Shown here: one piece after another, positions 1 through 64,000 of the stretch
Numbering within the stretch: position 1 is the stretch's first letter
Layout: each line of letters begins with the position of its first letter
Assembly (NCBI GenBank): GCA_028871345.1
Contig: JAGWNK010000006.1
Coordinates: 1 to 64,000, forward strand
Source: Alphaproteobacteria bacterium
GTDB lineage: Bacteria > Pseudomonadota > Alphaproteobacteria > Micropepsales > Micropepsaceae
Direction of reading: 5' to 3'
Length of the DNA stretch: 64,000 nucleotides
Program-made: the position numbers and the translations under genes
Notes under the pieces: generated by a model
The model's input: the letters and a program-made list of their open reading frames with translations, nothing else
Told to the model about the DNA's origin: nothing
Databases searched by the model: none

Positions 1-108
1 CGTCGAAGGGCTCGCCCGTAGTCCCCGCTACGCGCTTCGCTCTTCTCCTGCTCACGTCGCAAAATCCCCACGGCGCAGACGGTTCCACCCCAAAAGATCA
101 TGCTCTAG
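1..108. repeat. Right-hand end of a terminal-inverted-repeat element (copy 1, cut by window edge)
   Basis: Bases 1-107 align without gaps to 25542-25648, with about five mismatches, and end in the same 25-bp terminal repeat (one mismatch, CCACCCC for CCACCCT) finishing in ATGCTCTA. The left part lies outside the window. The element looks non-autonomous: no open frame is shared by the two copies with any recognisable product. Confidence 0.9.
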
Positions 109-465
109 TTCCCGTCGGGGATCACCCCCGGCTTTCGCGAATTGTACGTCGATGGCCGAAGGCGAGGACAACAAGACCGCGCGGATCGAGCGCGCCGAAA
201 TCCGCGAGACAACCGGCCGGATGGCGTCGAGCGCCGACCGCGCCACGCAGCTTGCCGAACGGCGCTGGCGGCCGAGCGCACCTGTGCCGCCCGGGTGCGC
301 ACCGGGCTGGCGGCGCTCGCCAGCATCTGGCTGCCGCGCTGAACGCCGCTTTTGCGCCATGTTGATTGGCACATTGTAAGTATCGGCCGGAGCCGCCCTT
401 CCTTATCCTGCCGAAGACACAATCCTTCCGGGGACGCCATCCTGGCGAGGACACGGGGATTCCGC
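109..465. other. Spacer without a recognisable gene
   Basis: Several short overlapping frames exist on both strands but none has a recognisable product, a clear ribosome site or a consistent coding signature. The last part should hold the promoter of the cytochrome b561 gene that starts at 466. Confidence 0.5.
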
Positions 466-1053
466 ATGCGCCTGCGCGACGCCATCAGCCTGCCCGACGG
501 CCGCATCCTGCGCGGCCGCTTCGATTCCCTCACCATCCTGTTTCATTGGACGACCGTGCTCGCCGTGCTGTTCCTGCTCTTGAGCGGCTGGTCGTTCGAC
601 GATCTGCACCACACGCCTTATTACCCGCCGCTGGTGATGGTGCACCGCTCGCTCGGCCTCGTCGTGTGGGGCCTGACGCTGACGCGCTTCCTGTGGCGCC
701 ACAGCCTGGCGACCTTCCCGCGCTTTCCCGCCGATCTGCCCACGATCGTGCGCTGGGCGGCCAAAGGCAGCGAATACGCGCTCTATGGGCTGCTCATCGT
801 CCAGCCCCTGACGGGGCTGGGGCATACGCTGTTCACCGGCAAGCCGTTCGCCTTGTTCGGCGTGGCGATTGCTCCGCTCGCCCCGCACCTGCCGGCGGTC
901 AACGAGGTCTTCGACACCCTGCACACCCTGGGCGGCTACGGCCTGGCGGGGCTGGCCGGCGGCCACGCGCTCGCGGCCCTGTTCCACCATGTGGTGCGCA
1001 AGGACGACGTGCTGGAGGCGATGCTGCCTTGGGCCAGGCGCAAGCGCGCCTGA
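466..1053 (+). CDS. cybB: Cytochrome b561 family di-haem membrane protein
   Basis: A 195-residue membrane protein with about four transmembrane helices. Histidines expected to ligate two b-type haems are visible in FHWTT near the start, MVHRSLG in helix 2, and LHTLGGYG and GGHALAALFHH in the last two helices. The family moves electrons from quinol in the inner membrane, and in E. coli CybB oxidises ubiquinol with superoxide as acceptor. I chose the ATG at 466 because an upstream in-frame ATG (352) would add a basic, non-family extension. The gene stands alone. Family call is firm; the physiological partner is unknown. Confidence 0.85.
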   Translation: MRLRDAISLPDGRILRGRFDSLTILFHWTTVLAVLFLLLSGWSFDDLHHTPYYPPLVMVHRSLGLVVWGLTLTRFLWRHSLATFPRFPADLPTIVRWAAKGSEYALYGLLIVQPLTGLGHTLFTGKPFALFGVAIAPLAPHLPAVNEVFDTLHTLGGYGLAGLAGGHALAALFHHVVRKDDVLEAMLPWARRKRA

Positions 1054-1073
1054 CGGCGACCGAATAATCCGGT

Positions 1074-1211
1074 TTAGCGCGGCTTGGCGATGCGGATCTT
1101 GCGCACCGGCGGCGGCGGAGGAGGCTGCTTGGCGCGGGCCGCCTGTTCCGCCTTGGTCATGGCTCGGCGCTTGAGGACATGGGCGGCGGACAGGTTGGGA
1201 AGCATCGGCAT
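1074..1211 (-). CDS. Possible 45-aa basic, proline-rich protein
   Basis: A short frame from ATG at 1211 encodes an Ala/Lys/Arg-rich peptide with a run of six prolines (PPPPPPVRKIRIAKPR at the end). A longer start at 1322 is possible but adds sequence of no clear character. I recognise no family. It lies tail-to-tail with the cytochrome b561 gene. It may be a real small protein or a chance frame in GC-rich DNA. Confidence 0.25.
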   Translation of the reverse strand: MPMLPNLSAAHVLKRRAMTKAEQAARAKQPPPPPPVRKIRIAKPR

Positions 1212-1769
1212 TGCAGGCGGTCTCCGGGCTTGCGGGATTCGGGCGTGCTCATAGAGGGCGAATGCGCCCAGACCAAGGCATTCGGCGAATCTGTCGCAAA
1301 GGCGCGCCTGGCGCCCAATCACATCTCCTTTCCGGGTCCGGTTGCGGCGTCAGGGGGCCGACCGCGGCAGTAGAGAACCCGCGCAGCCGGGTTCTGCCGA
1401 GTTCATCGGGGACGCTTACAATTTCGGGGACATGGGGGAAATGGCGATGGCAGCGCCCCGCTTCAAGGGGTCAGCGAAAATAATTTCGGCCTGCGACACG
1501 GGAGCGGATTCGATTTGGGATTCAAGGGGCAACGCGCCGCGCGCGGGCAACATGAACGATTTCACTTCGGACGCAGTCGCACGTGCAGGCGAAATTCTTT
1601 TGGGCTTCGTGGATCAGTAGCCCGCCGCCACACGACTCCTCGATGGCCGCTGCGGCGGCCTACTGACCCAGCTCCTACACCCCTCCCGGAGACACGACCA
1701 TGACAAGTGTGAGATGCTGTAGTCGGCAACAGTATGTTGCGTCCTTCGTGCGAAGGTTGGGGGCGCGCG
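1212..1769. other. Spacer with no convincing gene
   Basis: About 560 bases with only short frames on both strands and no family signature. Base composition begins to shift toward AT in the 3' part, leading into the DUF805 gene. No transposon ends or tRNA found. Confidence 0.45.
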
Positions 1770-2384
1770 ATGTCACCGCGTTCAATTGCTTTTTCATTTC
1801 TCGCCATTCTGGCTTTCGAAATTGTCTCGATTTTAGTCGCCAATTTTTTCTTTAGGCGGCGAAACAATGTCTTCACCGACCTGTTCGGGCTTTCTGGACG
1901 AATAAACCGCGGTCGTTTTTTGATATTCTTTGGCCCGGTCGCATTTGTTCAAGTCTTCGCTTCGGTTCGCATGCTGCAAATCGGGTTTGCGACTCAACCA
2001 TCCGATTTATCAAGCGCTCACGCTCTGCCGTTGACTTCTGCCCAGGCACAAGAAGTGTCGTATGCCATGCTGGCGATGTTAGCGACGCTGTGGCCCATGT
2101 TTGCACTTCAGGTGAAACGATTTCACGACGTAAACAAGACTTGGCTCCACGCAGTGTTCTTGTCCGCTCTTCAGGGCGTCGGCCTGAACTTGTCAGCCTC
2201 CGCTGGAGGCATCGACCGGACCGAACAGGTTCTGCGGGCAGTGGTGGGCGGTCATTTAGGCAATATGGATTACCCAAGCGCTCTCATCGTGCTTGTCGAT
2301 TATTCGCTTGTCATTCTCTACTACCTTCACCTTTTTGTCTCTCGAAGCACGCCTGGAGACAATCGTTTTGGATCACCCCGATAG
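1770..2384 (+). CDS. DUF805 family membrane protein
   Basis: A membrane protein of 204 residues from the ATG at 1770 (216 if the ATG at 1734 is used). The DUF805 hallmarks are present: LFGLSGRINRGRFL at the start of the domain, QVKRFHDVNKTW in the middle and a closing GDNRFGSP. About four to five hydrophobic segments are visible. The function of the family is unknown. The stretch 1790-2110 is clearly more AT-rich than its neighbours, and codons such as TTT, ATT and TTA are frequent, which suggests recent acquisition. Isolated gene. Confidence 0.8.
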   Translation: MSPRSIAFSFLAILAFEIVSILVANFFFRRRNNVFTDLFGLSGRINRGRFLIFFGPVAFVQVFASVRMLQIGFATQPSDLSSAHALPLTSAQAQEVSYAMLAMLATLWPMFALQVKRFHDVNKTWLHAVFLSALQGVGLNLSASAGGIDRTEQVLRAVVGGHLGNMDYPSALIVLVDYSLVILYYLHLFVSRSTPGDNRFGSPR

Positions 2385-2678
2385 CATACCTGGTGCTTGA
2401 GAATCCCATTCGAGTTGTTGGGCCGTAGCCGCGGTTGGCCGACTCCGGGAACTTGTTTTCCCCTGACATCGCTAATCTGACGCTCATGTCTCTTCGTGGC
2501 AAAGCAGCCATCGCTCCCCACCCGGAACGCTGCGCACTCCAGCCGCCACTGAAGTCCACTTTCGAGCAGTACCTGCGAGCCTCCGGCGCACGGGTCAATC
2601 GACAGCTGCGGACCCCGAAGGCTGGGGCGCGCATTCCTGCACGTCGCCGTCTCGATGATCGCGTGCGCCGCCAGAAGC

Positions 2679-4790
2679 TCACGCCCGCTTCGGCGGTGGG
2701 GCGCCGGAGAGCACGTCCTTCACCTTGGCCGCCAGCTGCTTGAGGCCGAACGGCTTGGGCAGGAAGTGCAGGTCTTCCGCCTTCTCGTCGTTGCGCCGGA
2801 AGGCCTCCTCGGCATAGCCCGACATGAAGATCACCGCCATCTCCGGGCGGATGCGCTTGACGGCGCGCACCAAGGTGGGGCCGTCCATGTTGGGCATCAC
2901 CACGTCGGTGACGAGCAGATGGATCGGCGAGGCGGTGGCCTTGACGATCTCAAGCGCCTCTTCGCCGCCGGAGGCCTCGATCACGCTGTAGCCGCGCAGG
3001 CGCAAGGCGCGCGCCGCGAAGCTGCGCACCGCTTCTTCGTCCTCCACCAGCAGGATGGTGTCCTGGCCGGTGACGTCGCGCGGGGCGGCACGTTCGGGCT
3101 CGACCGCCGTCTCCTGCTCGGCTCGGTGGCGCGGCAGGTAGATGCGGAAGCTGGTGCCGCGCCCCACTTCGGAATCCACGGTGATATAGCCGCCCGTCTG
3201 CTTGACGATGCCGTAGACGGTGGCGAGCCCCAGCCCCGTGCCCTGTCCCACCGGCTTGGTGGTGAAGAAGGGATCGAAGATCTTGCCCAGATGCTCCTTG
3301 GGGATGCCGACGCCGCTGTCGGCGACCTCGATGCGCACATATTCGCCTTCCGGCATGATGGCGGTGCCGAAGGCGGTGGGCGCGCTCGTCGTCTCGTTGG
3401 CGGTCCGCAGGGTGACGGTGCCGCCCTCGGGCATGGCGTCGCGGGCGTTGACCACGAGGTTGATGATGGCGTTGGAGAGCTGCGCCTCGTCGGCATTGAC
3501 CGGCCACAAGCCGCTGCCGTGATCGAGCCTGAGCTCGATGCCTTCGCGCAACAGCCGGCGCAGCATCAGCGCCAGTTCGCCCAAGACCTCGCGCACCACG
3601 AGCACCCGCGGCTGCAGCGTCTGCTTGCGCGAGAAGGCGAGGAGCTGGCCCACAAGGTTGGCGGCCCGAAGCGCGTTCTGGTGGATCTCGTTGATCTCCT
3701 TGAACGAGGGATCGCCCGCCTGATGGCGCATCAGGAGGAATTCGGAATTGCCGATGATGACGGTGAGGAGGTTGTTGAAGTCGTGCGCCACCCCGCCCGC
3801 CAGCTGGCCCACGGCCTGCATCTTCTGCGACTGGGCGAACTTGACCTCGAGCGCCTTCTGCTCGGAGACGTCGAGGAGATAGAGCACCACCTGTCCGTCG
3901 CCGCCCATCGGGTTGGCGAACAGCTCGGCCATGCGTTCGTCTTCGCCCGCGGCGTGCAGCTCGACCGAGGCGGCGCTGCCGCCCTGGCGCACGCTGGCGA
4001 GCAAGACGTTGACCCGCTCGCGGTCCTCGGGGTCCACCAGATCGGCCATGTCGCGCCCCGACAAGACGCCCGACAGCGAGAAGAAGGCGCGGAACGCCGC
4101 GTTGGCGTCGACCAGCTTGCCGGCGGCGTCGGCCACCGCCACGCCCATCGGCGCGTTGCGGTAAAGGTCGCCGATGGCGGCGGGCGACACCGACAAAGCG
4201 GCGGGCATCGTCGATGCCGGGGCAGGCGATGATGTTGCGCGCGCCGGCACCAGGCGCGGGGTGAACCACCATACCGTCTGATTGGCTTGCAGCGGGCGTA
4301 CGGCCGTGACGATCTCCAGGCCCGGCGCCACGGCGAAGGCTTCTTCGCGGCTCGCCCCGTCGGCGGCGGCCTTGGCCAGGCGGTAGAGCACCGATGCCGA
4401 GGCGTCGCCCGCCAGCGCCAGCTCGGGCGGCGGCGCGGAATCGCCCAATTCGGCGCCGGCCATGCGCCGGTAGACGTCGTTGCAATCCACCACCGCGCCG
4501 TCGCTGCCGGTGATCGCCCAGGCGACGTTGGCGCGCATGGCGGCTTCGGCCACCCGGCGCGCGTCGGCGCCGCTCAGCGATTCCCGCGGCCACACCGCGT
4601 AGAGGAAGAGGGAACCCATGGCGCCGATGCCGGCGAGCAGCGCCACGCCCGCCCACTGCGCCATCTGCGGCGTGGCGATTGCCAAGGCGCCGGCGGCCAG
4701 GGCCAGCACCACGAAGCCCAGCGCCGCCCACCGCCAGCCGCCGGCCGGCAAGCCGAGGTTGCTGCCGATGATGCTCCGTGTCGCGATCAT
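2679..4790 (-). CDS. cckA: Hybrid histidine kinase CckA (cell-cycle phosphorelay)
   Basis: CckA phosphorylates CtrA and CpdR through the phosphotransferase ChpT, and in its phosphatase mode drains the relay. Counting from the ATG at 4790 (703 aa): two N-terminal transmembrane helices (about 20-70), two PAS-like regions (about 80-180 and 205-310), a HisKA domain with phospho-acceptor His about 336 in [14 protein letters not shown], an ATPase domain with DSGVGI and GTGLGL (about 517-522), and a C-terminal receiver with Asp about 629 in [17 protein letters not shown] seven codons upstream (4811) is an alternative start. I prefer 4790 because a perfect CtrA box at 4846-4861 would leave almost no leader for 4811. 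Confidence 0.95.
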
Positions 4791-4845
4791 GATTCGAGCC
4801 CGAGTATGCACGAGGAACGGCCCGGCAGTCTCGTCATGGGACCGA

Positions 4846-4861
4846 TTAACGAGCTGTTAAC
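4846..4861 (-). promoter_or_regulatory. CtrA box in front of cckA
   Basis: TTAA-CGAGCTG-TTAAC on the plus strand, matching the Caulobacter CtrA consensus TTAA-N7-TTAA exactly on both half-sites. It lies 55-71 bases upstream of the chosen cckA start. A further TTAA follows at 4866. The site suggests that CtrA feeds back on the gene for its own kinase; binding itself is inferred. Confidence 0.7.
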
Positions 4862-4921
4862 GATGTTAAATCGGGTTCCGGGAACGGGCTGTTATGAACA
4901 GGTTTTGCTGCTGCAAGCCTT

Positions 4922-5160
4922 CCCTCTCCCCCATGTGGGAGAGGGCGCAAAATCTTGCACTTAGCCGAGCGGCATCAGCGCTGAGGTCTCCTCGTTGCGA
5001 GGCTAAGCGCTAGATTTTGCGGGTGAGGGGGGCACGACGGCGCGCCCCTCACCTGAAAAATCATCGGGGTTAGCATCGCGCCCTTCCTTTCCGCTTCGGC
5101 GGCCGTGTCAGCGCTCCGCTTACCCCGTGATTTTTCTTCCTCCCCCGCGGGGGGAGAGGA
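4922..5160. repeat. Array of nested inverted repeats (REP-like hairpins)
   Basis: Four self-complementary units lie end to end. CCCTCTCCC (4922-4930) pairs with GGGAGAGGG (4937-4945). GCAAAATCT (4947-4955) pairs with AGATTTTGC (5012-5020), with CTTAGCC/GGCTAAG (4960-4966, 5001-5007) inside it. GGTGAGGGG (5022-5030) pairs with CCCCTCACC (5045-5053). 5055-5074 pairs, with a few mismatches, with 5118-5136. A last GC-rich hairpin covers 5138-5160. No convincing gene crosses it. It sits between the 3' end of flhB and the 5' region of cckA and may also stop transcription from flhB. Confidence 0.8.
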
Positions 5161-5205
5161 AAACATGTCGGCGGCCCTTGACCTCGAGGGGCAGGCCGTT
5201 TCGCC

Positions 5206-6282
5206 TCAGTTCGGCCGCAGCTTGCCCGACAGGCGCATGACGTAGCCGATGACCTGGGCCACGGCCTTGTAGTGTTCGGAGGGGATCTGCTCGTCGACCT
5301 CGACGGCGGCGTGCAGGGCGCGCGCCAGGGGCGGGTTCTCGACCACGGGCACCTTGTGCGCCTTGGCCACTTCGCGGATGCGCAAGGCGAGCGCATCGAC
5401 GCCCTTGGCGACGCAGACGGGCGCCGCCGTCTTGCCGGCCTCGTATTTGAGGGCGACGGCGTAATGGGTCGGGTTGGTGATCACCACCGTCGCCTCGGGC
5501 ACCGCCGCAATCATGCGCTTACGGGCGCGCTCGACGCGCAGCTGGCGGATCTTCGCCTTGATCTGCGGGTCGCCTTCCGACTGGCGGTATTCCTCCTTGA
5601 TCTCGCGCTTGGACATGCGGTTGCGCTTCATGAATTCGAAGCGCTGCAAGAGGAAGTCGGCGCCCGCCAGCGCCGCAAGGGCTGCCAGCGCCGCGATCAG
5701 GACCTTGAACATCAGATGCGTCATGTCGCCCGCCACGCCGGCCGGCGACTGCTGCAGCACCGCCTCGAGCCCGCCGCGCTCGGGCCACAACTGCGTCCAC
5801 ACCGCCGCGCCCACCACGCTGATCTTGAGCAGGCCCTTGAGCAGGGTGGCGATGCCTTCCATGCCGAACAGCCGCTTGAAGCCCGCCGTCAGCGACAGCT
5901 TCGACAAATCCGGCTTGATGCGCTCCATGGTGAAGATGGGGCCGTGCTGCACAAGGCTGGCGCCGATGCCGGCCACCATCATCACCGCGAAGAACGGGCC
6001 CAGGATCGTGGCCATGCGCGCGGCGAGCTCGCGCGCCAGCGTCATCAGCTGGCCGGGGTCGGTGCCGATCTGGTCGGGCGAGGCCAGGAACCAGCGCATG
6101 GTCTTGCCCATGTCCGAAGCCGCGCCGACGCCGAACATGGCGATGGCGATGGTGCCGCCCAACAGCAGGATCAGCGTCTGGACCTCGGTACTCTTGACGA
6201 CGTCGCCGTGTTCGCGCGCTTCGTCGAGCCGCCGTTGTGTCGGTTCTTCGGTCTGTTGTGACGGGTCGCGGTCGTCGGCCAT
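5206..6282 (-). CDS. flhB: Flagellar export switch protein FlhB
   Basis: Component of the flagellar type III export gate that switches substrate from hook to filament proteins. The 358-aa protein has the charged N-terminus (EEPTQRRLDEAREHGDVVKS), four membrane helices (about residues 30-210), and a cytoplasmic domain with the autocleavage motif NPTHYAVAL about residue 270, followed by the VENPPLARALHAAVEVDEQIP segment typical of the family. It is the last gene of the flgB-flgC-fliE-fliQ-fliR-flhB operon; its ATG follows the fliR stop directly. Confidence 0.97.
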   Translation of the reverse strand: MADDRDPSQQTEEPTQRRLDEAREHGDVVKSTEVQTLILLLGGTIAIAMFGVGAASDMGKTMRWFLASPDQIGTDPGQLMTLARELAARMATILGPFFAVMMVAGIGASLVQHGPIFTMERIKPDLSKLSLTAGFKRLFGMEGIATLLKGLLKISVVGAAVWTQLWPERGGLEAVLQQSPAGVAGDMTHLMFKVLIAALAALAALAGADFLLQRFEFMKRNRMSKREIKEEYRQSEGDPQIKAKIRQLRVERARKRMIAAVPEATVVITNPTHYAVALKYEAGKTAAPVCVAKGVDALALRIREVAKAHKVPVVENPPLARALHAAVEVDEQIPSEHYKAVAQVIGYVMRLSGKLRPN

Positions 6283-7050
6283 CTAGAGAAACAGCCCCAT
6301 CTGGCTGGAGTAGAAGTCGAGGAACATCGTCATCATCGAGCCGATGAGCAGGGCCAGCACCACAAAGCCGACCAGGATGTTGACCGGCATGGCGACGAAG
6401 AACACCTGCAGCTGCGGCATCATGCGCGCCAGGATGCCGAAGCCCGCGTTGACGGCGAAGCCGAAGACCAGGAACGGCGCGGCGAGCTGGAAGCCCAACA
6501 GGAACGAGCCGGACACCAGGCGGATGCTGAGCTCGGCCATGTCGGCGGTGGGCAGGCCCGCGCCCGGCGGGATCACGTGATAGGAGCCCGCGATGGCGCC
6601 GATGGCGAGATGGTGCAGGTTGGTGGCGAAGATCAGCACCGTCGCCAACAGCGACAGGAAGCCGCCGACCGAGGCGCCCTGCTGGTCGTTGGAAGTGGGG
6701 TCGAGCGTCTGGGCGTAGGACAGCCCCGTCTGGCTGGCGATCAGGAAGCCCGCGACCGAGACGGCGCTCACGATGATGCGCGCCATGGCGCCCACCAGCA
6801 TGCCGGCCGTGACTTCCTGCACGATGAGAAAGGTCAGCGCCACGACGCTGTCGGGCGCCTGGGCGGGATAGCTCGCCGTCACCGTGGGCGCCAGCGCCAG
6901 CGACACCGCCAGCGCCAGCACCAGGCGCACGCGGCTGGGCACGTTGGCGTCGCCGATCGCCGGCAGCAGCATGATCATGGCGCCGGTGCGCGCGAACACC
7001 AGGAGGTAGACGAGGATGGGACCCGAAAGCGCGGGAAGGGTGATGTGCAC
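6283..7050 (-). CDS. fliR: Flagellar export apparatus protein FliR
   Basis: Integral membrane component of the flagellar export gate, which assembles with FliP and FliQ. 255 aa with about six hydrophobic helices; the family signature regions LVFARTGAMIMLLPAIG near the N-terminus and GFQLAAPFLVFGFAVNAGFGILARMMPQ in the middle are clear. The first codon is GTG at 7050. The stop abuts the flhB start and fliQ lies 9 bases upstream, consistent with one transcript. Confidence 0.96.
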   Translation of the reverse strand: MHITLPALSGPILVYLLVFARTGAMIMLLPAIGDANVPSRVRLVLALAVSLALAPTVTASYPAQAPDSVVALTFLIVQEVTAGMLVGAMARIIVSAVSVAGFLIASQTGLSYAQTLDPTSNDQQGASVGGFLSLLATVLIFATNLHHLAIGAIAGSYHVIPPGAGLPTADMAELSIRLVSGSFLLGFQLAAPFLVFGFAVNAGFGILARMMPQLQVFFVAMPVNILVGFVVLALLIGSMMTMFLDFYSSQMGLFL

Positions 7051-7059
7051 GGCGCGCCG

Positions 7060-7323
7060 CTAATAGGCCGCGATGCGCTGGGCGATGTCGGTCATCAGCC
7101 CGCCCATGGCTTCGCCGCAGAACGGCAGCGTGATCAGGAGCACCACGAAGATCGCGATGATCTTGGGCACGAAGACCAGCGTCATTTCCTGGATCTGGGT
7201 GAGGGCCTGCAGCAAGCCGATGACGAGGCCGACGACGAGGGCCGTCAGCATCGCCGGGGTGATGACCTCGAGCAGCACATAGATGGAGGAGCGGGCGAAA
7301 TCGACGGCATCGGCGCCATTCAC
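7060..7323 (-). CDS. fliQ: Flagellar export apparatus protein FliQ
   Basis: Small membrane protein (87 aa) of the flagellar export gate with two transmembrane helices. LVGLVIGLLQALTQIQEMTL and FVPKIIAIFVVLLITLPF are typical FliQ segments. Translation starts at GTG (7323) behind a GGAG ribosome site. It lies between fliE and fliR in the early operon. Confidence 0.96.
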   Translation of the reverse strand: MNGADAVDFARSSIYVLLEVITPAMLTALVVGLVIGLLQALTQIQEMTLVFVPKIIAIFVVLLITLPFCGEAMGGLMTDIAQRIAAY

Positions 7324-7335
7324 GGTGGTTCTCCG

Positions 7336-7650
7336 TCAGATCGGCATGTTCATGATCGACTGGTAGGCGGCGACGACCTTGTCGCGCACCGCCACGACCG
7401 TATCGAGGGTGATCTCGGCGGCGTTGACGGCCTGCACCACATCGACGATGTCGGCCTGTCCGGCGATCTGCTTGGTGGCCATGGTCTCGCCGTGCTTCAT
7501 GGTCGCCACGGAATCCTTCAGCGCGTCGGTCAGGAACGAGCCGAAATTGCCGCCCGCGGCATCGGCGGGCGCCACGCCCGGCGTCGTCGTCGATCCCATC
7601 TGGGAGGCGGCCTGGTAGGCGGCGGCTGCGGCGGCAGGCAGGACGGCCAT
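7336..7650 (-). CDS. fliE: Flagellar hook-basal body protein FliE
   Basis: FliE links the MS ring to the proximal rod and is an early export substrate. 104 aa. The C-terminal part shows the family pattern FGSFLTDALKDSVATMKHGE and IVDVVQAVNAAEITLDTVVAVRDKV. The N-terminus is alanine-rich. It lies 77 bases downstream of flgC and 12 bases upstream of fliQ. Confidence 0.95.
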   Translation of the reverse strand: MAVLPAAAAAAYQAASQMGSTTTPGVAPADAAGGNFGSFLTDALKDSVATMKHGETMATKQIAGQADIVDVVQAVNAAEITLDTVVAVRDKVVAAYQSIMNMPI

Positions 7651-7727
7651 GGATTCTTCCTTTTCTGCGATCCCGCTGCGGGACCGGCTCTATTGCTTCG
7701 CGATCCCCGCGGGGGCGACCCTTCGGG

Positions 7728-8135
7728 TCACTTCAACAGATCGACGGTGCGCCCCAGCATCGCCTTGGTGGCGTCCATCACCGACAGATCGGCTTCGTAG
7801 GAGCGCTGCGCCTCGCGCATGTCCATCACTTCCACCAGGCTGTTGACGTTGGGCAGCTTGACATAGCCCTGCTTGTCGGCGTCGGGATTGCCCGGGTCGT
7901 ACTTGCTGCGGAAGGGGGCCGCGTCGCGCAGCGGCTTGCCCGACTTCACGACATCGGCGCCGAGCTCGCTGTCGAACTGGCTCTGCTGGGTGGCGATCTG
8001 GCGCCGGTAGGGTTCGCCGCCGGGCGTGGGCGAGGTCGAGTTCGCGTTGGCGATGTTTTCCGCGATGGTCTTCATGCGGTCGGACTGGGCACGCATGCCC
8101 GCCGCCGCCACGGCCATCGAAGTCGAAAGATCCAT
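7728..8135 (-). CDS. flgC: Flagellar basal-body rod protein FlgC
   Basis: Proximal rod subunit, 135 aa. The N-terminal rod signature (MRAQSDRMKTIAENIANANST) and the C-terminal coiled-coil segment (MDMREAQRSYEADLSVMDATKAM) that pack in the axial rod core are both present. FlgC is exported by the type III system without a cleaved signal. The gene follows flgB by 15 bases. Confidence 0.97.
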   Translation of the reverse strand: MDLSTSMAVAAAGMRAQSDRMKTIAENIANANSTSPTPGGEPYRRQIATQQSQFDSELGADVVKSGKPLRDAAPFRSKYDPGNPDADKQGYVKLPNVNSLVEVMDMREAQRSYEADLSVMDATKAMLGRTVDLLK

Positions 8136-8150
8136 GGTCGTTGCTCCTCG

Positions 8151-8564
8151 TTACCGGCCGATGGCCGTGCGCATCATGCCGAGCGCCTTGGCATAAAGAT
8201 TGGTGGCGGCCTGGAATTGCGCCTGGGTGTCGGAGACCTTGATCATCTCCTCTTCGAGCGACACGGTGTTGCCCGTCGAGTTGGCCGCCTGGTCTGGGGC
8301 GCTGAAGGTGTCGAAGCCGGAATCGCCGGCGCCCTTGATGCCAATATGCCGGGGGTCGGTCACCGCCAGCGAACCTGCCGGCGTGCGCGACGCCGCCGTC
8401 GCCTTGCGCAACACGTCTTCGAAGTCCATCGGCTTCAGGTCGCGCGCCGTGTAGGTGGGCACGTCGGCGCTGGCGATGTTCTGCGAAAGGATGTCCTGGC
8501 GCTGATTGAGCCACACCATGCGCTCTTTCAGCATCGAGAGAAGCGGTATGTCGCCGAGCTGCAT
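8151..8564 (-). CDS. flgB: Flagellar basal-body rod protein FlgB
   Basis: Proximal rod subunit, 137 aa, first gene of the flgB-flgC-fliE-fliQ-fliR-flhB operon. The rod signature RQDILSQNIASADVPTYTAR is at residues about 22-41 and the C-terminal helix region ALGMMRTAIGR closes the protein. Two CtrA boxes lie in the divergent promoter region upstream (8622-8637 and 8674-8688), as expected of a class II flagellar operon in this group. Confidence 0.97.
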   Translation of the reverse strand: MQLGDIPLLSMLKERMVWLNQRQDILSQNIASADVPTYTARDLKPMDFEDVLRKATAASRTPAGSLAVTDPRHIGIKGAGDSGFDTFSAPDQAANSTGNTVSLEEEMIKVSDTQAQFQAATNLYAKALGMMRTAIGR

Positions 8565-8621
8565 CGTTGGGTCCGTAAAGAATTCGTTAGTCTTACGGAT
8601 AGAGATGCTGCGCGCTAACGA

Positions 8622-8637
8622 TTAAACCGCGCTTAAC
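8622..8637. promoter_or_regulatory. CtrA box 1 between flgB and fliO
   Basis: TTAA-ACCGCGC-TTAAC, a perfect match to the TTAA-N7-TTAA consensus. It lies 58 bases from the flgB start and 67 from the fliO start, so it is placed to act at either promoter. Activation of the divergent operons is inferred from the Caulobacter paradigm. Confidence 0.75.
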
Positions 8638-8673
8638 AACGCGGAAAATCCTGCCGGGCAAAATCGGCCGCAC

Positions 8674-8688
8674 TTAACCGGCGATTAA
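8674..8688. promoter_or_regulatory. CtrA box 2 between flgB and fliO
   Basis: TTAA-CCGGCGA-TTAA, a second perfect CtrA box 52 bases from the first centre to centre (about five helical turns). It lies only 16 bases before the fliO start codon, so it better fits the flgB promoter, or it could occlude fliO transcription. Confidence 0.7.
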
Positions 8689-8703
8689 GCTTGACGGCCT
8701 TTC

Positions 8704-8997
8704 ATGATGGGCATGGATGTTCTCGATATCGCGCGCTATCTCGGCGCCCTGCTGCTCGTGCTCGGGCTGATCGGCGCGGCCGGACTCGCCGCGCGCCGCT
8801 TCGGCCTGCCGGGCCTCGCCAAGCCGGCGGCCCAGCGCCGCCTCAAGATCGTCGAGACGCTGATGCTCTCGCCGCGCCAGAAGCTCGCCATCATCCGCCG
8901 CGACGACGTCGAGCATCTCGTCATGTTCGGCGCCGACGGCGCCGCCGTGATCGAGCGCGCCATCACGCCGCCGCAGCAGCAAGAGCCCGCGCCATGA
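8704..8997 (+). CDS. fliO: Flagellar biosynthesis protein FliO
   Basis: Short membrane protein (97 aa) that stabilises the FliP ring during assembly of the export gate. One N-terminal transmembrane helix (about residues 10-30), then a cytoplasmic beta-rich domain with the family pattern RRLKIVETLMLSPRQKLAIIRRDDVEHLVMFG (shown here as segments of one run: RRLKIVETLML, SPRQKLAIIRRD, VEHLVMFG). Three nearby ATGs (8704, 8707, 8713) are possible starts. Its stop overlaps the fliP start (ATGA), so the two are translationally coupled. Confidence 0.85.
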   Translation: MMGMDVLDIARYLGALLLVLGLIGAAGLAARRFGLPGLAKPAAQRRLKIVETLMLSPRQKLAIIRRDDVEHLVMFGADGAAVIERAITPPQQQEPAP

Positions 8998-9785
8998 TGC
9001 GCCGCGCCGTTCTCTGTTTCCTGGTCGCGCTCGCCGTCTTGGCACCGCACGCGGCGCAGGCCGCGACGCACGCGGCCAGTGCGGCATCCGGCGCCGCCAG
9101 CGCCGGCGGGCTGTCGATCGACTTGTCGGGCGGCGGCATGTTCACCGACCGCATGATGCAGATCATCGCGCTGATCACCATCCTCAGCGTGGCGCCCTCC
9201 ATCCTCATCATGATGACGAGCTTCGTGCGCATCGTCGTCGTCTTGTCGCTGTTGCGCACGGCGCTCGGCCTGCAGCAGAGCCCGCCCAACAGCGTGATCG
9301 TGTCGCTGGCGCTGTTCCTCACGCTGTTCGTGATGACGCCGACGCTGAAGGACGCCTACGCCCAGGGCGTCGAGCCGCTCATCGCCGGCCAGATCACCAC
9401 CGAGCAGGCCTTCGACAAGGCCGCCGTGCCCATGAAGACGTTCATGCTGGGCCATGTGCGCCAGGCCGACCTCAAGCTGTTCCTCGACATGTCGGGCAAG
9501 AAGACGCCGCCGACCGCCGAAGCCGTGCCGCTCACCACCATCGCGCCCGCCTTCATGCTGTCGGAGCTGCGCCGCGCCTTCGAGATCGGTTTTTTGATCT
9601 TCGTGCCGTTCCTCATCATCGACATGGCGGTGGCCTCGATCCTGATGTCGATGGGCATGATGATGCTGCCCCCGGTCATCATCTCGCTGCCGTTCAAGCT
9701 GATCTTCTTCGTGCTGGTCGACGGCTGGCGGCTGGTATCGGGCTCGCTGGTGGAAAGCTACCTGCACGGCCCGCCGCCAGGATAG
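8994..9785 (+). CDS. fliP: Flagellar export gate protein FliP
   Basis: Core pore protein of the flagellar type III export gate. 263 aa from ATG at 8994, with a cleavable-looking signal sequence (MMRRAVLCFLVALAVLAPHAAQA) and then helices carrying the family signatures MMTSFVRIVVVLSLLRTALG, NSVIVSLALFLTLFVMTP and IDMAVASILMSMGMMMLPP. A longer open frame begins at 8691, but its first 101 codons are a shadow of fliO. Confidence 0.97.
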   Translation: MMRRAVLCFLVALAVLAPHAAQAATHAASAASGAASAGGLSIDLSGGGMFTDRMMQIIALITILSVAPSILIMMTSFVRIVVVLSLLRTALGLQQSPPNSVIVSLALFLTLFVMTPTLKDAYAQGVEPLIAGQITTEQAFDKAAVPMKTFMLGHVRQADLKLFLDMSGKKTPPTAEAVPLTTIAPAFMLSELRRAFEIGFLIFVPFLIIDMAVASILMSMGMMMLPPVIISLPFKLIFFVLVDGWRLVSGSLVESYLHGPPPG

Positions 9786-9798
9786 GCCCGGAGCATCC

Positions 9799-10560
9799 TC
9801 AATGCCGCAGCGACGGCAGGCGTCCCCAGGGCGTCCCGCGCAACGATTCCGCCACGGCCCAGGCGGCGCCGGTGACCGCCGCCGAGGTGCAGATCTCCGC
9901 CCAGTTGGCGCGGCTCGCCGGCGCGGCGATGACCGCCGGCACCCAGACGAGCAGCGTGAAGAGGCTCACCATGACTGCTTCGAGCGTTGCGGCCAGGCGC
10001 GGCAGCACGCCCAACAGGATGCCCGCGCCTGCCGCGATGTGGGCGGCGCCGGTGACATAGGCGAGCGGCACGTGGAACGGCAGCCAGCCGGGGATGAGTG
10101 GCGCCGTCAGGTTCACATAGAACATGTGCGACAGCCCGATCGCCGGCATCGCCAGCGCGAAGAGAACCTGTCCGAGGCGGACGTTGCCCGCGAGCCCGCC
10201 GTCCCGCGGCAGCAGCGAGAAGATCGTCCAGGCGCCCGCGACGAAAGTGAGATTCTCGCTCACGCTGTACCAGGCGAGTTCGAAGAGCGGATGCGCCACG
10301 ACGACCGGCACCTGCAGCACCAGTTCGCGGAGCGACAGGGCGGCGGTGAGCAGCAGCGCGGAGGGTCTCGCCGTGCGCGGCACGAGAAGGCCAAGGCCGC
10401 CTGCGAGCAGGATGGCGCCGGCAAGGGTGACCAGCGCGTCATGCCGGACGATGCCTTTGAGCAAGGGCGGCCACGCCAGCGCAAAATCATCGACGGCGAC
10501 GAGGAGCGCGCCCAGCGCGGCGAAGCTCGCCGCAAAGAGAATCCGTCCCAGTCCGCGCAT
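9799..10560 (-). CDS. DoxX-like multi-spanning membrane protein
   Basis: 253 aa from the ATG at 10560 (17 codons longer if 10611 is used). About seven hydrophobic helices and a DoxX-like organisation, with short charged loops and an AHIAAGAGILLGVLPRLAATLEA segment. No catalytic motif is visible and the substrate is unknown. It lies tail-to-tail with fliP and head-to-head with an unknown 92-aa gene, so it may share a promoter region with the latter. Confidence 0.6.
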   Translation of the reverse strand: MRGLGRILFAASFAALGALLVAVDDFALAWPPLLKGIVRHDALVTLAGAILLAGGLGLLVPRTARPSALLLTAALSLRELVLQVPVVVAHPLFELAWYSVSENLTFVAGAWTIFSLLPRDGGLAGNVRLGQVLFALAMPAIGLSHMFYVNLTAPLIPGWLPFHVPLAYVTGAAHIAAGAGILLGVLPRLAATLEAVMVSLFTLLVWVPAVIAAPASRANWAEICTSAAVTGAAWAVAESLRGTPWGRLPSLRH

Positions 10561-10647
10561 CGCGATCCTCCTGACGCTGCGATGATCCCGTGGGCCGGGG
10601 CGGGCGGACAATCACGTCTTGGTGATGCGGCGCATGGGAGGCACGGC

Positions 10648-10926
10648 ATGGACCGCCAATACGGCACGACCGCGCCCTTGGGAAAACGCTGGCGCTCGCC
10701 GCGGTACGGTATCGGATCGGAAAAGCAGAGGGTCGTCTATCGCCGCTTCGACAAGCGGAAGGAACTGGCCGTGGCGAAGATCCACGCACTCCTCAAAGGC
10801 GCGGTGCCGCTGCCGGCGGTGAAGCAGGCGCTGTCGCGGCCGGTGGCATTGAAGCTGTTGGAGAGGATCGGACAGGGGCGCGGCACGCGCTATGGACGCG
10901 CGGCAGGCGGCGCCGGTCGAGGTTGA
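10648..10926 (+). CDS. Conserved-looking basic protein of unknown function
   Basis: A 92-aa frame with the amino-acid balance of a real protein, unlike the overlapping frames: RVVYRRFDKRKELAVAKIHALLKGAVPLPAV, read as an alpha-helical segment (here RVVYRRFDKRKELAVAK then IHALLKGAVPLPAV), ends in a GRGTRYGRAAGG tail. The GRGTRY element resembles the beta-wing of winged-helix domains, so nucleic-acid binding is possible but not shown. Divergent from the DoxX-like gene and 30 bases upstream of the ars operator. Confidence 0.45.
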   Translation: MDRQYGTTAPLGKRWRSPRYGIGSEKQRVVYRRFDKRKELAVAKIHALLKGAVPLPAVKQALSRPVALKLLERIGQGRGTRYGRAAGGAGRG

Positions 10927-10956
10927 ATCGGACGCGACGGCTTGACTCGCCGAACA

Positions 10957-10982
10957 ATTTCATTATTTTGGAATTATGAAAT
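10957..10982. promoter_or_regulatory. Probable ArsR operator overlapping the arsR start codon
   Basis: An AT-rich imperfect palindrome, ATTTCATTA at 10957-10965 and TTATGAAAT at 10974-10982, in otherwise GC-rich DNA. The right arm contains the arsR ATG. ArsR-family repressors bind such dyads over the promoter, so autorepression relieved by arsenite is likely. Confidence 0.6.
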
Positions 10983-11305
10983 CAATAACGGCCTTGGCGG
11001 TCCTTGCCGCGCTCGCCCAGGAAACGCGGCTGATGATCTTCCGGCGCCTGATGAAGGCGGGCTCCGCCGGCGAGACGGCGGGCACGCTGGCCGACAAGCT
11101 CGCCGTTCCCGCCCCCACGCTGTCCTTCCATTTGAAGGAGCTCGAACACGCCGCCCTGGTGTCGCAGCGCCGCGACGGGCGCAACCTGATCTATGCGGCG
11201 CGCGCCGACACCATGCGCGATCTTCTCGGTTATCTTCTGAAGGATTGCTGCGGCGGGCGGCCGGAGATCTGCGGTCTCGATGTCAAGGAACTCTGCGATG
11301 GCTGA
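10976..11305 (+). CDS. arsR: ArsR/SmtB family arsenic-responsive repressor
   Basis: 109-aa winged-helix repressor. The recognition helix is in VPAPTLSFHLKELEHAALV (about 44-62) and the wing in SQRRDGRNLIYAA. A cysteine cluster near the C-terminus (Cys91, Cys92, Cys99 in KDCCGGRPEICG) resembles the As(III) site of the Acidithiobacillus ArsR type (Cys95, Cys96, Cys102) rather than the E. coli type. First gene of arsR-arsC-acr3; its 3' end overlaps arsC by 8 bases. Confidence 0.92.
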   Translation: MKSITALAVLAALAQETRLMIFRRLMKAGSAGETAGTLADKLAVPAPTLSFHLKELEHAALVSQRRDGRNLIYAARADTMRDLLGYLLKDCCGGRPEICGLDVKELCDG

Positions 11306-11792
11306 CGGCAGCTACAACGTCCTCTTCCTGTGCACCGGCAATTCGGCGCGCTCGATCCTGGCCGAGGCCTTCCTCAATGCCGAAGGCAGGGGCCGCTTCC
11401 ACGCCTTTTCCGCCGGAAGCTTTCCCAAAGGCACGGTGCATCCCGGCGCCCTCAGGCTGCTGCGGGAGAGCGGCCTGCCGACCGAAGGCCTGCGTTCCAA
11501 GAGCTGGGACGAATTCGCCGCGCCGGGCGCCCCCGCCATGGATTTCATCTTCACGGTCTGCGACAACGCCGCGGGCGAGGTCTGTCCGGTATGGCCCGGC
11601 CTGCCGGTGTCGGCTCATTGGGGCATTCCCGATCCCGCCGCGGTGACGGAGGGCGAGGATGCGCAGATGAAGGCATTCCGCGAGGCCCTGCGCCTGCTGC
11701 AGAACCGCATCCGTCTCTTCATCGCCCTGCCGTTCGACAAGCTCGACCGCATCGCGCTCAAGGCACATCTCGATAGCATCGGCAAAGGCTGA
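11298..11792 (+). CDS. arsC: Arsenate reductase, low-molecular-weight phosphatase type
   Basis: Reduces arsenate to arsenite for export. 164 aa from ATG 11298. The P-loop LCTGNSARS holds the nucleophile Cys12. Cys88 and Cys96 (TVCDNAAGEVCPVW) correspond to Cys82 and Cys89 of the thioredoxin-coupled S. aureus ArsC, and HWGIPDPA carries the general-acid Asp. Overlaps arsR and is followed after 3 bases by acr3. An upstream in-frame ATG at 11280 would overlap arsR further and is less likely. Confidence 0.92.
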   Translation: MADGSYNVLFLCTGNSARSILAEAFLNAEGRGRFHAFSAGSFPKGTVHPGALRLLRESGLPTEGLRSKSWDEFAAPGAPAMDFIFTVCDNAAGEVCPVWPGLPVSAHWGIPDPAAVTEGEDAQMKAFREALRLLQNRIRLFIALPFDKLDRIALKAHLDSIGKG

Positions 11793-11795
11793 TCC

Positions 11796-12830
11796 ATGGG
11801 CATTTTCGAACGCTACCTGACGCTGTGGGTTTTTCTCTGCATCGTCGCCGGCATCGCGCTGGGCCATTTCCTGGCGCCGGTCTTCCACCTGATCGGGGCG
11901 GCCGAGATCGCGCGCGTCAACCTGCCGGTGGCCGTGCTCATCTGGCTGATGATCGTGCCCATGCTGATGAAGATCGACTTCGCCGCGCTCGGCCGCGTGG
12001 CCGAACACTGGCGCGGCATCGCCGTCACCCTGTTCGTCAACTGGGGCGTCAAGCCGTTCTCCATGGCGCTGCTGGGCTGGCTGTTCATCGGCGTCCTGTT
12101 CCGCCCGTTCCTGCCGCCCGGCCAGATCGACAGCTATATCGCCGGCCTCATCCTGCTCGCCGCGGCGCCTTGCACCGCCATGGTCTTCGTGTGGAGCAAC
12201 CTGTCGAAGGGCGAGCCGCATTTCACCCTCACCCAGGTGGCGCTCAACGACACCATCATGGTGTTCGCCTTTGCTCCCATCGTGGGTCTGCTCTTGGGCC
12301 TTTCCGCCATCACCGTGCCCTGGCAGACGCTGCTGCTGTCGGTCGTGCTCTACATCGTCGTGCCGGTGGCCGTGGCGCAGCTGGCGCGACGCCTGGTGCG
12401 GGATCACCTGGCGCAGGTGCTGGCGGCGCTGCATCCCGTGTCGCTCGTCGCGCTCCTCACCACCCTGGTGCTGCTGTTCGGCTTCCAGGGAGACCAGATC
12501 CTGGCGCAACCCCTGGTCATCGCCATGCTTGCGGTGCCCATCCTGCTGCAGGTCTATTTCAATGCCGGCGTCGCCTATCTCCTCAACCGGGCGGCCGGCG
12601 AAGTGCATTGCGTGGCGGCCCCCTCCGCCCTGATCGGCGCTTCGAACTTCTTCGAGTTGGCGGTGGCCGCCGCCATCAGCCTGTTCGGCTTCAACTCGGG
12701 CGCGGCGCTCGCCACCGTGGTGGGCGTGCTGATCGAGGTGCCCGTCATGCTGTCCATCGTTCAACTGGTGAACGCCAGCCGCGCCTGGTACGGCGCCGGG
12801 CGAACGACGGCGGGGCAGCCTGTCGCCTGA
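11796..12830 (+). CDS. acr3: Arsenite efflux permease of the ACR3 family
   Basis: 344 aa with about ten membrane helices. The essential cysteine of ACR3 pumps is Cys126 in LAAAPCTAMVFVWS, and the second signature is VALNDTIMVFAFAPIV. It exports As(III) using the proton gradient, so with ArsC it completes arsenate detoxification. Last gene of the operon. RefSeq sometimes names this family ArsB. Confidence 0.93.
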   Translation: MGIFERYLTLWVFLCIVAGIALGHFLAPVFHLIGAAEIARVNLPVAVLIWLMIVPMLMKIDFAALGRVAEHWRGIAVTLFVNWGVKPFSMALLGWLFIGVLFRPFLPPGQIDSYIAGLILLAAAPCTAMVFVWSNLSKGEPHFTLTQVALNDTIMVFAFAPIVGLLLGLSAITVPWQTLLLSVVLYIVVPVAVAQLARRLVRDHLAQVLAALHPVSLVALLTTLVLLFGFQGDQILAQPLVIAMLAVPILLQVYFNAGVAYLLNRAAGEVHCVAAPSALIGASNFFELAVAAAISLFGFNSGAALATVVGVLIEVPVMLSIVQLVNASRAWYGAGRTTAGQPVA

Positions 12831-12996
12831 CGCATATCTGCTATGCGCGAATTGGGCAACCAGTAACGCCCTTTGCCGAAACCTGAAATTCCCGACGGGT
12901 CGCAGTCGCAACGGACGCAGCGGCTGCGTGCCTCCTTTTCAAGGCGTTTGCGCACGCGTATGGTCCTGAACGCTAAATTTTGAAGGGATTGTTCAG

Positions 12997-13326
12997 ATGA
13001 ATGCGCTCCGCTCCTTTCTCTTCACCTCACTCGCAGTCGCAGCAATCGTCGGCACGACTGCCATGGCCGCTCCCGACGCGGCGGGTTCCTGGAAGCTGAC
13101 CGTGGGCAACGGCGCCCCCTGCAACCTCGTTCTCGCTCCCGACGGCTCGGCCGCCTCCAGCGCTGATTGTGCGACCGGAAACCGCGTTGCGCGCTGGCGG
13201 GCCGTGGCCGACAAGATCGAGCTCAGAACCGCATCGGGGGAAACGGTCGGCATTCTGGTGGCCAGAGATGGCGCCTTTGCCGGCAAGCGCTTCTCGGACG
13301 GGCGGACCATGGTACTGAGCCGTTGA
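12997..13326 (+). CDS. Secreted AprI/Inh-type metalloprotease inhibitor-like protein
   Basis: 109 aa with a signal peptide ending near TTAMA-AP (residues about 24-25). The mature part follows the AprI/Inh fold: AAGSWKLTVGNGAPCNLVLA, a second Cys in SADCATGNRV giving the expected disulfide, Trp in ARWRAV and a closing beta-strand. The family inhibits secreted serralysin proteases; no such protease gene is in this window. A GAAGGGA ribosome site precedes the ATG. Confidence 0.7.
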   Translation: MNALRSFLFTSLAVAAIVGTTAMAAPDAAGSWKLTVGNGAPCNLVLAPDGSAASSADCATGNRVARWRAVADKIELRTASGETVGILVARDGAFAGKRFSDGRTMVLSR

Positions 13327-13353
13327 ACTCCCCATCGATTTGACGGCTGAGGG

Positions 13354-13388
13354 GGGCCGCGAGATTCCCAGATCTTGCGGCCCATTTT
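13354..13388 (+). terminator. Intrinsic terminator after the inhibitor gene
   Basis: GGGCCGCGAGAT (13354-13365) pairs with ATCTTGCGGCCC (13372-13383) with one mismatch, followed by ATTTTCTATTT. It lies 28 bases after the stop of the AprI-like gene. Confidence 0.75.
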
Positions 13389-13432
13389 CTATTTGGCCTT
13401 CCCTGCCGGCGCACGATTCCTATGCTGGCGCC

Positions 13433-14401
13433 ATGAACAACCCGCACGAGCACACCGCCTGGACCCACGGCCATGTCTTCCTCGGCCATGGCCACGAGCG
13501 CGCTGAAGCGCGCACCCGCCTCGTTGCCTTCCTCACCGCCGCCTTCATGGTGGTGGAGATCGTCACGGGGCTGCTGTTCGGTTCCATGGCGCTTCTGGCC
13601 GACGGCGTGCACATGGCGACCCATGTGGGCGCGCTGGGGCTGGCGGCAGCGGCCTACTGGCTGGCCCGGCGCCACGCCCACAACCGGCGCTTCTCCTTCG
13701 GTTCGGGCAAGTTCGGCGATCTGGCCGCCTTCACCAGCGCCATCGTGCTCGGGCTGTTGTCGCTCGGGGTGGCGGCGGAATCGGTGCGTCGCGTGTTCGA
13801 GCCCGTGGCCGTGCACTACGGCGAGGCGCTCTACATCGCCGCCATCGGCCTGGCCGTGAACATCGCCAGCGCCGCTTTGCTCCACGACGACCACGATCAC
13901 CACCACGATCACGACCACGACCACGCCCACGCGCACGAGCACGACCACGATCACGCGCGCCATCGCGACCACAATCTGCGTGCGGCCTACGTCCATGTCC
14001 TGGCGGATGCGGCGACGAGCGTGCTCGCCATCCTGGCCCTCGGTTCGGGGCTGCTATTCAACCTGCGCTGGGCCGATCCCGTCGTCGGCATCATCGGTGC
14101 CGCGGTGATCGCCTCCTGGGCCTACGGCCTGATCCGCGACAGCGCGCTGGTGCTGCTCGACGCCGAAGACGATCCCGCCATGGCGCACGCCATTCGCGGC
14201 ATCATCGAGGGCGAGGTGGGGGCGCGCGTGCTCGATCTGCATCTGTGGCGGCTGGGGCCCGGCCATCACGGCCTGATCGTGTCGCTCGCCGGATCGGTGA
14301 AGCCCGACAGCGACGCCATCAAGCGCAAATTGAGCGAGCGCTATCCGAGCCTCAGCCACCTGACGGTCGAGATCAATGTCTGCCCCGATTGCGCGCCGTG
14401 A
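13433..14401 (+). CDS. dmeF: CDF family divalent-metal efflux pump (DmeF-like)
   Basis: 322 aa from the ATG at 13433. Six membrane helices, with metal-site motifs of the cation diffusion facilitators (LLADGVHMATH and HVLADAATSV; the aspartates and histidines lie on helices 2 and 5). Between helices 4 and 5 there is a long His/Asp loop (residues about 149-180) and a further HGHVFLGHGHE near the N-terminus. The C-terminal cytoplasmic domain has HLWRLGPGHHGL. Likely exports Co, Ni or Zn; DmeF itself is a cobalt pump. The metal is not decided by sequence. Confidence 0.85.
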   Translation: MNNPHEHTAWTHGHVFLGHGHERAEARTRLVAFLTAAFMVVEIVTGLLFGSMALLADGVHMATHVGALGLAAAAYWLARRHAHNRRFSFGSGKFGDLAAFTSAIVLGLLSLGVAAESVRRVFEPVAVHYGEALYIAAIGLAVNIASAALLHDDHDHHHDHDHDHAHAHEHDHDHARHRDHNLRAAYVHVLADAATSVLAILALGSGLLFNLRWADPVVGIIGAAVIASWAYGLIRDSALVLLDAEDDPAMAHAIRGIIEGEVGARVLDLHLWRLGPGHHGLIVSLAGSVKPDSDAIKRKLSERYPSLSHLTVEINVCPDCAP

Positions 14402-14760
14402 GATGCTGAATGCGCCGCGCGTGACGTGGCACTTGCTTCTCGGAAGCAGACATTAAATTCGCGCAGTACCACTTGAAACGCCTGCGGGCGTCCCCATCTC
14501 CGGTCCATCCGTAGCAAGGCTGGCGTCGCGCGTTCGAAGCGAGAGTTTCGAGCGGCGGCGCCGGTCGTCGTTTGGCTTGGACCAAGGCGAGACCAGGAAG
14601 CAAAGTCGGATGCAAAATGGGTTCTTCCCCCGGGGGAGGGGGCCGCGGAATCGGCAGAACAATTATCTTTCGGAAGGACTGGCGTTGCGCAGCGTTGCGA
14701 ACCGCACCAACGAAAAGGCCGCCCGGAGGCGGCCTGTGCTTCGCGCGGAAACGGCTCGAC
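14402..14760. other. Spacer holding the rpsU terminator
   Basis: Between the convergent dmeF-like and rpsU genes. Apart from the rpsU terminator at 14713-14735 I see only short frames with no family signature. Confidence 0.5.
14713..14735 (-). terminator. Intrinsic terminator of rpsU
   Basis: Read on the minus strand, AGGCCGCC-TCCG-GGCGGCCT forms a perfect GC-rich hairpin followed by TTTTC. It lies 26 bases past the rpsU stop. Confidence 0.85.
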
Positions 14761-14979
14761 TTATTTCGGCAGCAAGCCTTCGCGCTGCATGCGCTTGCGC
14801 TGCAGCTTGCGATAGCGGCGGATCGCTTCGGCGCGTTCGCGGGCCCGCTTCTCGCTCGGCTTCTCGTAATGGCCTCTCAGCTTCATCTCGCGGAAGATGC
14901 CTTCCCGTTGCATCTTCTTCTTCAGCGCCTTCAGCGCCTGGTCGATGTTGTTGTCGCGAACGATGATCTGCAAAGGCAA
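14761..14979 (-). CDS. rpsU: 30S ribosomal protein S21 (bS21)
   Basis: 72-aa basic ribosomal protein of the small-subunit platform, involved in initiation. The diagnostic segments are [20 protein letters not shown], the [20 protein letters not shown] core and the [18 protein letters not shown] tail. A monocistronic gene with its own terminator. Confidence 0.98.
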
Positions 14980-15185
14980 CTCCGTTTCCGTTGAGGGGCG
15001 GTTCTCTAACAGAAGGGATTTTCATTGTCCACCAACGGTTGGAAACCTTGCGGACGCAGCCCATATTGGGCTTGAGGCTGGCCGGAATGGTTGCAGCAGG
15101 GCCACGGGGGGGAGGATCGATTTTTCGAGGTTCAATTGGGCGGTTCCCGTTTGACCCCTAACCCCCTGAAATTCATAGTCCTGCC

Positions 15186-15737
15186 ATGGCTATCTTGAAA
15201 ATCGCTCGCATGGGGCATCCCGTCCTGGCCGGCAAGGCCGAACCGGTTGCCGATCCCGCGGCCCCCGAGATCCGCCGGCTGGTCGCCGACATGATCGAGA
15301 CCATGCTCGACGCCAACGGCGCCGGTCTGGCCGCGCCGCAAGTCCATGTGCCGCGGCGGGTGGTCGTGTTCCAGGCGCCGGAAGAGCGTTCGGATCCGGG
15401 CCTGTCGGAAGCCGAACGCTTCGACCACACCGCGCCCCTGACCGTGCTCCTCAACCCCGAGATCGAGGTGGCCGGTCCCGGCGTCGAGGGCGGCTGGGAA
15501 GGTTGCCTGTCGGTGCCCGGGCTGCGCGGCTATGTCGAGCGGCCCGCCCATATCCGCTACCGCGGTGTGGACCTGGAGGGGCGCCCGCTGTCGCGCGTCG
15601 CCAGGGGGTTCCACGCCCGCGTCGTCCAGCACGAGGTCGACCATCTGGACGGCATTCTCTATCCGCAGCGCATGGCCGACCTGAAGCAGCTCATCTTCGA
15701 AAGCGAAGCCCGCCATTGGCTGAAGGAGGAGGAATGA
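15186..15737 (+). CDS. def: Peptide deformylase
   Basis: Removes the formyl group from nascent N-formylmethionine. 183 aa with all three family motifs: GAGLAAPQ (about residues 46-53), EGCLSVPG with the metal-ligand Cys, and QHEVDHLDG with the two metal-ligand His and catalytic Glu. The stop overlaps the coq9 start (ATGA), so the two genes are co-translated. The usual partner fmt is not adjacent here. Confidence 0.97.
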   Translation: MAILKIARMGHPVLAGKAEPVADPAAPEIRRLVADMIETMLDANGAGLAAPQVHVPRRVVVFQAPEERSDPGLSEAERFDHTAPLTVLLNPEIEVAGPGVEGGWEGCLSVPGLRGYVERPAHIRYRGVDLEGRPLSRVARGFHARVVQHEVDHLDGILYPQRMADLKQLIFESEARHWLKEEE

Positions 15738-16399
15738 CGCCGCGCAAGCCGAAATCTCCGCCGGCAGAGAAGCCGGCGATCCTCGAAGCCGCCCTGAAGC
15801 ACATCCCGCGGGAAGGCTTCAGCGACGCGATGCTGAAACGCGCCGCCGCCGAGGCGGGTGTGGACGCCGCAGAGCTGCCAAACCTGTTCCCGAACGGATG
15901 CGTGTCGCTGATCGAAAGTTATGCCGAAGACGTGGATCAGGAGATGCGCAAGCGCCTCAAGAGCCTCGATCTGCCGCAGATGCCGGTGCGCCGGCGCATC
16001 GCCGCCGCGATCACGACGCGCCTCGATATCCTTCGTCCGCACAAGGACGTCGTGCGCCGCGCCGTCGCTTTCCTCAGCCTGCCGCCCAATGCCGCGATCA
16101 GCCTCAAGCTCACCTACAACACGGTCGACGCGATGTGGCGCGCGGCGGGGGATCGTTCCACCGATTTCAATTTCTACACCAAGCGCGCCATCCTGGCGGG
16201 CGTCTATTCCTCGACGCTGTTGCGCTGGCTGACCGATTCGACGCCCGACGAGCACGACACCACGGCCTTCCTGGAGGCGCGCATCGAGAACGTCATGCAG
16301 TACGAGCGTTTCCGGAAGGACATGGGCGCGACGCTCAAGCAGGGCTTGGATCGCATGGGTGAGATCTTCCGCGCCGCCCGCGGAGGCCCTCGGGCTTAG
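15734..16399 (+). CDS. coq9: COQ9 family ubiquinone-biosynthesis protein
   Basis: 221 aa. The N-terminal part has the TetR-like helical pattern of COQ9 (AILEAALKHIPREGFSDAMLKRAA), and the C-terminal domain holds DFNFYTKRAILAGVYSSTLL, the lipid-binding helix region of the family. COQ9 delivers quinone intermediates to the hydroxylase COQ7 in ubiquinone synthesis. Overlaps def by 4 bases at the start, and its stop overlaps the convergent purK stop by 4 bases. Confidence 0.88.
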   Translation: MTPRKPKSPPAEKPAILEAALKHIPREGFSDAMLKRAAAEAGVDAAELPNLFPNGCVSLIESYAEDVDQEMRKRLKSLDLPQMPVRRRIAAAITTRLDILRPHKDVVRRAVAFLSLPPNAAISLKLTYNTVDAMWRAAGDRSTDFNFYTKRAILAGVYSSTLLRWLTDSTPDEHDTTAFLEARIENVMQYERFRKDMGATLKQGLDRMGEIFRAARGGPRA

Positions 16400-17499
16400 A
16401 TCTGCGGCAGGGTCTTGGGTCCCAGGCGGGTGATGTGGCCCATCTTGCGGCCGGGCTTGCGTTCTTTCTTGCCGTAGAGATGCAGCGCCCCGCAGCTCTC
16501 AGACAGTTTGTGCCAGTCGGCCGCCTCCTCGCCGATGATGTTCTCCATGACGGCGTCAGCATGACGTTCGGGCGAGCCCAGCGGCCAGCCGGCGATGGCG
16601 CGGATGTGCTGCTCGAACTGGCTGACGAGGCAGGCATCCATCGTCCAGTGGCCGGAATTGTGGACGCGCGGCGCGATCTCGTTGACCATGAGCGAGCCGT
16701 CGCGGCAGACGAACAGCTCGACCGCCAGCACGCCGACATAGTCGAGCCCGTCGGCGATGCGGTGCGCGATCATCCGCGCCCGGCTGACCTGCGCCGCATC
16801 GAGCTTGGAGGGCACCGTCGACCGGCGCAGGATGTGGTTCTCGTGCACGTTGGTCGGGGGGTCGTAGACCACGAAATCGCCGTCGCGCGCCCGCGCCGCG
16901 ATCACCGAGGCCTCGAAGGCGAAGTCCACGAAGCCTTCCAGGATCGACGGCGCATGGTGGAATCCTGCGAAGGCCTCGACGGCGTCGTCGGCCGTATCGA
17001 TCTTCGCCTGCCCTTTGCCGTCATAGCCGAAGCGCCGGGTCTTCATCACCGCCGGCGTGCCGATGCGCGAGACTGCCGGACCCGCATCGGCCTCGGTGGA
17101 GATCTCCGCGAAGGCCGGCGTCTGCAGCCCGAGGGACAGAATGAAGTTCTTCTCCACCGCCCGGTCCTGGGTCATGGCCAGCGACCGCGCCCCCGGGCTC
17201 AGCGCCACGCGCTCGGCAACGAAGGCGGCGGTATCGGCCGGGATGTTCTCGAACTCGAAGGTCGCGGCATCGCAGGCGGCCGCGAAGCGGGCCAGTGCCG
17301 CCCTGTCGGTATAGGACGCTGCGGTGTGGGCGCAGGCGACATCGAAGGCCGGCGAATCCGACTTGTCGCTGAAGACGTGGGCCTTGAGGCCCAGGCGCGC
17401 GGCGGCGAGCACGAGCATGCGGCCCAGTTGACCGCCGCCCAGTATGCCGATCGTCCCTCCCGGAGGGACGGGCGCTGTCAGTCGCTTTGCTTCCGTCAT
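16396..17499 (-). CDS. purK: N5-carboxyaminoimidazole ribonucleotide synthase PurK
   Basis: ATP-grasp enzyme that carboxylates AIR to N5-CAIR in purine synthesis. 367 aa. The start [20 protein letters not shown] is the PurK N-terminal nucleotide fold, FGYDGKGQ is the ATP-binding loop and [18 protein letters not shown] the catalytic segment. Second gene of purE-purK, overlapping purE by 4 bases; convergent with coq9. Confidence 0.97.
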
Positions 17500-17978
17500 T
17501 TACCTGATGGCGCCTCGGGAACCGAATCCGTCTGCTTCTGCCGCCATGCCGCAAGCCGCGCCGCCAGAGCGGTGTCGGACAGGGCCAGGATGGAGGCAGC
17601 ATGGAGCGCCGCGTTCTTGGCGCCCGCTTCGCCGATCGCAAACGTGGCGACCGGCACGCCCCCGGGCATTTGCACGATGGACAGCAGGCTGTCGAGTCCT
17701 TTCAGCGCCTTGGACTCCACGGGAACTCCCAGCACCGGAAGCGTGGTCATGGCCGCCGTCATGCCCGGCAGGTGGGCCGCTCCGCCGGCGGCGGCGATGA
17801 TGACCTTCAGGCCGCGCTCGGCGGCCGTCTTCGCATACGTGATCAGGCGATCAGGCGTGCGATGGGCGGAGGTCACCTTGGCTTCGTAGGAAATTTCGAG
17901 CGTGTCGAGGATCGCCACCGCTGGCGCGAGGCACGGCCAGTCCGATTGGCTTCCCATGATGAGGCCCACGAGCGGCAT
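17496..17978 (-). CDS. purE: N5-CAIR mutase PurE
   Basis: Class I PurE converting N5-CAIR to CAIR. 160 aa with the diagnostic MGSQSDWP (substrate-binding Ser/Asp), SAHRTPDRL (catalytic His) and [11 protein letters not shown] loop. Followed by purK with an ATGA overlap, so both steps are encoded on one transcript. Confidence 0.97.
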
Positions 17979-18161
17979 GTTTCACCTGTCACCACGCGCG
18001 AATCGATTCGCACGGAAGACGGCATTGTAAGGATGCGGAAACCCAAGAAAAGTGCACTTTTCATGGTCGCTCCGGGAACAGTGCTATAGTGTGACGGGTT
18101 GTTAATGAGGCGCCCATAGGCTGGGCAGGGGCCGATCTATGGGCCGAGGGATCAGAGGCGA

Positions 18162-18881
18162 ATGAAGGTCGAACGTACCGGCACGGTGCGTGGGACGCGT
18201 GCGGTGGGAGCTGCGGCCTATGCGCGCCAAGCCGAGGTTGTCGAGGCGGCCGAACGTCCGGCGGCGGGTGTGACGGCGAGCGTCCTGGGAATTCCGGAAG
18301 GCGAATTCACGCCGCGCGTGCGCGATGCGATCAAGACCTTGATGGGGGAGGTCGACAATCTCCGCCGCGAACTGCAGCAGACGCGGGACCGCTTGGAGGA
18401 AGTCGAGCGCACCGCCGACCAGGATCAGCTGCTGCCGCTTCTCAACCGCCGGGCCTTCGTGCGCGAGCTGACGCGCTACATCGCGTTCACCGGGCGCTAT
18501 GGCACACCCGCCACTCTCATCTATTTCGACCTGGACGGCTTCAAGCAGGTCAACGACACCTATGGCCATGCCGGCGGTGATGCCGTGCTGGCGCATTTCG
18601 CCGAGACATTGCTCAGCCACGTACGCGAAAGCGACGTCGTGGGCCGGCTCGGCGGCGACGAGTTCGGCGTGCTGCTGTCGCATGCCAACGAGGAGCAGGG
18701 GCTCAAGAAAGCCGATCAATTGGCCGAGAAGCTGCGGGCGCGGCCGACCGTGTGGAACGGCAAGTCGATCCCGACCGCCTTCTCCTACGGCGCCTTCGAG
18801 CTCAAGCCCGGCGACACCGCCGATATCGCCATGGCGCGGGCCGACGAGGCGATGTACGCCCACAAGCGCAATGGCCGCTGA
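18162..18881 (+). CDS. dgcB: Diguanylate cyclase, DgcB-like
   Basis: Makes cyclic di-GMP from GTP. 239 aa, soluble: a basic N-terminal region, a coiled coil (about residues 60-90, VDNLRRELQQTRDRLEEVER), then a complete GGDEF domain with GGDEF at 164-168 and the inhibitory-site motif RESD at 155-158, exactly five residues before it. The architecture and the coiled coil resemble Caulobacter DgcB, which drives surface attachment and feeds the c-di-GMP input of CckA and of CtrA proteolysis; this orthology is an inference. Divergent from purE. Confidence 0.85.
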   Translation: MKVERTGTVRGTRAVGAAAYARQAEVVEAAERPAAGVTASVLGIPEGEFTPRVRDAIKTLMGEVDNLRRELQQTRDRLEEVERTADQDQLLPLLNRRAFVRELTRYIAFTGRYGTPATLIYFDLDGFKQVNDTYGHAGGDAVLAHFAETLLSHVRESDVVGRLGGDEFGVLLSHANEEQGLKKADQLAEKLRARPTVWNGKSIPTAFSYGAFELKPGDTADIAMARADEAMYAHKRNGR

Positions 18882-18985
18882 GCCCTCGCGGCGCAGAAAT
18901 CGGACCACAAAACCGCAAAGAGCGTGAGGCGTGAGCAGCGTCACACGAACTTCTCGCTACCGGCTCGCGATTTCCGACTTCCAAT

Positions 18986-19195
18986 TCAGGCAATGATGTC
19001 CGGCAGAAGCTGATTCTGAATCTTGGCGATCTGATCCTTGAGCTGCAGCTTGCGCTTCTTGAGCCGCGTCAGTTGCAGCATGTCATGGGTCCCGATCAGG
19101 GCGTGGATCGCCGTGTCCAGGTCGCGATGCTCCTGGGTCAGTTCCGCGAGCTTGGCGCGTAACGCGACTTCGTCAGGGGCCGTGACTTCAGTCAT
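18986..19195 (-). CDS. YdcH/DUF465 family small coiled-coil protein
   Basis: 69 aa from ATG 19195. DUF465 pattern: LAELTQEHRDLDTAIHAL followed by LTRLKKRKLQLKDQIAKIQ, two antiparallel helices. Function unknown. Its start overlaps the ubiX stop by 8 bases, so it is probably translated from the ubiX message. A longer frame to 19252 would overlap ubiX and has no family support. Confidence 0.8.
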   Translation of the reverse strand: MTEVTAPDEVALRAKLAELTQEHRDLDTAIHALIGTHDMLQLTRLKKRKLQLKDQIAKIQNQLLPDIIA

Positions 19196-19802
19196 GCGAC
19201 GCCTTCTTGGAACGGGCCGGGCCGTTCCAGCGCTTGGCCTTCGGCCAATCATAACCGAAACAGTCGAGCATGCGCCCTACGAAATGATCGACCATGTCCT
19301 CCAAGCTCTTGGGGGAGGCGTAGAAGGCGGGCACCGGAGGCAGGATGACGGCGCCCATTTCCACGAGTGCGGTCATGGTGCGCAGATGGCCGAGATGCAG
19401 GGGGGTTTCGCGCACGGCCAGCACGAGGGGCCGGCGCTCCTTCAGGGTGACGTCGGCCGCCCGGGTCAGTAGCGTGGAGGTCACCCCGGTGGCGATTTCG
19501 CTCATGCTGCGGATGGAGCAGGGCGCCACGATCATGCCCCGGGTCCGGAAGCTGCCCGAGGCGATGGGCGCGGCGACGTCCCCGGCGGCGTAAACGGCGT
19601 TCGCCCGCGCGGCAACGGCCTTGGCTGTCAACCCCGTTTCCAGGCGGATGGTCTGCTGGGCGGCCTTGCTGACCACGAGATGCGACTCGATACCAAGCTC
19701 CGCCATGGCCTCCAGAAGGCGGATGCCGAAGGCCACGCCCGAGGCCCCCGAGATGCCCACCACCAGCCGGTCAGCCCATGATCCTGTTGGATTTTTCCCC
19801 AT
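19188..19802 (-). CDS. ubiX: Flavin prenyltransferase UbiX
   Basis: Makes prenylated FMN, the cofactor of the decarboxylase UbiD in ubiquinone synthesis. 204 aa with VVGISGASGVAFGIRLLEA (FMN-binding N-terminus), APCSIRSMSEIATGVTSTLLTRAADV and the ERRPLVLAVRETPLHLGHLR segment of the active site. Forms a two-gene unit with the DUF465 gene downstream. Confidence 0.95.
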   Translation of the reverse strand: MGKNPTGSWADRLVVGISGASGVAFGIRLLEAMAELGIESHLVVSKAAQQTIRLETGLTAKAVAARANAVYAAGDVAAPIASGSFRTRGMIVAPCSIRSMSEIATGVTSTLLTRAADVTLKERRPLVLAVRETPLHLGHLRTMTALVEMGAVILPPVPAFYASPKSLEDMVDHFVGRMLDCFGYDWPKAKRWNGPARSKKASHD

Positions 19803-19904
19803 CGTCGCTCCTTTACAGGTCGGAAGGCATTGACGGAAGAGCCCCGTGACAGGGCCTGCCGATGGTGCTCTAATCTTACCAGCCTAAGAAAACGAGGTGC
19901 ATGA

Positions 19905-20078
19905 ATGGCACTGCAAGGGCATATCCACGAGCTTTCCGAAAAGCATAAGAAACTGGAAGAACTCATCGAAGATGAGATGGCCCACCCCGATTGGAACGAG
20001 TACCGGGTCGCGGCCCTGAAAAAGCAAAAACTCCGAATTAAGGACGAACTGGAACGGCTGCGAGGCAGCATCCACTGA
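19905..20078 (+). CDS. Second YdcH/DUF465 family small protein
   Basis: 57 aa, found by reading the sequence. It begins MALQGHIHELSEKHKKLEEL and ends ALKKQKLRIKDELERLRGSIH, the usual DUF465 two-helix layout. A GAGGTG ribosome site lies 5 bases before an ATG at 19901 that is out of frame; the family start is the ATG at 19905. It points away from ubiX, whose own transcript also ends in a DUF465 gene. Confidence 0.82.
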   Translation: MALQGHIHELSEKHKKLEELIEDEMAHPDWNEYRVAALKKQKLRIKDELERLRGSIH

Positions 20079-20133
20079 TCCTTCCGCAAGTTCCTTGACG
20101 AGGCGCCGGCCTGCGGTTTCGCGCCCAGGCTTG

Positions 20134-21381
20134 CTATTCGGCTGACTGCGGCTCGGCCGCTCTGGCCGGCGCCGTCCCCGGCTTGACCAGCGTGAAGACG
20201 ACCGCGGCGAGAACCAGGCACAAGCTGGCTGCGGCAAAAGACGCGCCCGGGAAGTAGAACGGGGCGTGCGGGCCGGTAAACAGCGCAAACAAGTAGGACA
20301 TCAGCACCGGCGCCCCCACGGACGTCAGGCTGGCGATGCTGGCGATGGCCCCTTGCAGCTCGCCCTGCTCGGTGGGGCCGACCTCCGTCGACATGATCGT
20401 GTTGAGGGCGGGCATCACGAAGGCGGTGAGCGCGCCCACGACCATCCAGGCATAAAGCATCCAGGGCTGGCTCGCGGTGGCATAGCCGACCGTGGCCAGC
20501 GCACCGGCGGAGAAGCCGATATAGACGGCGCGTCTTTCGCCCAGCCGCGGCACCAGACGGGGCAAGGTGCCGAAGGCTATCGCCGTGATCAACCCGACGG
20601 CCATCAGGGAGTAGCTCACCTCGGCGACGGTCCAGTGGAACTTCAGCATGGTGTAGTAGGTCCACGTCGACGGGCTCGAATCGTGCGCCAAGCGCGCCAG
20701 CACGACGACACCGCAGAGCGGCAGCACGACCGGGAAGCGTCTGAGCGCCATCAGTGCGCCGAGCGGATTGGCGCGCCACCACTCGAACTTGCGGCGATGT
20801 TCCGGCGCATGGGATTCCTTCAACACCAGGAAGCCGTAAAGCGCATTGCAGAAGGCCAGGCCCGCCGAAACGAAGAACGGCAAGTGCTCGTCGTACTGCC
20901 CGAGGAGGCCGCCGATCGCGGGACCGATGATGAAGCCGAGGCCGAAGGCGGCGCCGATCAGGCCGAAGCTTGCGGCGCGCTTCTCGGGCGGCGTCACGTC
21001 GGCGATATAGGCGTTTGCGGTGGTGTAGCTCGCCCCCGCCATGCCCGATAACGCGCGCGCCACGAAGAGCCAGACCATCGTTCGGGCCAGTCCCGTGATC
21101 GTGTAGTCGATGCCGATGGCGACGAGGGAGAGGATGAGGACGGGACGCCGTCCGATGCGATCGCTCAGATTGCCGATGGCGGGGGCACAGAGGAATTGCA
21201 TTCCGGCATAGGTGAACAGCATCCAGCCGCCATAGCGCGCCGCGTCGCTCAGTCCGACATGGGCGATGCCGGCGATCAACTTCGGCACGATCGGGATGAC
21301 GATCCCGAGCCCGATGACGTCGATGAGAACGGTGATGAAGATGAAGACGAGCGCGTGTCGGCCCGCGCGTGATTCTGGCAT
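20134..21381 (-). CDS. Tetracycline-resistance-like MFS efflux transporter
   Basis: 415 aa, twelve predicted membrane helices. The MFS motif A between helices 2 and 3 reads [15 protein letters not shown], and the [21 protein letters not shown] start plus [17 protein letters not shown] place it with the TetA-like (TCR/Tet) group of proton antiporters. Many chromosomal members do not give resistance, so the substrate is open. Isolated gene, convergent with the DUF465 gene. Confidence 0.85.
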
Positions 21382-21503
21382 GAACGGTCCCTGATCGCCC
21401 CCGGAAAGGCGGCAAGCTGGCAGACGTCTGCTCCCGGCGCAATGGGGGTATTCCGCAAGCCCGGCGCCGCACCGTCGCAGGAGCGCTTATCAGCTTGTAC
21501 TTC

Positions 21504-23339
21504 TTACTCTTCCGCCTTGGCCATCTCGCGCAGCTTGAATTTCTGGATCTTGCCGGTCGACGTCTTGGGCAGCTCGATGAACCTGATCCGGCTCGGGCAT
21601 TTGTAATGCGCCAGCAGATTGCGGCAATGCGCGATGAGCTTCTCGCCGGTGACGTCGGAGTGCCCCGGGCTCAGCTCGACGAAGGCGCAGGGCGTTTCGC
21701 CCCATTTGGCATCCGGCCTGGCCACCACCGCCGCAAACATCACGGCCGGATGCTTCATCAGGGCATCCTCCACCTCGATCGATGAGATGTTCTCGCCGCC
21801 GGAGATGATGATGTCCTTGGAGCGGTCCCTGAGCTGGATGTAGCCGTCGGGATGCAGCACGCCGAGATCGCCGGAATGGAACCAGCCGCCGGCGAAGGCC
21901 GCGCGGGTGGCCTTGGGGTTCTTGAGATAGCCCTTCATCACGATGTTGCCGCGGAACATGACCTCGCCCAGCGTCTCGGCATCGGCGGGCACGGGCTCCA
22001 TGGTCTGCGGGTCGATCACCGACAGGGATTCCAGCGCCGGATAGCGCACGCCCTGGCGCACGCGCAGCTGGCCGCGCTCGGCCTCGCTCAGACCGTTCCA
22101 CTCCTCGTGCCACTCGTTGAGCGCCGCGGGACCGTAAGTCTCGGTGAGCCCATAGGCATGCGTCAGCGCGAATCCCGCCTTCAGCATCGCCATCACCGTC
22201 GCTTGCGGCGGCGGCGCGGCGGCGTGCGTGAAATGGACGGTCTGCGAAAACGGCCGTCGCTCCTCGGGCGCCGCGCCGAGCAGTGTCGACATGACGATCG
22301 GTGCGCCGCACAGATGCGTGACCTTGTGGTCCGCGATGGCGTCGTACATCGCCTTGGCGCGCACCGCGCGCAGGCAGACATGGGTGCCTGCCGCCATGGC
22401 CAGCGACCAGGTGAAGCACCAGCCGTTGCAGTGGAACATCGGCAGGGTCCAGAGATAAACCGGATGGCGGTCCATGCCGTTGGCGATGGTGTTGGCATAG
22501 CACATCAAGGCGGCGCCGCGGTGATGGTAGACCACGCCCTTGGGATCGCCGGTGGTCCCCGAAGTATAGCTGAGCGAGATCGCCTCCCATTCGTCCGCCG
22601 GCGGCGACCAGGAGAATTCCGGATCGCCTGCCGCGAGGAATGCTTCGTAGTCGAGGCTGCCGAGCCTCTCGCCTGTTTGCGGAAATTCGGGATCATCGTA
22701 ATCGACGACCGTGAGGCGATGCTTGACGAGCTTCAAGGCCTGGCGCGCCGTGGCGGCGAACTCGCGATCGACGATCAGCAACTTGGCCCCGCCGTGATCC
22801 AGCATGAAGGCGATGGCGGCGGCGTCCAGGCGGATGTTGAGCGCGTTGAGCACGGCCCCGACCATCGGCACGCCGTAATGGGCCTCCAGCATCGGTGGCG
22901 TATTGCTCAGCAGGACGGCCACGGTATCGCCTCTGCGCACGCCGGCGCGCGACAGCGCGGAGGCCAGGCGCCGCGCGCGGTCATAGAAGGCCGCGTAGCT
23001 CAGGCGCATGCGGCCGTGGATGATGGCGGTGTGATCCGGGTAGGTGCGCGCCGCCCGCTCCAGAAAGGTGATCGGCGTCAGCGGCTGGAAATTGGCGGCG
23101 TTACGCTCGAGCCCCGCTTCGTAAGGGTGTCCAAGCGTCGACCCTTTGAGGTGCGGCGTGGGGCGCCCGCGGTCGCCGGCGCGATGTGCGAGCGACTTGC
23201 GGGGGCGGGGGCGAAGCACGACCTTGGCCGGAGGCGCCTTCTTCTTCGCGGACTTGGGCTGTCCTTTTGCTGCGGGCTTCTTAGCGCCCCGACGAACCGT
23301 CCTGCCTTTGGCCGGACCTTTGCGTGATTTCTTCGCCAT
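21504..23339 (-). CDS. Acyl-CoA synthetase (AMP-forming) with basic N-terminal extension
   Basis: 611 aa. The adenylate-forming core has the P-loop YTSGTTGDPKGV (about 245-256), YGLTETYGPA, WFHSGDLGVLHPDGYI and the C-terminal catalytic Lys in TSTGKIQKFKLRE. Closest in appearance to medium/long-chain ligases of the FadD/DmdB group. The first ~55 residues are unusual: a Lys/Ala/Pro/Arg run (KKSRKGPAKGRTVRRGAKK and similar) like histone H1 tails, not part of the family. The ATG at 23339 is the natural start; a later start would still retain part of the tail. Confidence 0.85.
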   Translation of the reverse strand: MAKKSRKGPAKGRTVRRGAKKPAAKGQPKSAKKKAPPAKVVLRPRPRKSLAHRAGDRGRPTPHLKGSTLGHPYEAGLERNAANFQPLTPITFLERAARTYPDHTAIIHGRMRLSYAAFYDRARRLASALSRAGVRRGDTVAVLLSNTPPMLEAHYGVPMVGAVLNALNIRLDAAAIAFMLDHGGAKLLIVDREFAATARQALKLVKHRLTVVDYDDPEFPQTGERLGSLDYEAFLAAGDPEFSWSPPADEWEAISLSYTSGTTGDPKGVVYHHRGAALMCYANTIANGMDRHPVYLWTLPMFHCNGWCFTWSLAMAAGTHVCLRAVRAKAMYDAIADHKVTHLCGAPIVMSTLLGAAPEERRPFSQTVHFTHAAAPPPQATVMAMLKAGFALTHAYGLTETYGPAALNEWHEEWNGLSEAERGQLRVRQGVRYPALESLSVIDPQTMEPVPADAETLGEVMFRGNIVMKGYLKNPKATRAAFAGGWFHSGDLGVLHPDGYIQLRDRSKDIIISGGENISSIEVEDALMKHPAVMFAAVVARPDAKWGETPCAFVELSPGHSDVTGEKLIAHCRNLLAHYKCPSRIRFIELPKTSTGKIQKFKLREMAKAEE

Positions 23340-23456
23340 GGGCGCTCCCCAGAAACCATTTTGGGCGGGAACCTAGGAGCCTGCCGAAGTTACGGCAAGG
23401 CGCATGGACGCCCGCCGTCCCGGTTGCTAGGAAGGGCGCCCGGGAACGTGGAGCCC

Positions 23457-24074
23457 ATGACCGATCAAACCGCTTCGCCTGCGCGCGGCCTTCGCGCGCT
23501 GTACGGCTGGATGCTCCGCAACGCGCAGGGCAAGCACGCCTGGGCGGCGCTCGCCTGCTTTGCCTTCGCGGAAGCTTCGTTCTTCCCGATCCCGCCGGAC
23601 GTGATGCTGCTGCCCATGATGCTGGCGGACCGCAAGCGTGCCTTCAGGATGGCGGCGTGGTGCACGCTGTGGAGCGTGATCGGGGGCATGCTGGGCTATG
23701 CCATCGGCGCCTTCTTCTGGGATACCGCGGGGCTGTGGATCATCCACATGCTGCACGTCCCGGTGGCCAAGGTCGAAGCGCTGCGCGCCGAGTACACGCG
23801 CAACGCGGCCTGGATCATCGTTCAGGGATTGACGCCCGTCCCCTACAAGCTGGTGACGATCTCCTCGGGACTGGCGGGCGTGCCGTTCGCGGTCTTCATG
23901 TTGTTCTCGGCGATCACCCGCACCCTGCGCTTCGTGGTGCTGGAGGGCCTTCTGGTCTACTGGTTCGGCGCCCAGGCCAAGGCCATCCTCGACAAGTACA
24001 TGGAAGCGGCGCTGATCATCTTCCTCATCGCGGTCGTGCTGGGGGTGGTGCTCGTCGCCTTCGTCCTCAAGTAG
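23457..24074 (+). CDS. VTT/DedA-like (YqaA) membrane protein
   Basis: 205 aa from ATG 23457; the longer frame from 23361 adds no hydrophobic segment. Contains FAFAEASFFPIPPDVMLLPM, the re-entrant loop with prolines typical of the YqaA/DedA superfamily, and GLTPVPYKLVTISSGLAGVPF, the second re-entrant loop. The superfamily includes lipid scramblases and undecaprenyl-phosphate or PE flippases; the substrate here is unknown. 57 bases upstream of an MFS gene on the same strand. Confidence 0.82.
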   Translation: MTDQTASPARGLRALYGWMLRNAQGKHAWAALACFAFAEASFFPIPPDVMLLPMMLADRKRAFRMAAWCTLWSVIGGMLGYAIGAFFWDTAGLWIIHMLHVPVAKVEALRAEYTRNAAWIIVQGLTPVPYKLVTISSGLAGVPFAVFMLFSAITRTLRFVVLEGLLVYWFGAQAKAILDKYMEAALIIFLIAVVLGVVLVAFVLK

Positions 24075-24131
24075 AGGCTGCCATGTGTTTTGCGCAGGTT
24101 TCGGGTCACGAAAGCGCCGCAACCCCGGGCG

Positions 24132-25379
24132 ATGGATGAGCCCATGTTCCCGCAGCTCGCCTCCATCGCCGCGATCCTTTCCACCACGCTGATCCTGCTG
24201 GTCGGCAACGGCCTGCTGAACACGCTGATTCCCGTGCGCGCGCACCTGGAAGGCTTTTCGACGCTCGCCATCGGGGTCATCGGATCGGCCTATTTTGCAG
24301 GCTTCCTGCTCGGCTGCTTTACCGGACCGCGCTGGCTGTCGCGGGTCGGCCACATCCGCACCTTCACGGTATCGGCGGGGCTGGCCGCCGCGGCCACGCT
24401 GCTGATGTCGATCGGGGTCAGCGAACTTTCATGGATCGCCATGCGGGCGTTGTTCGGCTTCGCCGGCGCCAACATGTACATGGCGCTCGAAAGCTGGCTC
24501 AACGACCGCGCCACCAACGCCACGCGCGGGCACATCTTCACCTCCTATATGAGCGTGAACTTCGCGGGACTGCTCATCGGCCAGCTTCTGTTCGCCACTT
24601 CGCGGCCGGAGAGCTTCGTGCTCTTCACCCTGGCCACCGTGTTCTATGTCCTGTGCCTGATCCCGGTGGGACTCACCGACTTGAAGCAGCCCGCAGCCGC
24701 GCCGGTGCCGAAGCTGCGTCCCTTGCGCCTCTACCGCATCTCGCCGGTCGGCGTGGCCGGCTGCATCGCCGTGGGTCTGGCCAACAACGCGGTGTGGACG
24801 CTGGCGCCCGTCTATGCCCAGAGCCGCGGGCTGTCGAGCGGCTGGATCGCGCTTTTCATGTGCGCCTTCACGGTGGGCGGCACGCTGGTGCAGGTGCCCG
24901 TCGGGCGGCTCTCCGACCGCCTCGACCGACGCTGGGTGATCGCGGCGGTCTGTGCGCTCGCCGCCGCGGCGGGCGTCACCATCGCCCTGGTCGCCAATTC
25001 CTCGCGCGGCTGGATGCTCGGATCGTTCGGATTGTTCGGCGTCCTGATGCTGCCGCTCTACGGGCTCAGCGTGGCCCACGCCAACGACCGCATCCCGCGC
25101 GAAGCGTTCGTCGAATCCTCGGCGACGCTGCTTCTCATCAACTCGATCGCTTCGGTCGTGGGCCCGACGCTGGGGGCGGGCATCATGGACGCCTTCGGCG
25201 CCCACGCCCTTTTCCTGTTCACGGCCGGCGTGCACACCGTCATGACCGTGTTCACGGTGTGGCGGCTGCGCCTGCGCCGGGCGCCCGACGAGTATCGCGA
25301 GAAGTTCGAGCCGCTGCCCGCGCAGTCGTCGCCGACGGCGCTCGAACTCGATCCGCGCGGCGAGCAGAGGGCGGCTTAG
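24132..25379 (+). CDS. MFS transporter, YcaD/UMF1-like group
   Basis: About 415 aa from ATG 24132 (alternatives 24090 and 24144). Twelve helices; GFAGANMYMALESWLNDRAT is the signature of the YcaD-type MFS group, and PVGRLSDRLDRRWVI is the second-half motif A. No substrate can be deduced. The stop TAG (25377-25379) is the first three bases of the inserted inverted-repeat element, so the last residues (GEQRAA) may not be the ancestral C-terminus. Confidence 0.82.
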   Translation: MDEPMFPQLASIAAILSTTLILLVGNGLLNTLIPVRAHLEGFSTLAIGVIGSAYFAGFLLGCFTGPRWLSRVGHIRTFTVSAGLAAAATLLMSIGVSELSWIAMRALFGFAGANMYMALESWLNDRATNATRGHIFTSYMSVNFAGLLIGQLLFATSRPESFVLFTLATVFYVLCLIPVGLTDLKQPAAAPVPKLRPLRLYRISPVGVAGCIAVGLANNAVWTLAPVYAQSRGLSSGWIALFMCAFTVGGTLVQVPVGRLSDRLDRRWVIAAVCALAAAAGVTIALVANSSRGWMLGSFGLFGVLMLPLYGLSVAHANDRIPREAFVESSATLLLINSIASVVGPTLGAGIMDAFGAHALFLFTAGVHTVMTVFTVWRLRLRRAPDEYREKFEPLPAQSSPTALELDPRGEQRAA

Positions 25380-25648
25380 AGCATGATCTTTTAGGGTGGA
25401 ATCGTCTGCGTTGGGCGCAGGCGAGGCGATCCGCCAGGAGCCGCGCGAAGAGCGTATCGGGCAATACGGTCGAGCGCGGCGACGCCGCGGGCGCCCGCCT
25501 GCGCCCAACCCGCAGGGCCGGGGGATTTTGCATCGTGAGTTCGTCGAAGAGCTCGCCCGTAGTCCCCGCTACGCGCTTCGCCCTTCTCCTGCTCACGCCG
25601 CAAAATCCCCACGGCGCAGCCGGTTCCACCCTAAAAGATCATGCTCTA
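25377..25648. repeat. 272-bp terminal-inverted-repeat element (copy 2, complete)
   Basis: Perfect 25-bp inverted repeats form the ends (25377-25401 and 25624-25648, outer ends TAGAGCATGATC and GATCATGCTCTA). Inside are two further long hairpins: 25406-25423 with 25496-25515, and GGGGATTTTGC (25521-25531) with GCAAAATCCCC (25600-25610). The whole element can fold as a stem with two arms. It has no transposase and a second copy ends at base 107. The outer bases resemble the GAGCATGATC palindromes common in Rhizobiales genomes. Confidence 0.9.
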
Positions 25649-25666
25649 GGCCCGCAATGTGCGCCG

Positions 25667-26071
25667 TCAGCGCGAATCGAGGGTCACCGCGCGATGAAGC
25701 GGAGCGTGATGCTTCTCGTCATGCACGAACAAGAGCGTGATCTTCGGAGCCGCCGCGGCGAAGGCATCGATCAACGCCTGGAGATCCCCCAGCGCGATGG
25801 GCTTGCCGCCCGCCGAAACGACTTTCCAATCGATCACGCCTTCCTGCGTGACCCGATCACAGTTGGCGGAGTGGCCTTCGCAGCCGACCAGCAGGACATA
25901 GGAATCGGTGCGATGGAGGCGCAGGTCCCGGCTGTAATGCTGCACACGATGCTCGAACGCCAGTCCGCCGAGCGTCGTGTGACGCGGCCCGATGTAGTCG
26001 TCCGCGGGCGGCGGCAGATCGGCGACGGCGGCAACGGAAAAGATGGCGAGTGCGGACAGAGCGGCGCGCAT
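25667..26071 (-). CDS. Small secreted protein, paralogue A
   Basis: 134 aa from ATG 26071, with a signal peptide (MRAALSALAIFSVAAVA). The mature domain reads LGGLAFEHRVQHY, then LLVGCEGHSANCDRV with two cysteines likely disulfide-bonded, EGVIDWKVV, and a closing LQALIDAFAAAAPKITLLFV. It is clearly related in order and motifs to the protein at 26356-26880. I recognise no named family. Divergent from a small membrane protein that starts 60 bases away. Confidence 0.65.
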   Translation of the reverse strand: MRAALSALAIFSVAAVADLPPPADDYIGPRHTTLGGLAFEHRVQHYSRDLRLHRTDSYVLLVGCEGHSANCDRVTQEGVIDWKVVSAGGKPIALGDLQALIDAFAAAAPKITLLFVHDEKHHAPLHRAVTLDSR

Positions 26072-26130
26072 GCTGCTATCCTCTCGGCGCGGTGTCGGAT
26101 TACATTCTACGCCGCATTCGGGGGAGGGCC

Positions 26131-26487
26131 ATGCCGGAAGTGGAGGCGCTGGCGATCTCGGCCGCGGTCGAAGCCCCGCTGGCCTTCGCCATCGTGTACC
26201 TCGCAAAATGGCGCTGTCGCGGGCCGTGGCACGTGGCGCTGGCGTCGGCGGTCGCCACTGCCGTCACCCATCCTCAGTTGTGGGAGGCGGCCTTCTGGGC
26301 CTATCCGCGCTTCGGCGTGTGGCCCAGCCTCGTGGCCCTGGAAACCCTCGTCGTCCTAGTGGAAGGGCTGCTCATCGCCTGGATGGCAATGCTCGCAATG
26401 CCGCGAGCGATGCTCGTGTCCCTTGGGTGCAACACCGCCTCCTGCCTGGTCGGCCTTTGGTTCTGGTTCGCGGGCGGCAACGGCTAG
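26131..26487 (+). CDS. Small integral membrane protein
   Basis: 118 aa from the ATG at 26131 with four hydrophobic helices. Features such as ATAVTHPQLWEAAFW, ALETLVVLVEGLLIAW and RAMLVSLGCNTASCLVG resemble a widespread uncharacterised alphaproteobacterial membrane family. The last 132 bases overlap, on the opposite strand, the 3' end of secreted paralogue B. Confidence 0.6.
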   Translation: MPEVEALAISAAVEAPLAFAIVYLAKWRCRGPWHVALASAVATAVTHPQLWEAAFWAYPRFGVWPSLVALETLVVLVEGLLIAWMAMLAMPRAMLVSLGCNTASCLVGLWFWFAGGNG

Positions 26488-26880
26488 GGTCACCGTCTCG
26501 TTCCTGTCGCGATCGTAGAGTGTCAGCGTCACGGTGCCGCGGGCCGAGTGGAAGGCATCGAGTATCTGTTGCACCTGACCGTGCTCGGGCGCGAGGTCCG
26601 TGGCGTTCACCCGCACGACCTCCCGGCCGATGACCCCTTTGGCCTTGGCGCGCGCGCAATTGGGGTGGCCCTCGACGCACCCGGCCAGCACGGCAATGTC
26701 GAAGGTCTTCGAATATCCCGGCGGAAACCTCACCGCGACCGGGCGGATTTCGAAGTCGAGACCGGCGACGCTGCCGCTCAAGGGGCCGCGGTCCGGGGTC
26801 GGCGGCATATCTGCAACCGCCGTCGCGCCCAGCACAGCGACCACGACCATCATTGTCAGACAACGCAGGCTTGCTCGCAT
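26356..26880 (-). CDS. Small secreted protein, paralogue B, with His/Cys tail
   Basis: 174 aa from ATG 26880: signal peptide (MRASLRCLTMMVVVAVLGATAVA), then VAGLDFEIRPVAV, VLAGCVEGHPNCARA with two cysteines, KGVIGREVV and QQILDAFHSARGTVTLTL. The order matches paralogue A. Unlike A it continues past the domain for about 35 residues in a tail (GHEHRSRHCEHCHPGDEQPFH) with metal-binding character. That tail is encoded antisense to the end of the neighbouring membrane-protein gene, so it may have arisen by loss of an earlier stop. Confidence 0.6.
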   Translation of the reverse strand: MRASLRCLTMMVVVAVLGATAVADMPPTPDRGPLSGSVAGLDFEIRPVAVRFPPGYSKTFDIAVLAGCVEGHPNCARAKAKGVIGREVVRVNATDLAPEHGQVQQILDAFHSARGTVTLTLYDRDRNETVTLAVAAREPEPKADQAGGGVAPKGHEHRSRHCEHCHPGDEQPFH

Positions 26881-27187
26881 GAATGCCTCCCAACCCGGAG
26901 GATTATGCACTCGGCGAACAGGGCTCGACACGCGTCTCGACGCCGGCAAGAGGCGGCGCGACGGCGGGAAGGTCGTCCCGACGCAGCGAGCATCTGGCTC
27001 TACCGCGACCATGTCAGCGAGCACATGGATGGCGGCCCGCTACGAGGCGCTGCCCTGGCCGGCGCAACCGGTTGCACAATAAGCGAAATTCGGTCGCCAA
27101 GGGACGAGCGGGCACGCGGAACCGTCCCTCTTGCCAAATTAGTTGCGATATGCGTTAAATATTGCGCGAATGAGAAAGGAAATGACC
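26881..27187. other. Spacer with divergent promoters expected
   Basis: Between the secreted paralogue B (minus strand) and the VOC operon (plus strand). No gene or repeat recognised. The AT-richer stretch at 27130-27185, including TTGCGATATGCGTTAAATATT, is a reasonable place for the VOC operon promoter. Confidence 0.4.
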
Positions 27188-27646
27188 ATGGCCGGCTTCG
27201 AGCGCAACAGTCTCACACCCGCGATCAGCTATCGCGACCCCAAAGCCGCCCTCGGCTGGCTGGAGAAGGCCTTTGGCTTCGAACCCGCCATGATCATCAG
27301 CGACAAGGCCGGCGCTATCGCGCACGCGGAGATGCGCTACGGCGAATGCCTGGTCATGATCGGCAGTGAATGGTCCGAAGATCACCGCAGTCCCGCCTCG
27401 CTCGGCGGCAAGAACACGCAAAGCGTTCACGTCCATGTGCGCGAGGGCCTCGACGCCCATTGCGAACGCGCGCGCAAAGCGGGCGCGACGATCATCATGG
27501 AGCCCTAGACGCAGTTCTACGGCGACCGGACCTATCGGGCAAAAGACCCCGAAGGCCACATCTGGACCTTCGGTCAGAGGGTGAAGGAGATGTCGCCCGA
27601 CGAATGGGACAAGGCGAGCGGGCTCAAGACCAAAATGTATCCGTGA
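27188..27646 (+). pseudogene. VOC/glyoxalase-like gene interrupted by an in-frame TAG
   Basis: From ATG 27188 (ribosome site AAAGGA) the frame encodes a VOC protein: LTPAISYRDPKAALGWLEKAFGF, HAEMRYGECLVMIG, VHVHVREGLDAHCERARKAGA, then IIMEP followed by TAG at 27506-27508. In the same frame after the stop it continues with the rest of the domain: TQFYGDRTYRAKDPEGHIWTFGQ, including the expected metal-ligand Glu/His region, and ends at TGA 27644-27646, which overlaps the next ATG. So one nonsense change separates an otherwise intact 152-codon gene. The truncated product would lack its last beta-alpha unit. Amber readthrough or a sequencing error are alternatives. Confidence 0.85.
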
Positions 27647-27978
27647 TGCGGGCGGCGATCGACGACCGCCTCGCGGCGCTGGCCGATCCGCAGCGCCGGC
27701 GCGCCGTCGAGCTCTTGAGCGAGCGTCCGCGCCGCGCCGGCGAGCTCGCTGAGGCGCTCGGCGTTTCCGCACCGGCAATGAGCCGGCACCTGCGTGCATT
27801 GAAGGCGAGCGGACTGGTCGAGGAGGCGCATCCGGAATTCGACGCTCGTGTCCGCATCTATGCCTTGAAAGAGGCGGGGATGGCCGACCTTAAGAAATGG
27901 CTGGCCGACACGGAGCGGACATGGAGCCGCCAACTGGCCTCCTTCAAAGCCCATGTCGAGAAGGGCAGTCTGACGTGA
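27646..27978 (+). CDS. ArsR-family transcriptional regulator
   Basis: 110 aa. DPQRRRAVELLSERPRRAGELAEAL then GVSAPAMSRHLRALKASGLV form the winged-helix domain; there is no metal-binding cysteine cluster, as in the ArsR relatives paired with SRPBCC genes. The start overlaps the VOC stop by one base (TGATG) and the stop overlaps the next gene (GTGA), so the three are one operon. Probably autoregulatory. Confidence 0.85.
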   Translation: MRAAIDDRLAALADPQRRRAVELLSERPRRAGELAEALGVSAPAMSRHLRALKASGLVEEAHPEFDARVRIYALKEAGMADLKKWLADTERTWSRQLASFKAHVEKGSLT

Positions 27979-28442
27979 GGTCCTGCGTATTCGTCGCATT
28001 GCGCGTCAAGACCTCGCCGGAGCGCGCCTTCGACGCCTTTACGCAAGAGATCGGCCTGTGGTGGCGGCCGGATCCACTGTTTCCCATCACGCCGCGCGGC
28101 GACGGCGTTCTCGCCTTTGACGGCGAGGGCGCGCTCGTAACGCGATTGCCGGACGGCACGGTGTTCGAAATCGGCAAAGTGACGGAATGGCGGCGCGGCC
28201 AAAAGCTGGCCTTCAACTGGCGGCCTGCAACGTTCGACCAGGGGCAGACGACCAACGTGGAGATCACGTTCGAAGCGGTCGGCAGCGAAACGCGGGTCAG
28301 CGTACGCCACCATGGCTGGCTCGAAATTCCGCAGGACCATGTCGCGCGCCACGGTTTTCCCGATCAGATCACGCAGCTGCGTGTCGCCGATTGGTGGTGG
28401 CGTTCTCTTGCGGCTTTCGAGGAGGTCGGAGGCGGGCGCTGA
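27975..28442 (+). CDS. SRPBCC/AHSA1 domain protein
   Basis: 155 aa from the GTG at 27975, inside the ArsR stop (GTGA). FVALRVKTSPERAFDAFTQEIGLWW opens the START-like fold, with KVTEWRRGQKLAFNWRP and ETRVSVRHHGWLEIP as later strands. Such AHSA1-like proteins often follow an ArsR gene; they bind hydrophobic ligands, but none is known here. The frame is open for 26 codons upstream, but this would overlap most of the ArsR 3' end. Confidence 0.8.
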   Translation: MRSCVFVALRVKTSPERAFDAFTQEIGLWWRPDPLFPITPRGDGVLAFDGEGALVTRLPDGTVFEIGKVTEWRRGQKLAFNWRPATFDQGQTTNVEITFEAVGSETRVSVRHHGWLEIPQDHVARHGFPDQITQLRVADWWWRSLAAFEEVGGGR

Positions 28443-28475
28443 CGCGTGCCGTGGAGCAACGGCAACGCCCAGCCG

Positions 28476-29144
28476 TCACGTCTCGTCGGGGGTGTCGCTC
28501 GGCGCGGTTTCGGAATCGGCTTCCGCGACCTCGGGTTGCGGCGCGCCCGCAATGTCCTGCAGCGGCTTCAGCGTGGTGCCGGCTTTGGCGGCACGCTTGA
28601 TGGCGCGATCGCGCTTGGCGGCGGCGCGGCTCACCGCAAGGTCCAGTTCGAGCTGCGAACACAGCCCCAATGTCACCGGATCGACCGCCTTGATGTTGGT
28701 CGCGTTCCAGTGCGAGCGCTCGCGGATCTTCTGGATCGTCGCCTTGGTCGTACCGATCAGCTTGATGATGTCGGCATCGGTGAATTCCGGATGGTTGCGC
28801 AGGATCCAGTACACGGCATCCGGCTTGTCCTGGCGCTTGGAGACCGGCGTGTAGCGCGGCGCCTTCTTCTGCTTGACGGCGGGCATCTTGTGCTTGGGCG
28901 GCGCCATCTTGAGGCGGGCCTTGGGATTTCTTTCGGCCTCTTCGATCTGCTCGCGCGACAGCTGGCCCGCCGAAACCGGGTCCATGCCCTTGATGCCTTT
29001 GGCCACGTCTTCGTCAGCGATGCCTTTCACCTCCAGCGGATGCAGGCCACAGAAGTCGGCGATCTGCTCGAAGGTGAGCGAGGTATTGTCCACCAGCCAA
29101 ACGGCGGTGGCCTTCGGCATCAAAGGCTTGTTGTCGGCGGCCAT
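28476..29144 (-). CDS. trcR: DUF1013 cell-cycle transcriptional regulator (TrcR-like)
   Basis: 222 aa from ATG 29144. The DUF1013 pattern is strong: MPKATAVWLVDNTSLTFEQI, FCGLHPLEVKGIADEDVAKG, YWILRNHPEFTDADIIKLIG and RERSHWNATNIKAVDPVTLG. It contains helix-turn-helix-like repeats and is named TrcR in Caulobacter-type genomes. A longer frame to 29423 has no family support. The Lys-rich middle (residues about 80-115) and acidic tail are variable. The gene joins the other cell-cycle factors in this window. Confidence 0.85.
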   Translation of the reverse strand: MAADNKPLMPKATAVWLVDNTSLTFEQIADFCGLHPLEVKGIADEDVAKGIKGMDPVSAGQLSREQIEEAERNPKARLKMAPPKHKMPAVKQKKAPRYTPVSKRQDKPDAVYWILRNHPEFTDADIIKLIGTTKATIQKIRERSHWNATNIKAVDPVTLGLCSQLELDLAVSRAAAKRDRAIKRAAKAGTTLKPLQDIAGAPQPEVAEADSETAPSDTPDET

Positions 29145-29310
29145 GTAAATCTTCTCCCTTGCCGGGTTGACGTTCACCGTCCATCCCGATCCTTGAAGGC
29201 TAGAGCGTTCGAGGAATGGCAGGGTTTTAGCGGGGAAAGCCGCGAAAGAAAAGAGTTGAAATCGCGCCGCCGGGTGCGAAGCTGGCTGGCGGGGGTTGGG
29301 GAAAAAATGC

Positions 29311-29991
29311 ATGAAATCCGGGTTCGTCAAGGCCTGTTTTGTGCTGGCCACGGCTTTGTTCGCCCTCGCGCTTGCAGGCTGTGCCGACCGCCTGGTCGTT
29401 ACCTCCAGGCCGGGCCAGTTCAATCCGCCGCCGCAGCCGACTGATAAAGTGCGGTATTGCGACTCCTGGTACCCAGTCTCCGCGTCGGGTGAAGGGCGTC
29501 AGACCGTGATGTCGGCGCGCATCACCGCGAACGGCGATCTCGCCGATGTTGCCGTGACAGGTTCCAGCGGCAATGCTGACCTCGACGCCGCGGCGGTGAC
29601 ATGCGCCGCCCATACCTATGTCCGCCCGGCCGTCTGGGATGGCAAGCCGATCGAGATCGTCTGGACGTTCGAAGTTCTTTGGCATGTCGGGGGCCATTCC
29701 TTCGTGACGATCAAGCGGCCCGCCGGATATCCCTTGACCTGCTCGGCTTACTACCCGGCCTCGGCGGCAGAGAAACGCGAAGCAGGCTCCACCCTGGTAT
29801 CCTTCGTCGTGGACACGGATGGTCGTGTCAGCAGGCCTGAGGTGATGCGCTCGAGCGGCTTCGAGGACCTGGATCAGGCAGCCTCGGCCTGTGTGACCGC
29901 CTGGCGCTATCTGCCCGCAACACGCGATGGAAAACCGGCCGCCTTCGGGTGGAGGGCGATCGTCGATTGGCGCACGGTCGGGGAGTCTTAA
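29311..29991 (+). CDS. Lipoprotein with two TonB C-terminal-like domains
   Basis: 226 aa from ATG 29311. A lipobox (LALAGC) marks it as a lipoprotein. Two tandem TonB-C-type domains follow: about residues 50-120 (TVMSARITANGDLADVAVTG ... DLDAAAVTCA) and 145-225 (STLVSFVVDTDGRVSRPEVM ... DLDQAASACVTAWRYLPA). There is no proline-rich periplasmic span or N-terminal TonB anchor, so it is unlikely to be a classical energy transducer. Role unknown. Confidence 0.72.
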   Translation: MKSGFVKACFVLATALFALALAGCADRLVVTSRPGQFNPPPQPTDKVRYCDSWYPVSASGEGRQTVMSARITANGDLADVAVTGSSGNADLDAAAVTCAAHTYVRPAVWDGKPIEIVWTFEVLWHVGGHSFVTIKRPAGYPLTCSAYYPASAAEKREAGSTLVSFVVDTDGRVSRPEVMRSSGFEDLDQAASACVTAWRYLPATRDGKPAAFGWRAIVDWRTVGES

Positions 29992-30004
29992 GTCGCGGCT
30001 TGCC

Positions 30005-30982
30005 TCAGGCTGCGAGCAGGATCTTGCCGACATGCGCGCCCGACTTCATCCAGGCATGCGCCGCCTGTGCCTCCGCCAGCGGGAAGATGCGGTCGATCAC
30101 CGGTTTGATACGGCCTGCCGCGAGGAGCGGCCAGACTTCCTTGAGCAGGGCGTCGCGGATGGCGCCCTTCTCGGCATTGCTGCGCGAACGCAGCGTCGTC
30201 GCCGTCAAGGTGAGGCGCTTGCGCAGCATGAGGGCGAAATTCACGGTGGCGACTGGTCCCGCCTGATAGGCGACGTTGACGATGCGTCCCCATGGGGCGG
30301 CTGCCTGGAAGTTGCGGTTGATGTAGTCGCCGCCGACCATGTCGAGGATCACGTCGATGCCGCGCCCCGCCGTCTCATCGCGGACGACGTCGACGAAATC
30401 CTCGTCGCGGTAATTGATGGCGCGCTTGGCGCCCAACGCCAGGCAGGCCGCGCATTTTTCCGGCGAACCGGCCGTCGCGAAAACCACATGGCCGCGCGCG
30501 GCGCAGAGTTGGATCGCGGCGCTGCCCACGCCGCTCGATCCGCCGTGGATCAGCACGACGTCCGCGGGTCGCAAGCGGGCGGCATCGACCAAGTTCGTCC
30601 AGGCGGTGAAAAAGGCTTCGGGCAGGCCGGCCGCCGCCACGATATCGACGCCCGGCGGGACGGCCAGCAGACATTCCTGGGCCGCGACCGCATATTCCGC
30701 GTAACCGCCGCCTGCCAGCAGCGCGCAGACCTGCATCCCGATGTGCCATTCCGTGACGCCTTCGCCGACCGCCGCGATCTGACCGGAAACCTCCAGTCCC
30801 AGGGTCGACGGGGCGCCGGGCGGCGGCGGATATTGCCCCAGAGCTTGCAGCAGGTCGGCGCGGTTGACCCCGGCGGCGGCGGCCTTCACCAGCACTTCGC
30901 CCGGTCCGGGCCGGGGTACCTCGCATTCGACCGGCTGCAACCCGTATTCCTTGCCGGGCGTGATGACCTCGATGGCGTACAT
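30005..30982 (-). CDS. NAD(P)H-dependent quinone oxidoreductase (zinc-free MDR family)
   Basis: 325 aa of the PIG3/QOR group of medium-chain dehydrogenases. VNRADLLQALGQYPPPPGAP is the family N-terminal motif, GGSSGVGSAAIQLCAARGH the NADPH-binding loop and LPEAFFTAWTNL the active-site helix. Zinc-ligand cysteines are absent as expected. It reduces quinones or other activated carbonyls with NADPH. Convergent with the TonB-C lipoprotein and divergent from the DUF1192 gene. Confidence 0.92.
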   Translation of the reverse strand: MYAIEVITPGKEYGLQPVECEVPRPGPGEVLVKAAAAGVNRADLLQALGQYPPPPGAPSTLGLEVSGQIAAVGEGVTEWHIGMQVCALLAGGGYAEYAVAAQECLLAVPPGVDIVAAAGLPEAFFTAWTNLVDAARLRPADVVLIHGGSSGVGSAAIQLCAARGHVVFATAGSPEKCAACLALGAKRAINYRDEDFVDVVRDETAGRGIDVILDMVGGDYINRNFQAAAPWGRIVNVAYQAGPVATVNFALMLRKRLTLTATTLRSRSNAEKGAIRDALLKEVWPLLAAGRIKPVIDRIFPLAEAQAAHAWMKSGAHVGKILLAA

Positions 30983-31039
30983 GGTTTATCCTTGTGCGGA
31001 ACGAGGCGACTGTACCAGCGGCCCATGGAGATCGGAACG

Positions 31040-31237
31040 ATGGCGATCGATCCCGAAGAACTGCTTCCGAGGAAGAAGCTTCCCGATATCGTGATCGGAC
31101 AGGACCTTTCGGCCATGTCGGAATTCGAGTTGTCGGCGCGGATCATGACATTGGAGTCCGAAATCGTGCGCTGCAGGGAGGCGATCGCCGCGCGGAAGGC
31201 GACGAAATCCGCGGCAGACTCCTTCTTCAAAAGGTGA
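31040..31237 (+). CDS. DUF1192 family small protein
   Basis: 65 aa: LLPRKKLPDIVIGQDLSAMS followed by ELSARIMTLESEIVRCREAI, then a short basic end. This is the DUF1192 pattern, a coiled-coil protein often next to quinone oxidoreductases in alphaproteobacteria, as here. A GGAG ribosome site lies 10 bases before the ATG. An ATG 15 bases earlier (31025) is an alternative start. Confidence 0.85.
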   Translation: MAIDPEELLPRKKLPDIVIGQDLSAMSEFELSARIMTLESEIVRCREAIAARKATKSAADSFFKR

Positions 31238-31400
31238 ATTCGCATCTGCGAAGGCGCGAATGCCGTTCGTAATCATTAATACGCGCAATATGAACGTTGC
31301 GCGCGCGCAACCATATCGTTGGTTTATGCATACCTGCCGCATCGTTGCACCTTGCGCGCCGCGGCCCGCTTGATAGGTTTGCGGGGGAGGCGGGGAATCA

Positions 31401-31910
31401 ATGACGACACTCGAAAGCGGCGATGAGAGTCCGCGCGATCTGACTCTTCAATCGTTCACGGGTTCGGCGCTCTTCCAGCGGACCTTCGACGAAGGCATGT
31501 CGCTGGTCGAGGAGACCGCGCGCTATCTCGATGGTCCGGGCCGCGAGGAGCAGCGCCAGCTGCCGCGCAAGACCGCGATGCTCTATGCCGGGGAAAGCAT
31601 GCGCGTCACCACGCGTCTGATGCAGGCGGCAAGCTGGCTCCTGGTGCAGCGCGCCGTGCACGACGGCGACATGAATGCGGAAGACGCCTCCAGCGACCGC
31701 TATCGGCTCGGTTCCAAGGAGATCTGCTTCGGCGGCAACGCCGACGGCGTGGAACTTCTGCCCGTGACGCTGCGCGATCTGTTGTCGCGCAGCGACAACC
31801 TTTACCGCCGCATCGCCCGGCTCGACGAAGTTCTGTTCGGCAGCGGCGAGCTGCCTCCGGGCGCGCGCGGCCAGATGTCGATGCTCGAACAGGCGTTCGG
31901 AAATCAGTAG
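31401..31910 (+). CDS. rcdA: Protease adaptor RcdA (DUF1465)
   Basis: 169 aa, matching the three-helix DUF1465 fold: FQRTFDEGMSLVEETARYLD, YAGESMRVTTRLMQAASWLL and VTLRDLLSRSDNLYRRIARLD. In Caulobacter RcdA works with CpdR and PopA to deliver CtrA and other substrates to ClpXP at the G1-S transition. Here the gene sits 5.4 kb from ctrA, whose product ends in Ala-Ala as ClpXP substrates do. The C-terminal tail (after residue 155) is disordered. Confidence 0.85.
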   Translation: MTTLESGDESPRDLTLQSFTGSALFQRTFDEGMSLVEETARYLDGPGREEQRQLPRKTAMLYAGESMRVTTRLMQAASWLLVQRAVHDGDMNAEDASSDRYRLGSKEICFGGNADGVELLPVTLRDLLSRSDNLYRRIARLDEVLFGSGELPPGARGQMSMLEQAFGNQ

Positions 31911-31925
31911 ACCGGCCGGCAGAAA

Positions 31926-31950
31926 CGAAAACGGGGCCTGAGGCCCCGTC
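31926..31950 (-). terminator. Intrinsic terminator of rpmE
   Basis: On the minus strand ACGGGGCC-TCA-GGCCCCGT forms a perfect hairpin followed by TTTCGTTTCT. It lies 27 bases past the rpmE stop and 16 bases past the convergent rcdA stop. Confidence 0.85.
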
Positions 31951-31976
31951 TGCGCGTCCGTGTCATGGCACGCGCC

Positions 31977-32201
31977 CTACGACTTCACAAATCCCGCGAA
32001 CTTCTTGTTGAAGCGGGTCAGGCGCCCGCCGCGGTCGAGAAGCTGCTGCTGGCCGCCGGTCCAGGCCGGATGGGTCGTCGGGTCGATGTCGAGCGTCAGC
32101 TTCTGGTCGGGCTCGCCCCAGGTCGTGCGCGTGCGGTAGGTCGTGCCGTCGTTCAGTTGCACGTTCACGAAATGGTAGTTGGGGTGGATGCCCTTCTTCA
32201 T
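31977..32201 (-). CDS. rpmE: 50S ribosomal protein L31 (bL31), cysteine-free type
   Basis: 74 aa: [20 protein letters not shown] and the [20 protein letters not shown] segment with FNKKFAGF are diagnostic. It lacks the CxxC zinc motif, as in the C-minus form common in alphaproteobacteria. Start is ATG 32201; the longer frame to 32261 is a shadow. Divergent from the ABC exporter gene. Confidence 0.96.
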
Positions 32202-32329
32202 GGCTCTGGCCCTTAAGCGCGTGGAGGCGGGGCTTATAGGGGATCGCCGGGAAGGGTGCAAGGCGCCGCACGATTTGCCCTTTCCGGCCGTCCGGGGGCT
32301 CCTATATAGGGGTATCCACGGAGAGCCCG

Positions 32330-34156
32330 ATGCCCCAATCCGGCGCCGAATACGCCGAACAGGTCCGCTACGCCGCCCAGGGCCGGGCCAAGAGCCGTTC
32401 CCTCGCGCCTCTGCGCGGACTGGTTCCGTTCCTCAGGCCCTACCGCCTGCACATCGCTTTGGCGATCGTGGCGCTCATCGCCTCGTCGACCGCCACCCTC
32501 GTCCTGCCCGCGGTGCTGCGCCAGTTGATCGATCACGGCTTCACCGCCGCCGAGATCGTTCACCTGACGCACTATTTTGTCCTCTTCCTCATCGCGGTGG
32601 CGGTGCTGGGTGTGGCTACGGCGATCCGCTTCTACTTCGTGACCTGGCTGGGCGAACGCGTCATCGCGGACATCCGCAAGGCGGTGTTCGGCCACGTTCT
32701 CGTGCTGACGCCGGCCTTCTTCGAGGTGACACGCACCGGCGAAGTGCTGTCGCGGCTGGCCGCCGACACGACGCTGATCCAGACCGTGGTCGGCTCCTCC
32801 GCCTCGGTGGCGCTGCGCAATCTCGTGATGTTCACCGGCGGGCTGGCGCTGATGTTCGTCACCAGCGTCAAGCTGACGCTGCTGGTGATCGCCGCGGTGC
32901 TCCTGGTGTTCATTCCGCTGATCGTCTTCGGGCGCTGGGTGCGCACCTTGAGCCGCAAGAGCCAGGACCGGATCGCCGACACCAGCGCGCATGCGGGCGA
33001 AACGCTCAATGCCGTGCACACGGTGCAGGCCTTTACCCGCGAGGACTACGAACGCGGCCGCTACGGCGCCGCGGTCGAAGATTCCTTCAGGGTCGCGGTC
33101 CGTCGCACCGCCGCCCGCGCGGTGATGACGGCCGTCGTGATTTTTTCCATCTTCGGCTGCCTGGGCCTCGTCTTTCTGGTCGGCGCACAGAACGTCGTGG
33201 CCCACACGACGACGCCGGGCCAGCTGGTCCAGTTCGTGTTCTACGCCATCATCGTCGCCGGCGGCGTCGGGGCCATGAGCGAGACCTGGGGCGATGTGCA
33301 ACGCGCGGCCGGCGCCTCCGAGCGCCTGATGGAATTGCTGCACGCGCGCCCGGCCATCGAGGCGCCGGCCCATCCCGCAGTGCTGACGAAGCCCGCCAAG
33401 GGCGCCGTGCGCTTCGACAACGTCGTGTTCCATTATCCTTCGCGGCCGGACCAGGCGGCTCTCGACGGCTTCTCCCTCGACGTTGCGCCTGGCGAGGCCG
33501 TGGCGCTGGTGGGACCCTCCGGCGCCGGCAAATCCACGGTATTCCAGCTCCTGTTGCGCTTCTTCGCGCCGCAATCCGGCCTGATCGCGTTCGACGGCCT
33601 CGACATCGCCAGCCTCGACCCGTCGGACTTGCGCCGAGCCATCGCGCTGGTCGCCCAGGATCCGGTGATCTTCTCGGGCTCCATCGCCGACAACATCCGC
33701 TACGGACGTCCGGGGGCGAGTGACGACGACGTACGCCGCGCCGCCGATGCCGCTGCGGCGGCTGAATTCATCGAACGCCTGCCGCAGGCCTATGGCACGC
33801 TGCTTGGTGAGCGCGGCGTCACCTTGTCCGGCGGCCAGCGCCAGCGCGTCGCCATCGCCCGCGCCATGCTGCGTGATGCGCCGCTGCTGTTGCTGGACGA
33901 AGCCACCAGCGCCCTGGATGCCGAGAACGAGAGGCTGGTGCAACAAGGACTCGCCAATTTGATGACGGGCCGCACCACGCTTGTCATTGCCCACAGACTC
34001 GCCACAATCCAGCGGCTGAAACGCATCGTGGTCATGGATCAGGGTCGCGTGGTGGGAGAGGGCGGCCACGCGGAGTTGGTGGCGGACGGCGGCCTTTATG
34101 CGCGCCTGGCGGGACTGCAATTCGCGGGCATGCGGCAAGGAGAATTGGCCGGCTGA
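32330..34156 (+). CDS. ABC exporter with fused membrane and ATPase domains (MsbA-like)
   Basis: 608 aa half-transporter. Six membrane helices (about residues 35-310) are followed by an ATPase domain with Walker [10 protein letters not shown] (about 395), Q-loop [12 protein letters not shown], signature [14 protein letters not shown] and Walker [13 protein letters not shown]. It resembles the bacterial MsbA/LapB-type exporters of lipids or hydrophobic compounds; the true substrate cannot be read off. Divergent from rpmE, followed after 11 bases by the paraoxonase-like gene, perhaps in one operon. Confidence 0.92.
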
Positions 34157-34167
34157 CAAGGGGGGAA

Positions 34168-35256
34168 ATGATGGCGGCAAGTCCCTGGGTCCGAGCGGGG
34201 ATCACGGCAGCGGCGATGCTCACGGTGGCCGTGGTTGCGCTGGGATACCGCATGCTGGAGTCGCACGGCGCCTTCACCACGGTGACGCCCGGCTTTTCCG
34301 GGACCTGTGTCGGCGTTCCGACGGCCAGAGGTCCCGAAGACATCGTCATCGATGCCGTGCACAAGGTCGCGTTCATCTCGGCGACCGATCGTCCCGCCCG
34401 AGCTGGGGGAAAGCCCTCCGCCGCGGACGGGCTCTATTCGTATGCCTATCTGGAGCCGGGTGCGAAGCCCGTGAAGCTCGCCGGAACGCCTGGTGATTTC
34501 CATCCGCACGGCCTCAGCCTGTACCGTGCTCCCGACGGCTCCATGACCCTGATGGCGATCAACCACCGCCTGGACGGAAGCAATTCCGTCGACATCTTCT
34601 CGGTGGAAATCAACGGCACCGCCGCGCATGCGACCGAGATCGGCAGCATCACGGGCGGGGTTCTCGCCAGTCCCAATGCGCTCGCCGCCATCGACGAGGA
34701 CCGCTTCTACGTCGTCAACGATCACACCTCGAAGACGGCGCTGGGCCGCTGGCTCGACGACAACCTGCTTCTGCCGCGCGCCGATGTGCTCTATTTCGAC
34801 GGCATGAAGTTCAACGAGGTGGCCACGGGACTGAACTACCCCAATGGCGTGGCGCTGTCGGACGACGGGAAATACCTTTATGTACCCGAAGCTTTCGCGC
34901 GGGTGCTGCTCACCTTCGAGCGCAATCCCTTCTCGGGCGAACTGCACCAGGTCGGCGTGCTCGACATTCCTTCCAATCTCGACAACGCCCGGGTGGCGGC
35001 CGACGGCAGTGTGTGGATCGGCAGCCATCCCAAGGCCTATGCCATGGCGGCGATGCGCCGCGATCCCGGGAAACCGGCGCCGTCCGAGATCTTCCGGGTA
35101 TCGGTCGAGAACGGCCTGCCGCGCGGGGCCACGCTGGTCTACGCCGACAGGGGCTCACAGATCGGCGGCGCCAGCGTCGGTGCGCCGTCGGATGGCCGCC
35201 TTCTGATCGGCTCGCCGCTCGACGACAAGATCCTCAACTGCGTCCTTCCCCGTTGA
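34168..35256 (+). CDS. Paraoxonase/arylesterase-like six-bladed propeller
   Basis: 362 aa with one N-terminal membrane anchor (about residues 10-27). DFHPHGLSLYRA is the paraoxonase-type blade with the His dyad, followed by TGGVLASPNALAAIDEDRFYVVND, LNYPNGVALSDDGKYLYVPE and SNLDNARVAADGSVWIG, the Ca-binding and blade residues of the PON family. Expected to hydrolyse lactones or aryl esters. Starts directly downstream of the ABC exporter. Two adjacent ATGs (34168, 34171) are possible. Confidence 0.8.
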   Translation: MMAASPWVRAGITAAAMLTVAVVALGYRMLESHGAFTTVTPGFSGTCVGVPTARGPEDIVIDAVHKVAFISATDRPARAGGKPSAADGLYSYAYLEPGAKPVKLAGTPGDFHPHGLSLYRAPDGSMTLMAINHRLDGSNSVDIFSVEINGTAAHATEIGSITGGVLASPNALAAIDEDRFYVVNDHTSKTALGRWLDDNLLLPRADVLYFDGMKFNEVATGLNYPNGVALSDDGKYLYVPEAFARVLLTFERNPFSGELHQVGVLDIPSNLDNARVAADGSVWIGSHPKAYAMAAMRRDPGKPAPSEIFRVSVENGLPRGATLVYADRGSQIGGASVGAPSDGRLLIGSPLDDKILNCVLPR

Positions 35257-35270
35257 GGCAATCGGCGCGT

Positions 35271-36203
35271 TCACGCGCACAGAAACCGCAGCGGATCGGC
35301 GAGGCGGGCGTGCCACGAGGTCTCGTTGTGCTCCGCGCCCGGATAGACCCGGCTTTCGAAATCGCGCCCGCGCTGCCAGCCCAGTTGTGCCAGCTCAAGA
35401 TCCACCGCGGTTTGGTACGGCGCATATTCCGCATCGAGTGTCGCGGTGCCGCGGTCGAACCACAGCTTGCGGCCCTGGGGCGGCCCGAGCTTGCTTTGCA
35501 GGTAGTCCCGCATGGCCCCGATCGCTTCCGATTCATAGGGCAGCGAGGACCTCGGTTTCGCGAAATCCTCGGGAGCCGGGAGAAACAGAGGCCAGTGCGT
35601 GGAAAGGCAGCCGGCGCGACCGAAGACCTGCGGATATTCCGCCAGCGCGTACAGAGAGATCAGCCCGCCCATGCTGGAGCCCATGACGAGCGTGTCGCCC
35701 GGCCCGGCTAGCGTGCGATAGCGCCGGTCGATCACCGGCTTCAACTCGTCGACCATGAATTTCAGATAGGCGTTCGAGAAGGGCGGCCCGCCCCATTCGC
35801 GGTCCCATCGTTCGCGCCATGCCGTGGATAGGCGGTCATGGACTGCTTCCGGCGTGTATTGCCGGGGCCGGTCCTTGCCCAGGTTGGCGATGCCCACGAC
35901 GATCAACGGCCGGATGGCGTTCGCCGCCATCAACTGGGCAATCACCGCGTCCACCCGCCAGGCCACGCCGCCATAGGCGCGCGCCGGATCGAACAGGTTC
36001 TGCCCGTCCTGCATGTAGAGCACGCCGCAGCGCCCATTGCCGCCGGCATAGCCGGGCGGCAACCATACCGTCACCGCATCGGCACCGATCAAGCGCGACG
36101 GCATCGCACCAAGCTCTTCGACATACCCGCCATCCGCCGCGGCACCGATGTCGCCGGCGCCAGCCATGGCGCCCAACCCGATCAGCACGGTTCTGCGGTC
36201 CAT
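35271..36203 (-). CDS. Alpha/beta-hydrolase esterase, IroE/Fes-type
   Basis: 310 aa. The N-terminus MDRRTVLIGLGAMAG resembles a Tat signal. The nucleophile elbow is GSSMGGLISLYAL and the catalytic His sits in PGAEHNETSWHARL near the C-terminus; LYMQDGQNLFDPARAY is typical of enterobactin-esterase-like hydrolases (esterase family, PF00756). Substrate unknown. Convergent with the paraoxonase-like gene. Confidence 0.8.
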   Translation of the reverse strand: MDRRTVLIGLGAMAGAGDIGAAADGGYVEELGAMPSRLIGADAVTVWLPPGYAGGNGRCGVLYMQDGQNLFDPARAYGGVAWRVDAVIAQLMAANAIRPLIVVGIANLGKDRPRQYTPEAVHDRLSTAWRERWDREWGGPPFSNAYLKFMVDELKPVIDRRYRTLAGPGDTLVMGSSMGGLISLYALAEYPQVFGRAGCLSTHWPLFLPAPEDFAKPRSSLPYESEAIGAMRDYLQSKLGPPQGRKLWFDRGTATLDAEYAPYQTAVDLELAQLGWQRGRDFESRVYPGAEHNETSWHARLADPLRFLCA

Positions 36204-36276
36204 CGCCCGCCCCTCTTGGAGAAGGCGATGCTAGTCCCCGCCGGGGCGGTTGCCACGGCATCGCATACGTATGCGG

Positions 36277-37152
36277 CTAGACGAGCCTGCGGCCGGTCAT
36301 CCGCTCGAGAACGCGAAGGGGCGAGCGCGAGGGATCGGCCATCGCGCCCACCGGAACATAGAAGGTCTGCTCCAGCGCGTGCTGCCCCTTGAGGGTGGCA
36401 TGCACGACCTGGTCGGTGTAGCACATCCACACCGCGCCCGGCGGGAAGTCGATCGGCGTCTTTGGGCACTTCGCCTGATAAGCGAGGTCGAGCTTGGCGC
36501 CGTGGTGCAGCCCCAGCATCAGCTCGTCATACGGTGTGCGCCGGCCGACGGTGGCGCCCACGGCTGCGTAAAACCATGCTGCGCCGGGAATCGGCGGCTT
36601 GGCCCGCGGCAAGATGTTGCGCGCCATGTCAGCGAATGGCTCGCCCACGTTCCACAACCGCGCCTTGCCGTCGGGATTGACGTTGGCGAAGACGCGCAAG
36701 ATGCGGCGGCCGTTCATCGGCACGGACGGAAAGGCGTCGACATGCAGACGCGTGTCGTCTGCCAGCGGGCGGGCCTTGCGTCCTTCGATTTCGACCGGGC
36801 GAAAGCTCGTGGGCCCCAGATCGACACGTCCGCGATAGGTCGGAAACAGCGTCTCCACCAGCGCCGCGGCGGCATCCGAGAAACGGACCATCATGCCGCG
36901 CAGGCAATCCTTGGTGCCGCCTGAAAGCGTGGCATGACTGAGCGTACCGTCCGGCTCGAGGCTCACGTTCTTGCCGCCGTGGTCGAGCACCCGCGGCATC
37001 AGCAATCTTTCTTCGCCCGAACGCAGAGTAAAGTTGAGATGCGGGAAGTACAGGATCGATCCCTGTTCGAGCGCACCGACGGCGTCCCCCTGTTCATCGC
37101 TCGCGAACGGTCCGGCCCAGGCGTCGCTATCGATGGCGTGGAGGACGTCCAT
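36277..37152 (-). CDS. kdoO: Kdo 3-hydroxylase (Fe(II)/2-oxoglutarate dioxygenase)
   Basis: 291 aa from ATG 37152 (the frame runs to 37227). SFRPVEIEGRKARPLADDTR then LHVDAFPSVPMNGRRILRVF is the KdoO signature with the iron-binding HxD; the distal His is in DQVVHATLKG near residue 265. KdoO converts Kdo in lipopolysaccharide to Ko, changing the inner core of the outer membrane. Flanked by an esterase and ctrA; no other LPS gene nearby. Confidence 0.85.
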   Translation of the reverse strand: MDVLHAIDSDAWAGPFASDEQGDAVGALEQGSILYFPHLNFTLRSGEERLLMPRVLDHGGKNVSLEPDGTLSHATLSGGTKDCLRGMMVRFSDAAAALVETLFPTYRGRVDLGPTSFRPVEIEGRKARPLADDTRLHVDAFPSVPMNGRRILRVFANVNPDGKARLWNVGEPFADMARNILPRAKPPIPGAAWFYAAVGATVGRRTPYDELMLGLHHGAKLDLAYQAKCPKTPIDFPPGAVWMCYTDQVVHATLKGQHALEQTFYVPVGAMADPSRSPLRVLERMTGRRLV

Positions 37153-37229
37153 TCCGCTACGTTCAATCTGTGTCACGTCCCAGAATAGGAAGAACACGCG
37201 CGCGAACAAGCGATCATGCACTAACAATT

Positions 37230-37253
37230 GAGGGCGCCGTCGCCGGCGCCCTC
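37230..37253 (-). terminator. Hairpin downstream of ctrA
   Basis: GAGGGCGCCG pairs with CGGCGCCCTC to form a strong stem, 28 bases beyond the ctrA stop. The following T-run on the minus strand is weak (CAATTGTTAG), so termination strength is uncertain. Confidence 0.6.
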
Positions 37254-37281
37254 ATTAGGCCTGCCCCCAGAGAAACAACAA

Positions 37282-37974
37282 TCAAGCGGCGACTTCTTCC
37301 GCGGGATCGCGCAGCACATAGCCGCGGCCCCAGACGGTCTCGATGTAGTTGTCGCCATTGGTCGCGGCAGCGAGCTTCTTGCGCAGCTTGCAAATGAAGA
37401 CGTCGATGATCTTCAGCTCTGGCTCGTCCATACCGCCGTAAAGATGGTTGAGGAACATCTCCTTCGTGAGCGTGGTTCCTTTCCTCAACGAGAGAAGTTC
37501 CAGCATCTGATATTCCTTGCCGGTCAGATGCACGCGCTGGCCGTCGACCTCAACCGTCTTGGCGTCGAGGTTCACGGTCAGCTTGCCGGTGGTGATCACG
37601 CTCTGCGAATGGCCCTTCGAGCGGCGTACCACCGCCTGGATGCGGGCGACCAGCTCGTCCTTGTGGAAAGGCTTGGTCATGTAGTCGTCGGCACCGAAGC
37701 CCAGCGCCTTCACTTTCGCTTCCACGATGGCATTGCCGGACAGGATGAGGACGGGCGTCTGCACCTTGGCGACGCGCAGGCTCTTCAAGACCTCGAAGCC
37801 GCTCATGTCGGGAAGCTGCAGATCGAGTACGATAATGTCGTAATCGTACAGCTTGCCGAGATCGATCCCCTCCTCGCCCAGATCTGTCGTATAGACGTTG
37901 AAGCCCTCCGACCGCAGCATCAATTCGATGCTGCGCGCCATCGCGCTGTCGTCTTCGATCAAGAGCACGCGCAT
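37282..37974 (-). CDS. ctrA: Cell-cycle master response regulator CtrA
   Basis: OmpR-type regulator that controls replication initiation, division and flagellar genes. 230 aa: receiver with acidic pair EDDS, phospho-acceptor Asp51 ([14 protein letters not shown]), Thr/Ser and Lys in LILSGN and DYMTKPF, then a DNA-binding domain with [19 protein letters not shown] and a closing [11 protein letters not shown]. It ends in Ala-Ala, consistent with ClpXP recognition. Its upstream region holds two CtrA half-sites (38021-38028, 38049-38056), suggesting autoregulation. Confidence 0.98.
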
Positions 37975-38020
37975 GTCAGACCCCTTTGGTCTTGAGCCGG
38001 CAAACCTTCTACCGGACTAG

Positions 38021-38056
38021 TTAACCACTCCAAAGACGGTAAGCGGAAATGGTTAA
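38021..38056 (-). promoter_or_regulatory. CtrA half-sites in the ctrA upstream region
   Basis: TTAACCAC at 38021-38028 and, on the opposite strand, TTAACCAT at 38049-38056. Both match the Caulobacter half-site TTAACCAT (7/8 and 8/8). They lie 47-82 bases before the ctrA start, where CtrA could act on its own promoter. Confidence 0.5.
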
Positions 38057-38160
38057 TATCCACTTTCTGTCACAGGCCTCATTTCAGGAGATGCGAACCG
38101 GCCTTAACAACACCCGTCGGATTGGCCCCGCCGCCCCATCTCCTTGATTCGATTTGTTAA

Positions 38161-38176
38161 GTTTACCGCCACTTAA
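38161..38176 (+). promoter_or_regulatory. Near-consensus CtrA box before fliI
   Basis: Read on the minus strand, TTAA-GTGGCGG-TAAAC; one base off the TTAA-N7-TTAAC consensus. It lies 51 bases before fliI. A GTTAA at 38156 and TTAAC at 38104 are further half-sites between ctrA and fliI. Confidence 0.4.
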
Positions 38177-38226
38177 ATCCTTCCAGGCAAGATGTCCAAT
38201 TCAGGGACCGTCTCAGCGGGATTCGG

Positions 38227-39561
38227 ATGCAAACATTGAAGCAGGACATCGAGGCCATTCCGGGGCTGAGGCGGTTCGGCCGTGTGGCGCGAATCGAGGG
38301 CTTGCTCGTCGAGGTCACCGGGGCCTCCGGCGGCATCAGCATGGGCGGCCAGGTCCGGCTGACCCCGTCCTTGGGACGGCAGATTTCCTGCGAAGTCGTG
38401 GGATTTCGCGACGGCCGGGCGCTGGCCATGCCGCTGGGAACCCTGGACGGCATGACACTGGGGGCACGGGCCGATTTCGAAGGCCGCGCGGCCTCCATTT
38501 ATCCCTGTCGCGGCTGGCTGGGGCGCGTGCTGGATGCTTTCGTCAGGCCCAGCGACGGCAAGGGACAGTTGCCGCTCGGCCCGGTGGCCTATCCGCTCAA
38601 GGCCCAACCGCCGTCGGCGCAGGCGCGCGCGCGCGTGGGCGGCAAGCTGGATCTCGGCGTGCGGGCTCTCAATGCTTTCATGACCTGCTGCAAGGGCCAG
38701 CGCATGGGCATCTTCTCAGGTTCCGGCGTGGGCAAGTCCACGCTGCTCGCCATGCTGGCGCGCAACACCGATGCCGATGCCATCGTCATCGGGCTGGTGG
38801 GCGAACGCGGCAGGGAGGTCAAGGAATTCGTCGAGGACGACCTGGGCGAAGCCGGTCTGAAGCGTTCCGTCGTCGTCGCCGCGACCTCGGATCAGCCGCC
38901 GCTGGTGCGCCGCCAGGCGGCCTATACGGCGATGACGATCGCCGAGCAGCTGCGCGACCAGGGCCTGCATGTGCTGCTTCTGATGGACAGCGTGACGCGC
39001 TTCGCCATGGCCCAGCGCGAGGTCGGCCTGTCGGCCGGCGAGCCGCCGGCCGCCAAAGGTTATACGCCGACGGTCTTCGCGGAACTGCCGCGCCTTCTCG
39101 AACGTGCCGGTCCGGCACAAGAGGGCTGCGGCGGCTCCATCACGGGGTTGTTCACGGTTCTGGTGGAGGGCGACGACCATAACGAACCGATTTCGGATGC
39201 GGTGCGCGGCATATTGGACGGCCACATCGTGCTCGACCGTGCCATTGCGGAACGCGGAAGGTTTCCGGCGATCAACATCCTGCGTTCGGTAAGTCGCTCC
39301 ATGCCGGCCTGCAATACCGATACGGAACAGCAAATCGTTGCCAAGGCCCGTAAATCCATCGCCGTTTACGAAGATATGGCGGAACTCATACGTCTGGGCG
39401 CCTACAAGTTGGGAACCAACGTCGATGTCGATGTGGCAATAGGCTTGCATGCGGAGTTTGAACGGTTCCTGGCACAGAAAAAGGATGAACGGGCCACGTT
39501 AACCGAAGGGTATGACGAGTTGGGCAGAATACTCGCGGGGGCGAAGGGTAAGACGTCATGA
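38227..39561 (+). CDS. fliI: Flagellar export ATPase FliI
   Basis: Hexameric ATPase of the flagellar export machinery. 444 aa with Walker A GSGVGKST (about residues 164-171), GERGREVKEFVEDDLGEAG, Walker B region LHVLLLMDSVTRFAMAQREV and the C-terminal IRLGAYKLGTN. The homologous region to F1-ATPase beta is complete. Followed by fliJ with an ATGA overlap. Divergent from ctrA. Confidence 0.97.
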   Translation: MQTLKQDIEAIPGLRRFGRVARIEGLLVEVTGASGGISMGGQVRLTPSLGRQISCEVVGFRDGRALAMPLGTLDGMTLGARADFEGRAASIYPCRGWLGRVLDAFVRPSDGKGQLPLGPVAYPLKAQPPSAQARARVGGKLDLGVRALNAFMTCCKGQRMGIFSGSGVGKSTLLAMLARNTDADAIVIGLVGERGREVKEFVEDDLGEAGLKRSVVVAATSDQPPLVRRQAAYTAMTIAEQLRDQGLHVLLLMDSVTRFAMAQREVGLSAGEPPAAKGYTPTVFAELPRLLERAGPAQEGCGGSITGLFTVLVEGDDHNEPISDAVRGILDGHIVLDRAIAERGRFPAINILRSVSRSMPACNTDTEQQIVAKARKSIAVYEDMAELIRLGAYKLGTNVDVDVAIGLHAEFERFLAQKKDERATLTEGYDELGRILAGAKGKTS

Positions 39562-39986
39562 AGCGACAGGACACATTGCTCCGCTTGAGGCGGTTTCGCG
39601 TCGACGACCTGAAGCGGCGCATGGCGACGCTCGACGGCATGAAAGCCGACGTGGACAAGAAGCTCGCCGATCTTGAGGAGAGCGTGGCGCGCGAACGTCA
39701 GCGTGCCGGCGACACCGATATCGGCCGCCTGGCCTTCCCGTCCTTCCTCAAGTCGATCGAAATCCGCCGCGAGAAGCTGCGCGAGACGCTGAAGGACATC
39801 GAACGCGAACGCGCCGCCTGCCAGGCCGATCTCACCGCCGCCTTTCAGGATCTGAAGAGCCTGGAGTTCGCGCAGGAGCAGCAGGAGAAGCGGCTGGCCG
39901 AGATCGAAGCCCGCCGGTCGCAGTCGCGCCTCGACGAGATGGCGCTGGTGCGCCACCTGCGCAAGCACGCTTTACGCGGCGCCTGA
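39558..39986 (+). CDS. fliJ: Flagellar export chaperone/stalk protein FliJ
   Basis: 142 aa, almost entirely coiled coil (LRRFRVDDLKRRMATLDGMK through EARRSQSRLDEMALVRHLRK), as expected of FliJ, which sits in the FliI ring like a rotor stalk. Identification rests on the coiled coil and position after fliI. Overlaps fliI by 4 bases. Confidence 0.85.
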   Translation: MKRQDTLLRLRRFRVDDLKRRMATLDGMKADVDKKLADLEESVARERQRAGDTDIGRLAFPSFLKSIEIRREKLRETLKDIERERAACQADLTAAFQDLKSLEFAQEQQEKRLAEIEARRSQSRLDEMALVRHLRKHALRGA

Positions 39987-40091
39987 GGGTTGCCGCCGGA
40001 TTGCGGCAGCCGTCCCGGAGCGCAGAAAGTCATTTCGCAATTTCCCGCGAACCTTCTAGAATCTGCCGCCTGCTTCGCGGGGGAGGCGTTC

Positions 40092-40517
40092 GTGTCGGTA
40101 TCGGAATATCTGGCGCCGTTCGTGGGGCGCCTGGCGCTGGGCTGGTTTTTCCTGCTTCAGGTCGCCGCTTACGGCGGCCACTGGGATGCGACGATCTCGC
40201 TGATGGTCTTCCGCGGCATCCCCGCGGCGCCATTTGTCCTGTCGCTGGCGCTCTTCGGGCTGATCCTGGGCAGTCTGTCGCTGATTCTCGGGTTCCACAC
40301 GCGCTACGGCGCCGTGCTGCTGTTCGGCGTCACGATCATCGCCAGCGTGGCGATGCATGACTACTGGCAGATTCACGACAATCCCGCGGCGCGCCAGGGC
40401 GATTTCGAAATCTTCGCGTGCAGCGTGGCCATCGCCGGCGGCCTCCTGCTGCTCGTTGGGCACGGGCCGGGACCTCTCGCCGTGGACAACCGGATCGCGG
40501 GCAAGAAGAAAAAATAG
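40092..40517 (+). CDS. DoxX family membrane protein
   Basis: 141 aa from GTG 40092, with GGGGGAGG as a strong ribosome site just upstream. Four membrane helices: FVGRLALGWFFLLQVAAY, FVLSLALFGLILGSLSLILG with FHTRYGAVLLFGVTIIAS, and a final helix before a Lys-rich tail. MHDYWQIHDNPAARQGDFEIF is a typical DoxX loop. Role unknown. Followed by a strong hairpin (40524-40547). Confidence 0.78.
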   Translation: MSVSEYLAPFVGRLALGWFFLLQVAAYGGHWDATISLMVFRGIPAAPFVLSLALFGLILGSLSLILGFHTRYGAVLLFGVTIIASVAMHDYWQIHDNPAARQGDFEIFACSVAIAGGLLLLVGHGPGPLAVDNRIAGKKKK

Positions 40518-40523
40518 GACCCT

Positions 40524-40547
40524 CCCGGCGGACGCAGATCCGCCGGG
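40524..40547. terminator. Hairpin between the DoxX gene and a membrane-protein gene
   Basis: CCCGGCGGA and TCCGCCGGG flank a six-base loop. No T-run follows, so it may be a bidirectional attenuator for the two convergent genes. Confidence 0.5.
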
Positions 40548-40573
40548 CCGGCCTGCGTTCCACGGTCAGCCGA

Positions 40574-40909
40574 TCAGCGGACCGCCGAGCGAATGACGTT
40601 GACGACCGCAATCAGGACGATGAAGACGACCGAATAGGCGACGAGCGTCAGCATTCCCATGCCGAGGAAAGCATGCCAATCCGCCTTTGCGAATGCGATG
40701 GCGTCCTGGTGGCCGAGAGTGATGGCGCGCGCAAAGCCGAGCGCCGCAAAGGCCACGAGCGACCAGAACGTTGCCGAGATGACCGAGTTCAGCCCCTGAA
40801 TCAGAACGCCCGCAACGATCGCGATGACGACGATGAGACCGAGCGTGATGTAATCGGCAGACGTCAGCAGGCCCTGAATCGCATGCCAGATATCCATAAG
40901 TGCAGACAT
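40574..40909 (-). CDS. Small membrane protein of unknown function
   Basis: 111 aa from ATG 40909 with a strong ribosome site (GGGGGAAC) just upstream. Three hydrophobic helices (ITLGLIVVIAIVAGVLIQGL, SATFWSLVAFAALGFARA and MGMLTLVAYSVVFIVLIAVV). No family recognised. Lies between the DoxX gene and the flhF-flhG end; convergent with DoxX. Confidence 0.6.
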   Translation of the reverse strand: MSALMDIWHAIQGLLTSADYITLGLIVVIAIVAGVLIQGLNSVISATFWSLVAFAALGFARAITLGHQDAIAFAKADWHAFLGMGMLTLVAYSVVFIVLIAVVNVIRSAVR

Positions 40910-41045
40910 AGTTCCCCCTTGAACCCACACAGTTTTGTCAGACAACCGCCCCGCGATGTGTGGTCGTTGCCTATTTACGGATCATACACCAAACCCGCCG
41001 TTTCGCGAGTTGAGTCGCAAAGGCTGTCCCGGCGGAAATTTATAG

Positions 41046-41828
41046 TTAACGTACTGACGAAGCGGCGGAAATCCGCCCCGTCGGCCCGCCCAGAGCCGCC
41101 GCCAGAGCCGCCAGAGACGCCACGGCGGGGCTCTGTGGATGGAGTGTGGACAAGGGTGCCTGGCGGCGCACGCTGTCGGTGACGCGAGGATCGAGGGGGA
41201 TGTATCCCAAATAGCCGGGCGTGGCCCTGAGGAACGTCTTGGCGGCGTTCTGCAAGGACTCGGCGGTGCGACGCGCTTCTGCAGCGCTCGCAGCCAGATT
41301 GACCGCCAGCGACGGCATCCGTCCGCCGGAACGCCACAAGGCGCGCTTGAGGAACGCATAGGCATCGGTGATCGACGACGGATCGGGTGTGGCGATCACC
41401 AGCATGTCGTCGGCTTCCGCCGCGAAGGTCATCACCAGCTCGGAGACGCCGGCGCCGAGATCGATCAGTATACGGTCATAGCTGATGGCGCGCCGGAAGA
41501 TGGCGACAAGACGCTGGGCGACATGCGCGTCGGCGTCCGCCAGCGCGCCGCTGCCGGTAGGCGCCGCCAGCAGATCGAATCCCGCATTTGGCACATGCAC
41601 CACGGCGTCGATGAGGCGGGCGCGTCCGGCCAGCATGCCCTCGAGATCGCCGCCCTGGGCGAGCCCGAGATGGATCGTCGTGTTCGACAGCCCGAGATCG
41701 GCATCGCACACCAGGACATGTTCGCCCATGGCCGCCAGCGCATGCGCCAGGCCGATGGTGACGAAGGTCTTGCCCGTCCCGCCCTTGCCCGAACCGATGG
41801 CGGTCAGGCGTGGCCCCGCTTTGATCAT
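41046..41828 (-). CDS. flhG: Flagellar number regulator FlhG (MinD-like ATPase)
   Basis: 260 aa. Deviant Walker A SGKGGTGKTFVTIGLAHAL (about residues 12-30), a central DADLGLSNTTIHLGL and LIDLGAGVSELVMTFAAEAD mark it as MinD/ParA-type FlhG (FleN, MotR), which limits flagellar number with FlhF. Start ATG 41828 lies inside the flhF stop (ATGA). Final gene of the fliF-to-flhG operon. Confidence 0.9.
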   Translation of the reverse strand: MIKAGPRLTAIGSGKGGTGKTFVTIGLAHALAAMGEHVLVCDADLGLSNTTIHLGLAQGGDLEGMLAGRARLIDAVVHVPNAGFDLLAAPTGSGALADADAHVAQRLVAIFRRAISYDRILIDLGAGVSELVMTFAAEADDMLVIATPDPSSITDAYAFLKRALWRSGGRMPSLAVNLAASAAEARRTAESLQNAAKTFLRATPGYLGYIPLDPRVTDSVRRQAPLSTLHPQSPAVASLAALAAALGGPTGRISAASSVR

Positions 41829-42847
41829 TGTGCACTCCCCGCTTCCACCAGAAGGCGCGCCAGCCCGAGCGACGTCAGCGCTTCCAGTCCGCCCGCCACG
41901 AAGGGCGAGCGCGTGATGTAGGCCAGTCTCTGCCCCGGCGTCAGCGCCGCAGCGGCCAAGGCGCCGGCGCGGCGCGCCAGATCGGCGCCGGTGATGACAA
42001 GGCGCGTGGCGCCCGATTGCGCAAGGGCGGCGGCGATTTCGCTGATCTCCTCGCTGTCGCACAGCGCCGAGGCGACACCCAGCGCTTCCACGCCGTCGAG
42101 TTGCATCAGCGCCGAGAAGGCGGCCGCAGCCTTGGGCTGGCGCGGGTCGAATCCCGCCGTGTCGATGACGGCCAGCGTGCCGTGGGTCGCCGCCTGGGCG
42201 ATCATGGGAGCGATCGCCACGGCGCTGTCCGCGGTGGCGATGCCGGCATCGAGGTGATCGGCGAATTCCTTGAGGCGCGCGACGGCGCCGGCGCCGGCGA
42301 CGTCGCCGGCGATCAGCATCACGGCGCGTCCGGCCAGCTTGGCGTGGGCGGCAAGCTTGGCGGCGACGGCGGTCTTGCCTGCCCCGTTGGGGCCGACCAC
42401 CAGAAGAGCGGCCGCGCTGGCGAACTGGATGGGGGCCGGGGTGAGGCGCGCGTCGATGGCGGCGGCGAGCGCCAGCGTCATGTCGGAGAGGCCCGTCTTG
42501 GCGCTTTCCTCGGCCAGCATGTGGGCCAGCGTGTCCGGCAGGCGGTGGCGAGCGAGGGCGCCCAGCAGTTCGGCGCGGTCGAAGCGGCGCCGCGTCGGGT
42601 GTGCGGCGGGCTTACCGTCGCGCAGCCTGCGCACCAGCGCGTCGCGGTAGGTCGTCTCGAAATCCGTCGGTCCCTCGCTCGGTTCCTGCTGTTCCGGCGC
42701 CTCCATCTTGTCGAGCGCGGCGCGCACGATCACGCCGCCGCCCTTGGCGCGTTCGCTGGCGATGATCACGGCGTCGGGGCCCATCTCGGCGCGGACTTCC
42801 GCCAGCGCCGCCTTCATGTCGCCTGCGAGGAAGGTTCTGAGCTGCAT
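41825..42847 (-). CDS. flhF: Flagellar SRP-like GTPase FlhF
   Basis: 340 aa with an SRP-GTPase domain: G1 loop VVGPNGAGKTAVAAKLA (about 150-166), LIAGDVAGAGAVARL (the DTxR region of SRP GTPases is altered to DVAG) and VIDTAGFDPRQ. The guanine-specificity motif TKxD reads TGAD, lacking the lysine. The variable N-terminal B-domain starts MQLRTFLAGDMKAALAEV. FlhF places the flagellum. Overlaps flhA by one base and flhG by 4. Confidence 0.88.
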   Translation of the reverse strand: MQLRTFLAGDMKAALAEVRAEMGPDAVIIASERAKGGGVIVRAALDKMEAPEQQEPSEGPTDFETTYRDALVRRLRDGKPAAHPTRRRFDRAELLGALARHRLPDTLAHMLAEESAKTGLSDMTLALAAAIDARLTPAPIQFASAAALLVVGPNGAGKTAVAAKLAAHAKLAGRAVMLIAGDVAGAGAVARLKEFADHLDAGIATADSAVAIAPMIAQAATHGTLAVIDTAGFDPRQPKAAAAFSALMQLDGVEALGVASALCDSEEISEIAAALAQSGATRLVITGADLARRAGALAAAALTPGQRLAYITRSPFVAGGLEALTSLGLARLLVEAGSAQ

Positions 42848-44958
42848 CAGATCTGTCCCAAGGTGCGCAGGCGGACCGAAGCGTGGATATCATTCTGCGA
42901 CATCACCACCGTCTGGGCGCGGAAGCGCTCGATGATCGATCGCACGAACGGCCTGATCTGCGGGCTGGTGAGGAGCACGGGGACCTCGTTCTTCTGCGAG
43001 GCTTCGTCGAAGCGGTCGCGCACGCTGACGATGAACTGCTGCAGCTGGCTCGGCGCCATGGCCAGCTGACGGTCCTCGCCCTGGCCGATGATGGATTCGG
43101 CGAAGGCCTGCTCCCAGGCCGGTGACAGCGCCAGGATCGGCAGGTAGCCGCCCGGCGCCAGATTGGCGTGGCACAGTTGGCGGGCCAGGCGGGCGCGCAC
43201 ATGTTCGGTGATGTAGAGCGCGTTCTTGGTGTGGCCGACGGCCTCGGCGATGCCTTCCAGGATCGACGGCAGGTCGCGGATCGAGACGCGCTCGCCGAGC
43301 AGCGTCTGCAGCACGCGCTGGACGCCGGTGACCGAGATCTGCGACGGGATGAGGTCGTCCACCAGCTTCTTGTGCTCGGCCGGCAGGTCGTCGAGCAGCT
43401 TCTTGGTCTCGGCGTAGGAGAGCAGCTCCGCCATGTGCGACTTGAGCACTTCGGTGAGGTGGGTGGTCAATACCGTGCCGGGATCGACCACGGTGTAGCC
43501 GCGGAAGCTCGCCTCGTCGCGCAGCGCGGTCGACACCCAGGTGGCGGGCAGGCCGAAGGCCGGCTCGGTCGTGTGCGTGCCGGGCATATCGATGGGAAGG
43601 CCCTTGGGATCCATCACCAGCAGGTTGCCCGGATAGAGCTCGCCCTTGCCGGATTCGACCTCCTTGACGCTGATGCGGTACTCGTTGGCGCCCAGCTGCA
43701 TGTTGTCGAGGATGCGCACGGCGGGCATGACGAAGCCCATCTCCTGGGCCAGCTGGCGGCGAAGCGCCTTGATCTGGTCGGTGATGCGGTGGCCCTTGAC
43801 CTCGTTGATCAGTGGCAGCAGCCCGTAGCCGAGCTCGACGCGCAGCAGGTCGAGCGCCAGCGCGGTCGAGATCGGTTCTTCCTTGGACTTCTCCTCGTTC
43901 TTGGCCTTGTCCTCTTCCTCGCGCGTTTTCGAATCCTCGGCGTGCTTGCGCTTGTAGGCGTGCCAGGCGAGGGCGCCCACGCCCGCCGAAAGGCCGGCGA
44001 AGGCGAAGGTCGGCATGCCGGGCAGCACGGCGACGATGCCCATCACGGCGGAGGCCATGCCGAGCGCCTGGGGATAGAACGACAGCTGTTTCATCAAGGC
44101 GCGGTCGGTCGAGCCTTCGACGCCCGCCTTCGACACCATGAGGCCGGCCGCCGTGGACACGATCAGCGCCGGCATCTGGCTGACGAGGCCGTCGCCGACC
44201 GACAGCACGGTGAAGGTGTTGGTGGCGTCGGCGAAGCTCATGCCGTGTTGCGCCACCGCGACGATGATGCCGCCGATGACGTTGATGCCCACGATCAGAA
44301 GGCCGGCGATGGCGTCGCCGCGCACGAACTTGGAGGCGCCGTCCATGGCGCCGAAGAAATTGGATTCGGACTCCAGCTCCTTGCGCCGCTTGCGGGCATC
44401 CTTCTCGTCGATCAGTCCGGCCGACAGATCGGCGTCGATCGCCATCTGCTTGCCCGGCATGGCGTCCAGGGTGAAGCGCGCCGCGACTTCGGCGATGCGC
44501 CCCGAACCCTTGGTGATGACCACGAAATTCACCACCACCAGGATCGAGAACACGATCAGGCCGATCACGAAGTTGCCCTGCATGATCAGCTTGCCGAAGG
44601 CTTCGATCACGTAACCGGCGGCGGCCGTACCCGTGTTGCCGTGCGCGAGGATGAGGCGCGTCGAGGCCAGGTTCAGAGCCAGGCGCATCATCGTGGTGAT
44701 GAGCAGCACCGCCGGGAACGAGCTGAACTCCAGCGGCCGGCGGATGAACACCGCCGTCATCAGGATGAGGATCGAGAAGCTGAGCGAGAAGGCGAGGCTG
44801 ATGTCGAGCAGCCAGGTCGGCAGAGGCAGGATCAGGACCACCAGGATGGCCATGATGCCCAGCGCCAGCGCCAGGTCGCTGCGCTTGATGAAGTCGAAGA
44901 TGCCCGCCGGCGAGAAATCGAAGGCGGCCGCGGGCGTTGCGGTGCTGGTGTCAGACAT
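42847..44958 (-). CDS. flhA: Flagellar export gate protein FlhA
   Basis: 703 aa. Eight membrane helices occupy the first ~330 residues, including the signature FLPLPTWLLDISLAFSLSFS-like N-terminus and GDAIAGLLIVGINVIGGI; the FHIPEP-equivalent cytoplasmic loop (RFTLDAMPGKQMAIDADLSA, GLIDEKDARKRRKELESE) is clear. The C-terminal export-receptor domain ends in SVRLRTLGQI. It gates export with FlhB. Part of the fliF-flhG operon, 107 bases downstream of flbD. Confidence 0.97.
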   Translation of the reverse strand: MSDTSTATPAAAFDFSPAGIFDFIKRSDLALALGIMAILVVLILPLPTWLLDISLAFSLSFSILILMTAVFIRRPLEFSSFPAVLLITTMMRLALNLASTRLILAHGNTGTAAAGYVIEAFGKLIMQGNFVIGLIVFSILVVVNFVVITKGSGRIAEVAARFTLDAMPGKQMAIDADLSAGLIDEKDARKRRKELESESNFFGAMDGASKFVRGDAIAGLLIVGINVIGGIIVAVAQHGMSFADATNTFTVLSVGDGLVSQMPALIVSTAAGLMVSKAGVEGSTDRALMKQLSFYPQALGMASAVMGIVAVLPGMPTFAFAGLSAGVGALAWHAYKRKHAEDSKTREEEDKAKNEEKSKEEPISTALALDLLRVELGYGLLPLINEVKGHRITDQIKALRRQLAQEMGFVMPAVRILDNMQLGANEYRISVKEVESGKGELYPGNLLVMDPKGLPIDMPGTHTTEPAFGLPATWVSTALRDEASFRGYTVVDPGTVLTTHLTEVLKSHMAELLSYAETKKLLDDLPAEHKKLVDDLIPSQISVTGVQRVLQTLLGERVSIRDLPSILEGIAEAVGHTKNALYITEHVRARLARQLCHANLAPGGYLPILALSPAWEQAFAESIIGQGEDRQLAMAPSQLQQFIVSVRDRFDEASQKNEVPVLLTSPQIRPFVRSIIERFRAQTVVMSQNDIHASVRLRTLGQI

Positions 44959-45065
44959 CCTGGTTGCCCCCAGGCGGGCAGACCGCAGAGCCTCGCGAAG
45001 CGCCGCGCGCTGCGACCTCCCCCCAAGAGGGAAGGGAAATTTCGCGTCGGCCCTCGGTCATGTTT

Positions 45066-46448
45066 CTATCCCGCCGCGCGTTGTTCGCCGGGGCCGGGGA
45101 CCGCCAGTCCGGACTGGGCGTATTCGCGCAGCTTGTTGCGCAAGGTGCGGATCGAGATGCCCAGAATGTTGGCGGCATGCGTGCGGTTGCCGAGGCAGTG
45201 GTCGAGCGTGTCGAGGATCAGGTCGCGTTCGACATCGGCGACCGTGCGTCCGACGAGGCCGCGCGTGACCGCCGCCGCGCTTTCGACCGCGCTGCGCACC
45301 GGCGCGGGCAGATCGCTGCCTGCGGCGAAGGTCGAGCTGCCGACATGGGTGCCGTCAGGCAGGCGGATGGCCTCCGGGCCGATCTCGGTGCCGGTGGCGA
45401 GCAGCACGGCGCGATGGATGGTGTTCTCGAGCTCCCGGACGTTGCCCTTCCAGGGATGGGAGGCGAGCAGTCGCTCGGTGGCCGGCGCGATGGCGCGGTA
45501 AGGCACGCCGTTGGCGTCGGCGTATTTGCGCGCGAAGTGCCGCGCCAGCGCCTGGATGTCCTTGGGCCTTTCGCGCAGCGGCGGCAGGCGCAGATTGACG
45601 ACGTTGAGGCGGTAGAGCAGGTCCTCGCGGAAGGTGCCGCGCTTGACCGCATCCGACAGGTCGCGGTTCGAGGTGGCGATGATGCGGATGTCAACCTTGA
45701 CGGGGCGGGTGCCGCCGACGCGGTCGATCTCGCGCTCCTGGATGGCACGCAGCAGCTTCGCCTGCAGGCGGGCGTCCATTTCGCTGATTTCGTCGAGCAG
45801 AAGCGTGCCGCCATTGGCTTCCTCGAACTTGCCGATGCGCCGGGCGATGGCGCCGGTGAAGGCACCCTTCTCATGACCGAACAATTCGGATTCGAGAAGG
45901 TTCTCCGGGATGGCGGCGCAGTTCACTGAGATGAAGGGCTTGTCGGCACGCGACGATTTCTGATGGACGTAGCGCGCCAGCACCTCCTTGCCCGAGCCGC
46001 TTTCGCCGGTCAGCAGGATCGAGGCGTCCGAGCCCGCCACCTGGTCCGCGAGGGCGATGACGGCCGTCATCGCTTCGTCCTCGGCGATCATCTGATGGGT
46101 TTCGTCGGCGACCGCCGCCAGGACCGCCGCGATCAGTTCCGGATCGGGCGGCAAAGGCAGGTATTCCTTGGCGCCGGCGCGGATGGCTTCCACCGCCTTG
46201 CGCGCGTCGGTGCCGACGCCGCAGGCCACCACCGGCGTGCAGATGCGTTCCTGGGCCAGGCCGCGCACCAGCGAGGCGATGTCGAGCGTGACGTCGCACA
46301 GCACAAGGTCGGCGCCTTGTCCGCCGCGCAGGGTGGCAAGCCCCTGCTCGATGTCGCTGGCATGGGTGACCCTGGCGCCGCGATCCATCGCGATCTTGGT
46401 CGCCGTTCCGATCTGGCCCTGGAGCCCGCCGACGATGAGTAGCCGCAT
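45066..46448 (-). CDS. flbD: Sigma-54 activator FlbD
   Basis: 460 aa. The N-terminal receiver is atypical: Asp52 is present in LVLCDVTLD but the usual acidic pair after the first strand is replaced (LLIVGGLQG). The AAA+ domain has GESGSGKE (148-155), GAFTGA (195-200, sigma-54 contact) and the NGGTLLLDEISEMDARLQAK Walker B segment. A Fis-type HTH closes it (HAANILGISIRTLRNKLREY). FlbD activates late flagellar genes with RpoN. Sits between fliN and flhA. Confidence 0.95.
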   Translation of the reverse strand: MRLLIVGGLQGQIGTATKIAMDRGARVTHASDIEQGLATLRGGQGADLVLCDVTLDIASLVRGLAQERICTPVVACGVGTDARKAVEAIRAGAKEYLPLPPDPELIAAVLAAVADETHQMIAEDEAMTAVIALADQVAGSDASILLTGESGSGKEVLARYVHQKSSRADKPFISVNCAAIPENLLESELFGHEKGAFTGAIARRIGKFEEANGGTLLLDEISEMDARLQAKLLRAIQEREIDRVGGTRPVKVDIRIIATSNRDLSDAVKRGTFREDLLYRLNVVNLRLPPLRERPKDIQALARHFARKYADANGVPYRAIAPATERLLASHPWKGNVRELENTIHRAVLLATGTEIGPEAIRLPDGTHVGSSTFAAGSDLPAPVRSAVESAAAVTRGLVGRTVADVERDLILDTLDHCLGNRTHAANILGISIRTLRNKLREYAQSGLAVPGPGEQRAAG

Positions 46449-46471
46449 GGTGATATTCCCTGTTTGACCGG

Positions 46472-46831
46472 TCAGTTCTGTCCGGCCTTGATGATTTCCG
46501 TCATGGTGACGCCCAGGCGGTCTTCCACCAGAACGACTTCTCCACGGGCGACCAGACGGTCGTTGACGTAGATGTCGATGGCTTCACCGACCTTGCGGTC
46601 GAGTTCGACGATGGTGCCCTTGCCCAGCTTGAGCAGCTGGCTCACCTCCATCGCGGATTTTCCCAGCACGGCGGAGACCGTCACCGGCACATCGAACACG
46701 GCTTCGAGGTCCTGCGCCGAGTGCTTGACGTCGGCGTCCGCGACGGCTTCGCCGGTCAACAGCGCCGCGGTCCCCTGTTCGGGGGCGTCTTGCGACAGGT
46801 CGGGCAGATCGACGTCGTCGTTCCCTGCCAT
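46472..46831 (-). CDS. fliN: Flagellar motor switch protein FliN
   Basis: 119 aa. The SpoA-type domain is the C-terminal ~75 residues: VFDVPVTVSAVLGKSAMEVSQLLKLG, VGEAIDIYVNDRLVARGEVV and DRLGVTMTEII. It forms the C-ring base with FliM and FliG. The acidic N-terminal tail is variable. Between fliH and flbD. Confidence 0.95.
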   Translation of the reverse strand: MAGNDDVDLPDLSQDAPEQGTAALLTGEAVADADVKHSAQDLEAVFDVPVTVSAVLGKSAMEVSQLLKLGKGTIVELDRKVGEAIDIYVNDRLVARGEVVLVEDRLGVTMTEIIKAGQN

Positions 46832-46834
46832 GGT

Positions 46835-47470
46835 CTATCCTTTCGTCTGGAAGGCGGATTGCGAAAAACGGCGCGCGATGACGTCGCCGATGGCTTCTTC
46901 GAGGGCGGCGAAGCTGCGCTCGGCGCCGCCGCCGCGCCATTCGATGCGGCAGTCCGCGCCGGTCAGTCCCGGTTCGGCATTGACCACGATGCGTCCCTCG
47001 TAGCCGTGGGCATGGGCGATTTCGGCGATCCTGGGCGAGATGACGTCGATCACCGCCTGCGAGGCCCTGAGCACGATGCGCGGCTCGCCGATGGCCTGGT
47101 GCATGGCCTCGCTCAGCGCTTCCTCGACATCGGCGGACGGCAGGGCGGCGATGGCCATGTGAGCCAGCTTTCGCCCCGCGGCGAAAGCGACGTTGGCGGC
47201 GTCTTCGCGCAGGTTCTCGATCTCGCCGCGTACGCTGTCGGCGGCTTCGCGCACCGAGGCCGTGAGGCCTTCGATGGCCGCGGCGAGGGCTTCGGCGGCG
47301 CGCACCTGGCCGGCCTTGACCCCTTCGGCGCGCGCCTTGCCGCACATGTGGTCGATCTCCTCCTGCGTCATCACCCGGCGCTTGCGGGCGCGGGCGGCGT
47401 TGGAGATGAGATCGCCTTCGGCGCGGAACTCGGTGTCGAAGGTGAACTTCCTGGTCTGGGCGTCGCTCAT
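46835..47470 (-). CDS. fliH: Flagellar export regulator FliH
   Basis: 211 aa from ATG 47470. The pattern MTQEEIDHMCGKARAEGVKA and the coiled middle (AAEALAAAIEGLTASVREAA) with a C-terminal domain RIVVNAEPGLTGADCRIEWRGG matches FliH (FlbE in Caulobacter), which regulates the FliI ATPase and anchors it to FliN. A TTG codon one triplet upstream is open but the ATG overlaps the fliG stop (TGATG). Confidence 0.88.
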   Translation of the reverse strand: MSDAQTRKFTFDTEFRAEGDLISNAARARKRRVMTQEEIDHMCGKARAEGVKAGQVRAAEALAAAIEGLTASVREAADSVRGEIENLREDAANVAFAAGRKLAHMAIAALPSADVEEALSEAMHQAIGEPRIVLRASQAVIDVISPRIAEIAHAHGYEGRIVVNAEPGLTGADCRIEWRGGGAERSFAALEEAIGDVIARRFSQSAFQTKG

Positions 47471-48507
47471 CAATATACCAGCTCGTCCTCACCCTGCTTG
47501 TTGGCGATCATGATCTCGCCCTTGTTGGCGAGGTCCTTGGCGATGTTGACCATGCGCATCTGTGCTTCGTCGACGTCCTTGAGGCGGACCGGGCCCATGG
47601 CCTCCATGTCTTCGCGCAGGATCTTGCCGGCGCGTTCGCTCATGTTCGAGAAGAAGACGTCGCGCAGCGAATCCGTGGCGCCCTTGAGAGCCAGACCCAG
47701 CTTGTCCTTCTCGACATGACGCAACAGCGTCTGGATCGATCCGGGGTCGAGCTTGCCGAGGTCCTCGAAGGTGAACATCAGGGCCTTGATGCGCTCGGCG
47801 GAATCGCGGTTGCGCTCTTCCAGCGAGGTGAGGAAGCGCGATTCCGTCTGCCGGTCGAAATTGTTGAAGATCTCGGCCATGTGCTCGTGGGCGTCGCGCT
47901 TGGCGGTGCGGGCGAGGTTCGACATGAATTCGACGCGCAGCGTGCGCTCGACCTTGTCAAGGATGTCCTTCTGCACGCTCTCCATGCGCAGCATGCGCTG
48001 CACGACCTCGAGAGCGAACTCCTCCGGCAGGGAGCCCAGCACGCGGGCGGCGTGTTCGGGCTTGATCTTGGAAAGCACGACGGCGACGGTCTGCGGATAC
48101 TCGTTCTTGAGGTAGTTGGCGAGCACGATCTCGTTGACGTTGCCGAGCTTGTCCCACATCGTCCGGCCGGCCGGACCGCGGATTTCCTCCATGATCTGGC
48201 TGACTTTTTCCGGCGCCATGATCCGCTGCAGCAGCCGCTCGGTCGACTCATAGGAGCCCATCAAAGAGCCGGTGCCCGACAGCTGCGACACGAAGTCGAT
48301 CAGCAGCTTCTCCACCAGCGTCGCCGAGACCGTGCCGAGGTTCGACATGATCTGCGAGATCTCCTTGATCTCGTCCTCGTCGAGCATCTGCCACAGCTTG
48401 GCGGAATGCTCTTCGCCCAGCGACAGCATCAATATGGCCGACCGCTCCGCGCCGGTGAGGGTGCGGATGTCTTCCTTGACGACGGGTTTGGCGACAGCGC
48501 GAGCCAT
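47470..48507 (-). CDS. fliG: Flagellar motor switch protein FliG
   Basis: 345 aa rotor protein that contacts the stator. The N-terminal FliF-binding domain begins [20 protein letters not shown], the middle domain has the EHPQ-equivalent [20 protein letters not shown], and the C-terminal charged torque helix lies in [25 protein letters not shown]. Part of the fliF operon. Confidence 0.97.
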
Positions 48508-48510
48508 GTC

Positions 48511-50139
48511 CTACACCGGTTGATGCAGCCAGGAGCGCAGGATGGCCAACGCTTCCTCGGGGTGTGCATTGACGACTTCGCCCACTTTCTTGACCGACGA
48601 TTCGCGCACCTGTCCCTCGATACGGTTGATGTCGATCATGCTTTCGCGCGGCGGCGGGATCATCGCGGGCGCATCTTGCCCGTCGCCGATGGCCGGCGCG
48701 GCGGGCGGGGCGATCTGCGCGGTCTGGGGGGTGCCCGCGGCCGGTCTGGCCGGGGCATAGGCGGGCAGCTGCAGCGGCGCGAACATGCGCTTAATGAGGG
48801 GGCGTCCGACGAAGATGCCGATCAGCACCGCGGCGATCGAGAAGATGACGAACTGGATGATCTTGAACCAGTAGCCGCCGTCCAGGCCGAGGAACGGCGT
48901 CGGCGGCGGCGTGCCGACCGCGGTCTCGATATGGGCGAACGGCATGTTGACGACCTGCACCTGGTCGCCCCGGCTGGTGTCGTAGCCGATGGCGGATTTC
49001 ACCAGAGCGTCGATCTGCTTCATGTCGCTGGCGCTGCGCGGCTTGTAGGCGCCGTTGGTGTCGGTTCCGTCGACCACCACGGCGACGGAAAGCCGCTTCA
49101 CCGTGCCCTGGTCGACGGTGGAGGTCTGCACCGTCTTCGAGATCTCGTAATTGGTCGTTTCTTCGGTGCGCCCGGAAGACGAACGCGACGTGTCGGCGGG
49201 GCCCTGCTGCTGCTGTTGCTGTCCGGGAAGGGCGTTGGACACCGAGACGGCGTTGGTGGTGGCGCCGTTGTTGTCGCTGGAGTTCTGCTCCACGGTCTGG
49301 GTCGAACGCACCACCTTGGAGTCCGGATCGAATTTCTCCTCGGTCGTCTGGGTGTGGTTGTAGTCGATATTGGCCGTGACCTGGGCACGGACATGGCCTT
49401 CGCCGACGACGCTCGCCACCATCGATTCGACGCGCTTGCGGATGCGTTCCTCGAAGTCGGTGGTATGCTGCTCTTCGCTGTCGGCGGTGGCATCGTCACC
49501 GGTTCTCGCTTCGCCGCCGGCCAGAAGGTCGCCCTTGTCGTCCACCACGGCGACGCGGTCCGGCGTCAGGTTGGCGACGGCGGCGGCCACCAGGTGCTGG
49601 ATCGCCTGGACCTGGCCGCGGCTGAGCGTGCCGCGCGTCTTGAGCACGACCGATCCGCTCGGCGACTGCGAGTCGCGCGCGAAGATCTGCCGCTCCGGCA
49701 CCACGAGGTGCACGCGCACGCCTTCGATGCCGTCGATGGTCTGGATGGAGCGGGCGAGCTCGCCCTCGAGGGCGCGCAGCCGGTTGATGTTCTGGACGAA
49801 CGCGGTGGTGCCGAAGGCGTCCGACTTGTCGAATATCTCATAGCCCACGCCGGCCGCCGGCAGGTCGGCCTGGGCCATGTCCATGCGCAGCTTGGTGACC
49901 TGGTCTGCCGGCACCAGGATGGTGCCGCCGTCGGCCTTGACTTCGTAGGGGACGTTCATGGCGTCGAGCTTGGCGGTGATCGCCGAGGCGTCGCGCGATT
50001 CCAGGCCGGAGAACAGAATGGACTTGGGCGGCGTCGTCAGCACGCCGGCGGCGTAGAGGAAGAAGCCCACCAGCGCGGCGGCCACGCCCGCCATCACGCC
50101 GAACCGTGCTGCGCCGATCGCTTTTATGAAATCCGGCAA
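48511..50139 (-). CDS. fliF: Flagellar MS-ring protein FliF
   Basis: 542 aa from TTG 50139. N-terminal and C-terminal membrane helices (FGVMAGVAAALVGFFLYAAG; IIQFVIFSIAAVLIGIFVG) flank the periplasmic ring-building domains, with SGLESRDASAITAKLDAMNV and the RVHLVVPERQIFARD segment diagnostic. The open frame starts at TTG 50145, but the GGGGAG ribosome site (50146-50151) would then touch the start; TTG at 50139 gives 6-base spacing. First gene of the large class II operon. Confidence 0.93.
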   Translation of the reverse strand: MPDFIKAIGAARFGVMAGVAAALVGFFLYAAGVLTTPPKSILFSGLESRDASAITAKLDAMNVPYEVKADGGTILVPADQVTKLRMDMAQADLPAAGVGYEIFDKSDAFGTTAFVQNINRLRALEGELARSIQTIDGIEGVRVHLVVPERQIFARDSQSPSGSVVLKTRGTLSRGQVQAIQHLVAAAVANLTPDRVAVVDDKGDLLAGGEARTGDDATADSEEQHTTDFEERIRKRVESMVASVVGEGHVRAQVTANIDYNHTQTTEEKFDPDSKVVRSTQTVEQNSSDNNGATTNAVSVSNALPGQQQQQQGPADTSRSSSGRTEETTNYEISKTVQTSTVDQGTVKRLSVAVVVDGTDTNGAYKPRSASDMKQIDALVKSAIGYDTSRGDQVQVVNMPFAHIETAVGTPPPTPFLGLDGGYWFKIIQFVIFSIAAVLIGIFVGRPLIKRMFAPLQLPAYAPARPAAGTPQTAQIAPPAAPAIGDGQDAPAMIPPPRESMIDINRIEGQVRESSVKKVGEVVNAHPEEALAILRSWLHQPV

Positions 50140-50360
50140 TGCCAACTCCCCTAGACGCGCGGGTACCGGTCTTACGCCCGGTCCTCGCGGTGCTAGGCAA
50201 ACATTGCCGTGCTCGTAGTAAAGAGCGCCTTAATGGCGCCGGAAATCGAATTGAAGGAGTCGGGAATGGATCTTAAGAAGTTGTTTTAGATTTCCCCGCC
50301 TCGGTTACGCAAATCGCCCGTCCCGACGTCTTGCCGCACGTGGCGAAATCACCTTCCCGA

Positions 50361-50636
50361 TCAGTTGCGGTACTGCTGCACGCGCGTCGCGCGCAGACCC
50401 GGAAGCCCGAAGCGATCGATGGCGCGCTGCCAGGCGAGGAACTCCTCGACCGTCAGCGTGTAGCGACGGCATGCTTCATCAAGGCTCAGCAAACCGCCGC
50501 GCACTGCCGCAACAACTTCGGCTTTCCGGCGTATGACCCAGCGCTTCGTGTTGGGAGGCGGCAGATCGGCCATCGTCAGAGGACTTCCATCGGGTCCGAT
50601 GACGTAGCTCACACGACCTCTACGGTCCTCGCCCAT
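50361..50636 (-). CDS. sciP: SciP-like CtrA antagonist (DUF1153)
   Basis: 91 aa from ATG 50636 (or 93 from 50642). YVIGPDGSPLTMADLPPPNT, KRWVIRRKAEVVAAVRGGLL and YTLTVEEFLAWQRAIDRFGL are the SciP/DUF1153 signature, a helix-turn-helix protein. In Caulobacter SciP binds CtrA on DNA and blocks its activation of flagellar and cell-cycle genes in G1. Here it lies between flgE and fliF. Confidence 0.93.
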   Translation of the reverse strand: MGEDRRGRVSYVIGPDGSPLTMADLPPPNTKRWVIRRKAEVVAAVRGGLLSLDEACRRYTLTVEEFLAWQRAIDRFGLPGLRATRVQQYRN

Positions 50637-50799
50637 GATCATCCTACTCCTCGCTCCACTACCCGAGCGCAAAGTACGCGTGGCGGCTTAAGATTTTGGC
50701 CAACAGAAGCGGTAAACGACATGGAAAGCGGACCCGTAGATTTGCACTCATCTTTGGATGTCCGGCGTCTCTACTGTGTAAAGACGCCGGAAATCTCTG

Positions 50800-52128
50800 T
50801 TAACGGACGATCTGCAAGAGATCATCGAGCATGGTTGAAGCAGTGGTGACGATGCGCGACGAAGCCTCATAAGCGCGCTGTGTCGTGATAAGGTTGGTAA
50901 ATTCCGTCGCCAGGTCGACGGTGGAGGCTTCCAGCGACTTGGATTCCACCTGGCCCGCGCCGCCCAGCGTCGCCTCGTTGATGGTGGGCGAGCCCGAGGC
51001 GGCCGAGGTCACGAAGGCGTTGCCCGAGACCTCGGCGAGGCCGTTGGGATTGGCGAACGTGGCCACCGGGACCTTGTAGACCTTCTGCGACAGGCCGTTG
51101 CTGAACTCCGCCGTGACGTAGCCCTGGTTGTCGATCGAGATCGACTGCAGGCTGCCGAACAGCGCGCCGTCGACCGACGACGACACCATCGTCGAAGGAT
51201 CGTCGAACTGCGTGACGCCGTCCGAGCCGCCCACCGTGCCCATGTCGATCGAAATGGTCTGCGGCTGCAGGCCCGAGGTCGTCGTATCCCACGGGATGGT
51301 CACCGACATCGTGCCGGTGACGGGAGAGCCCGAGCCGCCGGTCGGCACGACGTTGGCCAGCGTGCCGTCGCTGTTGAAGGTCAGGGTTCCCGAGGCGAGC
51401 AGATTGTTGGTCGGCGGGCCGGTGAGCTGCGACGCGGCGCCCTGATAAGTCACTTCATAGGCCCAGGTGTTGGCCGCCGTCTTGACGTAGGAGAGCTGCA
51501 GGGGCTGCGAGCCGCCCTGCGAGTCATAGACGTTGACCGTGCGCTGGAAGTCCGGCGTGACGGTGCCGGACGCCATGTCGCCGGCGGTGTAGCTGCCCAC
51601 GGCGGTGGTCGAGGCCTGCAGGTTCGCCTGCATGGACATCTTGGTCGAGGCTTCCGCCTTGCCCGCGAGCTGGTTGACGTTGATGGTCGTCAGATCGTTG
51701 CGGTTCGACGGCACATTGCCGTTGCCGTCGAGCTGCCAGCCGAGCAGATAGAGGCCCGCGGCGTTCTTGAGGTTGCCGGTGGAGTCGGTGGTGAAGCTGC
51801 CGGCGCGCGTGTACTCGAGCGCGCTGGTGTTGTCGGGGTTGGTCGTCACCACGAAGAAGCCGCTGCCGTTGATGGCGAGGTCGGTGGCGGAGGCCGTGGT
51901 GGTCAGCAGGCCCTGCTGCGTGACGTTCTGACCGGTCGAGGCGTAGACGCCGGCCGACCCGGAGTTGTTCGCCGTGCCGCTCGAAGCCAGCAGCGTATCG
52001 AAGTTGACGGTGGCATTCTTGTAGCCGACCGTGTTGACGTTTGCGATATTCGCCGAAGTGACGCTGAGCGCCTGGCTGTTTGCCGTCAGGCCAGCGACAC
52101 CGGTCATCATTGCGCCGTAGAGGCTCAT
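50800..52128 (-). CDS. flgE: Flagellar hook protein FlgE
   Basis: 442 aa from ATG 52128. N-terminal rod/hook domain (GAMMTGVAGLTANSQALSVT, ANIANVNTVGYKNATVNF) and C-terminal TNLITTQRAYEASSRIVTTA are the two halves of the D0 domain; a beta-rich surface domain lies between. The open frame to 52266 adds a basic segment that overlaps flgD and is not part of FlgE. Last gene of fliK-flgD-flgE. Confidence 0.96.
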   Translation of the reverse strand: MSLYGAMMTGVAGLTANSQALSVTSANIANVNTVGYKNATVNFDTLLASSGTANNSGSAGVYASTGQNVTQQGLLTTTASATDLAINGSGFFVVTTNPDNTSALEYTRAGSFTTDSTGNLKNAAGLYLLGWQLDGNGNVPSNRNDLTTINVNQLAGKAEASTKMSMQANLQASTTAVGSYTAGDMASGTVTPDFQRTVNVYDSQGGSQPLQLSYVKTAANTWAYEVTYQGAASQLTGPPTNNLLASGTLTFNSDGTLANVVPTGGSGSPVTGTMSVTIPWDTTTSGLQPQTISIDMGTVGGSDGVTQFDDPSTMVSSSVDGALFGSLQSISIDNQGYVTAEFSNGLSQKVYKVPVATFANPNGLAEVSGNAFVTSAASGSPTINEATLGGAGQVESKSLEASTVDLATEFTNLITTQRAYEASSRIVTTASTMLDDLLQIVR

Positions 52129-52216
52129 CTTCTCTTTCCCTCCCGTCTCCATCGGAGCTTCCGTCCGGTGAGGCGGTCGATGCGTGTGCGGCCGTTTCTC
52201 GGCCGCGGTGGGCCTA

Positions 52217-52888
52217 TCAGTTGGTAACGAGCGAGGCCGACGAAAGTGGCACTTCGGTCGTTCCAATGACGAGTTGCGGGCTGGAGCCCGAAAGATCTAT
52301 GCCGGTGACGGTGGCCTTCGAGGCCACGCTGGTGGTCACCGTGCTGCCGTCGCTCGCGGTCGCAGCGACGCTCAGCGTGTACAGTCCGTCGGACAGCTGG
52401 TTCCCGGAATTGTCCTTGCCGTCCCAGGAGAAGGTGTGGGTTCCCGCGGCGGTTTCGCCGGTCGAGGAGTAGACCACCTTGCCGTTGCTGTCGGTGATGG
52501 TCATCGTCGTGGACTTGGCGGCGTTGTCGAGCGCGTAGGTCCAGCTGGCCGTGCCGTTCGACAGCGACCCGGAACCGTTGGACATCACCACGCTCTTGCC
52601 GAGATAGCTCATCGCCAGGTTGTTAGACTGGCTCTGGCCGAGGCTGATCAGGTTCTGCAGATTTGTGTTGGTGTCGATCTGCTGCTCGACCTGGCTGAAC
52701 TCGACGAGCTGCTGGGTGAACTGCGTGGAGTCCATCGGCTGCAGCGGATCCTGGTTCTGCAGCTGCGTCGTCAGCAGCTTGAGGAACGTGTCGAAGTTGG
52801 TCGACAACGTCTTCTGAGCGGTCGACGCGTTCGGTGAATTCGTCGTCGTCGTTGCGGTCGGGGTGGTGGCGGCGGCGGTCGTTGTCAT
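52217..52888 (-). CDS. flgD: Flagellar hook capping protein FlgD
   Basis: 223 aa. The N-terminal segment KTLSTNFDTFLKLLTTQLQN, QDPLQPMDSTQFTQQLVEFS is the FlgD signature; the C-terminal part forms FLIG and Tudor-like domains (VVYSSTGETAAGTHTFSWDG). FlgD caps the growing hook and falls off. Threonine-rich N-terminus (TTTAAATTPTATTTTNSPNA). Follows fliK by 19 bases. Confidence 0.95.
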   Translation of the reverse strand: MTTTAAATTPTATTTTNSPNASTAQKTLSTNFDTFLKLLTTQLQNQDPLQPMDSTQFTQQLVEFSQVEQQIDTNTNLQNLISLGQSQSNNLAMSYLGKSVVMSNGSGSLSNGTASWTYALDNAAKSTTMTITDSNGKVVYSSTGETAAGTHTFSWDGKDNSGNQLSDGLYTLSVAATASDGSTVTTSVASKATVTGIDLSGSSPQLVIGTTEVPLSSASLVTN

Positions 52889-52907
52889 ATGAGCTTCCTT
52901 TCCCGCA

Positions 52908-55106
52908 TTACACGCGGATATCCAGCCGCACGCTGTTGGGCGCGAAGCTTGCGATAGAACCTGATGTGGCGGCGTCTGTGCCCAATACGGCCTTCACCGA
53001 CAGGGAGCGGCCGCGCCCCTGATCCACGCTGCCGCCGTCATTCTGCCGGTATTGCTCTCTTAGCGAGAAATTGAGGCCATTATTCGACAAATTGAGGCCC
53101 GCATCCGTCAGTGCACGGTTGAGATTGGGCGCGTCGCGCTGCAGCAACTCGAGGGTCTGGGGCTTGTCGACCACGAGCGTCGCCTGCGCCTTGCCCGAAT
53201 TGTCCATCGTCAGCTGGACCTGGACGCGCCCGAGATCCGGCGGATCGAGCCGGATATCAAAATGATGTGATCCGTCCGCGGACTTTGCCGCGATCGTCAG
53301 GCCGAGCGCGTCGAGGTTCGTGGCGGACCCGGAATCATGATGCTGCGGCGTGACCTGTATGGCGGCGTTGACGTTGCTTGCGGAAGGGGCCGGCGGCACG
53401 GGTTGGGCTGCGGCGGTGGCTGGCGCAGCGTGAAACGATGGGGGCTGCACTAAGGCGGACGCCGCGGGGGTTGGTGCAGCAACGGATGGCGTCGGCGTCA
53501 CCGAGGCCGCGGCGTCGCTGCGCGTGGCATCTGCCTTAGCGTCGCTCTGGGCGCCGGTCGGCGTCGGCGCCGACGCGTTGCCGGCCGACCCTGCGGATGT
53601 GGTGTTGGCCTCGGCGGGCGCGTTGCCCTGGCCGGACGTCTTGGCATCGGTCGCACCGCCTTGCGCCGCTGCCACCGGGGCTTTCGTGGCGCCGCCGGCT
53701 TGCAGCTTCGCGCCGGCTTGCGGCTTGGCGCCGGCCTGCGGTTGGACCGGGCCGGAGGAAGGTGCGCTCGCGACCGCGGTGCCCGCCGTCTGAAGCTGCT
53801 GGATGAGGAATGCCACCATTGCCGACGCGTCGGGTAGTTTGGCACTCGACGCCGCGTCCGACTTGGCGGCCGTGCGCGGCGCATCGGACGCCGTCTTGGC
53901 ACTGCCCTTGACGGCGGGCTGCGCCACGCTCTGCGGCAGGGCGGCCAAAGCCTGGGACAGATCGGCCGCCTGGCCACCGCTTGGCGCGGCGAATTGCGAG
54001 GCTGCCGTACCGGCTGCGGGCGCCATCGCGGTTGGATCGGCTTGCTGCGGCGCTTGTTGCGCCATCGGCTGCAGGGGCTGAGGCAACGGCTGCGCCGCCT
54101 GCTGAGCCGCAGGCGCCGCTGTCGCTGATTGTGGTGCTGGTGCCGTTGTCTGCGGCGATCGAGACGTGGTCTGCGGCGTCTGCCGCACCGGTTGCGACAG
54201 CGCCTGCAATGGCTGGGCTGCGAGCCCAGCCGATGGTGTTGCCTGCGCCGCTTGTTGCGACGGCTGAGCCACGTGTTGTGCCGATGACGCGACCCCCCGC
54301 GATGGCTGGGCGGCCGGCGCAGCTTGCGATGCCGGTTGCTGTGCAGACGGTTGGCCCTGCGCCTCCGTCTGATCGACTGGCGGGCCCGATATTGGTGCCG
54401 GCTGTCCCATCTGTGGGGACGCCGCCATGGCGATTTGGATCGCAGCAGCGGGTTTGGCGCCTTCCTTGGGCGGCGGAGTAAAGCCGTCTGTCGTGTGCGG
54501 TGCCGGTTCTGCCGACACGGCTGTCGTTGTTGTCGGATCGGGATTTGCCGGGATCGCCGACGTGGCCGGTTGCGCCGCCGGGGCCGGTGCATCGTTGGCC
54601 GCTGCCGCTTGCGCCGCGGGCTGTGCGGTTTCCTGCATGGCTGGCGTTGCCGGCTGTGCCTCCTTTGTCTCGGGCTGGGTTGGCGGTGACGCGGGCATCG
54701 CCGGAGCGGTCGACAACGCTGCGACCAACGTGGTGATGTTGGGCTTCTCCGAAGGGTCTGCTGTCGTCGGCGTCGCGAAAATCGCGGCATTCGCCGCCGG
54801 CACTGCGTCGGTCGCCGCCGGCACGGTCCGCGTTTGCAGAGCGCCCCGTATCGTCTGTTGCGGCGTCGCGGTGGAGTTGGCGGTCGTTGGGCGCGGCTTG
54901 GCGACGAGCGCCGCAGCGGGAACGGGAGGTCCGCCCGGTGCGACCGGCTGCGTGCCGCCCGCTGGCGCGCCTTCCTGTTGCAGCAGCGCGGCGAACATGA
55001 ACGCCGGTGCGCCGGGCGCCGACGCGATCACCGGCGGCGTCGGCGACGTCGCTGTGGAGGCGATGCTGGCGATGGCGGTGACGTCGGCCACAAGACCTGT
55101 CCGCAT
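52908..55106 (-). CDS. fliK: Flagellar hook-length control protein FliK (unusually long)
   Basis: 732 aa from ATG 55106. Only the last ~110 residues have a fold: HHFDIRLDPPDLGRVQVQLT, VVDKPQTLELLQRDAPNLNR and ALTDAGLNLSNNGLNFSLRE form the Flg_hook substrate-switch domain. The preceding ~600 residues are Ala/Pro/Gln/Thr-rich low complexity, the molecular ruler. At the C-terminus of a much longer open frame (to 55733) the 5' part is a shadow of flgK. A sigma-54-like element at 55124-55139 would leave only about 7 bases of leader, so the true start may be farther in. Confidence 0.9.
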   Translation of the reverse strand: MRTGLVADVTAIASIASTATSPTPPVIASAPGAPAFMFAALLQQEGAPAGGTQPVAPGGPPVPAAALVAKPRPTTANSTATPQQTIRGALQTRTVPAATDAVPAANAAIFATPTTADPSEKPNITTLVAALSTAPAMPASPPTQPETKEAQPATPAMQETAQPAAQAAAANDAPAPAAQPATSAIPANPDPTTTTAVSAEPAPHTTDGFTPPPKEGAKPAAAIQIAMAASPQMGQPAPISGPPVDQTEAQGQPSAQQPASQAAPAAQPSRGVASSAQHVAQPSQQAAQATPSAGLAAQPLQALSQPVRQTPQTTSRSPQTTAPAPQSATAAPAAQQAAQPLPQPLQPMAQQAPQQADPTAMAPAAGTAASQFAAPSGGQAADLSQALAALPQSVAQPAVKGSAKTASDAPRTAAKSDAASSAKLPDASAMVAFLIQQLQTAGTAVASAPSSGPVQPQAGAKPQAGAKLQAGGATKAPVAAAQGGATDAKTSGQGNAPAEANTTSAGSAGNASAPTPTGAQSDAKADATRSDAAASVTPTPSVAAPTPAASALVQPPSFHAAPATAAAQPVPPAPSASNVNAAIQVTPQHHDSGSATNLDALGLTIAAKSADGSHHFDIRLDPPDLGRVQVQLTMDNSGKAQATLVVDKPQTLELLQRDAPNLNRALTDAGLNLSNNGLNFSLREQYRQNDGGSVDQGRGRSLSVKAVLGTDAATSGSIASFAPNSVRLDIRV

Positions 55107-55123
55107 GGTTTCGCTTCGGTGGA

Positions 55124-55139
55124 AGCAAGGGGCGGACCA
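55124..55139 (-). promoter_or_regulatory. Candidate sigma-54 promoter for fliK-flgD-flgE
   Basis: On the minus strand TGGTCCG-CCCC-TTGCT: GG and GC are ten bases apart as in the -24/-12 consensus TGGCACG-N4-TTGCW, with two mismatches. Transcription would begin near 55113, very close to the annotated fliK ATG, which is the main objection. Confidence 0.4.
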
Positions 55140-55292
55140 ACCCGGCAAAGCCCGCAAATACATCGTCTTCGCTGCCAGACGGTAGTGGGAAGGACCGATC
55201 CGCACGGGCATGATCTGCCGCTCGGGGCAAACTTTGCCGCCTTCCGCCGTGCGGCAGACCGCGGTTTTGCGCCTTAACCGGTGCTCCGCGCA

Positions 55293-55307
55293 TGGCACGA
55301 GGCTTGC
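55293..55307 (+). promoter_or_regulatory. Sigma-54 (-24/-12) promoter of flgK
   Basis: TGGCACG-AGGC-TTGC, an exact match to the sigma-54 consensus. Transcription should start near 55319, about 28 bases before the GTG of flgK. FlbD is the likely activator. Confidence 0.9.
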
Positions 55308-55346
55308 GATCAGTTTGGCGGAAGAAAAGCATTTTCGGACGCTGCC

Positions 55347-57467
55347 GTGAGTCTCACCGGAATTCTCGGAGCTGGATTGTCCGCGCTGCAGACCAACTCG
55401 GCTGCCCTGCGGGTGATCTCGAACAACATCTCGAACGTCAATACCGCGGGCTATGCCCGCCGCCTGGTCAATCTGGCGGCGTTGACCAGCGCCGGCCAGG
55501 TATCGGGCGTGCAGATTTCCGACGTTCAGCGCGTGGTCGACGAGTTCCTCAACAAGGAGATGCTGTCGGCCTCTTCCAGCGCCTCGAACTACGACACGCA
55601 AAGCTCCATCTCCGACCAGATCAACGCCATGCTCGGTTCGCCGGGCGACGGCACCTCGCTGACGTCCAAGCTGTCGAACGTGTTCGCGTCGCTCGGCACG
55701 GCGGCCTTGTCGCCGACGGCCACCTCGAGCCAAGGCGACGTCCTCAATTCGCTGCAGGGCCTGGCATCGACCATTTCTTCGCTGTCCACCTCGCTGTCGA
55801 CGCTGCAGTCGCAGACGGACAGCCAGGTGGCCAACTCGGTGACCACCATCAACAACCTGCTGACGCAGATCTTCGACCTGAACAAGCAGATCAAGATCGC
55901 CTCCGCCTCCGGCAACACTGACTCGTCATATCTCGATCAGCTCGATGTGGCGGTGCAGAGCCTGTCGCAGCAGATCGACGTGCGTGCGACCCAGCAGCCC
56001 GACGGCTCCTATCTCGTGACCACGCTGGACGGCACCAACCTGGTGGGCGACACCTATTCGCAGCTTTCCTACCAGCAAGGCGGTACCAACGGCGTCTATC
56101 AGCCGGTGCAGATCCAGAACATGAATCCGGCGACGATGCAGCCGATCGGCACTCCCCAGGACTTCACTTCACATCTTCAGGGCGGCGCGCTGAAGGGCAT
56201 GATCACCATGCGCGACGGCACGCTGGCCGACCTGCAGAACGAGCTCGGCTCTTTCGCCCAGAGCGTGGCGCAGGCGTTCAACGCCCAGCACAACGCCAAC
56301 AGCGCTTATCCGCCGCCGACCAGCCTCGACGGCCGCGATACGGGCCTGCTTTCGACCGACGCACTCAACTTCACCGGAAAGACGACGATCGCCCTGACGG
56401 ACTCCGGCGGCACGCTGCAGCACACCATTGCTGTGGACTTCGGCGCCGGCACGATCTCAGTGGACGGCGGAACGGCCACGAGCTTCGGCAACACCATCGG
56501 CGGCTTCGCCAGCACCTTGAACACCGCGCTGGGAACGGTGGGCGGTTCGGCCACCTTCGCCAACGGCCAGCTGACGTTGTCGGGCGGCACGGACGGCGTG
56601 GTGGTTTCCGATCAGGACAGCGCCAATCCATCCTCGCGCGGCGGCACGCCGTTCTCGCAGTTCTTCGGCCTCAACGATTTGTTCACCTCCACGGTGCCGT
56701 CGATCACCGCGACCGGGCTGTCGACGAGCGACCAGGCGGGCTCGAATGGCGAGATCGATCTGCAGCTGCGCGACGGCAACGGTTCGGTGCTCAAGTCCGC
56801 CAGCGTTTCCATCACCTCGGGCATGACCATGAGCCAGGTGGTGGGCGCTTTGAACACGGCTCTCAACGGGTATGCCAGCTTCACGCTGAACTCCGACGGC
56901 TCGATGAGCCAGACGGTCTCGTCCTCCTATCCGGGCTACAATCTCCAGGTATCCGGCGACACCACGGCGCGCGGCACGACCGGCGTCAGCTTGACGGCGC
57001 TGTTCGGCATCGGCGCCAACCAGATGGCCCGCCAGGCGGTAGGCTTCGCGGTGACCACGGACATCAGCAACGACGCCTCGCGGCTGGCCTTCGCCAAGCC
57101 CGATTTCACCACGTCGCAGATCGTGGGGGCCGGCGATTCGACGGGCCTGCAGGCGTTGCAGAACATCCAGCTGGACCAGCAATCCTATACCAAGGTGGGC
57201 GCCCTCGGGTCACAGTCGGTTTCGCTCGGCAATTATGCCGGCGCGTTCTATCAGGACGTCGCGACCCGTTCCGCGACCATCGCCGCCAGCAAGACGACGC
57301 AGGACGACCGCCTCACCGAGGCCACGTCGCGCCAGCAATCGGCGTCCGGCGTCAACCTCGACGAAGAACTGTCCAACATGATGATCTACCAGCAGGCCTA
57401 CAGCGCCGGCGCGCGGTTGCTCACCGTGGCCGACCAGATGTTCAACACCCTGCTGCAGATCCAGTGA
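55347..57467 (+). CDS. flgK: Flagellar hook-filament junction protein FlgK
   Basis: 706 aa from GTG 55347. N-terminal domain LTGILGAGLSALQTNSAALR, ISNNISNVNTAGYARRLVNL and C-terminal SGVNLDEELSNMMIYQQAYS, AGARLLTVADQMFNTLLQIQ match FlgK (HAP1). An in-frame ATG at 55281 would make a longer protein but lies upstream of the sigma-54 promoter at 55293-55307, so it cannot be the start of a message from that promoter. The middle is larger than in E. coli FlgK (about 547 aa). Confidence 0.95.
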   Translation: MSLTGILGAGLSALQTNSAALRVISNNISNVNTAGYARRLVNLAALTSAGQVSGVQISDVQRVVDEFLNKEMLSASSSASNYDTQSSISDQINAMLGSPGDGTSLTSKLSNVFASLGTAALSPTATSSQGDVLNSLQGLASTISSLSTSLSTLQSQTDSQVANSVTTINNLLTQIFDLNKQIKIASASGNTDSSYLDQLDVAVQSLSQQIDVRATQQPDGSYLVTTLDGTNLVGDTYSQLSYQQGGTNGVYQPVQIQNMNPATMQPIGTPQDFTSHLQGGALKGMITMRDGTLADLQNELGSFAQSVAQAFNAQHNANSAYPPPTSLDGRDTGLLSTDALNFTGKTTIALTDSGGTLQHTIAVDFGAGTISVDGGTATSFGNTIGGFASTLNTALGTVGGSATFANGQLTLSGGTDGVVVSDQDSANPSSRGGTPFSQFFGLNDLFTSTVPSITATGLSTSDQAGSNGEIDLQLRDGNGSVLKSASVSITSGMTMSQVVGALNTALNGYASFTLNSDGSMSQTVSSSYPGYNLQVSGDTTARGTTGVSLTALFGIGANQMARQAVGFAVTTDISNDASRLAFAKPDFTTSQIVGAGDSTGLQALQNIQLDQQSYTKVGALGSQSVSLGNYAGAFYQDVATRSATIAASKTTQDDRLTEATSRQQSASGVNLDEELSNMMIYQQAYSAGARLLTVADQMFNTLLQIQ

Positions 57468-57477
57468 GGAGCCGCCG

Positions 57478-58422
57478 ATGAGCATTGACCGCGTCGCAAC
57501 CTTTGCCCAGTCCCAGTTCTACCTGGCTCAGGTCCTGAAGGCGAACAGCGCGCTCAACACCACCCAGAACCAGGTTTCGAGCGGCAAGGTCTCCGACACC
57601 TATGCCGGCATCGGCGACAAGACCGCCGCGCTGGAAGGAGCCAGGTCGGCGGCGGCGCGCAACCAGGCCTATCAATCGGCCACCAATCTGGCATTGACGC
57701 AGACCGATCTCCAGGACACGCAGCTCACCGAGCTGTCGAACCTCGCCCAGCAGCTCAAGAACGCGGTCTCGACGGCCGCCGCCAACGCCGACGGCACCGA
57801 CTTGATCTCCACCGCCGGCAGCATCTTCCAGCAGGCCAAGTCGATCCTCAATTCGACCGACGCCAACGGCAACTACATCTACGGCGGGCAGAACTCGGAC
57901 AAGCCGCCGTTCACGGCGACCTCGCTGGCGGATCTCGTCTCCAACCCGATCTCGACCTATTTCCAGAACGGCAACATCGCCAAGTCGGTGACCGTGGGCG
58001 ACGGGCAGACGCAGCAGATCGGTGTTCTGGCTTCCGATATCGGCACGCAGCTGATGAACGCCCTGGCCTCGCTCTACACCGCCGACACGCCGCCGGGCAG
58101 CCTCAACGGGCCGTTGACCGACGCGCAGTCGACGAACCTCACGGACACCGTCATGCCGCAGGCGCAGCAGGCCTATGTCGTTCTCAACACCGCCTCGGCG
58201 AAGAACGGCGATGCCTATAAGAACCTGCAGGACGTGCAGACCAACCAGACGTCGCTCGTCAATCTCTACCAGGGCTTCGTTTCCAACATCGAGGACGTGG
58301 ACATGGCGACCGCCATCACCAACCTCAACCAGAACCAGACGGCGCTGCAGGCGGCGCTCGAAGTCACCGCCAAGCTCAACAACCTGTCCCTGCTCAATTA
58401 CCTGCCGACCACTATGGGCTGA
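57478..58422 (+). CDS. flgL: Flagellar hook-filament junction protein FlgL
   Basis: 314 aa flagellin-like HAP3. The N-terminal helix [37 protein letters not shown] and the C-terminal [40 protein letters not shown] are the two coiled ends that pack in the filament junction. It lies 10 bases after flgK and is probably co-transcribed from the sigma-54 promoter. Confidence 0.94.
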
Positions 58423-58462
58423 TCCTCTTGCGGCAGCCGGCCGGGCCGCGTATGACCCGCCC

Positions 58463-59527
58463 ATGGCAAAACCTCGCATCGTCGCGGCCATGTCGGGAGG
58501 CGTGGATTCCTCCGTCACCGCCGCGCTCTTGCAGCGTCAGGGCTACGACGTGGTCGGCGTCACCATGCGCCTCTACAGCGGCGCGCCGCAGCGCAAGGGC
58601 GCCTGCTGCGCCGGCCAGGACATCTACGATGCGCGGCGTGTGGCCGAGAAGCTGGGCATCCCCCATTACGTGCTGGATTATGAGGCGCGCTTCCGCGAGC
58701 GCGTCATCGCCGATTTTGCCGAGACCTATGCCCGCGGCGAGACGCCCATTCCCTGCGTGCGCTGCAACGAGCGCGTCAAGTTCGCCGACCTGCTCGACAG
58801 CGCGCGCGCCCTGGGCGCCGAGGCGCTGGCCACGGGCCATTACGTGCGCCGCATCGACGGGCCCGGCGGCGTGGAACTGCATCGCGGCGCCGACGACGTC
58901 CGCGATCAGAGCTATTTCCTCTTCGCCACCACGACCGTGCAGCTCGACGCCTTGCGCTTTCCGCTCGGCGGCATGGCCAAGCCCGAAGTGCGCGCCGTCG
59001 CCGTCGAGCTCGGTCTCGTCACGGCCGACAAACCCGACAGCCAGGACATCTGCTTCGTGGCCGGGGGGGATTACGCCGACACGGTGAAGAGGCTGGCGCC
59101 CGATGCGGCGCGCCCCGGCGCCATCGTCGATCGCGACGGGCGCGAGCTCGGCCGCCATGACGGGGTGATCCATTTCACGGTTGGCCAGCGCAAGGGCCTG
59201 GGCCTGTCCGGCCATGACGAGCCGCTCTTCGTGCTCTCCATCGATGCGGCCAAGGCCGAGGTCGTGGTCGGTCCGCGCCAGGCGCTGCGATCGAAGACGA
59301 TCGCGCTGCGCGAGGTGAACTGGCTCGCAGATCCCGCGGAGGCGGCAGACTGCGCGGTGAAAGTGCGCTCCATGCGTCCGCCGGTGCCCGCCAAGGTGAA
59401 GGCGGGCGATGGTTGCACCGCCACGGTGGAGCTGTTGTCGCCGGAGGAAGCCATCGCGCCGGGGCAGGCCTGCGTCTTCTACAAAGGTTCGCGCCTGTTG
59501 GGCGGCGGCTGGATCACGCGCGGCTGA
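58463..59527 (+). CDS. mnmA: tRNA-specific 2-thiouridylase MnmA
   Basis: Thiolates U34 of Lys, Glu and Gln tRNAs. 354 aa from ATG 58463. PP-loop [20 protein letters not shown], catalytic Cys in [14 protein letters not shown] and the second active Cys in [12 protein letters not shown] are all present, with VGQRKGLGL in the C-terminal barrel. 40 bases after flgL, with no terminator seen between them. Confidence 0.97.
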
Positions 59528-59657
59528 ACCGAGCAGGGACGCCGCCCCGTCTTTTGCACGCTGCCCGCGGGTTGTGCGCAGTCGCGTTGGCCCCTGGCGT
59601 GCGGGCGGGCGGCAACTTGACAGCCCCGGGCAGCCCTCCTACATCCCCTCGCCGCGT

Positions 59658-59732
59658 GGCAGCGTAGCTCAGCGGTAGAGCAGGGGAATCATAATCCCTT
59701 GGTCGGGGGTTCAAATCCCTCCGCTGCTACCA
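59658..59732 (+). tRNA. tRNA-Met (anticodon CAT, elongator type)
   Basis: A complete cloverleaf with encoded CCA: acceptor GGCAGCG with CGCTGCT (G1-U72 wobble), D stem GCTC/GAGC, anticodon stem GGGGA/TCCCT around loop ATCATAA (anticodon CAT), variable TGGTC and T-stem GGGGG/CCCTC around TTCAAAT. The GGAATCATAATCC-like arm is typical of alphaproteobacterial elongator tRNA-Met rather than lysidine tRNA-Ile2 or initiator tRNA. Confidence 0.95.
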
Positions 59733-60739
59733 TCTCCAGCCGGATTGCTCTTGGACAGCGCCGCACCTGCGTGCGGCCTGGCGAGGCATGCCTTTACCCA
59801 GCCGAAGCACGGGCAGCCGTGAAAGCGCTCGTAGAGGATCATGCAGGGGCAGTTGAAGGCGAGGCCGTAGAGGAACATGGCCAGGAGCAGGTACAGCAGA
59901 TCGTAGAGTGGCGCCCATGCCTGGGCGAGAGCCCAGACGACGACCGTCAGCCCCGCCTTCGATCGGTAGGAGAAGGCGACTTTCGCCGGGACGAGGCAGA
60001 AGCTGAGATAGAGATGCAGGCCGCCGATCAAGAGCAATCCCGACAGCGTCAGCCCGGCGACAATGAGATATCCGAACAGGACGACTGCTGCGATCCGCAC
60101 CGCCATGGCCGGCGTCGCGCCCAGCCGGGGCGTCAGCATGGGAACGTTGCGCTGATACAAAAGATAGTCCGGCGCGGCATTCGACAATTCGGTTTCTTCG
60201 TCCCGCGCCCGCTTGACCATCAAGGGCAGCAGGACGGCGGTGGTGATCAGCAGGGTTGCCCAGTTGAGCATCGCCAGGCTCGCACCCCAGCACCACAACA
60301 GGAGCGAGGCGTACATCGGGTGGCGCGCCAGCGCGTAGGGGCCGGTGGTCATCAAGGTGTGGCTGCGCTTGATCTCGATGCCGTCCGACCACATGCGGCG
60401 GATGGCGATCTTGGCCCACACGTGCCAGATGACGGCCGCCGTCATCAGCGCGATGCCGAGGGCGCTATAGAGATACTGCAGGATGCCGGCCGGCCGGAGC
60501 TGGGCGAGGCTGTTGAGCCAGAAGGGGAACAGCACCAGCACGCCGATCAGCATCTCGCGCGTCGAGAAGAAATGGGCGCGCCCCGTGGCGAGCGGCTCGG
60601 GATGGCGGGCGTGTTCGAGGAATTTGAGCCCCGCGGCGGCAAGCAGGAGGAGTCCGCTCGCGTAAATCCAGGCCATCCCGGCCAGGAACAGTGCGGGATT
60701 GATGGATTGCGCCGCCACTTGCCGGATCAGGTCTGCCAT
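59711..60739 (-). CDS. ICMT/PEMT-like membrane methyltransferase with Cys-rich C-terminal domain
   Basis: 342 aa with about nine membrane helices. The SAM-binding region of the isoprenylcysteine methyltransferase group is present: TGPYALARHPMYASLLLWCW (about 130-149), then RDEETELSNAAPDYLLYQRN with VPMLTPR. A C-terminal extension has cysteines in AFNCPCMILYERFHGCPCFG. The stop codon is the complement of the tRNA-Met T-loop: the last 22 bases are antisense to the tRNA. Last gene of the radical SAM cluster; overlaps the Lgt-like gene by 13 bases. Target lipid or protein unknown. Confidence 0.75.
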   Translation of the reverse strand: MADLIRQVAAQSINPALFLAGMAWIYASGLLLLAAAGLKFLEHARHPEPLATGRAHFFSTREMLIGVLVLFPFWLNSLAQLRPAGILQYLYSALGIALMTAAVIWHVWAKIAIRRMWSDGIEIKRSHTLMTTGPYALARHPMYASLLLWCWGASLAMLNWATLLITTAVLLPLMVKRARDEETELSNAAPDYLLYQRNVPMLTPRLGATPAMAVRIAAVVLFGYLIVAGLTLSGLLLIGGLHLYLSFCLVPAKVAFSYRSKAGLTVVVWALAQAWAPLYDLLYLLLAMFLYGLAFNCPCMILYERFHGCPCFGWVKACLARPHAGAALSKSNPAGDGSSGGI

Positions 60740-61359
60740 CTGGGCGCCCTCCGCTGCTGCACCACCGACAGCACGATGGGCAGGAACAGCAGCGACAGGT
60801 ACTGATAGATCGTGAGATCGAACAGCACGCGCGGCTCGGTGCGCACGAATTCGATGAAGAAGCGCATCACCATGTAGGCGATGAGGTAGAGCGGGAACAG
60901 CAGGTCGACCCGTCCGGTGCGGCGATAGAAGAGATAGAGCGCCCCGGCCATGGTGAACTGGAAGGCGCTCTCCACCAGCTGCACGGGCACGAAGAAATGC
61001 CCGCCGCAGCAGCCGTAGAGGTAGCAGCCGATCTTGCCGAAGCCCACCGCCACCGCCAGCGGGATGGCGAAACGGCCGCCGAAAGCCTCGTCACGCTGGC
61101 CCGAGTGCCGCTTGTAGAGGTTGAGCGCAACGAAGGCCCCCAGCATCGCTCCCATGATGCTCTTTCCGGACAGGATGAGGTCGGGCCGCAGGCCGTAGGA
61201 CAGCCACACCGGCAGCTTGGCGCCGATGATGAAGCCGGCCACCGCCACGATGTAGATGTCGAAGCGTTTGCGCCGGTCGGGCTTGGGCATGTCGAGGGCC
61301 TTTGCCGTCAGGAAGGCGGCAATGGCCCCGATGACCGACATGGTGTCGTACCAGAACAT
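60727..61359 (-). CDS. Lgt-like prolipoprotein diacylglyceryl transferase homologue
   Basis: 210 aa, about seven helices. The fold resembles Lgt: SGKSIMGAMLGAFVALNLY corresponds to the HGG loop, but the catalytic-region His is missing; VGFGKIGCYLYGCCGGHFF is the Lgt arginine motif (GRIGNFINGE) with Cys replacing residues; MRFFIEFVRTEPRVLF keeps the RFxxExxR motif. So it is a divergent paralogue that probably transfers or modifies a lipid group rather than the housekeeping Lgt. 3 bases after the small membrane gene. Confidence 0.75.
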   Translation of the reverse strand: MFWYDTMSVIGAIAAFLTAKALDMPKPDRRKRFDIYIVAVAGFIIGAKLPVWLSYGLRPDLILSGKSIMGAMLGAFVALNLYKRHSGQRDEAFGGRFAIPLAVAVGFGKIGCYLYGCCGGHFFVPVQLVESAFQFTMAGALYLFYRRTGRVDLLFPLYLIAYMVMRFFIEFVRTEPRVLFDLTIYQYLSLLFLPIVLSVVQQRRAPRWQT

Positions 61360-61362
61360 CTC

Positions 61363-61656
61363 TCAGTGGCCGGGGACGTAGGTGATCGCCGCATAGACGG
61401 CGGCCACGGCCAGCGCCGCGATGATTCCCCAGCGGATGCCGGGGTTCGGCGTGCGGATCGCGATCCACAGGCCGACACCGACGAAGACCACGCCATAGAG
61501 GACGAAGATGATGGTCGTGACGTTGGGGATCTGCGCTCCTGCCAACGACACGAGGCCGACGGGCACGCAGGTGAAGACGAACAAGAGGGGTATGGCGATC
61601 AGCGTCAGGATGAAGGCGATGATCTTGTGCGATGTCGGGATGTCGGAGTCTGCCAT
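61363..61656 (-). CDS. Small membrane protein of the radical SAM cluster
   Basis: 97 aa with three hydrophobic helices (FILTLIAIPLLFVFTCVPVG, TTIIFVLYGVVFVGVGLWIA, GIIAALAVAAVYAAITYVPG). No family recognised. It lies 82 bases after the radical SAM gene and 3 before the Lgt-like gene, so it is part of the same transcript. Confidence 0.7.
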   Translation of the reverse strand: MADSDIPTSHKIIAFILTLIAIPLLFVFTCVPVGLVSLAGAQIPNVTTIIFVLYGVVFVGVGLWIAIRTPNPGIRWGIIAALAVAAVYAAITYVPGH

Positions 61657-61738
61657 GGCTTGTCTCCTTCGGTGGAACAGCAGACGGAACAGCGCGCGGA
61701 ACGCGAGAAAGCGGGGAACGCCGCCGGGCAGAACGTGG

Positions 61739-63055
61739 TCATGGCGGCCTGCCCTTCAGCGCATTGTGGATGCAGAACGGCACGATCTTGCCGTCGCCCG
61801 CCGACACCCCGGTGCAGCATTTCCTGACGCGCTCGAAATCGAAGGTGCCGGCATCCATGAAATTCTTCACCACGAGGCGCACGATCTTCATGTCCTCGTG
61901 ACAGGAGCCGCCGCCTTCGGCGAAGGCTTGCAGCTTCTCGAGCATGAATGAGCCGCCGAGCAGGCGGCCGATGAAGCAGTCGCAGGCGTCCTTGCGCAGG
62001 TAGTCGAGGATGGACTTGTCGAAGGCGATGCGGTTGGCGATCTTGTCCTTGCACTGGGCGAGATCGACATGCGCCCCCAGCGAGTAGACCTTGTCGCCCT
62101 GGCAGAACAGGAAGCCCAGCGAGGTGCAGTTTTCGTGCGAACAGGGCAGCGGAACGATGTCTTCGTAGGCAGCCATCCCGCTCGAGGCGATCGCCAGCAG
62201 GATGTCTTCCTGCAGCACCGTGGCAATGTCGCAGCCGGCGGCACTGCCCACCTTCGTCAGCCGCTGGAAGGTGATGCCCGAGATGTGGCGCGTCTTGACT
62301 GCCAGCGCCAGGATGGCGGGGATCTGGGCGAGATTGCCCTCATAGACCGTGACGGCGAGGCAGATTTTGATCTCCGCCGCGTTCAGCTTCTCGATGATCT
62401 CGCGCTTTGCCGCCACCAGGCGTCGCCCTCGCAACCTCTCGCTGACGTCATCGTCGAAACCGTCGAACTGCAGGTAGATTTCGATGCGGTCCCGGTGGGC
62501 GCGGATCTTCTCGAACACCGCATCGTCGCGCAGCAGCGCCAGGCCGTTGGTATTGACGAGGATGCGCCCGATGTCGTGCTTGAGCGCCTCGTCGACGAGA
62601 TCGCAGAATGCAGGATGCAGCAGGCATTCGCCGCCCGAGATCTGCAGAACTTCGAGCTTGCCGCCTTCCACCTTGAGCAGTGCCGCCAGCCGCGCCCGGA
62701 ATTCGTCGAGGGAGATATGGTTCTTGCCCTTGTCGCCGAAATAGCAGATCGGGCAGGCGAGGTCGCAACAATCCGTCACCTCGATCAGTCCCGTGCAGAC
62801 GTGCTGAGTGTGGGCGTCGCACCAGCCGCAATCTTCGCCGCAGCGGCCGTGGTAGGTCGTGATCGGCACGAAGGCCTTGCCGGGCAGGTCGAAGGTCTTG
62901 TCGAAGAAGCGCTTCGCGTCCTTGGCGACCTGCACCGTCGAGCGGCCATGTGCGGCGCAGGTCTTCTCCAGAAAGACGTCCTTGCCTTTGATGATCTTGC
63001 GGGCCGGAACCGCCTCCAGGCAGACGGGACAGAGGGACTCGGTTTCCGGCTTCAT
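61739..63055 (-). CDS. Radical SAM protein of the COG1964 (Tes/MJ0619-like) group
   Basis: 438 aa. An N-terminal CPVC (9-12) with CAAHGR (33-38) suggests a zinc-ribbon-like site; CGEDCGWCDAHTQHVC (72-87) is the auxiliary cluster region; the SAM-cleaving Cys triad is Cys97, Cys101, Cys104 in DCCDLACPICYF; more cysteines follow, ending KCCTGVSAGDGKIVPFCIHN. This layout is that of COG1964 proteins, whose archaeal member MJ0619 (Tes) joins lipid tails. In bacteria the chemistry is mostly unknown. First gene of the four-gene cluster. Confidence 0.8.
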   Translation of the reverse strand: MKPETESLCPVCLEAVPARKIIKGKDVFLEKTCAAHGRSTVQVAKDAKRFFDKTFDLPGKAFVPITTYHGRCGEDCGWCDAHTQHVCTGLIEVTDCCDLACPICYFGDKGKNHISLDEFRARLAALLKVEGGKLEVLQISGGECLLHPAFCDLVDEALKHDIGRILVNTNGLALLRDDAVFEKIRAHRDRIEIYLQFDGFDDDVSERLRGRRLVAAKREIIEKLNAAEIKICLAVTVYEGNLAQIPAILALAVKTRHISGITFQRLTKVGSAAGCDIATVLQEDILLAIASSGMAAYEDIVPLPCSHENCTSLGFLFCQGDKVYSLGAHVDLAQCKDKIANRIAFDKSILDYLRKDACDCFIGRLLGGSFMLEKLQAFAEGGGSCHEDMKIVRLVVKNFMDAGTFDFERVRKCCTGVSAGDGKIVPFCIHNALKGRPP

Positions 63056-63259
63056 GTCGCGCGCCCTGGGCCGCGGACAACCCTGGAGCGAATGCGGCGC
63101 CCTGGAAATGTGGCGCAGGGAAGCGGGTGGCCCGACCGTCGGGGCCTTCGGAACTCAAGCGACTGATTTCATTGGCCTGCCGACACCGAGGTGCCGCCGG
63201 CCTCGCACCTGGGCTAGCATGGCGTGCCGGAATTTTGGTCCATTCGCGTTCAACGCCGC

Positions 63260-64000
63260 ATGCGCATCTTGCTGATCGCTCTTGTTCTGCTGGCCGTGCC
63301 GGCCCACGCCTCCCACACGCGCACGCTGACCATAGACGGGCGCACGCGCACCTTTCACGTCTACCGTCCCGCAGCGCGCGGACCGGCCAGGCCCTTGGCG
63401 CTCGTGGTCGTGCTGCACGGCGGCTTCGGTTCGGGCGCTCAGGCGGAACACGCGTATCACTGGGACGAGGAGGCCGATCGCGACGGGTTCGTCATCGCTT
63501 ATCCCGACGGATTCCGCCGCAGCTGGAATGCGGGCGGGATCTGTTGCGGCCCCGCCAACAGCGACAAGGTCGACGATCTCGCGTTTCTTACCGCCCTCAT
63601 CGGCGACCTCGAGAAGACGGAAGGCATCGATGCCAAACGCGTCTATCTCGCCGGCATGTCGAACGGCGCCGCCATGGCCTACTGGTACGCCTGCAACGGA
63701 CCGCTTCCCATCGCCGCCGTCGGTTCCGTCTCGGGCAGCCTTGCCGCGCCCTGTGGCAAGGCGCACGCCGTCTCGGTGATGGAAATCCACGGAACCGACG
63801 ATGCCAACATTCCGCTGGCCGGCGGCCATGGCCGCAAGGCGGCAACCAAGGTTCAATGGCTGGCGGTGGCGCGCACCCTGGATATCTTCCGCAAGGCCGA
63901 CCACTGCGCGCCGGCCGTGAGCCACGTTTCCGCAGCGGTGACGACCACGGCATCGTTGTGCGAAGGCGGCCGGCAGGTCAGCCTGATCACGATTGCGGGC
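63260..64000 (+). CDS. Secreted PHB-depolymerase/LpqC-like esterase, cut by window end
   Basis: Read from ATG 63260 with no stop to base 64000 (247 codons so far). A signal peptide (MRILLIALVLLAVPAHA) is followed by an alpha/beta-hydrolase domain: LALVVVLHGGFGSGAQAEHA with the oxyanion loop, the nucleophile elbow AGMSNGAAMAYWYAC, paired cysteines (GGICCGPANSDKVDDLAFLT), and the Asp region VMEIHGTDDANIPLAGG. The catalytic His should lie past the window end. Typical of the PHB depolymerase/feruloyl esterase family (PF10503). Confidence 0.85.
   Translation, partial: MRILLIALVLLAVPAHASHTRTLTIDGRTRTFHVYRPAARGPARPLALVVVLHGGFGSGAQAEHAYHWDEEADRDGFVIAYPDGFRRSWNAGGICCGPANSDKVDDLAFLTALIGDLEKTEGIDAKRVYLAGMSNGAAMAYWYACNGPLPIAAVGSVSGSLAAPCGKAHAVSVMEIHGTDDANIPLAGGHGRKAATKVQWLAVARTLDIFRKADHCAPAVSHVSAAVTTTASLCEGGRQVSLITIAG

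Follow-up and report, generated by a model that had tools for sequence, protein, structure and literature searches.

The window, a stretch of 64,000 nucleotides of alphaproteobacterial DNA, carries on its minus strand a four-gene cluster that is a conserved unit and apparently one that has so far not been described. The reading that we prefer, tentatively and at somewhat less than an even chance, is that the cluster would act as a lipid-loading module, linking a Cys of its own small membrane protein to an altered membrane lipid. The reading draws on the gene set, a conserved Cys in the small protein, kept ligand positions in the radical SAM enzyme, the Lgt fold of a predicted model and a methyltransferase core. 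In order of transcription the genes are:

61739..63055, minus strand: Tes-like radical SAM enzyme (rSAM), 438 aa; PF04055 and PF23545
61363..61656, minus strand: small membrane protein of 97 aa, candidate lipid acceptor; no family
60727..61359, minus strand: Lgt-like membrane transferase, 210 aa; PF01790
59711..60739, minus strand: ICMT/PEMT-like membrane methyltransferase, 342 aa, with a Cys-rich C-terminal extension; PF04140 and PF04191

All four ORFs agree with the positions and the spacing (gaps of 82 and 3 bases, then an overlap of 13 bases) given in an earlier note on this DNA. Pfam places the rSAM in the radical SAM family PF04055 (1.9e-15) and finds the HMPTM/MJ0619 zinc ribbon PF23545 (1.6e-14); the Lgt-like protein belongs to PF01790 LGT (1.4e-21; 77.4 bits against a gathering score of 24.9) and the ICMT-like protein to PF04140 ICMT (6e-11; 43.1 bits against 24) and PF04191 PEMT (1.3e-09). 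A family search with the small membrane protein gave none above cut-off. At its 3' end the ICMT-like ORF shares 22 bases with a tRNA-Met gene on the opposite strand.

The order rSAM, Lgt-like gene, ICMT-like gene on one strand recurs in 26/26 evaluable loci, that is, those of the 31 loci found whose contig extends far enough, and is therefore not a matter of chance; the 31 loci come from Alphaproteobacteria, Elusimicrobiota and one Kiritimatiellae MAG. Comparison of neighbourhoods, one of two points on which the earlier note had let its idea stand or fall, thus finds the four-gene set conserved as a unit. Among 294 genomes from the phylum to which one Elusimicrobiaceae carrier belongs, 12 contain the rSAM (E up to 1e-100); the same 12 have the ICMT-like gene (E up to 1e-50), and all of them, with G654 in addition, have the Lgt-like gene (E up to 1e-39). 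The E-value limits behind this overlap were chosen after the hits were seen: looser limits give 15 genomes each for the rSAM (1e-30) and the ICMT-like gene (1e-15), whereas the Lgt-like profile matches 16 at 1e-15, one of which, G503, has an ordinary-looking Lgt. Of 385 genomes from the class, exactly 3 have the ICMT-like gene (E up to 1e-20), and these are the 3 with an rSAM of the window's type. In G654 the Lgt-like gene is preceded by an ORF of 231 aa that has a helix-end Cys, and profile searches of this one draft genome found neither rSAM nor ICMT-like gene; the absence of the rSAM may be a gap, since the contig begins just upstream. Profile searches of G764 gave two rSAM homologues and no Lgt-like or ICMT-like gene, and in M. 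vanbaalenii and Salinirubellus an rSAM is present without Lgt. An LplT-Aas-like protein is encoded near 7 of the 31 loci, in four of them 3-12 bases ahead of the rSAM, and PlsY near two; the Aas neighbours belong mostly to one lineage, and the window's own genus has none at any of its four loci.

The closest solved relative of the rSAM is the tetraether synthase MJ0619 (7tol), with an E-value of 1e-33 for the single sequence and 1.2e-43 for a profile, and the peptide maturase SkfB lies far behind (1.2e-09). A grouping with unrelated peptide-modifying enzymes, which would have spoken against the earlier note, was thus not what emerged. All 11 mapped positions of the rubredoxin-type, N-auxiliary and radical SAM ligands of MJ0619 are kept in 25/25 window-type rows, the N-cluster His being assigned by position, and so are the four C-terminal Cys/His ligand positions (25/25). 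The position of Met439 is Lys in all 25 rows and that of Tyr459 is Val or Ile; according to PMC9433317, both residues are fully conserved among archaeal Tes homologues and variants at both sites are still active. Against the NCBIfam model for Tes (NF045702) the protein scores 168 bits, below the cut-off of 450, and its best score, nearly full length, is to TrsS (NF045646; 237.4 bits, below the cut-off of 490). In the rSAM tree the long branches, MJ0619 among them, meet, and for this reason it was used for the window-type clade only. A search of viral contigs with six short patterns found no rSAM relative. Because the unit is conserved and its rSAM is nearest to MJ0619, the earlier view that the set makes an unusual membrane lipid or a modified lipoprotein is a fair inference, although two arguments attached to it, from a missing His and from prenyl-cysteine, are not supported.

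The earlier note gave no role to the small membrane protein, which we think is the key part of the cluster. Its Cys30 (codon 61567-61569) closes the hydrophobic stretch ...IPLLFVFTC, and a helix-end Cys after such a stretch (the tight motif) is present in 39/41 copies, compared with 1/23 of the small and 11/88 of all ORFs for membrane proteins at these loci; this motif was composed after the sequences had been seen, rows that are related do not count independently and the control ORFs were called mechanically. A loose motif of eight hydrophobic residues followed by Cys occurs in 38/41 copies against 10/23 small and 42/88 of all control ORFs, and is weak given the small controls. The Cys is missing from two of the 41 small ORFs, and in locus L047 no small membrane ORF was found. 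The residue preceding the Cys is Thr in 29/39 copies, Gly, Ala or Ser in 8 and Val or Ile in 2; in a lipobox it is usually Ala, Gly or Ser. Copies from Elusimicrobiota have 4-8 residues downstream of the Cys, L119 and L120 have 11-12, and the remaining untruncated copies have 53-69; because of these distances to the C-terminus a prenyl-cysteine (CaaX-like) substrate was not adopted as a main reading. The gene's place in the cluster also varies: it follows the ICMT-like gene in L119, and L052 and L126 have it as a fusion with the rSAM, an arrangement as compatible with a membrane anchor as with a substrate. The ORF changes fast, is often duplicated and adjoins the rSAM. Through its conserved Cys, which we propose as the lipid acceptor of the Lgt-like enzyme, the idea of a modified lipoprotein can be put to the test.

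More distant loci (B type) extend this pattern. Among the 15 examined, a set without the B-type G053 and G092, the Lgt-like gene is present in 15/15 and a helix-end Cys protein in 14/15; the Lgt-like residue counts for this type cover 14/15 rows, L028 having been dropped. B-type rSAMs are without three of the four C-terminal Cys (15/15), and the Lgt-like gene and small protein are retained. Such distant Lgt-like/rSAM pairs with small Cys proteins occur in Alphaproteobacteria, Bacteroidota and Actinomycetota, Persicobacter, M. avium, M. branderi and Nonomuraea being among those that have them. Six of ten plasmid-record matches (H1, H2, H3, H5, H6 and H9) were inspected.

A possible account, which we hold with somewhat less belief, is a pathway for a free membrane lipid: the Tes-like enzyme would join or modify phospholipid tails, giving a membrane-spanning or branched lipid, the Lgt-like enzyme would shift diacylglyceryl to an acceptor that is a lipid or a small molecule, the ICMT/PEMT-like enzyme would methylate the head group and the small protein would only anchor the rSAM. 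The MJ0619-like ligands of the window-type rows, including the four C-terminal Cys, agree with it, as do the rSAM-small protein fusions and the LplT-Aas-like and PlsY neighbours, and bacterial Tes homologues have been proposed for brGDGTs in PMC8941075. It leaves unexplained, however, why the Cys of the small protein is so constant, why G654 has an Lgt-like/Cys-protein pair without an rSAM, and why the B type, which lacks three of the four C-terminal Cys, still keeps both partners. It is unlikely that the cluster modifies a peptide in the manner of RiPP systems, with the small protein as the target of the rSAM and of lipidation and methylation by the two membrane enzymes; a small, fast-changing, often duplicated ORF beside an rSAM would suit this, but the rSAM is far nearer to a lipid enzyme than to peptide maturases, and the small proteins are mostly membrane helix and show no constant peptide segment besides the Cys motif.

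The Lgt-like gene is a second copy, in addition to an ordinary Lgt, in 16/17 carriers. At the positions of E. coli Lgt it has M69 for H103, K109 for R143, C112 for N146 and C117 for E151, and Y162, R166 and E170 retain Y235, R239 and E243, kept in 19/19 rows. Lys takes the R143 position in 19/19 rows and Ser, by eye, in the intermediate locus L119; R143 is essential in E. coli Lgt, and Arg143 and Arg239 are catalytically important. Compared with the ordinary Lgts counted, one loop segment is shorter by 16-34 residues. The earlier note had pointed to a missing catalytic His: Met does stand at H103 in 19/19 rows, but this alone means little as a mark of altered catalysis because 7/17 ordinary Lgts of the same genomes are also without the His, and it is ruled out as a special feature. 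The predicted model, a check that the note had proposed, has an Lgt fold, with 5azb as the top structure match (E 2.6e-04, TM 0.59 by query length). The score against TIGR00544 is 39.2 bits, under the cut-off of 118.9; on this score, and with some defining residues changed, a plain Lgt was set aside.

The second predicted model, that of the ICMT-like protein (pLDDT 74), has an ICMT core fold, with Ma-ICMT 4a2n as its first match (E 1.6e-03). The core carries the motifs RHPMYASLL and EExxL, and the protein scores 66 bits against NF040696, under the cut-off of 160. No Pfam family matches residues 200-342, which include a nearly invariant Cys-rich tail, NCPCM...CPCF, at about residues 296-312. 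Prenyl-cysteine methylation, which the earlier note implied, is unsupported, no evidence for such a substrate having been found. Together with C112, C117 and C118, invariant in 19/19 Lgt-like rows, and the Cys of the small protein, the near-invariant tail could suggest a membrane metal-binding or redox system, an improbable reading given that the GC..GCC motif is also found in 7/17 ordinary Lgts of the carrier genomes and that the Tes-like enzyme and methyltransferase core would be unaccounted for.

If a lipid is indeed loaded onto the small protein, the Lgt-like enzyme would move a glycerolipid moiety, which the analogy with Lgt suggests to be diacylglyceryl, onto a Cys that would sit at the outer end of the membrane helix. 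From the cytoplasmic side the Tes-like rSAM would generate a radical at a carbon of a lipid tail and, aided by its C-terminal Fe-S cluster, join or otherwise alter that tail, and the ICMT/PEMT-like enzyme would methylate the lipid or its head. We infer the Cys as acceptor and its outward orientation, as well as the lipid, the order of the steps and the group methylated. Several observations weigh against this scheme: the Thr before the Cys, the change of R143 to Lys, the shortened loop, the two ORFs without Cys and the locus without an ORF, and the rSAMs of G764, M. vanbaalenii and Salinirubellus that have no Lgt partner. A further point against it is that the active site of Lgt lies on the outer face of the membrane, whereas the rSAM would work from the cytoplasm. 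We speculate, as a long shot, that the product staples the two leaflets: a repurposed Lgt would lipidate the outer-face Cys and the cytoplasmic Tes-like enzyme would couple tails into a protein-linked, perhaps membrane-spanning, methylated lipid, with the Lgt-like/Cys protein/Tes-like core shared by Pseudomonadota, Elusimicrobiota, Bacteroidota and Actinomycetota.

What is new here is the helix-end Cys of the small protein and the occurrence of such proteins beside distant Lgt-like/rSAM pairs. Hundreds of bacterial Tes homologues have been reported, the activity of none being confirmed in the accessible parts of PMC8941075 and PMC11868695; one branch of them now gains a fixed partner set and a testable candidate acceptor Cys, and a named strain from a culture collection, Rhizomicrobium electricum DSM 21034, also carries the cluster. 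A literature search, with most subscription journals outside its coverage, found no paper linking Lgt, radical SAM and tetraether, and nothing related on COG1964; broadened to membrane-spanning lipids and radical SAM, it led to the papers cited here. The cluster points to lipid chemistry not previously known in these bacteria; should its product be a new lipid or lipid-protein link, this would matter both for the membrane chemistry of bacteria and where tetraether-like lipids serve as environmental markers.

Among known systems, the rSAM aligns nearly full length with Tes/GDGT-MAS (MJ0619, 7tol/7tom; PMC9433317, PMC8941075) and shares its rubredoxin-type, N-auxiliary, radical SAM and four C-terminal Cys sites. 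It differs in Met439 to Lys, Tyr459 to Val/Ile and a score under the NCBIfam cut-off, for which a plain Tes was set aside, and in its bacterial hosts and its Lgt-like, small-protein and ICMT-like partners. The TrsS radical SAM (seleno)protein family gives the rSAM its top NCBIfam score, yet one below cut-off. The bacterial membrane-spanning lipid synthase Mss with Ger (PMC13274423) couples lipid tails and has a reported Tes-like architecture; no Lgt-like partner is mentioned in the available parts of that source. The ICMT-like protein has the core fold and both motifs of the ICMT family (PF04140, 4a2n) and is set apart by its added C-terminal part with NCPCM..CPCF and its sub-cut-off score. 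Finally, the Lgt-like protein has in common with Lgt (PF01790, 5azb) the family, the predicted fold and Y235/R239/E243, and is distinguished by its second-copy status, R143K, H103M, a shorter loop and a low TIGR00544 score.

The cluster near the end of the window comprises four genes on one strand, and their spacing, measured on the window sequence, is the same as that reported in the earlier note. The genome containing the window is 3.9 Mb. In order of transcription the features are:

61739-63055, minus strand: ORF of the Tes-like radical SAM protein (rSAM); Pfam radical SAM and MJ0619-type zinc ribbon
61363-61656, minus strand: ORF of the small membrane protein; no Pfam family above cut-off
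60727-61359, minus strand: ORF of the Lgt-like protein; Pfam LGT
59711-60739, minus strand: ORF of the ICMT-like protein; Pfam ICMT/PEMT

At its 3' end the ICMT-like gene shares 22 bases with a tRNA-Met gene that is read from the other strand (59658-59732), and the ICMT-like protein of the window is about 18 residues longer at its end than the homologue in locus L048.

An order-level search found rSAM in 18 of 96 genomes, as the window type (type A: the window and three others, 71-76% identity) or as a more distant type (type B: 14 genomes, 32-34% identity). Each of these type A (4) and type B (14) genomes gave one match (E up to 1e-20); 18 carriers among 96 are too few to show that the two types exclude each other within one genome. 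A scan of a one-genome-per-species collection returned 23 rSAM loci (57-76% identity), labelled Rhizomicrobium, Alphaproteobacteria, Elusimicrobiaceae or Elusimicrobia, Kiritimatiellae, or 'bacterium' (ruminant guts). Together with the window and seven loci from a sample of 294 genomes in the phylum to which the Elusimicrobiaceae MAG G477 belongs, these make 31 distinct loci; three of the seven (L117-L119) carry an intermediate rSAM. The contig ends before the Lgt-like gene in five (L055, L061, L065, L066, L069), and in all 26 remaining loci the rSAM, Lgt-like and ICMT-like genes follow in that order on the same strand. Within the phylum sample, rSAM hits with E up to 1e-100 and ICMT-like hits with E up to 1e-50 fall in the identical 12 of 294 genomes; hits of the Lgt-like gene with E up to 1e-39 cover these 12 and G654 as well. 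The hypergeometric chance of this overlap is 1e-21, a value uncorrected for kinship and obtained with E limits chosen after the hits were seen. At class level (385 genomes searched), the carriers of the ICMT-like gene are exactly the three genomes that have type A rSAM.

Exactly two LGT genes, one ordinary and one Lgt-like, are present in the window's genome and in 16 of 17 other carriers; G490 (1.1 Mb) has the Lgt-like copy alone, without an ordinary Lgt. The first match of the Lgt-like structure model (pLDDT 85) is the Lgt structure 5azb. In E. coli Lgt numbering, derived from alignment of the Lgt-like rows, R143 is replaced by Lys, N146 and E151 by Cys, and H103 by Met in 19 of 19 rows, the last confirming the absence of the usual His claimed previously; Y235, R239 and E243 are retained, and one loop falls 16-34 residues short of its length in the ordinary Lgts counted. 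Since the ordinary Lgts of carrier genomes share the loss of H103 (7 of 17) and the two Cys (present in 7), the distinguishing features are R143K and the short loop. By eye, R143 is Ser in the Lgt-like protein of the intermediate locus L119, which also retains more of the loop.

The small membrane protein occurs once or twice per locus, with untruncated copies of 68 to 162 aa. The comparison covered 41 separate copies or fused tails, drawn from L120 and from 29 of the 31 loci. In 39 of them a hydrophobic stretch is followed by a Cys (an automatic filter counted 38, missing L126 owing to an Arg); of these 39, 29 have Pro at position -7 and 29 have Thr at position -1. The Cys is absent from the first copy of L051 and from a questionable ORF of L068. 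Among membrane ORFs of the same loci taken as controls, a loose motif (eight hydrophobic residues, then Cys) occurs in 10 of the 23 small ones and in 42 of the full 88; a tighter motif, which was fitted on the small-protein rows themselves, occurs in 1 of 23 and 11 of 88. The small protein comes after the ICMT-like gene in L119 and is fused to rSAM in L052 and L126. The second small membrane protein of UBA3768 (L044 10798-11160) has a SHOCT-like start (3.9e-06, 26.9 bits against a Pfam cut-off of 27).

The established target of Lgt is a cysteine placed where a membrane helix ends on the outer side. In the loci studied, a relative of Lgt regularly occurs together with a small protein whose sole constant feature is a helix-end Cys. 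The simplest reading is that the Lgt-like enzyme would be a transferase and this Cys its acceptor. The Lgt-like enzyme would load the small protein at its Cys, and the rSAM would then act on the lipid, as would the ICMT-like methyltransferase in type A loci. The main rival is a free-lipid pathway, in which the small protein would serve as an anchor. Lipid genes lie near some of the loci: an LplT-Aas-like protein with MFS, PlsC-type acyltransferase and AMP-binding domains (Pfam on L050, L051 and L054), or a BLAST match to it, is near 7 of the 31 (L050, L052, L053 as a fragment, L054, L057 at 5 kb downstream, L123 and the alphaproteobacterial L051), four loci of this survey having less than 1 kb of upstream sequence. 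In L050, L052, L054 and L123 the gene ends 3-12 bases upstream of rSAM. PlsY is close to L053 and L118, and neither protein was found near the four loci of the window's genus. After the cluster in L053 (4511-5500), PlsY, a G3P acyltransferase, is fused to a FeeM-like N-acyl amino acid synthase domain. The ICMT-like protein has a conserved core that contains its methyltransferase motifs, and in the structure model of the protein (pLDDT 74) this core matches Ma-ICMT (4a2n); its C-terminal part (NCPCM..YEKYH.CPCF) matched no family in a Pfam search.

The pairing of rSAM with an Lgt-like gene extends to type B, where an Lgt-like gene (E up to 0.01) is present in 15 of 15 fetched loci and a Cys protein with a GLC or similar motif in 14. 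Six plasmid records were read, and both genes are present in those of Persicobacter, M. avium, M. branderi and Nonomuraea. The first three also encode small proteins bearing GxC near the C-terminus, and BLAST identified a homologue in Nonomuraea. In Mycolicibacterium vanbaalenii (L143 4001-6369) and the haloarchaeon Salinirubellus (L145 3893-6171) the gene after the plasmid rSAM has a methyltransferase domain and no Lgt lies close by; this is another two-gene unit of the Tes-like rSAM family. In G654 (L140 3-1706) a fragment of Aas stands with an Lgt-like gene and a 231-aa ORF in which a helix ends in ...FMGC; neither rSAM nor an ICMT-like gene was found in this genome, and the contig begins just upstream of the locus. 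G764 has two rSAM homologues, and the Lgt-like and ICMT-like profiles matched nothing in its genome. An intermediate arrangement is seen in G646 (L120 7246-11093): the rSAM is B-like, an Lgt-like gene is present, the ICMT-like protein is 215 aa long and lacks the Cys tail, and each of two small proteins carries the Cys in its last helix.

In the rSAM tree a single clade (100/96) holds all 25 type A rows, and the three intermediates stand beside it (all 28 together, 100/100). A Kiritimatiellae row groups with two alphaproteobacterial rows (88/84), which suggests transfer between phyla, to be read with caution since most rows are MAGs.

Bacterial Tes homologues without confirmed activity are already described in PMC8941075 and PMC11868695, and our literature search found nothing linking them with an Lgt-like gene. 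The nearest solved relative of rSAM is MJ0619, the archaeal tetraether lipid synthase, whose rubredoxin-type Cys3His, N-auxiliary Cys3His and radical SAM Cys3 are retained in all rows (25 type A, 3 intermediate, 15 type B). Four more C-terminal Cys (that of SHQHC, C455, C456 and C470) are kept in 28 of 28 type A and intermediate rows and would, from their position, bind the C-terminal cluster; three of the four are lost in 15 of 15 type B rows. Judged by eye, CC, PFC and a Lys in VKPFMD are likewise present in the rSAM proteins of M. avium and M. branderi. In the accessible part of PMC9433317, Met439 is the sole C-terminal-cluster ligand named. Unlike MJ0619, rSAM has Lys at this position in all 28 type A and intermediate rows, and Val or Ile at Tyr459. 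Its NCBIfam scores are far under the Tes and TrsS cut-offs; with the ligand positions of MJ0619 kept and these cut-offs missed, the protein has Tes-like equipment, yet by the family test it is not Tes.
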